Shown here piece after piece: positions 1 to 64,000 of a DNA stretch of 64,000 nucleotides (the first letter of the stretch is position 1; the number at the start of each line of letters is the position of its first letter). Source of the DNA: Rhododendron vialii. Taxonomy: Eukaryota; Streptophyta; Magnoliopsida; Ericales; Ericaceae. The notes under the pieces were generated by a model. The model was not told the DNA's origin. It did not search any database and saw nothing but the letters and a program-made list of their open reading frames with translations. The stretch is taken from the NCBI RefSeq assembly GCF_030253575.1, contig NC_080560.1, forward strand, positions 10,598,501 to 10,662,500, read 5' to 3'. The translations under genes and the position numbers were made by a program.

Positions 1-533
1 TAAGTAGAGAACAAGTGCATGTGGTGCTCGCACATGTTGTGATTGGTTATAACTGCGGGACCTAGGACTATTGTCTTAAGATATAAAGTCCCACCTTGCT
101 TGAGAGTGGAATGGGTGATCAATTAATAACATTTGGGACCTCTTCACTCATTGCCAATAGGTTATGAGATGGATATAAGTGTTGTGTTGGTAAAATAAGA
201 AACAAAATAACTTGTGGTGTGTTGCGATTAATTGGTGTGGAGCCTCTCCGAGAACATTGAATAACCTCTCTTGGCAAAGTGCTTTCAAGAACTCTTCCCG
301 GGCCTGAAAACAACATCTTATACTGCTCAGGAATCACCAGAAACTTTTTCGAATTTTTCGCTAACTGTTTCAATTCATACATAACTGACGAGTCTTTTTC
401 GAACTTTTCATTGTCTAAATAGTGGTGAACATGCAAAACCAAAGTCATACTATCATAAAGACAAATCAAACAAAAGTAACGTACAGAAAGTGAAAGCAAA
501 GAAGAAACAAGCACGTTTCCAAACTAAGATTAC
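1..533 (-). other. Intron 1 of the ABCG gene (start), no second exon seen
   Basis: This stretch follows the splice donor of the ABC transporter exon at 534-856. The conserved second exon of PDR transporters (the segment after ERIDR that reads roughly VGIxxPTxEVRFEHL) was not found in it on the minus strand. Either the first intron is long and the rest of the gene lies left of the window, or this is a detached first exon. Nothing else is recognised here. Confidence 0.5.
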
Positions 534-856
534 CGGTCAATGCGCTCCTTGAGCTTTGACAAGAACTTCTCATTATCTTCCTCAACTATCTTCACAAGTC
601 TCTCCACCAGATTCTTTTTCTCGAAAAACCCAAGACTCTTGATGTCAATTTCTCTCGGCGGACCCTCTTCTTCCGTCAGTATCCCTCGGGTTATCCGTAG
701 ATACGTAGGAAGCTTCTCAATAGCAGCCCATGTTAGTGCTTCTTCGTCGTCTTCTTCACGGGATGACCGCGAGAAAACCTCTCCTGGATTGCTCCTCCAT
801 GTGTTTGAGCTGTTTATACGTGCACTGCTCACTCTATATATGTCCCCACTCTCCAT
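534..856 (-). CDS. PDR-type ABC transporter (ABCG full-size), exon 1 only
   Basis: First coding exon of a pleiotropic drug resistance transporter, a plasma-membrane ATP-driven pump for hormones, terpenoids or other compounds. The start chosen is the ATG at 856, giving MESGDIYRVSSARI, the usual PDR1-like N-terminus. It continues with serine-rich VFSRSSREEDDEEAL, then WAAIEKLPTYLRITRGILTE, the signature before the first nucleotide-binding domain, and ends at KERIDR. A donor (G|GTAATC) follows at 533-532 in the phase usual for this family. An upstream in-frame extension exists but matches nothing in the family. No ATP-binding or membrane segment lies in the window, so substrate and integrity cannot be judged. 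The family is certain; whether the gene is whole is not. Confidence 0.85.
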
Positions 857-1095
857 TTTCCACTCTTCCAAACAGCAGCAACCTAACACAGAAAAACCCA
901 GGAAGGATCTCACAGAGTTTCATCCAACAACTCAATTTCTTGGATTTTGGAGAGGTAAATCATAGGTCCTCTTATCTTCTGCTCACAGTATTCTCTGCTC
1001 AAGTGTTCATTAGTAGACAGAGAGGTCCAGGAATGTGAGGTGTTTGTGTGATTCTCTGAGATAGATCTGAGTTGTTGAAGTGTGTCACTTGTGTC

Positions 1096-1107
1096 TATAT
1101 TTATATA
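1096..1107 (-). promoter_or_regulatory. Probable TATA box of the ABCG gene
   Basis: On the minus strand this reads TATATAAATA, about 240 bases upstream of the ATG at 856. A start site near 1070 and a long 5' UTR would fit. The same box recurs in the duplicated upstream segment near 2196-2212. Not tested beyond position and sequence. Confidence 0.45.
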
Positions 1108-1278
1108 GTTAGCATCTTATTATGAACTAGGTGGCGATCAACTCCTTTTTAGTTTATTAGTATCTTACTCCATGGATGCTGTAAGGGATGATGCAAGTTC
1201 CTTGAGATGTAAGGGATGACGCCTGGCAGTTCATTGAGATAATAAAAAAAATAGTCGATTCAAACATTCGAGTGAGTT

Positions 1279-1279
1279 C

Positions 1280-1337
<58 letters not shown>

Positions 1338-1350
1338 GGGGGGGGGGGGT
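1279..1350. repeat. GT dinucleotide tract followed by poly-G
   Basis: About 20 GT units run directly into a run of about 29 G, then GTGTGTT. The matching position in the distal duplicate (about 2838) has only a short run of G, so the expansion happened after the duplication. Assembly errors are possible in such a tract. Confidence 0.9.
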
Positions 1351-1616
1351 GTGTTGTTGGTTTGTGGTTTCCATTATTAGAATACATAATTTGCAATGAA
1401 TAAAATTGTGTCTTGAATGGCAGAGACTAAGTGAAACAATGTGGCTTCAAGATAACTTGTGATGAAGTATGGTGCACTGTGTGTTGTGTACTAAAAATGA
1501 TGAGCATGGGTCTCATTTATTGGGCCTTTATTGTAAGATAAGGTATAATGCAGTACCAATTGTATTCCAAAAGGTGAAGAAAAATCAAAACAGAGAAAAA
1601 CGAACCCAGGGTGTGT

Positions 1617-1770
1617 GCTATGCACAACACGCACGATCCGAGACGTCGGATCGTGTATTCAGTGGTTCGAATCTTATTTCGGCAATGGATGATCGAGAGC
1701 CGTTCATTACGGAGATGAGATCCGAGCCGTCGGATACACGATCCGACGGCTCGGATCGTGCACAATAGGC
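1617..1770. repeat. Foldback element with CGATCCGAGCCGTC arms
   Basis: Arms GCACGATCCGAGACGTCGGA and the reverse complement near 1744-1763 can pair, with inner sequence GAGATGAGATCCGAGCCGTC. The same element, less symmetrical, sits at about 3070-3205 in the duplicate. Related GGCTCGGAT/ATCCGAGCC-bearing foldbacks recur elsewhere in the window. Confidence 0.6.
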
Positions 1771-2256
1771 TCCCTCCCTTTTAGAGTCTCTCTCGTGCTC
1801 CCCTCTCTTTTTAAATATTACCCCTTCTATTCCAAATCCTATACGGTTTTACTTGCAATTTTCAATTGTCTTTTTTCTCAATGTATATTATTTTTTTTAT
1901 GTTTTATAAAACATTGTTTTATAAAAATAATTGAAATCTATCAAACGATATCCATATTGTATATTTTAAATAATACACATTAAGAGATATAAACCATTAA
2001 AAATTGCACATAAAATCGCAGAGGACCAAGAATTTGAAATGAAGGGAGTACTTTTCTTGTCTTCCTCTGGCCTTGTACACCCGTCGATGTATCGCTGAAG
2101 TGTTCATTAGTAGACAGAGAGGTCCAGGAATGTGTGGTTTTTGTGTGATTCTCTGAGATAGATCTGAGTTGTTGAAGTGTGTGACTTGTGTGTATATTTA
2201 TATAGTTAGCATCTTATTATGAACTAAGTGGCGATCAACTTCTTTTTAGTTTATTA

Positions 2257-2713
2257 GAGCATTCACATTGTAATAAGCAAATTAGTATGGATAAACAAAT
2301 TTAACAACAATGCTAAAAAAACACCTCATATTGTAATAAGCAAAGTTATAAGTCTTTTAGCAAATAACCAAATTCCACCCATTCCATAACCAAACTTAAC
2401 AACTTTTACCAATAACCAAAACTCAATAACCAAACCCAATAACCAAATTCAAAACTAAAAAATTAAAAAACACCTCATATTAGAATCGTCTCATTGAGAC
2501 GAATAATTTGGTGTGGTCGGGTGCGTGATTGGAACTCGTTTGCAATTGAACATAGGTGCATTGCGTATTGCGGGGTTTTTTTTTTATAGGGATACAAAAA
2601 TAACCAATGTGAAGGTCAAGTTTGTTAAGTTTGATTATGAACTAAATGAATAATCAAATGCTGATGTGACACATTTTGATTATTGATTTTGATTATTCCC
2701 ATTGCGGATGCTC
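2257..2713. mobile_element. Tourist/PIF-Harbinger-like MITE, TSD TTA
   Basis: Starts GAGCATTCACATTG and ends CATTGCGGATGCTC, imperfect terminal inverted repeats, flanked by TTA at 2254-2256 and 2714-2716. The paralogous segment at 1157-1160 has a single TTA and no insert, which proves insertion and fixes the ends. Length is 457 bases. It has no coding capacity. The three-base TTA target duplication and GAGCATYC terminus are typical of Tourist-type elements. Confidence 0.85.
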
Positions 2714-3462
2714 TTAGTATCTTACTCCATGGATGTTGTAAGGGATGATGTATGTTCCTTGAGACGTAAGGGATGACGCCTGGCAGTTCATTGAGATAAT
2801 AAAAAAAAAAAGCTGATTCAAACATTCATGTGAGTTCATGGGGGTTTTCCATTATTAGAATACATAATTTGCAATGAATAAAATTGTGTCTGGAATGTGG
2901 CATCAAGATAACTTGTGATAAGTATGGTGCACTATGGGTTGGGTAATAAATGATGAGCATGGCTCTCATGTATTGGGCATTTATTGTTAGATAAGGTACG
3001 ATGCAGTACCACTTGTATTCCAAAAGGTGAAGAAAAAACAAAACAGAGAAAAACGAACCCGGGGTGTGTGCTATGCAAAACACACACGATTCGAGACGTC
3101 GGATCGTGCATTCAGCGGCTCAGATCTTATTTCGGCAATGGATGACCGAGAGCCTTTTATTACCGAGATGAGATCCGAGCCGTCGGATACACGATCGGGC
3201 ACAATAGGTTGCCTCCCTTTTAGAATCTCTCTCGTGCTCTCCTGTCCTAAATTCTTGGTCCTAAACGGTTTTACTTGCAATTTTCAATTGTCTTTATTTC
3301 TCAATGTGTATTTATATATATAATTTTTTTAATATTTTTTAAAACATTGCTTTATAAAAATAATTGAAATCTATCAAATAAGATTCATATTGTATATTTT
3401 AAATATTATATATTGAGAGATATAGGCCGTTGAAAATTGCATATAAAATCGTAGAGGACTAA

Positions 3463-3701
3463 GACTCCGTTCCGGAACGATAAATAAGTACTTATTTTTT
3501 AAGAAGGCAATTTCGAGCTCAAAAATCATGTGCTTACGCAAATAATTTTTCTATCACTATGGATCTTGTTTGATAGATCTCATTGAGATCTTTAATACGG
3601 TGCAAAAAAAATTGAAAAATTATTTTTCATTTATATTATTTTTGAGTTTGAAAATGTAAAATAAATACTTATTTTTTAAGAAGGTGTTCTGGAACGGAAC
3701 C
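3463..3701. mobile_element. MITE family B, copy 1, TSD TAA
   Basis: Terminal inverted repeats GACTCCGTTCCGGAAC and GGTTCCGTTCCAGAAC (reverse strand) with flanking TAA at 3460-3462 and 3702-3704. Subterminal AAATAAGTACTTATTTTTTA is also inverted. The paralogous site near 2029 lacks it. A second, nearly collinear copy lies at 60423-60660. Probably Tourist/Harbinger-like by its TAA duplication. Confidence 0.8.
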
Positions 3702-3775
3702 TAAGAATTTGGAATGATGGGAGTACTTTTCTTGTCTTCCTCTGGCGTCATACACGTGTCGGTGTATCACTGAAA

Positions 3776-4604
3776 ATTCACCTAGTCATACTCCCAAAAT
3801 CCAACTAAATATTTTGCACCCAACATTGAAAATCAGCTTAAGATGCCAACTAGCTAGTAACTACTTCTGAATTTTATACTCTTTGCATGTGGCCACACAT
3901 CTGTGTTTCTCTTTTCTAGGCAAAGGTTTGGAATATGCACCAGAATTATATTTATCTTTTGCATTTCTGAAGATAATTTTTTTTTTTTTTGCATTTCTGA
4001 AGATGGCTTTTATTTAGTGAAAAACAAGCGCGTATTCTTGGTATGTGCGGGAAGAAGGGAAAAGTTCTTTTAGGATTAGTGGTATTTATTGTTGGGAGAC
4101 TTGGCCAAAAATCCCCTCATATTTATATTGTTTGAGCTCAAGGACAAGCATATTTTGCAATCAAACATCAAGACAAATGTGCTCTATGAAAGTGCCTAAA
4201 ATTCTAGGGTACCTTATAAAAGTACCTAAAATTCTAGGGTATCCTATATAGTATAAAAGTACCTAAAATCCTAGTGTATCCCATAAAAGTGCCTAAATTA
4301 CTAAAATTCTATAATGAAAAAGTGCACCCTAAAATCCTATGAAAGTGCCTAAACATGTTTTGGCCTTGTGGCTAAAAAACTTAAAAAGTTGAAGGACCTC
4401 TACTGAAAACTATTTTGCTGGCATTCTTCCTCTAAATGAAAACTATTTTACTGTCTTTATGGCTAATTTTCCCTTTATTCTTTGTCACTATACGAATACT
4501 GTTTGACATCAATGGTGCAAACTTTATTAAGAGAGAATTTGAACATTAGATGAAGTTTGAAAGTTTTTTTTGATTTGTGTCAATTTTTATGTGAGGGAAA
4601 CCGG
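3776..4604. other. Intergenic, short AT-rich tandem repeat inside
   Basis: No gene seen. From about 4187 to 4345 a unit near 31 bases, of the form AAAGTGCCTAAAATTCTAGG, is repeated three to five times with variation. The rest is AT-rich unique-looking sequence. Confidence 0.5.
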
Positions 4605-5090
4605 TGTTGAAAATAAACTTAATTATATTGAGTGCATGGGCTATTTGTGATGAGATTTGCAAGACTAGGGGAATGTTGTAGAGGATAATCTTTGCTCGGG
4701 TTTGTTTGTATGTGTGATGTATTGGTGTGCTTATGAGTTGGGGACAAGAGAGGAGGCGGGAGTAATTCTATCTGGGGGCCAATCCAATTGGCTTATATGG
4801 TGAGTAAATGAGAGTTGTAGAAGTAGGTTTGCATGAGTGGTCTGAGATTGTATTGATTATAAATGAGTTTGTGAGAAGAAGTGTGGGAAAAAGAGAGTTA
4901 GAGACAGAGAAGTGAGAGAGAGATCAGGGAGCCCCTGACGGGGTCACCCCCACCAACAGTGGAGTAAATGGTGTGTGAGAGAAAGGAGAGGTGTGTGAGA
5001 GTTGTGTGTATGTAATTTGTATGTTTTGTTTAAGAAGTAAATAGAAGTAGTGTATACGGTTGTGAGTGAATTTCTCTCTTATTCCCAACA
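4605..5090. mobile_element. Solo LTR (family L), TSD ACCGG
   Basis: Starts TGTTGAAAATAAACTTAATT and ends TTCCCAACA, flanked by ACCGG at 4600-4604 and 5091-5095. No internal retrotransposon domain is attached, so it is a solo LTR left by recombination. It shares its start, the block around CCACCAACAGTGGAGT and its end with the LTR at 20850-21324. TGTTG...CAACA ends and a five-base duplication suit a Ty1-copia LTR. Confidence 0.85.
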
Positions 5091-5283
5091 ACCGGCCCCT
5101 ACATATAATAGAAATTTGTAGCAAATATTAGAAAATTGCATTTAAAGTTAAATTCCATTAGGCATGTGACATTGGATATCATCCAATATGATCTATTGGA
5201 TGATATTTGTTTCCCTTTCCCATTTAGGAGGTTGTGTTGCGCATGATTTACTTAGGTATATGTGCAAACATAGTTGGTATGTA

Positions 5284-5320
5284 ACTCATCCCCGACTTTT
5301 CTTCTTCTTCTTCTTCTTCT

Positions 5321-5359
<39 letters not shown>

Positions 5360-6410
5360 TCCCGAAGAGACAGAGAGTTTTCAGGCAATCTCTTTCGCTC
5401 GGGGGGTGGGTTTGAGATACCCTCTTTCTCCTCCCCCTGGGCCATCTCTCTTGTTTTTCTCCTAACTTTCCCTCCTTCTCCTCTCCCTTCTCTACCTCCC
5501 CTCTACCCTGCTTCCATTCATTCTGGTTCGACTGTGGCGTTGCTATTGCGTACGTTGCGTTTTCGCCTAACAGCTGTCTTTCCTCATCTGTCCGGTCGGG
5601 CTCCCACCGGCTCTCATTGTTAGATGGCACCGGGTTATGCTTAACGACGTTTATGGGGCCGCGACGGAAGGCGATTGGGTTCTAGATCTGTCTTGGATGC
5701 TATTGCTTGTTGGCAGTGGCGATCTGGTGGTTTGAGGTGGCTAGTGGTAGTGGGAGTGAATAAGGGTTTTGTTTCTATTTTTTAGTTTACAGGTGGTGGC
5801 TGCTGTGGCATTGATGTTGGTGGCGGTTTGTTTCTGGGGAGGTTTGTTGGTGGTGACGGTGGGCCGGAGTATGGAGGTTGGGTGTGGAGGCACGGTGTTG
5901 GGGGTTGTGGTCTGCAACAGTGGCGGCAGGAGGCAAGTTGAGGTGTTTGTGCTGGTGTTGGTGGCTGTGGGTGGATTGTGGTTGGGCGGCCTGTGTTGGG
6001 GTGGTCGGGCCGTTCTCCGGGATAGCAACAGGGGTTTATTCCTCGAGCTCCAGGGTCGGTGGTGGCAGTGGCCCGTCTCACTCCAGGTGGCCACGATTGG
6101 TGGTGGGTTAGGTTGCTGTTTAGGCTGGCCCATGTTGTCTATGAATTGGTCTCCAGCTAGGCCTATGTTGTCTATGGGTTATGCCTTTTAGTTTTTGAGT
6201 TAGGGTTTCAGTGTTTTGGGCTTAATTGTTGTATTTGAGTTTTGGGTTTCTTGTGAGCTTTATTGTTATTTTTATATCTATTTAGACCCCTTTGGTGATC
6301 TGGGTTTGGCCTATTGGGTGCTCCATTGGTTTCTTGCCAACTTGAGCTTTGCTTTGTAATCATTTTTCCTTATCAGATAATTTGTTTTGCTTCGTGGTTA
6401 AAAAAAAAAA
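5284..6410 (+). mobile_element. Poly(A) retroposon with 17-base target duplication
   Basis: AACATAGTTGGTATGTA occurs just before (5267-5283) and directly after a run of A at about 6400-6412. Between them lie TTC and CT repeats (about 5300-5357), GC-rich sequence and a 3' end TTGTAATCATTTTTCCTTATC...TTTTGCTT before the A tail, resembling plant L1 ends. Open frames inside are low-complexity Gly/Val or Pro/Thr and are not believed to be genes. It is probably a non-autonomous or truncated LINE product. Confidence 0.75.
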
Positions 6411-6525
6411 AAACATAGTTGGTATGTATGCATTTATTTGTGATGCGTCTTTAACCCCTTCTCAATGTACCGTTTTGAGCTTTTATAAAATCTTCTTTTC
6501 GGAGGAAAAAAGAAGTTGGGAATGA

Positions 6526-6686
6526 TAGTTTTTTTTTTGAACGGCGAAAATAAATTTTATTAATCTTTAAAAATGATTACAAAGACTAATAGGAGCAAGG
6601 AGAAGAACAACAAGTGCCTATCACCCAATCTCTTGATTGTCAAGATGTCAACCAAAGAAATACCTCATGAGACAAAGCTCAGCACC
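6526..6686 (-). mobile_element. LINE-like 3' end, antisense, truncated
   Basis: A T run is followed by GAACGGCGAAAATAAATTTT and ATTAATCTTTAAAAATGATT, the reverse complement of a plant L1-type 3' end with A tail. It stops at the adjoining MITE at 6690. No coding part remains. Confidence 0.45.
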
Positions 6687-6689
6687 TAA

Positions 6690-7157
6690 GAGCATCTCCA
6701 ATAGCTTAAGCACTTCCTCCTTTTAGCTATTATGAATAGGTTCAACGCTAAAAAAAAAAAACCCCAACAACCTCAACAGGAGGCTCGTCTATTTGTATTT
6801 TGCTACAGTACCTTGCCTCAACCCGCAAGGTACTATTCACTCGGTTGTTTATTCTTTTCCCTTTTGTTTTTGCAACTTCAGAGCGGAGACGGAGCTTTCG
6901 TCGGGTGGAACTCATCCCGTTTCGTCGGAGCTTTCATACTTTCATTTGTGTTCACGACAAGGAGGACGAAATCACCAGTGGATTTGGAGTGGCCGTTGAT
7001 TTTGGGTTTTCAGTTTGAGAGAAGATTGCATAGAAGAGGGATTAATGGGGTTGTTCAATTTAAGGAGAAGATGGCGTAGAAGTGGAATTTATGGGTTTTC
7101 ATTTTGATTGTGCTGGGTAGCGATAAGTTTATCTTGATCGTGAAGGCCACCAGATCC

Positions 7158-7192
<35 letters not shown>

Positions 7193-7470
7193 GGAGAGAG
7201 AGAGGGAGAGGTGGACTTGTGTGTATGCTGGTGTTAATTTCCGATTTAGCACAGTAGTTGGAGAGATAGAGAGAGAGATGGTTGGGAGGAGTTGGAGCCT
7301 TGAAAGAGAGCTGATTTCCGGCGGGGGTTGGAGGTTGTGACTGCATTGATTTGCTAAGGGCTGGTTTGTATCAGCCTAGGCTGTTGTGGGTTGATGGCTA
7401 GACAAAATAGAAAATGGCATTTTCCCTAGACAAAATGCTTAGGATGTGCTTGAGGCTATTAGAGATGTTC
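6690..7470. mobile_element. Harbinger-like non-autonomous element, TSD TAA
   Basis: Begins GAGCATCTCCAATAGCTTAA and ends with the inverted counterpart GCTATTAGAGATGTTC, flanked by TAA at 6687-6689 and 7471-7473. It is 781 bases long with a GT/GA microsatellite at about 7158-7212. The open frames across it (for example 6732-7079) share no recognisable domain. The terminus resembles that of the MITE at 2257. Confidence 0.75.
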
Positions 7471-7473
7471 TAA

Positions 7474-8238
7474 GAAGCGTAAAAGCCTAGATAAAATAAT
7501 AAACACAAGAGGGAATGATAGTTAATTTATGTTTGATGTACTAAAGGCACGTGCACTTGCTAGTTACAATTTGGTGTATCAGTTGTTAGTTGGATGAGAA
7601 TAAATTCCTACGTTTAGGCTATGTACAATTGCAAATTTTAATTTTTTTCGAGGTTACTATGTTGACCATTTAAAAATAACGTTGTCACATACCAACTTCA
7701 TATGCTTTTAGGTTTTTGATCTCACTACTCTAAGATTTTAGGTCCGCTTGCGCTACATTTTTTCGTAGTTACTTTTATGTATAACGACTAAAAAGTACGG
7801 CCAAAAAAGTCGAAAACCATACACGGAGCAAATTTTTTTGGATTGATCACCTCACAATTGATGTAAGACATGCGTTCTTCTCATTCAAATAAATATATAT
7901 TCCCTACATTCTCAATTGTTAATCCTTTTTATATTATTAAAAAAAAGGGGGCATTTTCTCAGACCAAAAAAGGTGAATTTTCTTGGGCTGATTTTCCGAC
8001 TTTTTTTGTTGCGCCAATAAGAAAAAGCCCCATTAGATCTTTCAATCGGTATTGCAAAAAACATGCACATAAGAATTTTTTTGCTCAATAACATGCACGA
8101 TCGATACAAAGAGATTAACAATAGAAAAAACAGAGGAAGTATTACATAGATGAGTAGCTACAAGCTTTATTCTTTCCTCTCTTGATACACAAAAGTGAAT
8201 ATATAAAACCTCTCCTGAGCTCAATTGGGTTCCTTAAT
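7474..8238. other. Intergenic, nothing recognised
   Basis: AT-rich sequence with no exon, RNA or defined element seen. It holds the 3' flank of the dehydrogenase gene that ends at 8239. Confidence 0.5.
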
Positions 8239-10786
8239 TCAAAAGTTCGATTCTTCCGTCTGAACATAAAACAAGCCAGAGTGCCCACCATAAGGCATCA
8301 AAGCCAGCATCACAGGCCCTTTTGCACCTTGTTCAACCGTACAGATTCCCTTGTTATAGTTGATGTCCGTTTTCACAGAACCAGGGCACACTGCATTTAT
8401 GGCGATTTTAGGATAATTCTTTGCCATAACCCTTGTGTAGCCATTGAGAGCAGCTTTGGACACTATGTAAGCAGAAAAGTTGATAGGCCATCCTTTTGCT
8501 TCCAGCAAATCCTCTCTGCAATCCTCATGAAACCACTTAACTAGCTCATCCACCTTCTCTACTGTGAGGCTCTCAATTTGGCTTAGGATTTTCTTAGCCT
8601 TTTCGTTTGAAACAAACTGAAACACAATTCATGCAACTTTCTTAGGGAAAAAAAAAAGCATACAAGACCCCTGTTTGGTGCTGTTTTCTTTGGAAATAAA
8701 TGTACTGTAATTGAAAGGTCAACTCAATCATTGTGATTTTGTACACTGATGTTTTATTCAGCAAACATCTCAAGATGCATGGATGGTTTAGATTACCAAG
8801 GTGACATTGGAATGGATCCACAATGGTCTCAACTTCACGGTGAAGTTGAGACCTTCAACTTTAGCGAATCCACATTCCGAAAGATAGTCTTCGTTGTTTG
8901 AGCGAAAAACAGTCTTCGAGAATCTGGAAATTTCTTTTTCCTGGTTTTTGGAAGGTGGGTTGTTTTTTCAATTTAAAATCTTGCATGTGTTGATCTTCAA
9001 AATAACTACCTTAACAAGTTTATTCGTTTTTCACAAAACAGAAACAAGTTATTGAAAATACAAACATTAGCTAACAACCCAGAAAAATATCCCTATTTCA
9101 TCCATAATTGTTGAGGTTAAATCACAGCTTCGCTGCTATAATTATTTACATACCCTTCTTTGAGAAAAAGGAAAAAAAATCCGACACGATTGCTATATAT
9201 TCATGTGATCTAACTTGTTTGTTTTGGAACTCAAAATCCTTGCGTACGGTCCCTAATAATTTTTTTTTATCTATCTTTCTCCACTCATAAACCTCAATGA
9301 AATCCCAAACCGAAGAGGAGATAAGTTTTGTACCTGCAATTTTCCCATGGTGGAAGAAACATTAACTATTTTGGGAGAGTCTGATAGTTGAAGAAGTGGG
9401 ATAAGTTCTTCCGTCAAAAGCTTTACTGCATAATAGTTTGTTCTCAGACAAGCTTCTGCGCTCTCGAAAGTTTGCTTGAAAATTTTGCTCTTTTTAGCAT
9501 TTGGACCGAAAATCTGGCAACAAAATTGGGAATAGTAAATTTTACATGCCATAAGATGAAATAAGAACATACTCCCTCCGTCCCGATTTGTTTGTCCCAT
9601 TTTTGAATTATACATGTCCTAAATTGACCGTCCAATTTCAAAATCAATGGATCAGATTTAATTTCCTTAATAAGTTGGAAACCTGATATTGAACAATCAA
9701 ATCGGGACAAAGGGAGTATTGTATTGGTAAGATGAAGATACTAACAACATCCATGTCATATTCTACGCTGCTCTGATCTTCCGGATCAACTTCAGTTCCA
9801 GCAACACCTGCGTTATTTATCTGCACCCATATGGTATGGTTATTCTATTTTCCAAATGAAATAAAAATTTGTTTTATGATTCGATATTGCACTGGGGGTA
9901 CAAAACAAATGAAAAAGGATACGGAGTATAAAAAATAGCCTTTAAATTAAGTACCAATATGTCAAGCTTCTCGAATTTGGTTTTGATGAACTCAACCAAG
10001 GAAGCAATACTAGTTTGATTCGTCACATCAAGATGATGGAAAAGTACATCAGATAGTCCAGAAGCTTTGAGATTTTGTACGGCTTCAAGACCTCGATTCT
10101 CATCTCTTGCTGTTACTATCACCGTAACCCCATTAGAAGCTAGTTGTCTGCATATCTCTAGCCCAATTCCTTTATTGGATCCAGTTACTACAGCAATTCT
10201 AAAGACAAAAATAAACATGTGTTAGTGAAGAAGAGTGATTAATTGTCATGCAAGGTTATCCTAATTAGTAGGAGCCTATGACTTTTAACTGAAAAGTGAT
10301 GACTTCTTAAGGAGATGAGAATCGAAGATGAATACAAAAGGAAAAGCCTATGGTACAAATTTGATCAAAATTTGCATAACCTAACCAAATTAATATATTT
10401 ATATCATCTATCACCCCAATATTTTCATAACTAGCTCAAATAATTGATAAACAATTCTGCGTGTACAAAATGCACCCATTAGTAAATAGTAATCGACAAG
10501 AATAATACGTAACAAACACCATACAAAATCATAACAAATGAACAAAAAGGTATGTAATAAATCGAACCACACGATGCACTAAACATAAACTATATAACGC
10601 TCGTAGCTTACCATAAAAATCAGTTTCTAAGCATAAATATGCATAGCCTCACTTTTGAACACAATACACTTGCATATTCATGACTACGCCTAATCGAGCT
10701 GGCTTCGTTTTGCCGATGAAAAAAGAAAAAAACAGAGTGTCATAGTACATCATAGCATACCTCTTTGTCAACTGGGTTTGTTCCAT
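8239..10786 (-). CDS. Short-chain dehydrogenase/reductase, 5 exons, 300 aa
   Basis: NAD(P)-dependent oxidoreductase of the classical SDR group, closest in appearance to plant neomenthol dehydrogenase/salutaridine reductase-like enzymes that reduce terpenoid or alkaloid ketones. Exons: 10761-10786, 9955-10198, 9746-9820, 9334-9513, 8239-8616, all GT-AG and frame-consistent. The start is [21 protein letters not shown]. Cofactor motif TGSNKGIG is near residues 14-21 and NNAG near 92-95. The segment IVNVSS is present, and the catalytic YIVSK precedes [15 protein letters not shown] in the last exon. The stop TGA is at 8239-8241. Length fits the family and no break is seen. A Stowaway MITE lies in intron 3. 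The exact substrate cannot be read from sequence. Confidence 0.9.
9572..9716. mobile_element. Stowaway MITE in SDR intron 3
   Basis: Ends CTCCCTCCGTCCCGATTTGT and CAAATCGGGACAAAGGGAG are inverted repeats, with TA duplications at 9570-9571 and 9717-9718. It is 145 bases long with no coding content. It sits wholly within the intron between exons 3 and 4 and leaves the splice sites intact. Confidence 0.85.
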
Positions 10787-13060
10787 TGGATCGATGTGGT
10801 GATTATGGTGCGAAGAGGAGTAGTTTTGGGTACTTTGTGTATAGGTATAGTAGAGGATATAAATAGTTGGCGGTTGATTAGTTGCCACGCATGCCATGAC
10901 ATAATGGGAAAAATTAAAAAATATTACTCCAAAGAAGAAGCCGTAAGCCATGAGTCATGAGTCATGACTATACATATGGTTTCAGTTCAGTAGTGTTTCT
11001 CCATTATCATTTTGGGCTGGAGTAGACTATGCATTTTTTGTGGTGAGCCTCTTCCTTTAAGGTTGCAATGGCACTGGGTTGAACCCGAGCCCTACCCTAG
11101 AAACTTTGGGTCCAGGTTGGTGCGGTTTTTTTTTTTTAACAAAAAAAGCATCGGTAAGAACACAATTCTAGACATAATTGTGTTCAAAATTATTTGACGC
11201 ATGTGGTTTTACATACATTAAATGGCTCCAAACACAAATATAGCTTAAAGGAAATCAAATTCTCTGTACCGAAATTTGCTGTACTGATGCATTATTGACC
11301 AGCCAGAAAATACAGATATTATATATAAGAAAACAGTACAATAAAAGCGGACGGACGCCGTCTTCGTTGCTGATGAACTGATTCCAAGAAATTAGACCTA
11401 AAACTCTAGATCTGGCTCTGGAGTCCAAAGATAATGGAAAGAGTGGGAGGTCTTAGCTAGAGAGAGACTCAACCACCTTGCAGACATAGAAAGAAAACAT
11501 GAAGAGAGGAGAACTCTGAATATGAGAAATTGAAAGGAGAAAAGGAAGGAAGAGGGTGGAAAATGGGGGAAAAAGGAGCAGGGGGGACCCCACCCCTGAG
11601 TTTCTCTCTCTAACTCTGCTTCCTTTCTATGCATATCATTATTGGTCATTTGATCGCATAAAATGTTCAGTACTCCGTATAATCCAACGTTATGAATGCC
11701 GATATTGTCTAAATTCGGTACCCTTTAACACCTTTAATTTCGTTCCACTTCAAATACCTACCGACCAGTGCCAAACGGTACCAAAGTATTTTTAAATTTA
11801 TTTTATGCTTCAATTATCGGACAGTACCAGTTGGTGCCCATAATGATGCAACACAGCCTTCTTTTACAAAATTAGTTAAAAAAAGAGATCACAAACTTAT
11901 CTATGTTAAAGGTCTCCCTTTCAAATACAAACACAAATAGAGATAAACTCTTAATTTTTATTAATTCATAAACAAATCCTATGCCCTAAGGCTTACATCT
12001 TTATTTATATTTATAATAGTACTCGTAGAACTTTTAAACCTAGCCAACATTCCTAAAGTACAAAAAAAAAAAAAGAACATAAGGAAATAAAATCAACCAT
12101 AATTTTCTTGATCAAGTAACTTACATAATAGGAAACCTCAATAAATAAATAAATAAACTAGGAAAGTGGATACTTTTAAAATAATTTGACTAAAATTAAA
12201 ACATAATGAATTATAATACTAAGCCTTAATTAATTAAAATAAAATACGACTTTCTTGGAATTCACGCTGCATCACATAAATATCGGACTACTTTTTTATT
12301 TCTTTTTAATAAATGAGTATATTATACTAATCCCTCAATTAAAATTTTATATTTTTTTCTACAATTCACTAGATATGGATGAGTTTTTGTAATTTATGAA
12401 AAAAGTTTGAATCATTTTTGAAAGAAATACATTATTTTTTAGTCATCGTTTTGCGGATCGGACAAATATTTTGAGACGTAGATAGTAATAAATTCTTTTA
12501 TGTCGAAAAATCACCCTAATATTGATAATCCGGAATGGTACTCAATATCTCACCGATACCATCACATACCGCACCATACTACCAATAGAAAAACCGGTAC
12601 TCTAGTCAGTGTGATTTTCAGAACGTTGGTACTCCCTCCGTTCCTTTTAAGTGTTCTGCTTCGTAACTCCAACTAATTAAAAAGACATCATTATTATACC
12701 TTTCACATCAACTTTTTCCTCCACTTTTCCTATTTACCCGACATCATTAAATTTTTGCTCACTAACTTTTCAAAATAGAATGTACTTTTAGAAACAACAT
12801 AGATAATGTATCAATTTTTACTCACTAACTTTATAAAATAGATATTTATTAAGAAATAGTTCAAAATAAAATACTGAACTTTAAATAAGAGACGAATGGA
12901 GTATAACTTCCGGAGTAAAAGAAATCCACAATCTAGCGATAGAAAAACATCTCTGCACAACGGTACATACCAATTTCTCGTTTCGGAGAATCTCGAGTGT
13001 ATCTGAAAGTAGCGTCGTTAGAACTTTTTGTCCCTCTTTAAATCATGGAAAAGCGGAAAT
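10787..13060. other. Intergenic, SDR promoter side to exonuclease unit
   Basis: No gene recognised. A TATTTATAT-like box on the minus strand near 10856-10866 could serve the SDR gene. The segment 12332-12488 has Stowaway-like ends in decayed form (GATCGGACAAATATTTTGAG near its right end). A clear Stowaway element follows at 12632. The rest is AT-rich. Confidence 0.4.
12632..12901. mobile_element. Stowaway-like MITE
   Basis: Starts CTCCCTCCGTTCCTTTTAAG and ends AAATAAGAGACGAATGGAG with TA on both sides (12630-12631, 12902-12903). It is about 270 bases long and AT-rich, without coding content. Confidence 0.7.
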
Positions 13061-13135
13061 CGTTTTGACTACGAATTACAGTATAAAATTAAGCACTGAT
13101 TTCTCCAACTTGGCTAATAATCTTTTCAAATTCCA

Positions 13136-13145
13136 TATAAACTCT

Positions 13146-13190
<45 letters not shown>

Positions 13191-13195
13191 GCATA
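13136..13195 (+). promoter_or_regulatory. TATA box and CT-rich leader of exonuclease copy 1
   Basis: CATATAAACTC at about 13135-13145 is a good TATA box, followed by a CT repeat (about 13150-13189) and the ATG at 13219. The aligned base string in the second copy reads CATATCTCATCC and lacks the box. Confidence 0.6.
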
Positions 13196-13218
13196 GACAG
13201 TATTAGCAGGCAGTAGCC

Positions 13219-13848
13219 ATGACTAGCAGCATTCATTCCTTCCATCTGCCATACCACTCCTACAAACTCTACGACGTCAACTTCTTCGACGACACAATCA
13301 AAACCCTAGTCACCCACACCCCCTGCATCGTCGGCACCTGGATCTCCGACATCGAACACCTCCACCGCCGCCGCCTCCGCGACCTCGTCGTCGGCCTCGA
13401 CGTCGGGTGGCGCCCCAACTCCAACACCAACCCGGCCGCCACTCTCCAGCTCTGCGTCGGCCGCAACTGCCTCATCTTCCAGCTCATCTTCGCCCCCAGA
13501 ATGCCCAAATCCCTCGTGAACTTCCTCGCGGACGAGGATTACACCTTCGTGGGCGTTGGGATTGAAAAGGATGTCGATAAGTTGAGGGAGGATTACGGGC
13601 TGAAGGTGAGGAACTGGGTGGACCTGAGGCGGTTGGCCGCGAGGGAGTTGCGTTACAGGCAGCTTCGCAATGCGGGGCTGGTGAAATTGGCGAGGGAGGT
13701 CCTGGGGAAGGAGTTTGTGAAGCCTAGGAGCGTCACGCTGAGTGATTGGGACGATGATCGGCTCAGTAGGGAGCAGATTCAGTACGCTTGCGTTGATGCT
13801 TTTGTGTCGTTTGAGATTGGAAGGTGTTTGGATGCTGCTGATGTTTAG
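13219..13848 (+). CDS. WRN-like 3'-5' exonuclease, catalytic Glu lost
   Basis: Intronless 209-aa protein of the plant Werner-syndrome-like/RNase D exonuclease-domain family (DEDDy nucleases that remove nucleotides from 3' ends). It starts MTSSIHSFHL, shared with the paralogue at 19551. Exo I should read GLDxEWRPN; here it is GLDVGWRPN, D61 kept but Glu63 replaced by Gly (GGG at 13405-13407, GAG in the paralogue). Exo II VGVGIEKDVDKL (D118) and Exo III YACVDAF (Y189, D193) are intact. The reading frame is undamaged and codon use matches the sister, so it is not a plain pseudogene. By family knowledge the Exo I Glu binds catalytic metal, so activity is probably lost or strongly reduced. It could act as a binding-only protein; that part is inference. 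Confidence 0.9.
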   Translation: MTSSIHSFHLPYHSYKLYDVNFFDDTIKTLVTHTPCIVGTWISDIEHLHRRRLRDLVVGLDVGWRPNSNTNPAATLQLCVGRNCLIFQLIFAPRMPKSLVNFLADEDYTFVGVGIEKDVDKLREDYGLKVRNWVDLRRLAARELRYRQLRNAGLVKLAREVLGKEFVKPRSVTLSDWDDDRLSREQIQYACVDAFVSFEIGRCLDAADV

Positions 13849-14089
13849 CCAGTAAGGTAACCTAATGTGGATTTTTGAAATGTGGGGTTTGTTTGGGGTG
13901 GTTTGGCTTGTATTAGGTTGTAAATATTCTTATCATTGAAATTTCATGGAGATCAGGGTGATCAGGGGTTACATCACCATTATAGAGTTTGCGGTTTATA
14001 TGATTGTAGATTTTGGGTTGAAGCTGTTGGATTGAGAATTTTGGGGATGGTTTTGCTTGTATTGTGTTTTTTCTTTTTTGGTAATGCAG
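13849..14089. other. 3' flank of exonuclease copy 1
   Basis: Aligns with 20196-20460 behind the second copy (shared phrases such as TAGGTTGT and GGGTTGAAGCTGTT). It probably contains the 3' UTR; a clear polyadenylation signal was not picked out. Confidence 0.4.
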
Positions 14090-14250
14090 GGTGTTTCGGA
14101 TTAACTTGCGCGCATTTCGGACTAATCCCTACAGCCCCTCCCGCAGCCTTAAGTTGCTAGTGAGGGTAATCGAATCCGAAACCTTAAAGATGGGACAGAT
14201 CTCAAAGTCTCAAGCGAAGACTACTTGGCCAACCCTAGGGGTTTACTTTT
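14090..14250. mobile_element. SINE-like insertion in unit 1
   Basis: Contains GGATTAACTTGCGCGCATTT, GACTAATCCCTACAGCC and GTAATCGAATCCGAAACC, a combination seen in tRNA-derived dispersed repeats of plants. It is absent from the collinear place in unit 2. Ends are not defined. Confidence 0.4.
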
Positions 14251-14850
14251 ATTGGGTTGTTAAAGCCTTATACATGAATGTCCATTTTGGGTGCTATGCC
14301 CATAATATTAGATCTTGTAGTATACATGCAGAGATGCTTTAAGCAGCTCTTTGGAATATAATGCTTGGAAAACTTTGCGACGTGTTTTGTGAGGGCGTAT
14401 TTTGTCTCATCAAGTCTTCTGCAGCCACATCCACTTATTCGAACACTTTACACATGTCTCCAAGTGAATGTGAGTGTGTGTAGTTGTAGAATTTTGTATA
14501 CTATATCCTATACCAGGTTATGACTCATTTAGTTTCCTACTTTTCCTCGTACATAAGAGGTTCGTTGATATTTTTTGATGTGGAGATCTTCTTTGTGAAT
14601 GTGAGTGCATGTTATGTTGAATAACTTGGATGTGGTAACATCTATCCTGTGAAGGCTCTAGAGGGATAGCCAATTGACCTTGATACAGAGAGATTAGAAG
14701 GCAGAGTCATGTTTGCTTCACTTCCTATCATGTACCCGGCTGGTTTTTCATAAAAAGTGGCTTAAGTTGCGAACTAAGTGAATTCACGCAAATTTTTACC
14801 CAGGTAATTACAGTGGCTTTAGCTGTAAATTAGAGTCAGGGGCGGTGGTA

Positions 14851-14985
14851 GCCACATTGGCATTAGCAGTGGCATCGGACCGCCACATTGGCATTAGTGG
14901 CGGCATCGGGTCGCCACATTGGCATTAGTGGCGGCATCGATCGGACAGCCACATTGGCATTAGTAGTGGCATTGGCAGTGGTACT
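14851..14985. repeat. Minisatellite, about 31-base unit, four copies
   Basis: Units of the form GCCACATTGGCATTAGTGGC plus GGCATCGGNC follow one another at about 14851, 14882, 14913 and 14948. Unit 2 of the segmental duplication has only a short, degenerate GGTGGTAGC stretch here. Confidence 0.75.
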
Positions 14986-14999
14986 GGTGCCTTGGTATA

Positions 15000-15565
15000 T
15001 GACTATGTCACTGTGGTGATTCGATTTATCAAGATCTTGACCATAGATCGGTTTCGGTTCCTTCCTCTGCTTGACCTCCGACGATCAAGTTAGATGTAGG
15101 GAGAAGTGTATAGGTTTAGGGTTAGGGTAGAATGACATACCTTTCTAGGTTAGAGTCCCTTTGTATTTATCGATCTTGCTTTGCTTGGCCTCCAAGCTAG
15201 CGCGTGGAGGGTACGCTCGGGTAACCACCTAAGGTGACGTCATATGTGACGAATGAGATAAGGCGGTTGCGGAGCACATGGCCAGGTCAACCCCCATTGA
15301 TTATCCTCCTGGTGTTACTGTTTGGGGCCCTCCTGTCGTAACCGTCTTCCTTCAAGTAGCCTCGGGATGTCAGGGTTGGGCACGCTCGGTATCCTTAGAT
15401 AGCGACAAAGCTCAGCCAGACTCCTCTTACCGAGCGATTTTTCGAGGGAACACCGAGGGTCCCAGGGCCCTACGCAGAGCAAGGGGCGGGGGTCCTCTTG
15501 GTATCACTCGGTGCACTGTGGCTCGGGCAACGGTCCGAGCCCCATTTTCTGGAGCCACTACAGTC
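15000..15565. mobile_element. Unclassified insertion private to unit 1
   Basis: Sequence between a GCCTTGGT-like and a GGCTTGGTGC-like word that are adjacent in unit 2 (about 21609-21640). Near its ends it has TGTCACTGTGGTGATTC and the inverse-like GGAGCCACTACAGTCA, so either a short-TIR DNA element or a solo LTR is possible. It is GC-richer than its surroundings. No protein domain is seen in the open frame at 15278-15634. Confidence 0.5.
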
Positions 15566-16254
15566 ACGGAGGCTTGGTGCTGCCACAGGGTTGGTGACTT
15601 GGTGGTAACATTGAGTTTGCTTTTGGAAGTTTAATACTAGATTTATATTAGAGTGAATATGTACATACGTACATGCAATGGAAGCACATTGTACGCATGA
15701 ATTTCATGTCAACAGAAAGTAGTACTGAGTTAATTTCCGTAGTACCAAAAAGAAGAAAGAAAAAGAAAGTAGTACTGAGTTAGGACTGCTTCTGCATCAA
15801 CAATCTTGAGTTTGGGTAGGAGTTCTAGTTCACTCCTGGATGGATGCATTCTTCAATAGCGAGCATTACAGTATAGAATAAATCTGGATTTCAAAGTGCG
15901 TTCCATGCATTCATCCGTACAAGATTTTGGGAAATTGTTTTTCAGTCCCCGGCGGGTCGGCAGCTGTGTTCTTTTTGATAAGTAGAGTATTTTTTTTGTT
16001 TGGATACGTGGCGGCTGTGTTCTTCATTGTTTGATGCTTCAATATTGAAGGTTGTGTGTATGATAAGAGGCACGTATATTTATTTGATGAAAATATAGTA
16101 AGGTTCATTTGTGGTCTCAACGAGGGATAACAACCGGCATTGAAAAGTACAATTGTCATTTGGTTCAGGGTTGTCACATGATGTATTAATGTTCATTTTT
16201 TCTTGTTATTACTAGTGGTTGGAGAATACAAGCATTAAAAGCAGAAGAGTGAAG

Positions 16255-16640
16255 CTACAGTTCCCAACGGGAGAAATCCCGATCGGAATCTCGACGCCCT
16301 GCCGGGCACAATCCAGCCACCGGACGACCGATCCGAGCCGTCCAAAAATTCTATAAAAAAAAACCGAGTGGGCCACCGCGGGAATAAACGGCATCCGACG
16401 TGTGTAGATGGCCGATCCAAACAATCCATTTTTGTGTTTGGATCGGCCAAAAATGGAGTGTTTGGATCGGCCAAAAATGAAGTGCTTGGATCAGCTACCT
16501 ACACACGTCGGATGCCATTTATTCTCGCGCAAGCCCACTCGGTTTTTTTTTATAGAATTTTTGGACGGCTCGGATCGGCCTTCCGGTGGCCGGAATGTGC
16601 CCTGAGGGGCGTCGGGATTCCGATCGGGAATTTGGGTCGG
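16255..16640. mobile_element. Large foldback element, about 170-base arms
   Basis: The left arm includes CCCGATCGGAATCTCGACGC, CCGATCCGAGCCGTCCAAAA and GGCATCCGACGTGTGTAGAT; the right arm carries the reverse complements in mirror order up to about 16630. A short central repeat of GTTTGGATCGGCCAAAAATG separates the arms. Absent from unit 2. Structure suits a Mutator-type or foldback non-autonomous element; target duplication was not settled. Confidence 0.75.
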
Positions 16641-16649
16641 TAAGGGTAG

Positions 16650-16785
16650 ACTTTCTGAAAACAGAAATAATTGTAACGAATATATAGAAGGAATAAAACT
16701 TACATGTTGATGGGGAGATTTGAACTCCCGATTTCCTTATTAGATGTAAAAGTCTTCGCCAATTGAGCTACCACGGTTGGTTCAC
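16650..16785 (-). mobile_element. tRNA-derived SINE-like sequence
   Basis: On the minus strand GTGGTAGCTCAATTGGCGAA resembles an A box with D-loop and GGGAGTTCAAATCTCCC a B box with T-arm, spaced as in a tRNA. It lacks a closed acceptor stem and continues into non-tRNA sequence, so a SINE head is more likely than a functional tRNA gene. Absent from unit 2. Confidence 0.45.
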
Positions 16786-17275
16786 ATGATGTTCATTTTG
16801 AAGAGCCAATCAGAAGTAGTACCACACTTTTCCTAGGACTTCGGTAAATAATTAATGTATTGAATACCAAAGCTACTTGTTCTGGTTGTCTAGCAATACG
16901 ATAGACTACGACTAACATATTTCTTTTTAAGGTTCTGTTGGTGCTCCTTGATTGAACCATCAAATTTCTTAGTTTTGATATTTGCTTCCTCTGCCGGAGA
17001 TTTGCACGGGTGGCTTCAATGCCTCATGCTAACACATCCTATGGGAAATGTTCGACAAAATTATGGAAGTACCTTTGACCCTGGCATGTGCTTGTCGCGA
17101 TTCCGTGGCATGGCTCAGTAGACTAGCTGCGCCGTCCTACCTATTTAAAATTTTATTATAGGTCAAGAACGGCGACCCCGATGTCTCTCTTGCTAGGAAT
17201 GGGTATAATGTGTCATATGCCCATGGAACTATGGAAGGATGACTATATAAAGGAGACGACTTCGATAGAGTTAAT

Positions 17276-17643
17276 TAGTGGTGGAGCCAGAATTTTGTTA
17301 TTGGGAGGCCGGCTTAACAGACATATATTTTTTAGTGGAACGTATAATTATATCATAGGTTTTTGTTTTTCAGTTCATTACATTTGTACATTGAATTGAT
17401 TCTTTAAACTATTTCAACTGTCACATGCTTATTTTTTATTTATAAAAAAAATTGAGAAATAAAAATGTAAAATAACTAGTTTTTTTTTTATCAAATTGAA
17501 AAAAATTATTAAGATTATAAGTAACTATACATGAATAATTATCAATAATATTTAAAATCAAGTATATACTATAAAATAAAAAATTTAAAACTCAGACGCT
17601 CCGAAAGCCGGGGCCCCTCGGGTCCCTACACACCTCCGCCCCC
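17276..17643. mobile_element. Insertion with 9-base TSD AGAGTTAAT
   Basis: AGAGTTAAT stands at 17267-17275 and again at 17644-17652; unit 2 has a single GGAATTAATGGG at the matching place (about 22743). The insert starts TAGTGGTGGAGCCAGAA and ends CACCTCCGCCCCC, without clear inverted ends. A nine-base duplication points to a Mutator-like (non-TIR) element. It has no coding content. Confidence 0.65.
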
Positions 17644-17840
17644 AGAGTTAATGGGATATTACTTTATAACAAGAAGGCATGTCAGTATGCCACTGATTAT
17701 GCCATTTTTCTTTCCAATTTGCCAAATGCAGTCATTGTGGTAGGACTTCATTAGAAAACGGAATTGGTATATCAGTGCAGCTTTGGTTACATAATTGTTG
17801 CCTTCGTTTTTCACTTCAGGAGATGCATACAATAGTACTA

Positions 17841-18399
17841 ACAAATTGTTGCCTTTGTTTTTCACTTTGTTCACTGACAAGTTTTGGAAAATATTTTTTA
17901 CTCATTCTCAATAAATTTCTCTATTTATCTCTCTCTCTACTCATTACCACTTGTACTAACAAATTGTTGCCTTTGTTCTTACAATTTCAAAGGACTAGGA
18001 TATAGCACGATTTATCGTTTATTGTGTTACATCTACATCCAATTTAGGGATGACAATCTCAGCGGAACCGTTCGTTACCCGAACGTACCGAACTGATGGG
18101 TGCGGTTTTTAACTGTGGTTTTGGTTTTTGATTTCGAAAAACTGGTTGGTTCGTTTCGATTTTGGCTTCATGTGATAATCGTATCAGAAACCAAACCGTA
18201 CCGGAGACCGAACCGAACCGTAGTCGAACTGCATCATAATTAAGCCAATACCCGTATATATACATACCTATAATGATATAGAGTCGGATTCGTTACTTGA
18301 GAAGTAATTGCTATTCGTCTTACATATAGTCTTAACATTACGTGTTGCTAACATTAATTAAACTCTTGGTTTTTTGGTTGAATTTGATAAATATGAAGA
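17841..18399. other. Spacer between duplicated units, part 1
   Basis: No gene. At 17800-18000 the phrase ACTAACAAATTGTTGCCTTTG is repeated with variation. At 18060-18250 ACCGAACCG/CGGTT-rich sequence of the kind common in decayed plant retroelements is seen. Confidence 0.4.
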
Positions 18400-18705
18400 T
18401 CCCCGTTCCGCTTAACTTTTTGTTAAACTTAACATTTTGTCCTTATTTAAATTTTTTTCGCACTTGTTCGTTTTGTGCCAATTTTTTTGACTTTCCGACA
18501 AATCAGAAAAGTAAATTTTTTTTTTTTACTTTTACTCAAATATTTTGATCAATGACCATTTTTAAGCTCAAAAAGTAAAAGTGGTCCTTATTCATAATAT
18601 TTGGATAAAAGTAAAAAATTTTAACTTTTCCGATTCGTCTCGAGAGACGAATCAGAAAGTCAAAAAAAAATAGAAAAAAATTCAAACACAGACAAAACAA
18701 GAAAA
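18400..18705. mobile_element. AT-rich long foldback MITE (family F), copy 1
   Basis: Left half TTTGACTTTCCGACAAATCA, AAAGTAAA and TTTTACTCAAATATTTTG is mirrored in the right half, which ends GACGAATCAGAAAGTCAAAA. The centre lies near AAGCTCAAAAAG. A related element follows at 18870-19195 and another at 61075-61405. Confidence 0.65.
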
Positions 18706-18869
18706 AGCTTAAAAAGCCTAGAGAAAATATTAGGAAAGGGAAAATCTTTTTAACGGAGGGTTCTGTAAACAATTATTTATAGAGGTGAATCGCGACCGTC
18801 AAAAAGTATTTTGAACGGTCCAAAAAAATTCTTTTAAATTTGGCTGCATTCTTATGAAGTTAACTTAAA

Positions 18870-19195
18870 TTTGAAAATTGTCCTTATTTAATTTTTTTTT
18901 TTTTACATTTGTTAGTTTTGCAGTAAACTTTGGGGTTATTAATTCGTCTCGACTAGGATCGGAAAAGTAAATTTTTTTTAACTTTTACCCAAGTATTTTG
19001 AGAAATAACAAATTTTTAAGCCAAAAAGTGAATTTTTTTTGGCTAAAAAGTGGTTATTTATCAGAATATTAGGGTAAAAGTGGGAAAAAATTACTTTTCC
19101 GATTCATCTCGTCGACCCGAATCAATAACCCACAAAAATTTGGTACAAAACTAACAAATGCAAAAAAAATTTAAATAAAAATAAAAAATTTAAAT
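18870..19195. mobile_element. AT-rich long foldback MITE (family F), copy 2
   Basis: ACATTTGTTAGTTTTG, GGGTTATTAATTCGTCTCG and GGAAAAGTAAATTTTTT on the left face inverted ACTAACAAATG, CGAATCAATAACCC and TTACTTTTCCGAT on the right. Same plan and partly same words as copy 1 beside it, so the spacer is built mainly of this family. Confidence 0.65.
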
Positions 19196-19550
19196 CTAAA
19201 TTAAATTCATAAGAACACATCCTAAAACCGAAATGAATAACCGAGGTCACATGGCTCCGTGAATACATCAGCATCTTAGGAAATGGCATGGCATAAGGTA
19301 GTAATCAGATGAGAAAAGCGGAACTGTCGTTGACGATGTTTTGACTTCCAATTAATTTTTTTTGAATATGACTTCCAATTAATTTAAGCACTGATATCTC
19401 CCAGACGACTAAATAATCTTTTGAATCTCTCTCTCCCACATGACTGAATAGTCTTTTCAAATTCCATATCTCATCCAATTCATACCTATCCGCTCCCCGC
19501 CTCCATCAAAGAAATCTGCTCTCTCTCCCTCTCCGGCACAGAAAGTAGCC

Positions 19551-20195
19551 ATGACAATCAGCATTCAGTCCTTCCATCTGACATACCACTCCTACCAACT
19601 CTACGACGTCAACTTCTTCGACGACACCGTCAAAACCCTAGTCACCGACACCCCCTGCATCGTCGACACCTGGATCTCCGACATCGAACGCCTCCACCAC
19701 CACCGCCTCAACAACCTCATCGTCGGCCTCGACATCGAGTGGCGCCCCAACTTCAACAACAACTACAACTCCACCAACCCCGCCGCGCTTCTCCAGCTCT
19801 GCGTCGGCCGCAACTGCCTCATCTTCCAGCTCATCTTCGCCCCCCACATGCCCCAGTCCCTCGTGAACTTCCTCGCCGACGAAGATTACACCTTTGTCGG
19901 CGTTGGAATCGAAAAAGACGTTGATAAGTTGAGGGAGGATCATGGGCTGGAAGTGAGGAACACGGTGGACCTGGGGTGGTTGGCCGCGAGGGAGTTGCGC
20001 AACAGGCAGCTTCACAACGCGGGGTTGGTGACATTGGCGAGGGAGGTTCTGGGGAAGCAGTTTGTGAAGCCTAGGAACGTCACGCTGAGTGATTGGAACG
20101 ATGATTGGCTCAGTGAGGATCAGATTCAGTACGCTTGTGTTGATGCTTTTGTTTCGTTCGAGATCGGAAGGAGTTTGGATGCTGCTAGTGTTTAG
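19551..20195 (+). CDS. WRN-like 3'-5' exonuclease, catalytic set intact
   Basis: Intronless 214-aa DEDDy exonuclease-domain protein, tandem paralogue of 13219-13848. It starts MTISIQSFHL after a CT-containing leader. Exo I GLDIEWRPN gives D61 and E63, Exo II VGVGIEKDVDKL gives D123, and Exo III YACVDAF gives Y194 and D198, so all catalytic residues are present. A five-residue insertion (NNNYNST region, 68-76) distinguishes it from the first copy. Plant relatives of this size lack the helicase of animal WRN and act as stand-alone exonucleases. Upstream, the TATA box of the sister is replaced by CATATCTCATCC, so expression may differ. Substrate (DNA or RNA) cannot be told from sequence. Confidence 0.92.
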   Translation: MTISIQSFHLTYHSYQLYDVNFFDDTVKTLVTDTPCIVDTWISDIERLHHHRLNNLIVGLDIEWRPNFNNNYNSTNPAALLQLCVGRNCLIFQLIFAPHMPQSLVNFLADEDYTFVGVGIEKDVDKLREDHGLEVRNTVDLGWLAARELRNRQLHNAGLVTLAREVLGKQFVKPRNVTLSDWNDDWLSEDQIQYACVDAFVSFEIGRSLDAASV

Positions 20196-20461
20196 CTAAT
20201 AATAAGGTACCCTAAATGCTTGACCATGTCTAAGTACCACATTTTGGATACTAGGTAAAGTGTCACCATTCCATTCGTAGAATTTGGATTTCGTGATGTG
20301 GGTTTTGGCTTTTATTAGGTTGTCTATATCTTGTCATTGAAAGTCCATGGTCGGTGGTACTAAATCACCATTTCAGAGTTCACACTTTACAGTTTATATC
20401 ATCGTTGGTTTTGGGTTGAAGCTGTTTGATGGAGGACTTTGGGGGAACTCGAGGGTGTTGT

Positions 20462-20582
20462 ATCTATCCGGGGCATCAATTTTGGCAACAGATGGCTCAG
20501 ATTTCATCTCAGTTGTCCATCCGTTCATTGTCGAGATGAAATCTGAGTCGTCTATTGCCGAAATTGGACGGTCCGGATGAGA
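20462..20582. mobile_element. Small foldback element behind exonuclease copy 2
   Basis: TGGCAACAGATGGCTCAGAT plus TTCATCTC pairs with GAGATGAAATCTGAGTCG plus TCTATTGCCGAA. Absent from the matching place in unit 1. Related in wording to the foldbacks at 1617 and 3090 (GAGATGAGATCCGAGCCGTC). Confidence 0.6.
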
Positions 20583-20849
20583 CAACAAGGTTGGGATGGT
20601 AAATTGTTTTGCTTGCATCCGGTTTTCTATACCCCTATTCATGAATGTCCATTTTGGGTGGTATATTAAGTTATTTAAACTTTGTGTTTGGGGAACTCTG
20701 CAATGTGTTTTATTTGGGCATATAATATGCACTGTACCAGGTTATGACCCCAAATAGTTTTGTACTTTTCCTATATATATCAGAGATTTGTTCTCATATG
20801 TTTTGAAGTTAGAGCCTTAGTTGCAATTCTTGCGAATGTCAGTGCATGT

Positions 20850-21324
20850 TGTTGGAATATTAAACTTAAATTATTATTGGTCTATGTGTGAGTGTGCAAG
20901 AGAAAGGGACAAGGCGAGAGAGCTAGCTGGTACATGTGAGTGGGTTTTGGCTTGTGATTTGGCTGTGAGACAAAGAGACAAGATGATAGTGCAAGAGTGA
21001 AGAGAGGGGCCTAGTCCATCTGTATTTTTCAGTGAGTTTAATTGTGATGGTTGATTTATGCATAAGTAAATGTGCATGTTTGTGTGTAATGGTTTTGGCT
21101 CTGTTGGGTAAATTGAGAAAAGAGAGCAGAGGAGAGGAGAGAAAGAGAGATCGGGAGACCCTAAGGGGGTCTCCTCCCACCACCAGTGGAGTGATATGTG
21201 CGAGAGATATGAGAGTTGTGTGGGAAGAGTGAGATGTTATTTGTATGTTTTGTTGAGTTTGATAAGACTAAGTCTGTGATTTGAGAGTTGAATGAGTATG
21301 TGAATTCTCCCTTTTCCACCAACA
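20850..21324. mobile_element. Solo LTR (family L), TSD CATGT
   Basis: Starts TGTTGGAATATTAAACTTAA and ends TTTTCCACCAACA with CATGT at 20845-20849 and 21325-21329. Unit 1 of the duplication has uninterrupted GTGAGTGCATGTTATGTTG at about 14602. Same family as the LTR at 4605-5090 by start, end and the GACCCTAAGGGGGTC/CCAGTGGAGTG block. No internal domain is attached. Confidence 0.88.
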
Positions 21325-21832
21325 CATGTGGTGTGGGATTTTGTATACTTTTCTCGTTTGAAGGTTAAAGAGGAACATCCATTGACGTTGCCACATATAA
21401 ATTACAAGGCTACAAGTCATGTGTTTTTCATTGTCGTAACATGCTGATTGGTCATCGGAGTGGCTTAGATTGTGAACTTAGTGATTGCACACAAGCATTT
21501 GCGCGGCTATTTATGTTGGTTTTAGCAGTCATTTTGAGTCAGGGTGGTGGTGGTAGCAATGGCATCCAGGAGGTGGTACTACCGTGGTAGCCACAGTGCC
21601 ATAGGTAGTGGTATCTATGCCTTGGTCTGTGTCCCGGTGGCTTGGTGCCACCACAGGGTTGTTGGTCAGACTGCCCTTGTTAGCGGAAGTTTGATACTCC
21701 TATTTTTATTAAAGCGAATAAGTACACCAAGATGGAAGTAGATTATTTATAAGCATGAATTTCATGCCAAGGGAAAGTAGTACTGAGTGAGGACTGCTTC
21801 TGCATCAATATTCTTGAATTTGGGTAGGAATT

Positions 21833-22229
21833 TGTTGGGGTACACCCAAGTGGTGTGGGTGTGTGCTGTAGGGGATAAAACCCCTTGGTCCCCTTTCCCT
21901 TTTGTTGACTGCCTTTCGGCAGTGTGTGTGTGCGCGCCACAGTGCCAGACGTGAGGGAGAGAGTAAAGAGTGAGCCGGTTTGTGGCTCCCCCGTCCGGGG
22001 GAGCGGTGCTCCTTGGAGATGCTCGGATACTCCGTCGGAGAGCCACAGGAGTGAGGGAGAGAGAGAGGAGTGGGGAAGCCGGAATGTGGTTATCCCGGTG
22101 AGGTTTTTCATACTTGTATATGTGATTTATACATAGTGGAGTTTTCCTCAGATATCTCTCGTTTGTGCTTGGTTTATTTTCGTGCTTGTGCTTAGAGGTG
22201 TGAATCGGGGTCGGGGTCTCGACCCAACA
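21833..22229. mobile_element. Solo LTR (second family), TSD GAATT
   Basis: Starts TGTTGGGGTACACCC and ends TCTCGACCCAACA with GAATT at 21828-21832 and 22230-22234. Unit 1 shows the empty site GGGTAGGAGTTCTAGTTCAC at about 15817. It is 397 bases long, with copia-like TGTTG/CAACA ends. Internal wording differs from family L apart from GAG-rich parts. Confidence 0.87.
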
Positions 22230-23080
22230 GAATTTAAGTTCACTCCAAAACGGAGGCATTCTTCCGGATTCAATAGTGAGGGCAACAGTACTATAGAGAG
22301 TGGTTTTCTTTTCTGGGAATTAATTAAACTGGGTGTCAGAGTGTGCTCCATGCATTCAAGTGTCCGTACCCTATTTGGGCAGGGAAATTGTTTGTCACAA
22401 TGTTTCCAGGGTCCCTTACGACTGTGTTCTTCACTGTATGATGCTTCATTATCGAAGATCATTGTTGTTTGCGATTACAGGCACATATGTTTATTTGATG
22501 AATCGATATTAAAGTTCACATGATGTTCATTTTCAAGTCCCAATCTGAAGTAGTAGCACAGCACAACTTAGGACTTTGTTACAGGATCAGTTTAATGAAT
22601 ACCAAAGCTACTTGTCTGATAGTCTAGCATTAGGATAAACTATGACTTATTTCTTTTCAGGACTGTCTCTTCCAAGGAATTTGTATAATGTATCAAATGA
22701 TGAGCCTATGGAAGGATGACTATATGAAGGAGAAGCCTTCATTGGAATTAATGGGCTCTTACAATAGCTAGTAGGAATTCCCCTAGTGACACAATCCTTC
22801 TAAAATGTCATGTGCTCCTGCTCACGCTTTCAATCCTCTTCACTCTAGCAGATTTTAGTAGTTTGTGACGTGTTTCAAAGATGTTTTCATGTCCACGCAC
22901 GCGCACGCGAATTATGTGACTAGGGCATGCCACTGATTCTTCTATGCCGTCTATTTTTCTTTCCATTTGGCCAAATGCGCTCATTGTTGTCATACTTCTT
23001 GGTAAATCAGTGGAGCTTTGGTTGCATAATTGTTGCCTTAGATTTTTACTTCAAGATACATACAATACCAAAACTGTTTC

Positions 23081-24359
23081 TATTAATGTCAAATTTTTTT
23101 TTTTTTTTGCGGAAAAGACTTGTACCCTGTACATAGTACAAGCCTTTTGAGGACTGGTGTTTTGCCACTAACAAAAACAGTTTTGCCATCATCACTACCT
23201 ATAACAAATTGTTAGAGAAATTCTGAAAACATCATCAGCATGTAATACTATATTTGCAATTATACATGGGCCAGATCTTCTTAGCACTAAAGGACTAAAG
23301 AAATGAATCCATGAGCATCATTTTCATTTATTGGGTACACATCTACATCTATGGATAGTTGTTTTGCTGATGGCTGTACCAAATTTTTGTTCATCACCTT
23401 TTCTTTTCTTTTCTATTTTTGATGGGCATCACCTTTTCTTTTGACCATGGCAAGACCAAGAACATTGGGCCCATTTGAAGACTTCGGTCCATTTTCTAGT
23501 AACGTGACCTTGTGTGAAGTTTCATTTTCATATGATTAGGACGTTGCTCATAGGAGTAGTAGTAAGAAAGATTCCAATCACTAAGTAATCTATGGTCATA
23601 TTTGATTTCTTCACACATTTGATATTCTTTGTGAAAAATCATGATGCACGGAACCAAGTGGGATCCCGTGGGGGCACGGCTTCCTATAAGGAAGCTCTTA
23701 TAGGAGTAAAATTCAGACCTGTGATCTCAGCCATTTGATTGTGTTTTCAATGGTCTGGATTCGCTGATGGTTTATGTCCGGTTATAGTCATAAACCATCT
23801 GCAAATCCAGACAATTGAAAACACGATCCAATAATGACTGGTCATAAATTATCCTCAAATTCGAACCATTGAAAATACGATTCAACGGCTGCTGTTGGAA
23901 GTTTGCATTTTGCTTTTGAAAATACGATCCAACGGCTGCTGTTGGAAGTTTGCATTTTGCTTATTTGTGGACGCCCTTACCTGAAGCCTAGTGTATATAA
24001 ATATTCTTACATATTTAAATTATACTACTCAATAAAATTATTATAGTGTCTCAATAAAATTACTCTAAATTTCTTTTATGAGGATATTTGTCTAATCTAT
24101 TTCATAGAATGTACTAAATTTTTACACAATCTTTTTTTTTTTTTTAAACACACCAATTTTGTGTTTTTACAAAAATGTATTAATTATTAAGGAATAATAA
24201 ATGTACGAATCAAGTTTACTAATTTGTGTGTCCCAAACGCAAGGCACAAACAAAATGCGAAACGATCATGAACCGAAAATAACCACAAAAAGTGAACCAA
24301 TCGGGTCGCGATTAAGAGAATCGGACATAAATCCGTAATGACACGGCACTGAAACACTC
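23081..24359. other. Intergenic with a foldback and a 47-base tandem repeat
   Basis: At 23737-23827 a foldback pairs GATTGTGTTTTCAATGGTCT with its mirror ending GAAAACACGATC. At 23869-23915 and 23916-23962 a 47-base unit (TTGAAAATACGATYCAACGG...) is repeated twice. A short hairpin lies at 23115-23145 (GACTTGTAC/GTACAAG). No gene is seen. Confidence 0.6.
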
Positions 24360-24830
24360 TAGTTTGAGGAGAAAAACAAACCAGTAGTCACATTCCAAAC
24401 AATGTGATTACTGTGCCTTGAGGGACAACAGCATGCAGTCCCGAGGCAAAACGATATCTTTCCCAGCCCGGAAATTCGATCCGAAACGTTCACTTGTAAG
24501 ATCTCATTGCGTAATATGCCTTCTGAAAAAAAGTAAGTCAATCGAATATCGATAATCTAGCAAACGAATCATCTGTTTAAAGTACTGTTAGCAATGTCTA
24601 AAACATTTAGCTAAATGTTGTTCACTAGTCTATTGATACTTGATCGACTCGATTTTTTGCAGGGCCATATTACGCAATGAGATCTTTCAAGTGAACGTTT
24701 CGGATCAAGTTTTTGAGCTCGGAACAATATCGTTTTGACCACAGACAGCAAGATGGCTGTCCCTCAAGGCACAGCCCCCCCTATCACCGTGTTTTTTTCT
24801 GGAGCCCGTCTGTTCTCGGGTGGGACAAAA
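24360..24830. mobile_element. Foldback element with about 150-base arms
   Basis: The left arm holds GCCTTGAGGGACAACAGCAT, AAAACGATATCTTTCCC and CGAAACGTTCACTTGTAAGA; the right arm (24662-24810) holds their inverted forms ending CTGTCCCTCAAGGCACAG. The loop is 24522-24661. Non-coding. Confidence 0.7.
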
Positions 24831-24987
24831 ACATTGGCATTCCAAGAGTCCCCACCCACTGCACTAGGAATCGTACCTTCCCTCGTAAAAAGAACGGACA
24901 CCAAACTCTGTCAGAGTGACCGATCATAAATCAATCACCCAGGCCCACCACGGTACGATCCTTCCTTGCGCCTTGCTTTTGAAAATA

Positions 24988-25270
24988 CTCCCTTCGTCCC
25001 GTTCTTTAGTCTCAAGTAACATCTTTTTCCGTCCCGAAAAGATTATCCCGTATAAAAATCCCTCCGTCCCAGTTCTTTAGTTCCTATTGAAAATTTATGC
25101 CATTTTTTAATTGATTATATTTTGTAATATAATATAATTTTTTATGTGATTTTGAAAATTTTGTTTAAAAGAGCTCATTGAAACCTATCAAACAAGATTT
25201 GTATTCCTTATAAAAAATATTACTAATTAAAAATTATAATTAATTTTTTATCCGATTGAAATAGGAGGAG
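24988..25270. mobile_element. Decayed Stowaway-like MITE remnants
   Basis: CTCCCTTCGTCCCGTTCTTT at 24988 and CCCTCCGTCCCAGTTCTTTA at about 25061 are Stowaway-type ends; a counterpart GAAATAGGAGGAGAG closes near 25270. The arrangement suggests nested or partly deleted copies. Confidence 0.45.
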
Positions 25271-26740
25271 AGATAAAAAAAAATGGGGAATGCAGGTGTT
25301 ATAGATAATGAATTCCCTCTTTTACCTTTTCATTTTTTAACTACTCCAATACGGAGTAGTACTGTAATACTAAAAAAAAGGAAGAAAATGCAATGATTAA
25401 AGGAAAAAATAAGAAAAATAAGTTCTTAATAAATAAAAAAAAGCAAAACACTTATTTCTTGTTATTGTCAGCCCATTGGGCTGACGATAAACATATTAAA
25501 AGACGAGAAAAATACATATTTCTATGTACTTTTTATGCTTTTTAATACACATTCACACACTCACTATTGTCAGCTCATTAGACTGATTTTAGAATTTTCA
25601 TTTTGATAATTTGAGAAAGCAACAAAACCTCATTTTCACTTTTTTTCAGAATCACAAAATCGGTCGCCAAAAAGCTCTGCTTTCACTTCTTTTTTTTGCT
25701 TTCGCTTTTTTTTTGCTTTCACTTTTTTTATTGTTGTTGAGGAAAAGTAAAAATTGGTTTAAGGAAACAGAAAAGTGGCAGCATTAGAACAAAAAGGTAC
25801 ATCATTCGGTGTTCACCAAATGTATATTGTTGAATTGTGTGGGTCGTTTCGAAGTCTCACACAAATGATCGGAGTAAAATGGTACATCATTTGGTGTTTT
25901 TAAGAGTCTTTATAAAAAATCAGCTTATTTGGATATCAGTAAGAGGTTGATTTATTCTCACACAAATTCAATGAATTGATCAAACTCTTTCCAATTTTGA
26001 AATCAATTGATTTTTTGCAAGAACCTTTAAAATAATCTTTTAAACAAATTAAACGGTCTGATCATTATTGTATGATTCCTTAATGGATCTCACAAAACTT
26101 GGTGTACACCATCTTGTGTATGTTTGGTGTAACACTAAAGGGTGTACCCCATGGTTGGGCTCTCGAAAATAACTAGCAAGAGTAATTATTCAGTGGTCTT
26201 AAGATATTATGTGACGGTGTCTCAACAGTCAGCACCTTGCCCCACCACAAATTGATATGGGGTCCACACATTTAGTCTTTGACCCACCTGAATTTGTAGT
26301 GGAGAAGTGAGTTGAAATAACACGTGACGGTGGCCAAAGACCAGTAATTTTTTGCACCAAAGATAAACCAATCACTGCCCACCACGTCAGCAGAACTGCT
26401 TCCACGTCAGCTTCCACATAACTGTACGATCAAAACCTTAACACACCCGAGAGGTCCTATCGCTCTAGTTTTAACCACTTTGGGGGTGGGGGGGGCCACC
26501 ACTCAGGAGAACTGACACGTCAATGCCCCTCTTTTTTCTCCGCACGCACAAACCCCCCCTCCCCCCCCCCCACCTTCCCCCCCCCCCCCCCCAACTTTCT
26601 AATGTTGAGGTCCACACGTCAAAACTAATTACATCATCTTTTGGTTATTCATTTAAACAATTGTTAAACTCTATAAACTTTATAATGTTGAGATTTATAA
26701 TGGTCACTTTTAGTCTATAATCAAAATAAGAGTTTTTAGC
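25271..26740. other. Intergenic, no gene seen
   Basis: AT-rich sequence with a short perfect palindrome GTCAGCCCATTGGGCTGAC at about 25469 and C-rich homopolymers at 26556-26592. None of the open frames carries a recognisable domain. Confidence 0.5.
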
Positions 26741-26744
26741 TCGG

Positions 26745-26925
26745 AATGGGAGTACGGTCGATCCGGCCGTCCATCTCAGCACGGACGGCTCGGATTAAAT
26801 TCGAGCTCCTACAAATCCTAGCCGTTCATTGTTTGGATGAAAATCCAAACCTTCCATTACTGAGATAGACGGTCGAATTAGTCGCACTACACGTGTAGTA
26901 GGGGGTGCACTACAGCAACCCCGGT
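26745..26925. mobile_element. Foldback element, ACGGTCGATCCGGCCGTCC type
   Basis: GACCGTC/GACGGTC words at both ends, GTCCATCTCAGCACGGACGG on the left and TTCCATTACTGAGATAGACG on the right can pair. It belongs with the GGCTCGGAT foldbacks at 1617 and 20462. Confidence 0.5.
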
Positions 26926-27533
26926 CCAACACATCAATCTGCACATAAATGATACTCGGAATTTTGGAAAAAAGTAGAGATCTAATAAAACCTATTCCAG
27001 CACTCTAGAATGGCAGACCACAACTTTCATGAGAAAGAGCAAAGAAGCATCAGAGGAGTTTCCTCTACCAACATGTACAGAGGCGACAAGAATTCCTCTG
27101 CCACGAAGAACATATTTTGTAGATATAGAACCCAAAACTTAATTACATTTCCTCTGCTACAAAGAACAGTTGCGTTTGGGAGGTGAAGTCACACAACCAG
27201 CATCCAATTAAAACACGCGTGAGATACAATTAGAATTCCTCTGCTCCTGTATGAAGTTTATGATCCGCCTTTTGCTTTTTCCGGCTTTGAGTGGGGCTGT
27301 GCGTACCTATAGGTTTCGGTTATCTTTCAGAGGCCCCTGTCGCGAGTCTGGAGTTCTTACGGCCACGCACATAGGAGAGTTGGTCTCCCCTCCTCCATCC
27401 CTTGCGTAAAAAAAAGAGAAGTAAATTTCACATTTTAGAGATGTTCTAATAATACAACATTACAAGATTACTCGATCAGATTTTATTACATAACTGCTCT
27501 TGGAAAAACTTCCCCTGATAAAGTCATAAACAC
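26926..27533. other. Intergenic, upstream of SPL, nothing recognised
   Basis: The phrase TTTCCTCTRCYA is repeated at about 27059, 27148 and 27236 with related AATTCCTCTGC. No element boundary or gene was found. Confidence 0.35.
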
Positions 27534-27676
27534 GGGAAGTTTTTGGGTGCAAATTGGGTACGTACCACGTGGCGGTACCTCGCGCGCATCCAAGCCGCCA
27601 AAGCACATTTGGATAGCTCGGATGCGCGTTCAGGTATCACATAGACTATATCCTATTTGCACCCAGAAACTTCTCC
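27534..27676. mobile_element. MITE about 250 bases upstream of the SPL start
   Basis: GGGAAGTTTTTGGGTGCAAA at the left and CCTATTTGCACCCAGAAACT at the right are inverted repeats; the inner CGCGCGCATCCAAG pairs with CTCGGATGCGCG. It is about 143 bases long and lies in the likely promoter of the SPL gene. Confidence 0.65.
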
Positions 27677-27855
27677 ATAAATACATGCACACACTAGTGT
27701 ATTCAACAGTGTTTCACCTGTCTAAGTACATGCATTGATACATATGCATGTACACAAACAGTACTGAAACACACACACACACAAATGGTGGTTGTGGTCC
27801 TCACACATCCCTCTCTAGCTTTTCACCTTTTTTGTCCTCACAAAATTCCCACCGC

Positions 27856-27865
27856 CCTATATATC
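27856..27865 (+). promoter_or_regulatory. TATA box of the SPL gene
   Basis: CCCTATATATCTAGC about 60 bases upstream of the ATG at 27922, a usual plant position if the leader is short. Confidence 0.5.
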
Positions 27866-27921
27866 TAGCTTCCACCCCCGGCCACTTCTATTGATTATTC
27901 ATGACTTCTTTCATTTGATCC

Positions 27922-30900
27922 ATGGAAGTTGGTGGTGGTGGTGGTAATTATAGAGGGGAATTGAAACAGAAGGCCTTGATAGACACGGTCATGAAGAAGG
28001 AGGCCGCAGCAGTGGGTGATGACGCGGAAAGCGACGATGACTTAGCTTATAAGGCCTCCGAGGATGATGAGAAGAAGATAGGCGGCGGTGGCAGTGGAGG
28101 TGGTAGTGGTGGAAATGGAAAGAAGAGTTCTAGTTGCAGTAGCGGAGGAGGGGGTTCGATGAGGATTTGCCAGGCAGAGAGGTGCACGGCGGACCTGAGT
28201 GATGCTGCTAAGGTAAAGCAGTACCACAGGCGGCATAAGGTTTGCGAGCACCACTCCAAGGCCCCGGTTGTGGTGGTTGCCGGAATCCGCCAGAGGTTTT
28301 GCCAACAATGTAGCAGGTTTGGCATCTCTGTCATGTCCCTCTAGATCTCTCTTAAAACTTCTTATTTGCTTGGGTTAATCGCTGTTCATTAATTTTGTTA
28401 TGTGCTCGAGTTGGTGATCAAAGAAGACTAAATAGAGGAAGGGAAGATAATCTCTGACCGTATAGGATCGATCGCATCGAATTTATAGTGATCGGACTAA
28501 TAATACTGCACGCACCTTCTATGGTTTTTTACGCCCGTGTTTTGTGAAATTTTATATCATGGCGGATATTTGATCGAGTCAAAAAAATTTACCCAAAGAA
28601 ATGTGATCAACTTATTTATTCCTCATATCCGATCAAACAAGCCGCCCGAAACTTGTGTATGTAGCAAGTGCAGGTTAATTGAATGGCTTGGTAGTTGGTA
28701 TGCGCTGCGATTCTGAACGTCAAGTATTTCATGAATCAAATGAAAGAAGTGAATAATCGTATCCAGAATGAAAACGGTCCGTTGACAAGCCTACTTTGTG
28801 GGGTATCATCTTTCATCTAAAATTCACTCTGGCATTATATGGGGAAACAAATACTCTCTCCGTCCCAAATTTTTTGTCCGGTTTGCAAAACGGAATGTTA
28901 AAAATAATGTAATTTTTTCAAAAAAAAATTCAAATTTTTTTCACAAATTAAAAATACTCATTGATATCTAGTACGGAATAAGTTGTTGAAAAACTTTTGA
29001 TTTTTTCTTGCAAAAATTGTATTATTTTTAATACTCCGTTTTGCGGATCGGACAAAGAAATTTGGGACGGAGGGAGTATTGGTGACGTAACATATAACAT
29101 ATCGGTTGACATGTTCGGGTACGTAGTTACATACTTATATTTATAATAAAATAATACGTTCTGATGAAATGTGTCAAATTAATTATTAATAGATTATACC
29201 AACAATAATTCTAACACCACACCCATTCACACACCCATTTACACACTCACACTCATAACAAGGGTGGGGCCCACACACACTGGGTGTGTAGTATGTGCGG
29301 GCTCCACCTTTGTTGTGAGTATGGGTATGTGAATGAGTGTGTAAATGGATGTGATGGTAGAAGGACTCTGTCTATTCTTAATTTAATCTATTTCTTAAAT
29401 CCATCACAAAAGACAAATAGAGAGAAATAGTGCTCCAAATAGCATACTATTAGGATAATTTGAAATTTCAGGTCATATAATGCGCCTCTAATCTCTTATG
29501 CGTGGTAGGAAGACCTGAGATGCAGGGGTTTGCTTTCTATTAAGATCTCAGATTCGATTTCTTCCTGGAGCTATCTACTTTTGTGGGTTAATCCATACAA
29601 AGTATTGTTCCGACTTTGGGGGTGTTTGGCGACTGTATTTTTGCATTTTCGGATTCTCATTTTTTCATTTTGGGTGTTTGGCATTCCATTTTGAGAATGG
29701 ATTGTGGGAGAATGGATTTTGGGTTTTTGGGTTTAGAAGCAAAAAACCAAAATCAGGTCTGGAGGAGTTTTTCGAATTATTGATTTTTTCCATTTTGTGG
29801 TCAATTACCAAAATACCCACATTCCTCCATTCATTTTACCTGTTTTTGCCCCTCCCTCCTCTTATCCATTATTCCTTATCTGTTCACACACACCAGACTA
29901 TTGAATAATAAATTTAAAAAAAAAAAAAAACACAAGTGACATGTTTACACCTGTTGGACAAAGGGCAACATGGTAAAAATGCAACCCATAATTCATTTTC
30001 AACAATCATCTACCAAACACTACTATAATTTCAAAATACATTATGCACAAATCTTTCAAACACTCTACTATATTCAAAATACATTCTGACCATAATCCGA
30101 AAAGTCAAAAAGTCAAAAATCTGAAAATGAAAAGCCAAAAAGTAAGCTCCCAAACACCCCCTTTAAATGGGTCATGTGCCAGTAGATGGTGAAATTGGTC
30201 TCCCAACACAAATTAGTCGAAATGCACGTAAATTGGCTAAAAACCTTGAGGCTAAATTTGAATGACTAGAATCTTGGATAGGAATAGAAATATGATTATT
30301 GGGAATCAAATTCCTACGAATTTTCTTGAGTAGAATATGAATACGATTCCTAGGAAATTGGTACCTATAGTAATTTCATTTTGGTGTTTGAGTTAATTCA
30401 GTAATTTTACGCAACAAACAATTAATTTGAAAATTTTTCAAAGTCGACATTTACTTTTTTTAATGATTGAGCCAGGAATATCAGATTATCATTATGTAAC
30501 GCAGGGATCAAATTCCCACCCCATCAGGAAATGTGATTCCTGATTAAATATGTCATAAGCAATCAAATTCCTATTTATGTTTCTTTCAGACGAGTGAATC
30601 ATACAAGTATGACACCACATTCTTATCGTTGTCGCTTCCAAACATCCGAATCATGAAAGTATGACATCAGATTCACATTCCTCCTCATAATTACCGCATA
30701 CAAACTGAGCCTGAGATATAAAAAAGAGGTTAAATTTTTCCTAGTGTTTTTTATGACACAACCGTGTATTATTAGGACCATGACCTTCCTCAAAGCCTAG
30801 GATTCCCCAGTTTTTTTCTTTTATATGACACAACCGTGTAATACAAAGCATTTATCATGTATGACAATGAAATGGTCCAGATTCCCCTGTTTTCATTTTT

Positions 30901-32521
30901 GGACACAACCTTATGCTGTGACCGTGAAATGGTCAAAGCCTAGATTCCCGGGAAAAAAAAGAAGCCTAGATTCCCCTATTTGTAAGGACAAAACCATTCT
31001 AGAAAAAAGATTTTAGAAGTTGGAACAAGGGACATGGATTCTTTAGGAGGATACTTAATCAGTTTCAACTCTGTTTAGTTTAGATTTTTTTTTCTAAGCA
31101 AAAGAAATTATTAATTTTTATAAAGAATTACAAAGATTAAAAAGATCAAGGCATACCAGCAAAAAGTCACCTAAAACCTAAAGAAATGTAAGACGCTAAC
31201 CGAAAAGCAAAAAAATCGAACAACCTGAAAAAGCCAAGAACCTCACAAGCCTTAAACCCAAACAAGAAACTGGAGACCAAAACACCAAAACCAAACCAAA
31301 GATACCAACCCAAAGATATCCGCACACAAAGCCCGAACAAAGAAACAATCAAAACTACCTAAATCTAAAAGAGAAAACCGAGCACAAATGCAAATCGAGG
31401 GGGCAAACCTAAAGCCAAAAGATGTAGTCTTTGTTTAGTTTAGGTTAGCTTTAGTTAATTAGGACGAGTTCACTGTATTGTCAAAATTGTCTAAATGGTA
31501 ATTTTGACTTCTTGTCTACCGTCTACACTGTAAAGACAACATCTTGTCTAAATTATCTAAATAGAAGGGTCAAAAATGCCATTTAGACGCCTTGGTATTT
31601 TTGTTGTGTGGCTTGAATCTATCGAAAGGGGTGATCTAGCTTGGTCCTGGATTTCTTGTTCGGATTGGGGGCAATGACGGGAGGCAAGCAATATAAATAG
31701 ATACGCGTTTTTCTGCAGATTTAGGGTTCGTAAGCTTGTTTTCTATGAGAGAAACCCAAAAAAACAGAGAGACACATGCATTCGAGAGGAGATTGGAGCT
31801 TGTAATCCTTATTGATTGCAGTGGATAAATTCGTCTCTTTCCCTCATAGAGTAGATACACATTCTAAGTATCGAACCGCATAAATCTCTTGTGTTATTTT
31901 TTGATTGTTTCTTGCTTGCCTTGCATTCAACTTTATATATTGTTCGCGTTATAGATCGATTGCGCTTGTTAATTCACTGTGTCTTCTGCATATCGGCCAA
32001 CAATTTAGTCACACAGTGAAGCCCCAAACGCCCTGAAAAAAACAAACGGAAGTGTCGAAAGGAGATTGGTTGTTTAATTGGCATGATCAACATTGTCAAG
32101 GGCAATTCCTACTGCTGCTACTGCATTTTGTACAAACCTTATACAGTACCACTTTAGAAGTAGTAGCTACTAGCTAGTTTTTGTTAATTACTAGTAGTAA
32201 TATTCTTTCTTTTTCCTCTAATTTTTGCGTTCTCCTTTGGAACGACTGTGATGATAATAAAGATTCCATGAGCTATCGGAATTCGATGATACCAAAAGAA
32301 GCTGCCGCCGGCGGTTGGCCGGGCACAACGAACGCCGTAGGAAGAACATGGCCGACCCGACCGGAGAAAGCTCGAGCCGGAGAGGGACGGCTGGCGGTAC
32401 TCAACTGATGGAAATTGCGTGTGGTGGGCAGGTAGATTTCAGGGGAAGGATCCAGGTTTCCATAGGCCAAGAAAATGGCAATGGCAGCTACAAGCAGCAT
32501 TTTCCATATCAGATAAAATAA
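27922..32521 (+). CDS. SPL: SBP-box transcription factor (SPL), 2 exons, 217 aa
   Basis: Plant-specific DNA-binding regulator of phase change and flowering that binds GTAC-core promoters in the nucleus. Exons 27922-28316 and 32263-32521; donor AG|GTTTGG and acceptor AAG|ATTCC join inside the domain at ...[13 protein letters not shown], the conserved SBP intron position. The SBP domain spans about residues 83-159: C83, C88, [10 protein letters not shown] and RFCQQC give the two zinc sites, and [17 protein letters not shown] is the bipartite nuclear signal. The N-terminus is acidic then Gly/Ser-rich (54-79). Small size, two exons and a miR156 site after the stop (32574-32593) place it with the SPL3/4/5 clade. 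The 3.9-kb intron is full of transposons. No defect is seen in the domain. Confidence 0.92.
28854..29076. mobile_element. Stowaway-like MITE in SPL intron
   Basis: Ends CTCTCTCCGTCCCAAATTTT and AAATTTGGGACGGAGGGAG are inverted, with TA at 28852-28853 and 29077-29078. It is 223 bases long. The half-element at 57173 belongs to the same type. Confidence 0.82.
29213..29365. mobile_element. Foldback MITE in SPL intron
   Basis: CACACCCATTTACACACTCA on the left faces TGAGTGTGTAAATGGATGTG on the right, with AGGGTGGGGCCC and GGGCTCCACCTT inward. Arms are about 65 bases. Confidence 0.65.
29618..30161. mobile_element. hAT-like MITE in SPL intron
   Basis: Begins GGGGGTGTTTGGCGACTG and ends CTCCCAAACACCCCC, an inverted pair typical of plant hAT MITEs; AAAATGAAAAG-type subterminal words are also inverted. 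Length 544 bases. An eight-base target duplication was not recognisable. Confidence 0.7.
31084..31431 (-). mobile_element. 5'-truncated LINE 3' end in SPL intron
   Basis: TGTTTAGTTTAG flanks it at 31072-31083 and 31432-31443. On the minus strand it ends TTTGTAATTCTTTATAAAA...CTTTTGCTTAG and an A run, as in plant L1 elements. 348 bases, no intact coding region. Confidence 0.8.
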
Positions 32522-32573
32522 ATTACTTTTTAAGGTCCCCCAAGTCATGTTTCTGCCATGAAAGCCCTGCAGA

Positions 32574-32593
32574 TTGCTCTCTCTCTTCTGTCA
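32574..32593 (+). promoter_or_regulatory. miR156 target site in SPL 3' region
   Basis: TTGCTCTCTCTCTTCTGTCA lies 53 bases after the stop codon. It differs from the common plant miR156 site GUGCUCUCUCUCUUCUGUCA only at the first base. SPL3/4/5-type genes carry this site in the 3' UTR, others in coding sequence, so the position supports that clade and post-transcriptional repression by miR156. Confidence 0.9.
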
Positions 32594-32599
32594 CCCAAG

Positions 32600-33370
32600 T
32601 GCTGGGTTTTTCCTAGCGTTTGGTGGAGGTAACTGGTTACGAAAAACTTATAATGTGTTGTGAATTAGAATGAAACAAGATTAATTGTCAGAAAGCTAGC
32701 GACGTGTATGGTCAAAGTCGGTGTGGCGTGGATCATACCATTTTAGATTTATATTTCAACTAGTACTTTTCTATGTACTAGTACTTCCATAGGTACGTTT
32801 TTTAGTGTTCGTGTAATTAATGTAATTCTCTTTCGCGATTTGCGAAGAATTATGTTAGAATAAATTAAGAGAAAAGTTGATAAAGATTATGGAGGTTGAT
32901 TAGGTAAGGGTTATTGCGTCTATTCCTAGTCCTGTTGTTATGCATTTGCAGTATACCAATAAACTTCTTAACCATGTTCAGCTCTTCATTTAACAGATTG
33001 GTTTCAATTCTTTTTATGTCTTTTTGTTGTGTTTGGATTTGATGTGATCCAAAGGGACTCCATAGCCAAAGTGGATACCTTTCATGAGATTGGATTGAAC
33101 TTGTAAATGGGAAACTTAATTAGCCATCTTTTTTACCCTACTTATTTAGGTACTCATCTTAATGTGTTTAAATACCATTCAACCAATTTAAGGATGAGAA
33201 CATAAGTATTTAAACTTATTAGGATGAGTACCTAAATAAGATCTCCATATAGGATGCCTATTTAATTTTCTCCTTGTAAATTCATCTCTATTGATGAGTT
33301 AATTTGCGATTTTATTGTCAAAATTTGGAAAGATACAAGAAGAGCATTAAGCTGGGACCAGGCTCCCATC
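32600..33370. other. SPL 3' flank, intergenic
   Basis: No gene or element with clear ends. A small AT-rich inverted pair (TACTTATTTAGGTACTCATC/GATGAGTACCTAAATAAG) lies at about 33138-33240. Confidence 0.45.
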
Positions 33371-33625
33371 GCGTCTCCTTCCCTCCAGTCTGGTCCTTGG
33401 GCCATTTATGGGTCTTTTTCGGGCCCACAACAATGATTGAATTTGTTTGCTTTTTAAAGCTTGACGAGAACATCGACCACTCAAACGACATCCAATCAAC
33501 GTGATTTGTTGCATGGTCAATGTTCTCGATGAACTCTAAAAAGTGAACTATTCGGATCATTGTTTTGGCTGGGAAGGGCCCACAAATGATATAAACTAGA
33601 CCGGACTGGAGGAAGAGTGAGACTA
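33371..33625. mobile_element. Foldback element
   Basis: CTTCCCTCCAGTCTGGTC on the left pairs with GACCGGACTGGAGGAAG on the right; further in, TTTTTAAAGCTTGACGAGAA... faces TTCTCGATGAACTCTAAAAA. Arms are about 100 bases with mismatches. Confidence 0.65.
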
Positions 33626-34041
33626 GAAGACTAGACAGGCGTGTCCATTAAGCTGAGCTTTTGTATCTTTTGCACAATTTTTTTTTTTTTTGGGTGCAAA
33701 AAATGGAAATGCAGGTATGGCAACCCATCACTTTTGCCAGGGAGTATTGCCCTAATACACCACACCATTATCTGTAGGGTCTCCAATGCATCTATGTCTG
33801 GGCTAAAGCTAAAGTCCTGCCGCGTGTGGATTGTGTCAAAGTATGTTTAGCCTCAATAAGAAGTTATGAGAACTTGAAAATGCAATTTGTCGAACCAAGT
33901 CCTGAGTTTTAACCATTGAACAAACCCCTCATTACTTTTGGCACAAGGTTTGACAATTATCAAAATTTGGCTGCTATGATGGGACACCCAAATAGTAACA
34001 TTTTCTTATGACATTGTTACAGAAAATAGGAACTTTGAAGG

Positions 34042-34120
34042 ATTTTTTTTTTTTTTTTGACATGCAAGAAGTGTTGGTTGTGAGCGAGATTTGATCCTTG
34101 ATTTTGTGCATGGGGTTGTA
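34042..34120 (-). mobile_element. Short SINE-like insert, poly-T end
   Basis: A T run follows TTTGAAGGATTT, and TTTCGAAGGATTT recurs behind the insert, as an approximate target duplication. Inside, GAGCGAGATTTGATCC resembles an inverted B box. Fragmentary. Confidence 0.4.
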
Positions 34121-34664
34121 GAAATTTCGAAGGATTTATTTGAACTATTTAATCTTGGGGATGAGTCTAGTCCAGACCATAGGGTGCAAGTTTAATTTAG
34201 TAAAAGAGTATGGGGTTTAATGGGAGTGGAAAATCTCAAGTTATTTTCACTAATCAATAAATTGTTGAAAAATGTCAAGTTGTTTCCAATTAATAAATTG
34301 CTGAAAAATTTTAAATTTAGTGTGAGAAAGAGTTGTTGAAAAATGTCATGTTTCCACTAACTAATAAGTTGTAAATGAGATGCAAAACTTGTTATTTAGT
34401 GTAAACAACAAGCTAAAATGTCGTCATAATTTGTTGCCTAAAATTGTTTGTGGAAACATGGCCTAAGTAGTTAATTGATTTTCAAACTCCCCTTTCTTAT
34501 AATCATACCTCCTATTTTGGTCTCTTCACTCTCTTATGATTTAAATTTACAAAATCCACATTCTATTTATAAACCCAATCAACTAAAATAGCCAAGGAAA
34601 AGCTAAGAAAAAAAGTGAGCTATGAGACTCTACACTACCCTCTCTACTTCACAAAAGCCTTACG

Positions 34665-34870
34665 CCCTATTCTGTTAAGGATTCTTAAAAAATAAGTATT
34701 TATTTCTAATTTTCAAACTTAAAAATAACGTATTTGCGAAAATAATTTTTTATTTTCTTGCCACATTCAAAAGATCTCATCAAAATCTATCAAATAAGAT
34801 CTATATTGCACAAAAAATTATAGATATAAGCATGGTCCATAAAAAACCCTTAGCGGAACACAACACTCCT
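34665..34870. mobile_element. Diverged relative of MITE family B
   Basis: CCTTATTC/AAAAAATAAGTATTTATTTC, then AATAATTTTTTATTTTCTTG and ATCTATCAAATAAGATCTAT match the interior of family B (3463-3701, 60423-60660) on the opposite strand. The ends (TTCTGTTAAGG, TTAGCGGAACA) are eroded. Confidence 0.5.
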
Positions 34871-35691
34871 AGTTCTCTTGCACCCCTGATCCACCAATAT
34901 CTAGCCTCTCCCTTGCCAACCAAACCCCTTCCACATCTTCACAACAAGTCTCCTCTCTCTATTTTTTTTTTTTTTTTGATCGGTCACTCTTCTTGATCTA
35001 GCATTCTACTTGATCTAGTCTCCTCTCTACTTGATCTAGCACTCGTGTGCTCAACCATCATTCCTGTTTCAATATTGATACTAGTGCTAGTCTGTGCCTA
35101 CGGCACTACATATCCCGGTTGGAAGGGGATGACAGTTGTGTGATTTAGGTGAAAACCATGGGCACTTAACCGGAAAGTGGAAGAATGCACTACAGCCTTT
35201 GGATCAAATGAATCTAAGCCGTTCTAACAACTTGTCTCCACACCCTTCTGTTTTATAATAGAGATAGGTTGGTTTTCCATATGAAGATGGAAGGAGTAGC
35301 CAAAACATGACATCGAGGGAGAAAAGGAAGTGGCAAGATGAAATAGGGAAGATGGTTCGAGAACGGGGAACTGAGGGCAAGAAAGGGAGGTGATAGAAGT
35401 TGAGGGTAAACGAGTGGAGGAGAAGGGGCTATGAAAGAGACAAACTTAACAATGGAGTGATTTTTTTTTGTTTTTTTGAAATTGGAGAATTTCTGTGGGC
35501 TCTTTTTGAGAAATATCTTAAATGAAAGGTGTGCTCTGAAAAAACGTTTGCATCTACTAGAAGCCCCCATTTGCAATTCAGCACCCAAAGAATGACACAA
35601 AAGCCCCTACCATGAGGCCGTCTGCCGTCTATTTGAAGATCTGCATTTACATATACATACACGAGATGAGGTAGACTTTCTCACGGAGTCG
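34871..35691. other. Intergenic, nothing recognised
   Basis: Unique-looking sequence with a T run at 34962-34978 and CTTGATCTAG repeated three times after it. No gene is seen. Confidence 0.4.
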
Positions 35692-35975
35692 CCATAAGCA
35701 GATTGTTCACGGAATTGCGCAAAATTTGGCCTTCCATTTCAGCTTTAAACAGTCCAGATTTAACTCTTTCCCAAAAAATTTATACACGGAGCCGTGTGAT
35801 CCATAAGCAGATTGTTCACGGAATTGCGCAAAATTTGGCCTTCCATTTCAGCTTTAAACAGTCCAGATTTAACTCTTTCCCAGAAAATTTATACACGGAG
35901 CCGTGTGATTTCGACCTTCCATTTCAGCTTTGAACGTCTAGATTTAACTCTTTTCCAAAAAAAATTTATTACATC
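35692..35975. repeat. 109-base tandem repeat, two full copies and a partial
   Basis: Units 35692-35800 and 35801-35909 begin CCATAAGCAGATTGTTCACG and are almost identical; a shorter, diverged third copy follows to about 35975. The near identity implies a recent duplication. Confidence 0.85.
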
Positions 35976-36371
35976 CGGACCGTTCAAAATATTCTTAGAT
36001 AGTCGCTATTCACATTCGTAAATTACTGTTTACAAAATCTTTCGTTGAAAAGATTTTGTCTACATACATACATGTAATACTATTTGTACAGATACTATAC
36101 TAAATAATTATACATACGACGCTATGCGTAAATGAAAAAGCCAGCTATAAATCTCCAATAGCATTCCCTTCGTCTTCGATTTCGTTTTCACCCCACCTAT
36201 CTCTCTCTCTCTCATCAAGCAGTTGATCAATTTCCCTTTCTCTCTCATCACCTTCGACCAGTCACCATAGGAAGCAACGGACGGAGGGAGAGGGAGAGAG
36301 AGAGAGAGAGAGGGGAGAAGAAGAAGAAGAAGAACTGAAGAAGTTCGTTGTTCTCTCGTTCGAAGCTCCCA

Positions 36372-39300
36372 ATGCCTGCGCAGAAGCGTTATTCGTCCAC
36401 GTCAGACAACAACCTCCGCGACGACGACGACGACTCCTCCTCTCAGCTGCAGCAGCATCACAGTCGCCGCAAGCAATCGCGGCGGGAGCGACGAGCTGAA
36501 GACGAAGAAGAAGAAGAAGAAGAAGAAGAAGAAGAAGAAGAAGAAGGGAGAGAGAACGAAGACGTAGTGAAAGAAGATGAAGACGACGACTCAGGTAACG
36601 TGTCGTGTTCGTTCGTTCAATCCATGTGTGTTTACGTATGCATCGTTAACGTGAACGAATCTGTTTCTGTTTTGACGATCTGTTTCGTTGCTCAATTGCT
36701 TCCTCCCTCAGATTCCGACGGAAGCCGTTCCGATGACGACCCTGCGAATTACCCCGAGTATCTCTCCCTCCCTCTCTCCCTCTCTCTCTCTGCATATATG
36801 TTTGTACGTGTATGTATGCATGTGTTGAAGCATATGTTTCGATGCGCCAGTTTTCGCGTTCTTTATCTGCCTATCAATTTTGATTAGCTGCTCGAATGCG
36901 TCTGTAGACTGTAGCTCTCAAGTTCTATGCTTTCTGGTTTACTGCTTTTCTTACGCTCATTTCCGTGCATTTACGAGTGTACACATAGTTTAACGATGAT
37001 TTGACGGGCAAGAGACTAAATAAGAGTGTGATGCATGTCTTAGATCAGTCAGTGTAGTGTTTGAAATCATGATCCCCCGTCTTTATATGGTTGTTGGAAT
37101 ATACTGATTCCGCATATGATTATTTGCTGAGATGTTATGTCAGTTGGCAGTTGAACAATTTATTAAGTGGTTGTAACCAACTCTTTTGAGATCATGCATG
37201 CAATATATTAACATTATGGGGAAAAAAATCCTCATTCATGTATGTTATTTCTGGGCGTTCTGTTTGTCATGTTCTATCTGCCTAATGACATTAGTAAGAA
37301 GCGTTCATGTTCATGCCTGTGTGTACTTTTACTTTTTGTTCATCTAGTGTTCCTTTTTGTTTTGTTCTCATTCAAAAGGAGTCTGCTTCTTTTTCTTCTC
37401 TCTCTCTCTCTCCTCCTCGTCCCTGCATTGTCCTTGTACATTTTGCTCTTATGAGCATTTTATAGAGTTCATGTGTTAACTAATCCTTAGAACACTGTTG
37501 GTTTACAAAATAGCTGGTTCTACGTTGTTGTTGTGGTGGATGAATATATCTTTTTGGCTGCTAGTTACGGGGTGTTATGATTATTTCTGGTGGTTTAGTG
37601 CATTGCTTCCTAGTTAAGCGTGGTGTTGTGCCTTCTTGGAGATTCATGTAAATGAGAAAAATACGGTTATTGTAGATAATTCCAAATGGGTGGGACTGGC
37701 TTACTTTCCTATAGCTGAATGAGTTTTATGGTTTGTTTTTCAGTTGACATTGTGCGCAGAGAACAAACTTTGGCCAAGTTCGTAACTTGGTAGTCTCAGT
37801 ACTTGGTTGGACGCCTAATCTGATGTTATTTCTACCTACATTTACTGCTGCTAGAGTCTTGTTGACTTATAGTACTTAGCATGCCTGTGATTTTTTTTGC
37901 ATCCTTACTTGTTAATTGTATCCTTGCATGTGGAGTCTATGAGGATTGATGACTAGAATGCTGATATTGTCAAAGTCTCTTCAACTTTGCATTTCAAACT
38001 TTTCATCCTGGTAGAGATTTTGGATAACCATATACTGTAGTTTAGTTGAGAGGAGTTGAGTAGATCAGAACTTGTGATTGTGCTTGTGTAGCCAGCAAGG
38101 ATGAAAAATATCTTCTTTTCCTTGGAAAACAAGCAAATTCTAACCCATTTCTGTTGAGGAAGCTTATTAATTATCCTTGGGCCTTGACAAAACCTTATTC
38201 TACTCAAATCTGGCCTGGACTAAGCCACCACAAAACCAGTTGTAGGCGGCATCATTTCAAGTTTCCCAATGCTGGATGATTTTAATGATGGCTGGTAAGG
38301 CATATCCTTGCAAAGAGGTCTTTTATCATTTGTTTTATTGTGACGAGGTCTATAAAACAAGACGCACTGGTAGTCTCCGTAAAACCAGAATGAGTTTTGA
38401 ATCTAGATTCTTCTCTCTTTGCCAAAGCTCTAAATTGTAGTCACATTACTACCAAAATAAGGCGGTGTCCAACACAAAAGAAGTCTCTCTTTTTTCCTTT
38501 TTTTTGTTTATTCATACATAAAGTAGGCTCACATCCATGCAAACTGCCCGGTTGTATGATGGCAACATACTGCTTACTCTTTTCTTCCAAAAAATTGGGC
38601 GTCCAATTAGGCAATTATTGCAGAGTACTGGTGCAACTTTGCTCTTGTTCAAAGAAATTGATCATTTTAATTTTCTTGTTCGTTGACCGTGATTACATAA
38701 CTTTAACTTCTTTTGCAGATGGATAATTGTGGAACTACCGGCCCTTCGTACGTATGTACAATGTCCGATTTGTCTAGGTATAGTTGTCTTGCTCTTTTGC
38801 AGTGGCATACTTTTAGTAGGATGTGATAGTTGGAACCATTATTCTGCCTTTATGTTATTTGTGAAGGTATATACCTTGAAGTTTCAGAGAAGAAAAGAGA
38901 ACAGAATAGAAGTAATTGTGAATGTAGTCCGTATGCAAATGGATAAAGTTAAAGTGCCTGTTATGTGGTGATGGTTGACTGTTATTGCTTAGTCAGTTAT
39001 AGACATATAGTAGCAGTACTGAATGAATATGTATTGAAGGTTTTCTGCTAAGATGATAAAAGGTGGATGTTGCAACTCCATACATTTCGCTGTCAGTTAT
39101 TGTAGTTGATATAATTAAATTCCGTATTGGACCTCACCCTTATTAGAATCTAAGATTTCAATCTCGCTTGCTTGCCTGCATAACATGCATTTCTTTTTGT
39201 CGGCAAGAAAATATGTTTGGTAATAGTGTGACATACCAATTCAACCATTCAGCTGGGGCTGGCAGTCAAGCCATTTGCCTCATTAACTATTTTCCAAATC

Positions 39301-42300
39301 AAGGGAGGAGATATTTGGCTCAAGTTCATGATCAATATGAGGTCAACAAGAATGTGAATCGGTGTTGGAAGGATGCAAGAGGAAGAAACGTGTGTGTTTG
39401 TGTGTGTGTGTGTGACACTTGGAATAGTAAAATACGTTCAAATCGGGATGATGACACAGTCACACAAATAACCATGCATGCGAACAACTATTAACTCATC
39501 TCGTCCTCGTCATCCTTCCACACCCTTCAGGTGATGTGGAAGAAGATTCATGTTGCTGACCATTACTTGTTGGAAGTTGGAACAAGCCTCATCAGGGCAT
39601 AGTCTGGGTTGTACTTCTGAAATTAGGATTAGTTTAGTAGGAGTTACCATCTGTGGTATCATGTTACAGAAGTCCTTAATGATGCTTACTGCCTGAGTAA
39701 AAGTTCACCTATCAGGGTTTGGGGTGTTAAGCTTCATGTTCTGTGGAACTTCTTCCTCTTTTACGTCATTGGGCCATTTAATGAGAGGTGGCTTCAAGAA
39801 TTCTTTTTGTTGGACGTTTTGAATCCATTTGAATCTCTTATAACCATTCTTTATGGTGCTTGTGTCCCTACCTTGTCATTGTCTAGTGGTACTTGCTGTG
39901 AAGCTTGGCTATCCATAATTTGTTCCCAGTGATTCTGTAATTAGGGGCTATATTATGAGCTTGCTCTTTCTTCTTTGTTGTTTGCTACTTCTATCCCTTA
40001 CAGTCTTTTCGTATGGCATTGTGGATGTACTTGTGGGTTTATAAAATATTTTGTGTGAAATAGACTCGAGCAAAACAAACAAAAACTCCTGACACTGACT
40101 GCCTCCTTGGTGGGTTTTCTTCTTGTTTGTTGCTCAACATCCATTATTCATCTCAATGCGGTAGATTTCTGTCAAACAAATGTCATTTATGCTTTTTGCA
40201 GGGATCATCAAGAAAACAAGAACTGTGATGGAATGCTTGCACCGCTTTTGCAGGGAGTGCATAGACAAGTCAATGCGTCTGGGGTTTGTAACATATCTAT
40301 GCTTTTCATCAGTATTGATTCCAGAAACAATAGTGTGCTTGGCTTAGGGTGTTATATCAGAGTGTTTTGGAGTTGTTTAGTTTGATAATGGACCTTTTGC
40401 TACAGGAACAATGAGTGTCCTGCTTGCCGCAAACATTGTGCCAGTCGTCGTTCTTTGAGAGATGATCAACGATTTGATAACCTGACTGAGGTTTTATATG
40501 AAGATATTGAGAAGTATGAGGAGGAGGTAGAAGTATATTTCTGATTTTTGGCCCGAGTGCTTTGCTTTTTACATAGGAAATTGTAGAATGAAAGTTTCCC
40601 ACTTTTTGGCTGAATTTCTGTTTTCAGGAACTGGCTTTTCATGAAGAGGAGAAGAGTCGCAACAAGCAGGTTAGTTGTAAGGATAAGTGCCATCATTCCA
40701 CCACTTGGCTTTTGCAGGTCATTATTACTGTTTTAGGGATGCAGGAGTCACTTCACTGTGATGATTTCTCACCATAGGTTCCTTGAAATTCTGTCCACAG
40801 TTAGTTCCTCTTTCTCTACTTTTTTAAATTTGAGAGATCCTTTCCTATAATTACTTTATTCGAGCATTCTTTGACTCCCTTCTAGCAGAATCGGCTAAGT
40901 TTTCAATTTAAATGGTTTGAGTAACACATTGTCTTGGTTTGTGTTTATGAACCCTTGTCCTTGGTTAGGGCATACAGGTGTGGTATTATACGTTCATTTT
41001 TTTTGCCCTGGTGAGTTGGTTGCCATATTGTTGCACAGATTCAAGCATCAATTGCCCAAGTTTTACACCGGCAATCTGAAGCACTGGTGACAAAGCGCAA
41101 AACAGGTAAAGAAAGACATTCTTCGTCAAGATTAGCACGAGCATATTCTAGAAGAAGACACTCCCGGGGGACAGAGCACGAAGGATCAGAAGACGATGAG
41201 GAAAATAATCCAGATGAGAACAAGGATTCATCTTCAACTGACGAGCGAGGAGCAGAAATTAAGCAGAGGAGGTGCAGGAGAAGGGCAGGAGGTCAGCTCT
41301 CCCAGCCTTCTCCATCAACTGCAAACACAGAAGGTGGAGGCATTGAAAATGACTTAGAAGCAACCAAAGAAAGCAAAGGTACTACTTCTGGGCCTATTTG
41401 GAACCCAGAAATGCTTGCTTGGGGTGGAGCTGGTGCTCGGAAAAAGAGTGTACGGAACACCCGCATAATGAAACTGGCTAAATATCTCGAGAACTTAAAG
41501 GAGAATGATGACAAGGTATCCCAAGCTTTGATGACATAACATTCTTATCGTGTTCTTGTAATTCGCTTTTCTTTTTTTTTTTTTCTCTTTACTTGGCCTC
41601 AAGTCTCTGTGAATAAAGGTTCTTCTTGTTTGCAGGTAGATGTCCATCTTGCGCTTGTTTCTTTGGACAAACAAAGAATGCCAAGTTTGCAGAAACTGTA
41701 CCTCTGCTGCCCACCACAATTTTCTGTTGAACACCTTAAAGAAGTGAGTTTACTCTCCATTGTTCTCCGTGACTTGGTAGATATGTGGACGTATCATGGA
41801 ATCAAGCAGTTATGAAGATAAATGGCTTCCCTTATTTTCTTTTAATGGTGTCCTGAAGTTGACTGGTGATGCACTCACAGCACTCATTTTAAGCTAGCAA
41901 TCTTAATGATAAGTCATCATTGGCAAAGTATCGGCCATGAATAGAGCTGGAAGAGCCTTGATCCTCGATCATAATAAATTTCCATTTTATCTATATAAAC
42001 GTGTGTAATCACTGTGATGCTAATCCCACTTACCATTGCATGTGGAATGCTCATCTTATGCACAGTATGTTGCTCGTGAGACACAAGTACGGACTGAAGA
42101 TATTGAAATACTACTGATGAAGAACCTCAGTTGCAATGGTCTGCAGTCTACTCTTGACACTTCAAACTCAATGGAAAACAAGGATGTGGTGCAAGTTTTG
42201 GAAGGGGAAGATACTTTGGCTGTGATCAGAGCCAATTGTGCTTCAAATGGGAACCATTTGGTGCGTATAAGTTAACATATCACAAATATCTATTTTGTAT

Positions 42301-42735
42301 GGCTGTGTGCATAAGGTTTAATGTTTGTCCACCAGTTTGGCCTCTCTTCGAATTCCTACCGAGAGTATGAATCTGTGGACACTGTTCGTGCACTCAATTT
42401 GTATACGTGATGAGGCTTTATGGCTGTTTGAACTTTTAAACGAAGGATTTATATATCGTGGGAGGCAATTCAGCTCGGACTCTGCCAAATCTTGCACTCT
42501 TTGTTTAAACACTTATGCTCCATGATTTTAGGGGCTCTAGTCCAAAAAATGTACTTTTGCTTGATTGCTGTTAAGTCCAATGGAAAGAAGAAGAAGAATG
42601 GATCGCTCTTCTATACATGTTGGTCATTCATGATTTTGCTTGTTTGACTGGCTACAATCATCTTCTTTTCTGTTTCAGATTCTGGCATATAGGCTGAAGG
42701 AGAAAGTGCATCATGAAACTACACCAGAGTGTTGA
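36372..42735 (+). CDS. RING1: RING1-type PRC1 E3 ubiquitin ligase, 10 exons, 469 aa
   Basis: Homologue of plant RING1A/B, the Polycomb repressive complex 1 subunit that monoubiquitinates histone H2A. Exons: 36372-36594, 36712-36757, 38719-38777, 40202-40283, 40406-40526, 40628-40669, 41039-41515, 41636-41743, 42066-42260, 42679-42735; all GT-AG, frame continuous. The start MPAQKR matches the family. An acidic, poly-Glu N-terminus (about 40-88) precedes a C3HC4 RING at about 105-144: CPIC, CLHRFCREC, CPAC, followed by RKHCASRRSLRDD, a plant RING1 hallmark. Then EEELAFHEEEKSRNKQIQASIAQ, a basic/acidic linker with WNPEMLAWGGAGARKK, and a C-terminal RAWUL domain (VDVHLALVSLDKQ ... PQFSVEHLKEYVA ... 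LAYRLKEK). No defect seen. The family letter (1a or 1b) is not decided. Confidence 0.93.
36495..36548 (+). repeat. GAA microsatellite coding poly-Glu in RING1
   Basis: About fifteen GAA/GAG codons in exon 1 encode an uninterrupted glutamate run, echoing a GA/GAA repeat in the leader (36290-36335). Such tracts mutate quickly, so length may vary between individuals. Confidence 0.85.
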
Positions 42736-43713
42736 GTTGAGGAATGGGCTGATATTGTGCTGTTTGGGTATATGTAAATAAGATGATGAAAATCGTACTT
42801 TCTAGTTTTTATTATTAAGTGTTGTATTACTTGTACCAGTAGTAACTGATAATTCTGTACTCCTAGAACACCAAATAAACTTATTTATGTGCATGTAACC
42901 CTGAGTTAGGTGTCTTTGCGATAGCTGTGGATACAGCTTCAGATTATGCTATAGATTATAGAATCTATATTTTGGTAAAAGCAGATAAACTTGTTTACTA
43001 GAGTTGTGAAATTATGATTAATAAGTTGCAGTAAAAGTTGTTCTTGTTAATTGTATAAACCTGAAACTTAGCTTTAAAAATACTTAGAAAGAATCGCTGT
43101 TAATTTTGTTTACCAAAAAAACTTACTTAGAATCCAAAACATCCATAAAAACATCTCAAACATCAGATTTTAGACAAATTTTCAGTTTCTTGGAATCTCT
43201 AGTGTCCCAAAATTAGTTGATAATTATCCGTAAACACGGAAGCCATACCATTCCTTTTAGAGTGGAGAAGTTGATTCCGTTATTAAGACTTCATACTCTG
43301 AGCATCAGGTTTTCACTGCTGGATTGCTTCAATTTTCACCAAGTACCGCGTGGGTAAGAAATGACAGAAATGACAGTTGGATTGGACTGCAGTAGTGGAC
43401 ATGCAAGCACATATCCCATAATTGAATACAACTATCCTCATAGAGATTACAGGACGAACTTTACAGGATACGAGTCAATACCTAATTCATAATACAGCTC
43501 TGGTATTACTACTCTTCTATCCTAACCTAAGCTGATAATAGTGTTAAGTCGTCGTTGGACAGCCTCATCCTTCCCATTAATCAACTAAGTAGTATAACAA
43601 TCACCTCTTTGCGAACATATTTCCGTCTCTATTCTTTGGTAAACTCACAATTGTGGAGACTCGAGGTTAGTGACTCCCTTGGAAGTTGAATGAATCGTAT
43701 GACGGATGTTAAG
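42736..43713. other. Convergent intergenic region, RING1 and TPX2
   Basis: Holds the 3' UTRs of two genes that face each other. AATAAA-like words occur (ACCAAATAAACTT near 42872). No other gene is seen. Confidence 0.5.
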
Positions 43714-43841
43714 TCAGTTCATAAGATACACAGGTTCTTGCGCACACTTTCGTGGCATAAAAGGATGGTTGAAGTTGGGCAGTGGTCTACCATGAGGCAC
43801 CAATGTGCTGAATTGCTTCAAGGCCTTATTCTCTCCTGCAT
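43714..43841 (-). pseudogene. Out-of-frame last TPX2 exon
   Basis: After the acceptor TTTTTTAG the minus strand can read KALKQF followed by VPHGRPLPNFNHPF and a stop, the usual C-terminus of plant TPX2 (VPHARPVPNF). It is one base out of frame with the preceding exon, which itself contains a stop, so it should not be translated in the main product. Confidence 0.7.
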
Positions 43842-43967
43842 CTAAAAAACAAAAGATTCAAATCAAAAATTCATATGCAAAACAGAAAATCATCCTTAAC
43901 ACAGTACTCCATAACCAACAAACAGAAAGGAGTTTCGCACCATTCTTCCAGACTCTGTCTCATCTAT

Positions 43968-46900
43968 CTATCTCGCGTATGTAATCTCCTTCTCCTTGAT
44001 CTGTAAAATAGTTCAGGAAAAAGAAGTCACTGAAGTGCTTGTTTGCTAATACTAGCAACTGTGTTTGCTTGTTAATGAATTGCTGCTCCAAGAATATTAT
44101 AACGCAAGCTCAATGTCGTAATGGAGAGGAGGAGGAATTAAATACATTTTTATCGAATTCTTCTCTATCGACAGCTCGATTATCTGGACACAGATTGAAT
44201 TCCTGAACCTCCGTCATTGGTTTGCGTACTTTTTCAGGAACTGGAATTGGGTTCCTAAAAGTTGATAACGATGCAGGGTTAATCAATCTATTGGATTTGT
44301 AAACAAAGAACTTATTAAGCATGCAGAAGAAATTGGAGTTCTTACTCTTTCACGATCGGTCGTGCCTCAAATGCCCTCAACTGAGCTTTTTCCTCTTCTA
44401 TTCTCAACCTCTCTTCCCTTTCCCTCTGTATTCCCTCTTCATTCCTCACTAGGCTCTCCAATTGGAAAGGTTCTGGGTTTGTGCAATCCTCTGGCCTGGG
44501 TTTTGGTGGAATCTGCATAAGTCAGTTCTAATTAAAGTTGAACATGTATTTAAGGATGCTTGGAATACTAGAAGTAGAAATGGATTAATGAATTTTTATC
44601 TACCATAGGATAATTAGTGGTACAAGGAGATGGTTTAGCCTTTCCAACCCTGGCTCTCTCTTCTGCCAGCTCTTTCTCGCGGGCTTCTGACACAAATTTC
44701 TTTTCTTTCTCCAAAGCTCTTTCCTGAAGTCGGAAAATGATTAAAACCCACAATTAAAGAAAGCATATTTAGTGTTAATTCACAGCTTTATAGTTTTATC
44801 AACAGTGGTTAAGGAATTTCATGCCTTTGTGTGGAGATGGAAAGGATTTGGTGTAGTGTTCCTTGGAATCTGTTTGGAGTGGTGACATCGGGAATTCATA
44901 GAAAGCTGAAAGGAAAATAATTGTGCAATGAGAAACTATAAATGGTAACATGTTATAGGTCTAACTGGAATAACAATCAACATAACACTTCTTGAATAAC
45001 CTTCTCAAACAGATCAGAAACAGTCACAGTCACTGGTGGTGAAATCCTATCATCTGTTGCGAAGCGGAACTCTTTAGGTACGGTGACTTCCCTCTTTGTG
45101 CGAAAGAATATCCCAAGATCTCCTTTACTTTCAAGAACCTACAGGATTTTTGGAAAGAGAATTAAATGAAGAAACAAAAGAAGTAACAGGCCAGTAAGAT
45201 TGCTCACTAAAAGTGGTGTACCTTCCTATTCAAAGGCTTTGCTTTGAACTTTGGAACTTCTCCAAGTTCTTCCTTTCCCAATTCTACAGAGCTTTTGATC
45301 CGTGGAGGACGTGCTCTAAGACATGTTTGAAGAAGAGGTGACTTGGGTGCCGTAAGATGAGGTATCCACTGATGATGCCGTCATAAACAAGTTCACGCTA
45401 TGTTTGGTCACTTATTTAATATTTCTACAAGGAAAAATACTTTATATGGCCAGGGAGGCAGGGATTATACCCGAGGAGCAGATTCAGTTGAGGCTACCCT
45501 TGCCGTTTCTGCATTCTGATTGGCCCTTTCCATTGTCCCCAAATGAAGTTCCTGCATAAGATTTTCTGTTTAGTTTTTATATTTTAATACATTCTTTGTT
45601 TCTTTCATACAACAATCCAGATTAATTATACCTGAAATTCCAGTGGATGGGGTGTACTTCTTGGTGGTACAGGTAAGGTTGGAGCTTCCAGAATCTGCAA
45701 TTAACAAAGAGGACCAGTTGAATGGAACGGACTAGCAGATTTTTATGAAGGAGATTAGGATTGTAGCCAAATTTGAAAACAACCTTCTTGTTGCTTATTG
45801 GCCTTAACTTTGGAATTTTAGCCTTCGTCTCTTCCTCAAGTTCAGCAAAACTCTTGATCCTGACTGAACGAACACGCTGAGAAGTTTCGAACTCAGGTTC
45901 CTTTGGTCTCGTCAATGTAAGTTTAGGCTTCCTATGTGACTTTGAAGCAGTGCCATCCTAAAATTGAGGAGGAGGAGCTTAAGGAAAATGGGGAAAATAA
46001 AAAGAATCTGGAGCGAAGCATTTTTTGAGGTAAAGAAAAACAAGAGGGTTTCTACTCATTTACATGTCTAAGAGAACTGCTCTTGCAAGGTAGATATCTC
46101 TCTCTTGTATTAGATTCAAACTTTTGTATCATTTCTGCCATTGAAACGAATGGGGCTGCTGGTTCCCTCACATAAACCTTTCAACAGAAGAAAGTGTTTG
46201 ATTAAGTCAGCATTGCCAACCAAACACATAAAACTCAAAATGCGGTAAACGATTTTACCAAAACATCATACCTTTCTGTCATTTTTACGGGGTTTTGCAG
46301 TTGAAGAGCCTAAGTTGGAGCTGCTGCTGATAAGACCAGGACCAGGTCTTGTTTTGTGAGGTAGATTTTGAGTTTTGATACTAAGAATCTAAATTTTAAG
46401 GAAAAGGAAAAACAAATCAGGTTAATTAATCCGGATACTTTATAATAGGGATTAATGACAAGACGAAAACAGCAATAGTACACTCGCCTGTCTGGACCGC
46501 CCTCCTTCCAACTTTTGCCTCTTAATGGGTTGGTTTTCTAGAGCAAAATTAGGAGTTCCACCAATTTTTTCCAAATTTGTTTCCCTAAAATTTGCAGCCA
46601 AAGAACCCCAGTCAATACAGCAGCACACAAACAGATTAAAAACAAAAGACATAATGACGGAAAACTATCTAATGGATACAGAGAAGAAAGACATATATTT
46701 ACCTTCTCACGCTAGTTGGTCTAGTGCTTTTACCATGTGAATACTGTGGCTGAATTTGAGACTTCAGTGACGATGGGTTTCTGACCGTACAAGCAGTCTT
46801 TTTGACTGTTTGGTTGTTCTTGGAATAAGTCTGTAATAGGTCACCCTTTCTTGGGATCATTTTAGGTGTGCACACTTCATGGATTACGGATTTCTTATCC

Positions 46901-49900
46901 ATTGTAGTAACTGGTTCAAATTTCACACTGCAAGAACAAGCACCTCCTATTGTACTGAAATCAGCAGAAAGGAGGAATAAACTAAAGAAGTGACAAGGAT
47001 TGCATGTTTATGTTTCAAAATTCTCTAAGACTAACTATTTGCAAAAGCCTAAAAAAGGAGTGCACAAACCATGCATTCTCATGTGTGCATGCTACCTCCT
47101 TCGCTTCTCCACAGGTCTTCTCCTCAGCATAAACCTGAAAAGTTCATGCATACCTATAAGAAATGGAACCCCGAAGGGCTCAAAGTTGCTTATATTCCTA
47201 ATATATTCTTGGAAAAAATCCAGTAACCAGTTACCAAACTGCCAAGGCTTGTACTCGCTTCTTCTTCGTTTGGCCACATCTGAAGTGACTTCAACGAATT
47301 AGTGGTGACTTCAATGAGGCCAAAGAAGAAGCCTCTAGTGGCATACCAATTGAGTCATCATAGTTCTATTTTGTATGGACAACTTGAATAGCTGAAGTCA
47401 AAACAAGACATGGGATAGGGTTTCATTACCTTACGCGATTGCTCAGCTTCACCGAGGTCGAGAAGGCTTTCAACTTGAACTGATCTAGTTGTCTCGATTT
47501 TTGGCAAAAAAGCTGCAATTTTTTTAAGACATCAGCCAATATCGTGAATCAGATGGACTAATGACAATGGAAATCTACTATAGGTACTAAAATACAGGTC
47601 ATGTGGTCTCCTTAATGTTCATTCTCATTGAGTGCATGCACAATTATAGGAAAACTCTAAAACTTGGACAGTCGTGCTGCTTGCATCCAAACTTATCTTT
47701 CCCATCATTCATATTGGCCCACAGATAAAAATATAGCTTTAAATTTCAACTTCCAAAGAACTTAAATACAGCATAGATTAACCCCAAACAAATTCGATTT
47801 TTGCAGATCATGCTACAATGTTGGATTCTTGTTCAGAAGATAGATCAGACTTTACATTCTCCAAACTCGTAGAGCCACAATCAGGTAAGAGACCACTTAT
47901 AGCAGAAACAGGAAGGTTTGTAAAACATGGAGTTAGAGAGCAAGCTTGGTTTCTAGCAGTTCCATCCAGAAGGAAAAGTTAGAAGAGTCTCTCCATGAAT
48001 TCAAGTAACGATAATTTCAAGCTACGTCTGTCACTCACAAGGTTCTGTAATTTTCCTATGGAGTTGAATAAAGAAGCGTTTTCATCACTTCTGGATTGTT
48101 TTATCTCAATCATTCCTGTACAATTTCACAAAAATTTCATATTTCAATTTGTTAGCAATGAAAAGTTTTGGGGTAACTTGGTGAGGAGGTTGGAGTCTCA
48201 CAAGGTTTCTTAAAGTTTAATCTGTGTTGCAGCGTTTGAACTAAGATAAGGTATCTGTTTTCGTATGTAGCCATTTTTGATAAGCGGTGAGAGGGGATTG
48301 GACTATGAATCCCGTGGGCCCATTAATCCAGACTATGGATCCCCGACGGGGGGAATTAGCAAAGGCGTTAACAACCCAAAACCAAAGCCAGCCACCACGG
48401 CATGGGGTTATGCTATAATAAAAGAAATGAAAATTTGAGAACCTGATCGAAAGGCTTCCTTGGAATGCACATTGCAAAAGGGCAATACCAACTCCAACCT
48501 CATATTGCCAACCAGTTTGAAAATTTTCCATATGAGAATCTCTCTTTCCAACGAGTCCAGCTATTTCTTGGTTTGTCAATTATATGACAGACTTAATTCA
48601 CTACCTTGCCCAATAAATAACTCAAGCAATGCACCTCCATAGAACAAGCAATGCACTCAAGCTGTTAAGCTTTAAAAAGGCATTCCAAAAACTAACCTTC
48701 ATTCAATATTCCATCCAATGGAAAAAGAATCCTTCGGACAAATGCAAGTGATTATTATTGGGGTGTTGTGCTTCTTGAAGAAGATGACAGTGGTGAGTCT
48801 CCGCGTATGTCCAAAGCCGGCCGGCCCTGTTTAGGGGGTTTTATGTAAATGTAACTCTTGTACGCTAACTATAAAATATAACCATATTTAGTATATTTTT
48901 AGCACAATCATTTACTCTGATTTACAGTTTTCGGGTTTCCTCGACTTGCTGCTTCCCCCATCACCCATTGTGTTTCCAATTCATTGCCGCCTCCCCCAAA
49001 TCATCACTCATTGTGTTTCCAAGTCATTGTCGTCTCCCCCAAATGACCCATCACAGTGATCAACATATTAGATGCTCTCCTGAATCCTGATCATGAAAAA
49101 TGGATCACACGCCCCCCCCCCCCCCCCTAACAGAGGTATGCCTACTTCATTTGTGTTGCATTTGATTCTGTATTCTTAGATTTAAGAGCTTCGATTGGTT
49201 TATGCCTGCTTCATTTGTGTTGTATTTGATTCTGTATTCTTAGATTTAAGAGCTTCGATTGATTTGACCTCGTCTACCCAAACCAATGGAAGCTCTGAAA
49301 TCTAAGAATACATAATCAAATGCAACACAAATGAAGCAGGCATACCTCTGTTAGGGTGGGGAGGGGGTGGTGATTCATTTGCCATGATCTGGAAGAGCAC
49401 CACACATGTTAATTACTTCACAGGGAAATCATACATGATAGATGAAATCGTGTACATAGCTCTCCTAATTGCCTCGAGATCACACGATATCACAACAATA
49501 TTGTCAAAACTCTATCGCACAACCATGAGTATGACATCAGCCTTCATTTTAGTAAAATCAATGCTTGCCTTAGTTAGGCCCCTCGAACTATTGACAATAG
49601 AACCAAACTTTCCGATGATATGACCAGTCTGGGTTACAGGTACAAGTAATCTGCACTGAACTTCTCCAAAACTAGCGATCGTATCGTGTACCATCAAGAG
49701 AGCATCTTGGGCAGGGCACCCAAATCGTCTTTTTTCTTTTCGCAACATGTCATTATTACACAATCCCGAGCTCCTAGGATGACATTCATTAACAACACCC
49801 CATCCATCGTCTTCTCCATCTTTAGTGATTTCCAAACCCTCACAACTAGCTACTGAGGGCACAAAATTCTATAAATTTTAGATTTCATGATTTCATTACG

Positions 49901-51848
49901 GTGATGGGTGATGATTTTGGGGGAGGCGGCAAGTCAACCTCGAAAACTGTAAATTAGAGCGTTGGACATACGCTGACGATGCTCCAAATTTTTTCAATTT
50001 TTTGGGGCCCCAAATTTTTATGCTAATATTATGTATATATAAATAGATGTAGTTAGTAGGAAATGTGCAATACAACTTATGACCCAATTCAAATGGAAGT
50101 TAAAAAACAAAAGACCCAAAAAAAATTGTGGCTAAATTTGACTACAAGAGCTTAATTACTAATTCTGCTGCGAAAAATGCAAAAGCCAATGATGTTTTAG
50201 TAATACACTTCAAACTAATAGAAAGGTTATCCATTTTTTTGTTTGTTATGATTTTGAATACTAGCTTGTAGTATTTTGTTTTAAAATATTTTTAATTTTT
50301 TGGTAATTATATAAAGTGACTCATTTTAAAAAGTGTGCATCAGGTCCCAAAAAACTGGAAGGTCACAATGCTTGTTACACCAACTACGGTCCAACTTCTA
50401 AGCACTTAATGTAGGACACTAAAGCCATGACAACTTTAGTGAAGCGTAATATAGAATGACAAGTTGGAGAACACATTGAAGTCTTCCGTCTTTTCAAGTG
50501 GTAGTAGATATATGCATATTGCTTCAACATACACTCCAACACAGTTCCCCTATAGGTGATTGCATTGTAGCTGCAGCTGGACAACTTAACATGTTGATCC
50601 TACAAGCAGCAACCCAAATTGAAGATTTTCCTTCCAATTTTTCAAATTCCTTGATCTACTACCTAACCACATGGACAATCCAAATTTTCATTAGCAAGGG
50701 CGGTCATTTCCTAATTGGTTTTGTCTCTCCTTTTAGCCAATAGAAGGAGCTCTTTGCTCCATTGTCTAACACACCAAGAAAAAAGCAAGCTCTCCTCTTC
50801 CTACTTCCTCCCCCCTTCTTCTTTGTTTCAAGTTTGGTTCTGAGATTTAATGTTCATTGAGTTCTTCTAACTCTTTTCACTTAGAGAGAGCACTGCCTCC
50901 CTGAACAATTCTAGTTCTAGTTCAAGGGTTGTATCCAGAGAGATGGAAGCTGAGAGAAACTTAGAGCATCCTAGTGAGACAGCGAATCTGAATTAAGGAC
51001 ATGGGTCTCTGTTTATGCTTTTCCTAATTCTATGTTCAAATTCGTGTTTAGAAGTTTCACCCTTTTTTCCCTTAGTTCGAATTAAGAATTTTACGGACAC
51101 GGGTCTCTGTTTATGCTTTTCCTAATTCTATGTTCAAATTCGTGTGTAGAAGTTTCACCCTTTTTTCCCTTAGTTTGAATTAACAATTTTTAGTCTTGTC
51201 TTGTACGCTTCAACGGTAATGTCTGTTTCCACACACTGTTACATTGTTTTCACAAACTGTTAAAGTTTTTACATGGCTTTCGCATATTTACTTACCAGCA
51301 AAACACAATCGTAAATGCTTTGGAATCGATAAACTTATTGATTTCCTAACACCGCAAATAAACCTACTCGTGTCAACCAGAGATCGAAATTCCACCGTCG
51401 ATGAAGTCATTGAAACCCTAACACCTCAAATAACGACTATGAATTGATCGCGATCGCAAGAAAGTGAGCCAGTAACAAGAAACAATTCTCAATCGAAAAA
51501 AAACAATACCTAGTTGAAGTTCAAGAACAAAAAGTTCACTCACCCGATCGTGTATTTTGCAAAATTGTCCAAACGCGAACGCGTCAAATAAACCTAATTC
51601 GAATTGTAATCATAAACCGAAAGGCAAACAATGAAGAGTAAGAATACGAAAGTGAGATTTCGAGCGAGGCGAGATGAAGGCGGCGTACGAGAAGAGGCGT
51701 AGCTGAGGGACGAGTCGAACCATATCTCTGATCTGCGCTTATCGTTCTCCGTCTCTTTGCTGATGAAGTCGAAGAACCGTGGCGCCGAGAACTCGTACAC
51801 ATCGTCGGTAATGAATATACTGGATTCCTCCGCCACCGCCACCGCCAT
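43968..51848 (-). CDS. TPX2: TPX2 spindle assembly factor, C-terminus truncated
   Basis: Microtubule-nucleating, importin-regulated activator of Aurora kinase in spindle assembly. Exons: 51689-51848, 47430-47512, 47070-47134, 46703-46927, 46488-46584, 46272-46388, 46064-46177, 45784-45957, 45632-45694, 45471-45551, 45222-45368, 45001-45138, 44825-44869, 44604-44723, 44346-44512, 44146-44254, 43941-44000. The N-terminus YEFSAPRFFDF is the family signature; the middle has the TPX2 importin region (KAKIPKLRP, EFQ motifs); the C-terminal part has NPFHLHT, EKKFVSEAREKELAEERARV and PIPVPEKVRKPMTEVQEFNL. Two introns use GC donors. In exon 17 TAG at 43970-43968 replaces an expected Tyr codon, giving about 645 aa and losing the family's end. 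If intron 16 is retained, TGA at 44110 ends it about as early. A small exon in 44870-45000 could be missed. Confidence 0.85.
48915..49075. repeat. Left inverted arm around a captured KH fragment
   Basis: TGATTTACAGTTTTCGGG...CCTCGACTTGCTGC and CCGCCTCCCCCAAATCATCA occur inverted at 49890-49970 (GATGATTTTGGGGGAGGCGG...GAAAACTGTAAAT). The left arm contains the CCGCCTCCCCCAAAT-type unit about three times, the right arm once. Confidence 0.6.
49097..49385. repeat. Inverted repeat with nested 70-base tandem copy
   Basis: CTAACAGAGGTATGCC plus TTCATTTGTGTTGCATTTGA on the left is mirrored at about 49285-49356; C-rich and G-rich tracts extend the arms. Inside the left arm the segment ATGCCTRCTTCATTTGTGTT to GAGCTTCGATTG is repeated once more in tandem. 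Lies in TPX2 intron 1. Confidence 0.7.
49386..49865 (-). pseudogene. KH-domain gene fragment inside TPX2 intron 1
   Basis: On the minus strand CPAQDALLMVHDTIASFGE leads into VQCRLLVPVTQTGHIIGKFG, the start of a K-homology RNA-binding domain with its GxxG loop (GKFG), as in plant HEN4/RCF3-like proteins. The next part runs into a stop (about 49512) but still continues ISCDLEAIRRAMYTISSIMY and later MANESPPPPHPNR before a GTATGC donor-like site. It is thus a decayed exon piece, not a gene. It lies between inverted arms (48915-49075 and 49890-49970), which suggests capture by a DNA transposon. Same strand as TPX2. Confidence 0.7.
50998..51193. repeat. 98-base tandem duplication in TPX2 intron 1
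   Basis: Copies 50998-51095 and 51096-51193 begin GACAYGGGTCTCTGTTTATG and differ at only a few positions, a recent event. Confidence 0.85.
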
Positions 51849-52323
51849 TGTATTTTATAGAAATTTGTACAGACTACAGAGTTCGTTTCGGATTTTGGAG
51901 AGAGAGAGAGAGAGAGCAATTGGGGACAAGTAGGTTTCTGGTTTCGTTCTTGCAAGATGTTTTCTTTTGGTTCAGGGAGAGAGAGAGAGAGTACTGACGC
52001 CCGAATTTTTCTAACGGTCAGATATTTGAAAGAGAGAAAAAGCGAATCTTGTACTCCGTAATTTCAGCAGTAACTGTGTCGCCACGATGGAGGACATCGT
52101 TTCAGTGATACGCCATTCGGACAAAGGAAAAAAAATCATCTACCATTTGGACACCAGATTGCGTTGCGGCAAATGTGATGCGCTCCTAACGGTTTTGTCT
52201 GTTTCCGACTATGGTTACACCGCCGAGCTCAATTGGGTGTACTAATAATACTCGCGTGACGGGAGGTTTTGAATTCGAGCTGATTGAATAGTGATCCGTA
52301 TTAGTTGAAAGAACGCTGCTACA
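51849..52323. other. TPX2 5' flank
   Basis: GA repeats at 51901-51917 and 51978-51990 sit in the probable leader or promoter of TPX2. No second gene in the opposite direction was recognised. Confidence 0.4.
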
Positions 52324-52595
52324 GGTACAGCAGGTTATGCACAGCAGCCGCGCACAGATCGTTTTTGGCCCCGTCTCGGGTTCCGCAAAGATGATCGGAG
52401 TCGCTCATTTTGTTCAAAATACTTCGTTTAGGATCCCTGCAAAAAATCACCTCAATCCGATATCGGGAAGGATGTTTACGAATCATCCAACTTTGCTTCA
52501 AAATTTAAGCTTGAGCGGCTCCGATCATCTTTGCGGAGCCCGAGAGGGGCTCAAAAGCGATCTGTGCGCAGCTGCTATACACAACTTGTTGTACC
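52324..52595. mobile_element. Foldback element with about 90-base arms
   Basis: GGTACAGCAGGTTATGCACA, CGCGCACAGATCG and CCGCAAAGATGATCGGAG on the left are mirrored by CTCCGATCATCTTTGCGG, CGATCTGTGCGCA and CAACTTGTTGTACC on the right. Non-coding, with about 90 bases of loop. Confidence 0.75.
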
Positions 52596-52802
52596 TTTAG
52601 TTTTACTGTAGTTGAAAAATCCTAGTTCACCTAGGTATATGAAAAATTGTTATGTATGAATTCTTTAATTAATCAACCCACCGGGCAATAAATTAATTAA
52701 TTTTACAAACGGAAAGCAAACAAATAATAAACGCAATGATATACATAGAAAACTCCTGAAAGGAAAAAAATCATGGAAAAAAAAAATCACACGCTATAAA
52801 AC

Positions 52803-53414
52803 TGTAATGTCTCACATCGGCCAAAAAGGAAAAATGGAAAACGTGTACAAGGAAACGCTCACCAATTACTGTCTGTATAACTTGAGCTTAACCTTCTGTG
52901 CCGCGAGGTTAGGCGAATGATTAACAGGTTAACTGGGACGGGTCGTTATGTATAGTTGGTATCAGAGCACAACCTTAGTCTATGTTATGGGGGCCACCTC
53001 TAAAATCTGGTACAAGCACACTGATTGTGTTGTACAGAACTAAGTGTCACACCGTGACCACCAAGGAAAGATTGCTGAGCTAATGCAACGAGGACGTTGC
53101 ACCCAAGGTGGAGAGATTGTAATGTCCCTGGTCTATGTTGTGGGGGCCACCTCTAGAATCTGGTACGAGCACACTGATTGTGCTTTACAGAACTAAGTGT
53201 CACACCGTGACCACCAAGGAAAGGTTACTGGGCCAATACAACGAGGACGTTGCACCCAAGGTGAGGAGATTGTAATATCCCACATCAGCCAAAAAGGAAA
53301 AATGGAAAATCTTTATAAGGAAATGTCCACCAGCTACTATATAATTTGAGATTAATCTTTTGAGCCGCGCGGTTAGACGAATGGTTAGCAGGTCAATTAC
53401 GACGGATCGTTACA
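52803..53414 (+). mobile_element. TRIM retrotransposon with trace of a middle LTR
   Basis: 5' LTR about 52803-52949 and 3' LTR 53271-53414 both start TGTAATRTCYCACATC and end near CGTTAYRYA. TGGTATCAGAGC at 52957-52968 is the initiator-Met tRNA primer site; AAGGTGAGGAGAT before the 3' LTR is the polypurine tract. The internal region occurs twice in tandem (about 52975-53117 and 53129-53270). Between the copies stands a polypurine tract AAGGTGGAGAGAT followed by TGTAATGTCC, ten bases of LTR start. Flanking AAAAC/AAAAT is an imperfect duplication. No coding capacity, as usual for TRIMs. Confidence 0.85.
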
Positions 53415-53730
53415 AAAATATTGTGTGGTTACAAGTAATCTTACCCTACGATTCTTTTTCTGGTTAAAAAATGTACTTCGTAAAAGAGAGATGGGAGATT
53501 TAAAAATTCATTTTCATTCCTCATCCAACTTAAGTATTCATCCTTTACTTTTTGAACTGTTATATTTTCATCCTTGTTTTTTTTAATACCAACAATGCCC
53601 CTAATTAATACACACACACACACACACACACACCACGGATCAAATGAGGGATCTCTCACTTTGTTAAAATACGGGACTTTCATTTCCCGATCAAATTTTA
53701 AAAATTCGAACTATTCAATGTGTGCAAAAT

Positions 53731-53887
53731 GTGATTTTAAGGGTCCCCGCGAGAAATCAGCAAAAAAAATGACCGGAAAGGGCTTCATCCGAGCAGTTTT
53801 TTTTGAACCGTTCAATGAAAACTGCTCAGATGAAGCCCTTCCCGGTCATTTTTTTTGCTGATTTCTCGCGGGGACCCTTAAAATCAC
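53731..53887. mobile_element. Near-perfect 157-base foldback
   Basis: GTGATTTTAAGGGTCCCCGC, GAGAAATCAGC, AAAAAAAATGACCGG and GGGCTTCATC are mirrored almost base for base on the right half up to GGGACCCTTAAAATCAC, with a loop of about 15 bases. Arms of about 70 bases would make a long hairpin if transcribed. Confidence 0.8.
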
Positions 53888-55089
53888 GTTCTGATCACTT
53901 TGAGCAGCTCGGATCATCGAAATTCAATCGGGAAGGGGAGTCCTGCATTTTAATAAAATGCGGGATCCCTCACCGGAACCTGACTCTATATATATATATA
54001 GCACCGGAAGAGCGGGACCAAAACATATCCCAACAAATCCCACGATTCTTGGTCACGTCGTTCGACCGGCCATAATGAAACCTAGCGATGGTGTCCCACT
54101 TGTTGCCGAATCGGGAGTGGATCGGTGCTCCACCTCCTCTGCCATGAATGGGATCAACTCGCAATCCTCCATCCTCGCCATCTTCCATTCTCTGTTGTCC
54201 CCATCTTCCGTTTTTCTCATCATCCGCCTCACCATCCCTGACCGGTTCCGTCAACCCATGGTTGGTTTGATGGGTTGATGCAGAAGATGATGGGTTTGCC
54301 AAGATCGAACTCAACGGCGACATCAAACGTTCGAATTCGATCTCGATGGCCATAGTCCGAACTCGATGGGTTTCCGATTGGTCTTAAAAATGTTGAGTTC
54401 CTTTTCTTGGAAATTAAATAGGCATTATTTTTTTTCCTTGTAACAAGATGGATTTTTTTGGAAGTTGGGTTCCTGTCGGTATATGAATCGTCATGAAATG
54501 TTGAAATCTACATGGTAATTTAACAATGAAGCACTAATCACGATAACCTATTTTGATGGTAATTTAACCATATTTGAACTGTTTACGATGAAATATTTGT
54601 TCGAATCATGGGATATTTATATGTTATAATGGTCATGGTAATTTAACCATGTAACAATTTGAGTATGTCATGTTATTTCTTTTTTTATGGTAATTTAGCC
54701 ATGTTCTGTATAATAAGATCAATGAAAAATATGACTTTTTATTGTCTGGTTGGCCAACTCGAAGAATGAAGAAAACATGTGAAGATGTGGTTATCTTATC
54801 ATGTAATATTCCTAATAAAATTGATTCCTCAAAAACATTCAATGATAAAAATAAAAAAAAAAAGTATCAATCATATTTAAATTTACCAAATCTCACTGAA
54901 TTAGGAAAATAATTCAATCAAATCCCACTAAACTGGGAAAACAGTTCAATCCAATCCCACTAAATTAGAAAAGTAATATAACATAATATATGTATATCAT
55001 AGGGAAAAATGGTAAGAAATGTAATTCACACACTAAGAGGATAAAAACATAATATTTAAATATTCCAAGAGATTACCCTAAAATTCTTT
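53888..55089. other. Intergenic, no gene supported
   Basis: Overlapping open frames at 53958-54353 on both strands have no recognisable domain. From 54510 to 54720 the word ATGGTAATTTARCCAT recurs several times. TA repeat at 53987-54000. Confidence 0.4.
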
Positions 55090-55096
55090 TTTCTGA

Positions 55097-55622
55097 TTAA
55101 AGAATGTACTTCATAAAAGAGATTGAAGTCTTACAACACGAGTTCTGGGGAACAAAGTCCCTATCGAATCTGCATACACATGCTGCTCTAGGTAGGCATA
55201 GAATTAAAAATAACCAAACTAAGCTGAGGAATAGATAAACTAGCCATTGTATTAGCACAAAAATTTGCTTCTCAAAAAACAAGCTTCACCTCACTCCCTA
55301 GCCTCTGGAGCATCGATCTGCAATCAAAAATAATATTGCTCAGCTCGTGATTACTCAACCTCTCGTCTCGCAACAGTTGAATAGTAGCAAGAGAATTTGA
55401 TTCCACCAAGATCCATTTGAAATCCTTCTCTAATGCTAGCTTGAGTCCTTCCCAGAGTGCAAGACACTCGGTCAATATGCTAGAATTCACAATAGGCAGC
55501 TTGTTGTGAAACCCAACAACCCACTGACCCTTATCATCTCGAATTAATCCCCCCCCGTTGAACTTGTTTTAGAGCCCAAGTTGAAAGACCCATCTGTGTT
55601 GAGTTTAAACTTGCCCGCAGGA
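55097..55622 (-). pseudogene. LINE RNase H-domain remnant
   Basis: On the minus strand KLNTDGSF...RDDKGQWVVGFH...ECLALWEGLKLALE...VESNSLATIQLL is the RVT_3/RNase H domain typical of plant LINE-like sequences. The frame shifts at a run of eight G (about 55545-55552) and again meets a stop before EANFCANTMA. It is a broken retrotransposon piece. Confidence 0.75.
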
Positions 55623-55730
55623 GGCAACACCTAGCTAATTAACGAAGGGTTCACTCGCACAACATGCAACTATGATCATTGGACAAATTTAGACATATAT
55701 ACTCACATCCAACACATCAAGTATGTCATT

Positions 55731-56290
55731 TTAATTGCCTCCGCTTGTAGTGTGTGCTGATGATGACAGATTGAAAGTTGATGCAGGAGAACGGCTCACA
55801 TAGTCTTCAAACAATAAATATAGCTTCTCACGAATGCTTTTAACCCGATCAGAAAAGTTCATCAAATCTAGCTTTTTCAAGCAATACTCAACAAATTGTA
55901 GCTTGTATCGAGGATCTAATATAATGGCCAATGATAAAACCATGCTATAGCATTCCCAATGCTTATCAAATTTCCCTTTCATCCTTCTTGCCAGAAAACT
56001 TATAACATCGTCTAAATTTTTCATCTCCTCCTTAATGAGAAGTTGTATCTTCCACACCCCATGAAAGTATAAATTCGTAGTTGGATACCGGGACTCGGAA
56101 AATAGTGTAGTTATCTCAAAAAATGGATTTAAAAACCTAGTTATTCTTTCAACTCTTTCCTACTCCTCTTCTGATGGGCATGTCCTGAAATTTGTATCAA
56201 CCAACTGTAATCGATAGTAAGCAAGATGATGAACTAGAGCACATTCAAGCATCGAATATGTTGAGTTCCATCTAGTCAACTTGCCTGTGG
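55731..56290 (-). pseudogene. hAT transposase remnant (RICESLEEPER-like)
   Basis: On the minus strand TRWNSTYSMLECAL, then RFLNPFFEITTLFSES, MKGKFDKHWECYSMVLSLAI and ILDPRYKLQFVEYC are hallmarks of the hAT transposase core. The frame stays open across about 180 codons except for one TAG just after CPSEEE (about 56161), where the family has Trp. The N-terminal BED zinc finger and the C-terminal dimerisation region are missing, and no terminal inverted repeats were found. Confidence 0.8.
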
Positions 56291-57172
56291 TTCGACTTGA
56301 CGAATCGCACGAGAAGGGAAAAACTCCCCTGTGGTTCCCCATTAAAAATGATATCCAAAGAGGAAGATCTATTTGCCGAATCCTCACAAATCACCGAATC
56401 CACGTTCACTACACCCAATACTTGACCATTGCTGTCTTGAATCCATTAGTCTTTCAAGATACTTCCAGAAATTCATCGAAAGACGATTCAAATAGTTGAA
56501 TCAAAGATGTGTAAACTTCTTGGAGTTGTCATTGTATATCAATGATCGAAGATCTCATTGTACTCAAAGACTCAAATGAACAAAAACCTTCTTCAGTGTA
56601 TTTTAATTCATGGCTTCCTATGCGCAGAAGCAAAAAAGGTTAGCGGCACCTTGTTCCTACTTTTTCTTCAGCGTAGTTTAGGGATCAAAGCACCTCCCTT
56701 TTATAGACTTGGGTTAACGCATGTCCATGTACCGATAAAACCTTCTAGGCCAACCAATCTCTCACCATGTGTAGCAAAACCTTCTAGGCCATAGGCCAAA
56801 ACCAATCTGTTTCCATGTGCGGCAAATCTTTCCATGGCCATCAATTCCTTTCCTCCCAAGAATAATTATTTCCTTTTTTACCCATACGAAATACTCACTC
56901 TCAATTATATAAAAGACTCATTTCACTCTAATTTTATACAGACTAGCTCGCTATGTTTAGAAAAGATAAAAAGAAATTACAACTCGATAAAGAATGAGAT
57001 ACAAAAGAAAATGAAAGTGGCAATGAAATTGCCAACCTAAAAATAGCACCGCTTTTTGGAGTTAACAATAGTAATCAATACTATAACATAACATACTAGA
57101 CTCCTGAACTCGTTTTTGTTTTGAGTGTAAATATTATTTGATAACTCATTATTGTTTTGAGAGTAAATATTA
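56291..57172. other. Intergenic, retroelement-like wording, no gene
   Basis: A repeated phrase AAAACCTTCTAGGCCA occurs at about 56738 and 56776. Wording such as CAATGATCGAAGATCTC and a TATA-like TTTTATAGACTTGGG resembles LTR sequence, but ends were not found. Confidence 0.35.
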
Positions 57173-57345
57173 CTATCTCCGTCCCAAAATATTGTCCGGT
57201 CCCCAAAACGATGACTCAAAAATAATGTATTTCTTTCAAAAAAAATTCAAAATTTTTTAATTAATTAAAAGAACTCATCGATATCTAATAAATTGTTAAA
57301 AAAAAAATAGATTTTTCGTGCAAAATTTGTATTATTTCATATCTT
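57173..57345. mobile_element. Half of a Stowaway-like MITE
   Basis: CTATCTCCGTCCCAAAATAT, TTGTCCGG and AAAATAATGTATTT match the left part of the element at 28854-29076. No right end follows. Confidence 0.55.
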
Positions 57346-57674
57346 TCTTGCCTGTTGATACCTTTTTCTTAAAGATAGTGCTTGATAAGGATCCCACCAA
57401 TACATTTCTGCCTACACACCACTGATTAGACCCAAGCACAACCTTAACCCAAACGCTGGTTTGAGTGTGCCACATTATATTATAAGCGCACGATAATCTT
57501 AAAATAGGATTTCAACAGAATATTCATTTGGCATGACACCCGTGTAATTGTATGCTTGCATTGAAATGGTCAGTTCCACTTTCTTTCTTCTTCTTTTTGG
57601 GTAATATAAGGGCTTTTTATCACTAGGTGCAAAAAATTGTACTTCAATTTTCATTAAGATATAACACTTTTTTT

Positions 57675-58090
57675 AATTACCATTAAGTCCAGACATGTGT
57701 TGAGAACGTTCTAAGAGTTAAGAATGTCAGAGATCAAATTATCACTAAGTCTCGACGTGTGCTGATAAATGTTCTCAGTGTTAAGAACGTCTGAGAATGA
57801 ATTACCTTTTACGTCGTGTGCTAAGAATGTTCTCACGTCTCAGTGCTGGGATGAGAATATTCTCAGTACTGAGAACGTATGAGAATGTTCTCAATGCTGA
57901 GAACATCTGAGAATGAATTACCACCAAGTCTAGGAGTATGCTGAGATATAGGCTTGTGCTAAGAACGTTCTCAAAGTTGAGAATGCTTTGAGAACGTTCA
58001 TTAGCTTTGAAATATCTAGAGCTGTCAATATTACCATTAAGTTTAGGCATATGTTGAGAATGTTCTTAGAGCTGAGAATGTTCTCAACGG
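57675..58090. repeat. Palindrome-rich degenerate tandem array
   Basis: Five or six diverged units of the form ATTACCATTAAGTCTAGRCA plus TGTGTTGAGAACGTTCTCAG follow each other at roughly 57675, 57737, 57800, 57918 and 58031. The self-complementary core GAGAAYGTTCTC or one half of it appears a dozen times. Confidence 0.7.
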
Positions 58091-60419
58091 TCAACGTCGG
58101 TGGTCAATGGTCAATGCCAATATTTGGTCAACAGTCATCAATAGTGGAGGAGGAGTAATTTTAGTATAAAATTTTGACTTACCTTAAGGGTATTTAGGCC
58201 TGACCCGGTGGAAATTACTTTAGATTTTTTGTACCAACCAAGAACAAAGGAAATCCCCAAACGGAAAAACCCAGGCACAAACTAACGCTATTCCTAAATG
58301 CCTAGGAAAACAGGAAGAACAAAGTAGCAACAGAAAGCAGATTACGTAAGACAAAAAATGCGAGGGCTAAGACACCATGCATGGTCAGTCCCACTTTGTC
58401 TAGCGATGTACTGTATTTCGGTTAGTTTTGAACATAAGAATGCATAACATAAATTACAATAAAAAATAAAAAATAAATGAATGTTTAAAAAATCACAATT
58501 TGTGTCTATCAAATATATCACAAATGGCGTAACAAAATTAATACCATCAAATGACAGTAGCATTTACCATACGAGGCACGATATTTTTCAAAATGGAATA
58601 ATATTATAAAATCACTTATTTTACTGTGCCTCCATCATAACATTCACCACAAAATTATACAATTGATCGAAATTTGATGTAATCAATTTTCTTGTCCCTG
58701 CGTGGATGGCCTAATTCTGATCGAACTGAAGAAGGAATTAGTTGAGGTTGACGACCGTCTAACCAGAAAGAAAACAACAAACAACACTTGGGTTCTAAAA
58801 GGTTTTGTTCATAGTTGAAATGGTGATATTAGTCAGCAACTAACTCATTTTTAATTTGACAAGAACAAGTTGTAAGATCAAAACCTTTCAAAGTTCAATG
58901 AGGGCACTCCCAGAATTTTTATTTCAAATATATTTGGCCCTACGCTAAATTTTAATGATGTCTTTTCATCTTATCTTCAAAAGAACAGCGACGTTATCGA
59001 TCATTTAAATATTTAATTTCAAATAATTTAGGTGCCACGTGTCCACGATCATTACGTTAGGCTTGTTCTTGCCATTTTTTTTCTCTCCTCCTACAAAACC
59101 TTACCTTACCTTGACCAAATCTTTTTCTTTTTTTAAAATAAAAAAGTGTGAAATGGTTAGCTTGTTTATGAAATGTTTGTCTCCGATTGTCATAAAAATA
59201 AAAACTGGACAGGCCCTATTCACTTTCGTTAGCACTTAAAATATTCACGTTGTTCTTTTTTCTACTACTTTTTTTTTTCTTTTTTTAACCGAGGAACAAC
59301 CCTTAAGTCGAGCCACTATTGGACCCGACTACGCAATCCAAACCTCGGGGGACACCAAATCCAAACACAAACTTGATTTGACAATTACAGGAGACACCAA
59401 CCTTAGAATTGTAAAAGTTAATTAGTTGATCTAGTCCTTCGTTGTAGCTGTAGTACAAAAACAAAACCTAGACCATTATTGAATTCGCTACTTTGTATAC
59501 TAATAATCATGTGTGCAAAGAAGTGGATTGGTCTGAAATGCACACAACATAAAAAGAATAGGTCTGCTAAAATTCGAAGGGGCCTTTAATTTTCAAGTAT
59601 TTTTTTTTTGACTTTCTGACGCGGTCTTTTTGTTCTTTTTTCTTTATATATATATTTTGGTCAAACGGTCTTTTCTTCTCGTCTTATATGAATTTTTTTC
59701 AACTTCGGTCTACATTTTAGTACTTTTTCGATTTCTGTCACCGCGACACATGAGACGAATCAGAAAAGTCCGGGAAAAACGAGCCCAAGTCTCAGCTTCC
59801 AGCTAGCAAAATATCTAGAAAACGTTTTTGGGCCGCATTTGAGAATGAAAAGATATAAATAATTTCCTGATTTTTCTTCTGTGATAATGATAATATATGA
59901 ACTGCTCCCTTTGAATGACGAATTACTAATTGGTCAAACTGGTCACCCTATTAACCTGGTATACTTATTAAAATCTCATATTCTTATATGGACAAAAACG
60001 TCACCGGATTAGTGGGAGCAAACCACGAGGGTGTCTCACCAGCTTTTATTTGCAACGTTTATTTCGGATTTCTGCAGATTCTGCTGCAAATGTTAGATTT
60101 CGAATTTTAGTAAAAAATGGAAACATGTGATGTTGTAGCTGTGGGATTACGAGAATTCCATTTGTTTTTTTGAGAATTTTGTGTTGCAGAATCCCAAAAA
60201 CTACCCAAATCGAGCTTTAGATTTTTAAGAATTTCTCTCCTTTTTTCAAGTTCTCAGAATCTGTAGATTCCAAAAAATCAGTTATGTAGAATTTTTGACA
60301 AATCTTCAGAAGCTAGAATTTGAAAATTTATCAAAATAATTTTCCACAAGTGCCCATAATATTTGCTTTTGGCTAGGATTGGACCCGTTACCTGTCATGT
60401 GGACGTGTTCAAAGGTGGC
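58091..60419. other. AT-rich intergenic, no gene seen
   Basis: No exon or element with defined ends. A T run with AACCGAGGAACAACCC at about 59270-59360 may be an old SINE or LINE end in antisense. GACGAATCAGAAAAGTC near 59755 recalls foldback family F. Confidence 0.4.
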
Positions 60420-60422
60420 TAA

Positions 60423-60660
60423 GACTCCGTTCCGCAACCTTAAATAAACCTTTATTTTTTAAGAAAGCAATTTCAAACTAAAAATTAATGTGTTTACGCA
60501 AATAATTTTCCTATCAATAAGGATCTTGTTTGATAGATCTCATTAAGATCTTTTATACGGTGCAAAAAAAATTAAAAAATTATTTTCATTTACATTATTT
60601 TTTAGTTTGAAAATGTGAAATAAGCTGCTTATTTTTTAAGAAGATTTCTGGAACGGAACC
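60423..60660. mobile_element. MITE family B, copy 2, TSD TAA
   Basis: Starts GACTCCGTTCCGCAAC and ends TTTCTGGAACGGAACC with TAA at 60420-60422 and 60661-60663. It is almost the same length (238) as copy 1 at 3463-3701 and collinear with it throughout. Confidence 0.85.
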
Positions 60661-61074
60661 TAACTAAGCTAGCCCGGTTTGTTTGAATGATGCAAGTTGT
60701 TCGCACCATTAATTAAATCAATCATGCAATTAATATATGTTGCTTTCATGCATCTGCGCAACAAGCGGTTTAGTCAATTGGCTATTATTATACCAAAATG
60801 GCAACTCCATGTGATTAATTGCTTTAAGTTTGAAATCTCATTCTTATCCCTATTAGTTAAATTTGATTTGTTGGTTCTTCCTCTTTTTAACAGTATATAA
60901 TAAATATAATAAAATAAACAAATTGTGAACTCATCGACAAGGAAAGCATTTTAGGGGCATAGTATCTTTATTTATGCCTCAAGTTTAAATAAATTTCATT
61001 CTTACCCCCCAGTAATTGCACTCTTTGGGTGCTCTTTTTAGTGTCTTTTGCGGTAGTCGGCCAGGGTTGTTCGG

Positions 61075-61405
61075 CTTAATAAGTTAAGTGGCTTATTTTT
61101 TTGTTTTTATTCAATTTTTTTTTTTGCATTTGTTAGTTTTTCCTCAATTTTTGGGGATTATTGTTTCGTCATGACAATATGAATCTAAAAAGTAAAAAAT
61201 TACGATCAAAATCCAATTTTTTTTTAATAATGTTTTTTTTTTCTTATTTTTGTCTTTATTCAAAAAATTTAGGTTTCGATCATAATTTTTTACTTTTTAG
61301 ATTCATCTTGTCATGAAAAAGCTATAATCTACAAAAAATTAATGAAAAACAAACAAATGTGAAAAAAAATTTGAAAAATGACAAAAAAGTAAACCACTTG
61401 GCCTA
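61075..61405. mobile_element. AT-rich long foldback MITE (family F), copy 3
   Basis: TTAAGTGGCTTATTTTTTTG, GCATTTGTTAGTTTTTC and TCGTCATGACAATATGAATC are mirrored by GATTCATCTTGTCATGA, ACAAACAAATG and GTAAACCACTTGGCC. Same plan as the copies at 18400 and 18870. Confidence 0.65.
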
Positions 61406-61602
61406 TTAAGCTAAGCAGCCCAATTTTTTTCTCTGGATAATGTTTTATGGATTTGAAGAATACTGAAAAAATATTCAAAATTAATTTCTACTTATCCACT
61501 ATTAAGAAATTGGGAACCAATGGCTTAAAGAAATAATACATCACATTTTTATCTTAAAGTACCTATGATATGACTTTACACAGTAGCAGGTGAAAAAGTG
61601 TA

Positions 61603-61840
61603 GAGATTTTTCAGTGCCGAGCGGATGTATCCTACATGGTACCCACTCGGTGCATCTGAACCGTCCGATACACTTTTGGACAGCTCGGATTAAAACCCTA
61701 TATCTCCTCTCACTCCAACACTTTCTCTCTCATTTTTCTCTCTCCAAATCTAAGCCGTTCAAACACGAAATGGATGGATCGGATGCGCAAGCGGGCGCCA
61801 CGTAGTATCCGCTCGGCACTGAAATTTTTTTCGAAAAAGT
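61603..61840. mobile_element. Foldback MITE with CAGTGCCGAGCGGAT ends
   Basis: ATTTTTCAGTGCCGAGCGGA at the left and TCCGCTCGGCACTGAAATTT at the right are inverted; inner TGGACAGCTCGGATTAAAAC and AAATCTAAGCCGTTC recall the GGCTCGGAT foldbacks. The middle has CTCTCTC runs. Confidence 0.7.
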
Positions 61841-61899
61841 GATAGTCATATGTCGTTGAGTCCCCACCGGTTATGTCAATTATGCTTCATAGAGATCAT

Positions 61900-63129
61900 T
61901 ATAGGTAGCAAAGAAAATACTAACGTTTTTATATTTATTGAAGATTTTACTATGCATATCTGGCATCCCTCGTCGAATGGGCATTTCTCTGTGAAATCTG
62001 CGTACGATCACTTGGAGAAGGGGAGTTCTCTAGTACTCTCTGGAAACCAAGTAGCTCAGACTAGTTCATAGTTCGGCGGGGATGATGCCTTCAATCTGGA
62101 AAACGGATGTGGGGGTTGCCTATCTCCATCCTAAAATTAAAAATTTTGCATGGAAGTGCTTCAACGAGGCTGATGCGACTAATTCTGCCCAAGCCACAAG
62201 AAAAATTCGAACTGATCCAATGTGTCCTGTCTGTGGGAGAGCGGAGGAATCGATTTGCCACTTGCTTTTTCAATTGTGATTTTGCTACGAGAATTTGGAT
62301 TCACTCCCCCTTTCGGTTGAGACCAGAAGATCTGCTCCAAGATTGGCGGTATATGTCTGATTGGTGGAGTTGTATTCAAGACCGAATTAAGCAAGCGGGT
62401 TTCCCATCTTCGACAATGGGGCTGGGGTTGGTCTATTGTTGGTGGATTTGGCGGGCTAGGAATGATCTTGTTTTCAATGATAAAAGATGGGTAGCGAACG
62501 CGGTTAGTGGGAAAGCTCAAGCTGATTTTCAGGAGTTTTTAAAGACGAATGAAAAGATTTCCTCAACTATGCCCAAGGAGTAGAGTTCGGATACAAGTAA
62601 TTGGAAGCGTCCGGAGGAAGGCACGGTCAAGATTAATGTTGATGCTACGGTTTCTAAGGAGCTAAATGTAGTGGGAATGGGTGTCATAGCTAGGGGAGCA
62701 GATGGGATTATATTGGGTGTTTCAATCAAAATTCATGTTGGTATTCACTCTTCCCGAACAGCAGAAGCTCTTGCCATTCGGGATGGTTTGTACATGGGTC
62801 TTGCGTTGAATCTTTCCAAGGTTATAGTTGACTCCGATGCGGAAGCTATTGTCAAGAGTAGTGTAGCGTCGAAGACTTCGGCCAAGGATATTGTTGTTCT
62901 AGTTCATGATCAGGTCCTCAAGGGCTTGTTTTTAGCTTGTGATTTTAATTCTGTTAAACGTTATTGTAATCGGCTGCATATGCTTGTGCAAAGAAAGCCC
63001 TTTTCTAGTGGTTCATCTGAGTTGTGGATAACCACTCTGCCCCCCGGGGTTCTATCCTTTCTGATGTCTAGGCACTCTTCCGCCCTTCTGCCAAAAAAAG
63101 AGAGAGGAGATTACTATGTTTGGAGGTAG
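61900..63129 (+). pseudogene. LINE-type reverse transcriptase 3' part, degraded
   Basis: Reads WHPSSNGHFSVKSAYDHL, then PKIKNFAWKCFNEA...CPVCGRAEESICHLLF, the zf-RVT zinc-binding domain, then WWIWRARNDLVF and an RNase H domain (VKINVDAT ... MGVIARGADG ... EALAIRDGL ... VDSDAEAIV). The frame is broken near 62045 (stop), near 62270 (shift after HLLF) and at 62581 (TAG). No reverse transcriptase core or endonuclease precedes it. It is a 5'-truncated LINE relic. Confidence 0.8.
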
Positions 63130-63164
63130 GGTCTAGGGTTTTAATAGCATTTGATCTCTCCCCC

Positions 63165-63206
63165 TCTTCCTCTTTCTCTTCCTCTCCCTCTCCCTCTCCC
63201 TCTACT
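63165..63206. repeat. CTCTCC/CTCTTCC microsatellite
   Basis: Pyrimidine repeat directly after the LINE relic. Confidence 0.8.
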
Positions 63207-64000
63207 ATGATGCATATGTTTTTTAAAGGACCTCTAGCTAAACCTTGGAGAAGGGATTTAGAAACATTTTTTCGTGAAAAATCTTTATTGCATTAAACTT
63301 ATAACTTTGATAAATAAAGTAACGCATCAAATGGAATTTTACCAATTTTGAACTACTCTGATACTCTATGTTTTCTTCTTATTTTCAATGAGTCAATTAG
63401 GCCACATTATTTGTGTAAATAGAATTTCATTTACTTGTGCAACATTTATGCTTATGTTATCATTCGAGAATGAATGGTTATATGCCATGATAAACACTTA
63501 TGCATTGTGCCATGAGAGTTAAATTTCAAAGTCATTACGCTGATGTGGTGCTCCCATGTAATAAATATTAAGAAAATAGATCAACACGTGTTTGAACACC
63601 CACCGACCACTTTCATTAAATTTCTAATTAACTCGTAGAGTCGTTTCAAAATGTCCTACAATGTATAAGATGTTCTAAATTCACAAAACACGTGGATCAT
63701 TTATATAAGCAATTTTCAGACTCAAGAAGTTGCATACTTGGATAAAACTAATGGAGAATCACAAGGTCAAATGTAAAAGAGAATTTCCCATATTCTTATG
63801 AGGGGTCCTACCTGATTCAAATGTTTTTGATATATATAAACTAGTAAATAAAATGCTTAAAGCCTTTTAAACTAACACAAGATTCAGGGGTAATCCCGTA
63901 ATTTCGATCACGGAAGAGTGTTTGACCTGCCCAAAGTCACGCGCAAAACCGCGTTCTTTTGACAAATAAAAGCAACCGATGTTGATGAAGACCTGTACGT
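63207..64000. other. AT-rich intergenic, nothing recognised
   Basis: No gene, RNA or element boundary seen up to the right edge. Confidence 0.4.

What the first reader, a model, noticed from the sequence alone, without database searches (positions are those of the whole stretch)
13405..13407. Tandem exonuclease paralogue with a single catalytic Glu-to-Gly change
The copy at 13219 has GLDVGWRPN while its neighbour at 19551 has the normal GLDIEWRPN. All other Exo II and III residues are kept and the frame is open over 209 codons. One base (GAG to GGG) would turn a DEDDy nuclease into a probable binding-only protein, with an active sister 6 kb away. A dominant-negative, dosage or guide-binding role is possible but is inference.
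Basis: partly seen in the sequence, partly recalled or inferred. Interest (0 to 1): 0.75.

Follow-up and report, generated by a model that had tools for sequence, protein, structure and literature searches.

The report
Plant exonuclease duplicate missing catalytic glutamate
One of two neighbouring plant copies of a DNA/RNA-trimming enzyme has really lost one of its catalytic residues, but several other members of this gene family in the same genome have lost it too, so it is most likely a duplicate drifting out of use rather than a new kind of molecule.

Summary
Codon 63 of the 209-codon frame at 13219-13848 is GGG (Gly); the neighbour at 19551-20195 has GAG (Glu) at the Exo I position of a DEDDy 3'-5' exonuclease (PF01612). 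The other four catalytic positions are kept. GAG is ancestral: a broken third copy upstream of the window and two genes at 17.8 Mb on the same contig have GAG. It is not the only difference: 35 replacements and a 5-residue gap separate the copies.

It is not exceptional here: of nine open-frame members that I aligned, out of 30 genome matches, five lack the Exo I Glu. Copy 1's frame was constrained for most of its life (one in-frame indel against 20-24 expected). Its N-terminal half now shows 9 replacement to 1 silent unique codons (copy 2: 3 to 5; p 0.043), but branch dN/dS is 0.38, like copy 2's, with 1 not rejected.

Best reading: birth-and-death of a nuclease family, with copy 1 probably catalytically crippled and recently relaxed. 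A retained binding-only or dominant-negative role is open and untested.

The parts
13219..13848 (+). Copy 1: single open frame of a DEDDy-type 3'-5' exonuclease-like protein, 209 aa, Exo I D61-V62-G63
13399..13407 (+). Exo I Asp61-Val62-Gly63 (GAC GTC GGG); codon 13405-13407 is the changed one
13570..13572 (+). Exo II Asp118 codon, kept
   Evidence: position computed
13783..13797 (+). Exo III Tyr189 to Asp193 codons, kept
   Evidence: position computed
19551..20195 (+). Copy 2: sister frame, 214 aa, canonical DEDDy residues (Exo I D61-I62-E63)
13102..13202 (+). 5' flank homologous to 19432-19547 of copy 2: the duplication covers the 5' flank
13879..14046 (+). 3' flank homologous to 20281-20444 of copy 2; further matching patches reach about 16.1 kb

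Best explanation
Copy 1 is one product of birth-and-death evolution in a plant family of small WRN-exo-like DEDDy exonucleases. SHOWN: a segment with flanks was duplicated nearby; the ancestor had GAG at Exo I; copy 1 acquired GGG; its reading frame was kept under constraint for most of the time since duplication; other open-frame members in the same genome lack Exo I residues and further copies are broken. INFERRED: Exo I Glu helps to hold one of the two catalytic metals together with the Exo I Asp, so Gly63 should leave the fold and part of the nucleic-acid path but strongly reduce or abolish metal-dependent cleavage. INFERRED: with copy 2 and two intact genes at 17.8 Mb able to cover the activity, constraint on copy 1's catalytic N-terminal half has recently relaxed, and it is an early-stage pseudogene that still looks intact.
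For: GAG in copy 2, broken copy 3 and two outgroup genes, GGG only in copy 1. Flanks show 20 indel events in 524 aligned bases against one, in-frame, in 627 coding bases (24 expected, P 1e-9; 19.6 expected and P 6e-8 from the nearest flanks alone), so drift over the whole lineage is excluded; at most about the last 26-30% of it could have been unconstrained at P=0.05. In codons 1-113, copy-1-unique codons are 9 replacement: 1 silent, against 3:5 in copy 2 (Fisher p 0.043; 0.050 with one codon dropped). dN/dS = 1 not rejected on the copy-1 branch (p 0.39). Copy 3 is frameshifted and interrupted; three copies on contig C6 lack LDIE of Exo I, two of them with stops.
Against: The point estimate of dN/dS on the copy-1 branch is 0.38, close to copy 2's 0.34 (p for a difference 0.93), and neither differs from the rest (p 0.35 and 0.28), so whole-gene relaxation of copy 1 is not shown; with these outgroups copy 2 even has more polarised replacements (10 against 6, 19 unpolarised). 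Over both segments comparable with copy 3 the excess is not significant (10:3 against 8:10, p 0.14), and in codons 107-166 copy 1 shows 1 replacement to 2 silent. Four of five catalytic residues persist. Some copy-1-unique codons may be changes shared by copies 2 and 3 instead. No transcript data.
Confidence: 0.55

Rival explanations
1. Retained pseudo-exonuclease: copy 1 lost cleavage but is kept because it binds nucleic acid or a partner, possibly poisoning mixed complexes with copy 2.
For: Frame open, Exo II and III residues kept. Net charge +1 (pI 7.7) against -12 (pI 4.9) in copy 2 and -9/-6 in the outgroups; on a parsimony reading 11 charge-raising against 2 charge-lowering replacements fall on the copy-1 branch (p 0.022), 3 and 3 on copy 2's, 2 unpolarised; starting from copy 2, 41 random replacements give +13 or more with P 0.0055-0.0097 by simulation. 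Dead RICE1 D52A and Y54S, in a distant plant relative, act as dominant negatives when over-expressed (PMC5451212, passages). An open-frame cousin at C4:43.36 Mb with G-V-Q also exists.
Against: The charge test was thought of after seeing the data. Across nine family members the link of charge to a lost active site vanishes when tails and catalytic positions are left out (p 0.29), and on that measure copy 2 (-8) is further than copy 1 (+4) from the outgroups (-2, +1). No evidence of expression, oligomerisation or conservation in other species.
Confidence: 0.22
2. Still an active nuclease with altered chemistry, as RICE1 works without the Exo I Glu.
For: RICE1 has Tyr54 there and is active, also with EDTA present (PMC5451212, passages).
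Against: RICE1 differs at Exo III as well (Ala183, Glu187); copy 1 keeps the canonical Tyr/Asp there, so it looks like a metal-type site missing one ligand. Mutants of RICE1, Y54S among them, lost all or nearly all activity.
Confidence: 0.12
3. Assembly or base-call error at 13406.
For: Only one assembly was seen; no reads were available.
Against: In the genome search copy 1 matches only itself at 100% and copy 2 at 87%; it carries 65 other base differences from copy 2 in the aligned coding region (66 in all), so it is not a collapsed copy.
Confidence: 0.06
4. Polymorphic or very recent allele in this individual, with GAG elsewhere in the species.
For: A single transition; nothing here fixes its age.
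Against: None available.
Confidence: 0.05

Closest known systems
WRN-exo / EXD2 type DEDDy exonucleases (Pfam PF01612)
   Same: Best solved matches of both copies (2fbt, 6k17; E 1e-17 to 1e-21); same order of Exo I, II and III; copy 2 has all five residues.
   Different: Stand-alone 209-214 aa frames without a helicase part; copy 1 has Gly for the Exo I Glu.
Arabidopsis RICE1/RICE2 (At3g11770, At5g06450)
   Same: Weaker solved matches (5v5f, 1vk0); RICE1 (paper) and RICE2 (my alignment) also lack the Exo I Glu; catalytically dead RICE1 mutants act dominantly (PMC5451212, passages).
   Different: RICE has Tyr at Exo I and Ala/Glu at Exo III; copies 1 and 2 keep Tyr/Asp at Exo III. No hexamer data here.
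G-V-Q cousins at C4:43.35-43.36 Mb in this genome
   Same: Same family (38-40% identity to copy 2), one unbroken frame among three neighbouring copies, Exo I lost.
   Different: Both Exo I acids replaced (G and Q); a distant branch, not the origin of Gly63.
Ssd1/Dis3L2 pseudonucleases of fungi
   Same: Repeated loss of nuclease active sites, in some cases after duplication, with an RNA-binding role (PMC8097288, abstract).
   Different: Another family (RNase II); function shown there, not here.

Membership tests
PF01612 (DNA_pol_A_exo1, 3'-5' exonuclease) domain | Score above Pfam's gathering cut-off | tested here: met
   57.4 bits (copy 1) and 62.8 bits (copy 2) against 23.6
Active DEDDy exonuclease | Asp and Glu of Exo I, Asp of Exo II, Tyr and Asp of Exo III | tested here: not met
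   Copy 1 D, G, D, Y, D; copy 2 D, E, D, Y, D
Active DEDDy exonuclease | Metal-dependent 3'-5' cleavage | not testable with these tools
   needs purified protein
RICE family | Tyr for the Exo I Glu, Ala and Glu at Exo III | tested here: not met
   Copy 1 Gly, Tyr, Asp; copy 2 Glu, Tyr, Asp; RICE1 residues from PMC5451212 passages
RICE family | Homohexamer with active site between subunits | not testable with these tools
   The only structure model made was of low confidence (pLDDT 37) and is not used
Retained pseudoenzyme | Catalytic residue lost from an active-type ancestor | tested here: met
   GAG in copy 2, copy 3 and both outgroups
Retained pseudoenzyme | Purifying selection after the loss | tested here: inconclusive
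   Frame kept, branch dN/dS 0.38 with 1 not rejected, 9:1 replacement to silent in codons 1-113
Retained pseudoenzyme | Same inactive state in other species | not testable with these tools
   No relatives of this plant are held; one prokaryote and one viral scan found none
Pseudogene | Stops or frameshifts | tested here: not met
   209 codons open

The most novel reading that the evidence does not exclude
Copy 1 is a maintained, catalytically dead exonuclease that has gained positive charge, and works by holding nucleic-acid 3' ends or by joining and poisoning copy 2; this plant's family would then have produced pseudo-exonucleases more than once (also the G-V-Q branch).
Probability: 0.18. Interest if true: 0.5.

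Novelty: new member of a known kind. Interest (0 to 1): 0.25.

Why it matters
The pair is a clean natural experiment: sister genes 6 kb apart with a polarised change at one predicted metal-ligand residue. But loss of catalytic residues and breakage of copies both recur in this family in this genome, so the finding mainly documents ordinary turnover. It would matter more if copy 1 or the G-V-Q branch turned out to be expressed and conserved: apart from RICE1/RICE2, the listings of my searches (titles and abstract starts only) show no study of plant members of this kind that lack a complete DEDDy site.

Tried and rejected
Scans of prokaryote genomes and viral contigs with copy 2 found no relative. 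NCBIfam gave only matches far below its cut-offs, and ARAGORN, run with the bacterial code, found no tRNA gene in the window. (outgroup alignment) was spoiled by a file-reading slip that made 'copy 1' a concatenation of both copies; its numbers are discarded and the step was redone in other form. Pairwise dN/dS of the two copies (0.40-0.45; below 1 with p 0.0017, not different from 0.5, p 0.43) cannot tell which copy is constrained, so it was followed by branch tests with outgroups. A family tree had very long branches and no starred fork, so the number of independent Exo I losses was not counted. The family-wide link of basic charge with a lost active site failed its control. Positive selection in the N-terminal half was considered: silent changes there are few, but strong use of codons ending in C or G and possible gene conversion could explain that as well, and 9:1 is little above the 3.4:1 ratio of sites. 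Papers on EXD1, a possible animal parallel recalled from memory: a listing and two passages told nothing on its activity and the key paper was not held, so it is not used. A Pfam-wide search of the genome did not complete.

Full report
WHAT IS THERE. The frame at 13219-13848 encodes 209 residues and that at 19551-20195 encodes 214; both are open from ATG to stop. Codon 63 is GGG in the first and GAG in the second. Both score above the Pfam cut-off for PF01612. Their best solved relatives are the WRN exonuclease (2fbt, 2e6l, 9hzg) and EXD2 (6k17); At5g06450 and At3g11770 (RICE2, RICE1) follow. The copies are not otherwise the same: 35 of 209 aligned codons differ by replacement, 21 by silent change only, and there is one 15-base in-frame gap.

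THE LOCUS. The window is C4:10598501-10662500 of a 532.6-Mb, 13-contig genome with no name given; gene content and size say plant, the species was not determined. Homology between the two copies covers about 100 bases of 5' flank, the coding region and patches of 3' flank. A third copy lies at C4:10584024-10585154, 13.3-14.5 kb upstream of the window start. It is frameshifted and split by an insert, and beside it lies a stretch 84% identical to 8239-9162 of the window. Two intact frames (215 and 220 aa) lie at C4:17.80 and 17.83 Mb.

POLARITY. At the Exo I codon, copy 2, copy 3 and both 17.8-Mb genes read GAG; copy 1 alone reads GGG. That makes Glu ancestral and Gly a single transition on the copy-1 branch.

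SELECTION. Three kinds of evidence do not fully agree. (1) The frame. Alignable flanks have 20 indel events in 524 bases; the coding region has one, in-frame, in 627. Neutral drift since duplication is excluded (24 expected, P 1e-9; with the two nearest flanks alone 19.6 expected, P 6e-8), and the unconstrained part of copy 1's history can be at most about 26-30% at P=0.05 (flank alignments with permissive gaps may overstate the indel rate). (2) Branch dN/dS with the 17.8-Mb genes as outgroup: copy 1 0.38, copy 2 0.34, rest 0.23; no difference between copies (p 0.93) nor of either from the rest (p 0.35, 0.28); 1 not rejected for copy 1 (p 0.39) nor strictly for copy 2 (p 0.07). Polarised replacements are 6 on copy 1, 10 on copy 2 and 19 unpolarised. 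Power is low because the outgroup is distant (internal dS about 1.1; all). Pairwise dN/dS is 0.40-0.45, below 1 (p 0.0017) but not below 0.5 (p 0.43). (3) Unique codons with copy 3 as third sequence: in codons 1-113 copy 1 has 9 replacement and 1 silent, copy 2 has 3 and 5, broken copy 3 has 7 and 7; in codons 107-166 copy 1 has 1 and 2, copy 2 has 5 and 7, copy 3 has 5 and 3. The contrast of copies 1 and 2 in the first segment is p 0.043 (0.050 when one codon whose outgroup state matches copy 1 is dropped) and over both segments p 0.14. I read this as a gene kept for most of its history, with its Exo I half now poorly constrained. That last step is an inference from marginal numbers.

HOW UNUSUAL. 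A protein search of the genome gave 30 matches. I aligned the nine that are long open frames: copies 1 and 2, C4:17.80, C4:17.83, C13:0.49, C4:43.36, C3:27.57, C13:27.17 and C5:26.48. Exo I Glu is present in 4 of 9; the other five have G, Q, S, L and K there. Full DEDDy is also 4 of 9. The 21 matches left out are fragments, second pieces of a locus, short frames, or copies with stops or frameshifts. They include two more G-V-Q copies at C4:43.35-43.36 Mb (one of them still 206 codons open but frameshifted near its end) and three C6 copies in which LDIE of Exo I is missing; copy 3 among them keeps GAG. The protein search reads exons one by one and scores only the best candidates, so the family is a lower bound. 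Alignments of the three most divergent members (C3, C13:27.17, C5) are less certain than the rest, and a tree of the nine was too poorly resolved to count losses.

CHARGE. Copy 1 has net charge +1 (pI 7.7); copy 2 has -12 and the outgroups -9 and -6. Under parsimony 11 of 13 charge-changing replacements on the copy-1 branch raise the charge (p 0.022), copy 2's branch has 3 and 3, and 2 are unpolarised. Starting from copy 2, 41 simulated random replacements give +13 or more with P 0.0055-0.0097. This was noticed first and tested afterwards. When tails and the catalytic positions are left out the family-wide link with a lost active site disappears (p 0.29) and copy 2, not copy 1, is the more extreme against the outgroups. 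I therefore give it little weight.

MECHANISM. In the DEDD superfamily the Exo I Asp and Glu help to hold the two catalytic metals (established knowledge of the superfamily, recalled). Residue 63 aligns with residue 84 of full-length WRN, and WRN E84A is used as the exonuclease-dead form (PMC4787784, passages; listing of eight papers). So Gly63 very probably cripples copy 1 as a metal-dependent nuclease while leaving the fold. A caution comes from RICE1, which has Tyr there, no metal seen in the crystal and EDTA-resistant activity, but with a different Exo III (PMC5451212, passages). No oligomerisation or partner evidence exists for copies 1 and 2.

VERDICT. It is best seen as one more loss of a catalytic residue in a fast-turning-over family, most likely an early pseudogene. 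A retained binding-only protein is possible and testable. Papers on these plant paralogues were sparse in the library: searches for 'Werner syndrome-like exonuclease' with gene family and plant (9 papers, listing seen), RNase D/DEDDy/WEX/Arabidopsis (11, listing seen), pseudonuclease with Arabidopsis (1, listing seen; its abstract was read), At5g06450 with exonuclease (2, listing seen) and five Arabidopsis locus names recalled from memory (4, listing seen) showed, in titles and abstract starts, no study of inactive members of this family other than the RICE work.

Noticed in passing
12630-12903: A repeat beginning TACTCCCTCCGTTCC (typical end of a plant Stowaway-type MITE, recalled) ends about 315 bases upstream of the copy-1 ATG; an inverted relative (82% over 275 bases) lies 5' of copy 3. 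The end motif, with up to 2 mismatches, occurs 8 times in the window against 0.08 expected. No terminal inverted repeat of 10 bases or more was found.
   Followed up: partly
L020:6022-7155 (C4:10584021-10585154): Broken copy 3 is a mosaic: its first half is nearer copy 2 (87.4 against 84.5%), its second nearer copy 1 (87.0 against 81.3%), which suggests gene conversion or recombination among the copies.
   Followed up: partly
13219-13848 compared with 19551-20195: Silent divergence is very uneven: 0.04 per site in codons 1-76, 0.37 in 77-125, 0.17 after that (copy-2 numbering), also a possible trace of gene conversion or of strong use of codons ending in C or G.
   Followed up: partly
L007, L013, L014, L019, L050 (contigs C1, C12, C5, C1, C2): A similar exonuclease fragment of about 45-57 residues around Exo II is scattered over at least four contigs, as if carried by a transposable element.
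   Followed up: no
L008, L017, L018 (C6): Three C6 copies all lack the residues LDIE of Exo I at the same place; two carry stop codons, so copies may have spread after losing Exo I.
   Followed up: no
L049 (C13:27166149-27166532): A 310-aa open frame with Exo I D-V-L and Glu in place of the Exo III Asp, recalling RICE1's Glu187; it may be this plant's RICE-like branch.
   Followed up: no
L037/L010 (C4:43362483-43363118): A 215-aa open frame with G-V-Q instead of D-x-E at Exo I but Tyr and Asp of Exo III kept, with two broken neighbours: perhaps a better candidate for an established pseudo-exonuclease than copy 1.
   Followed up: partly
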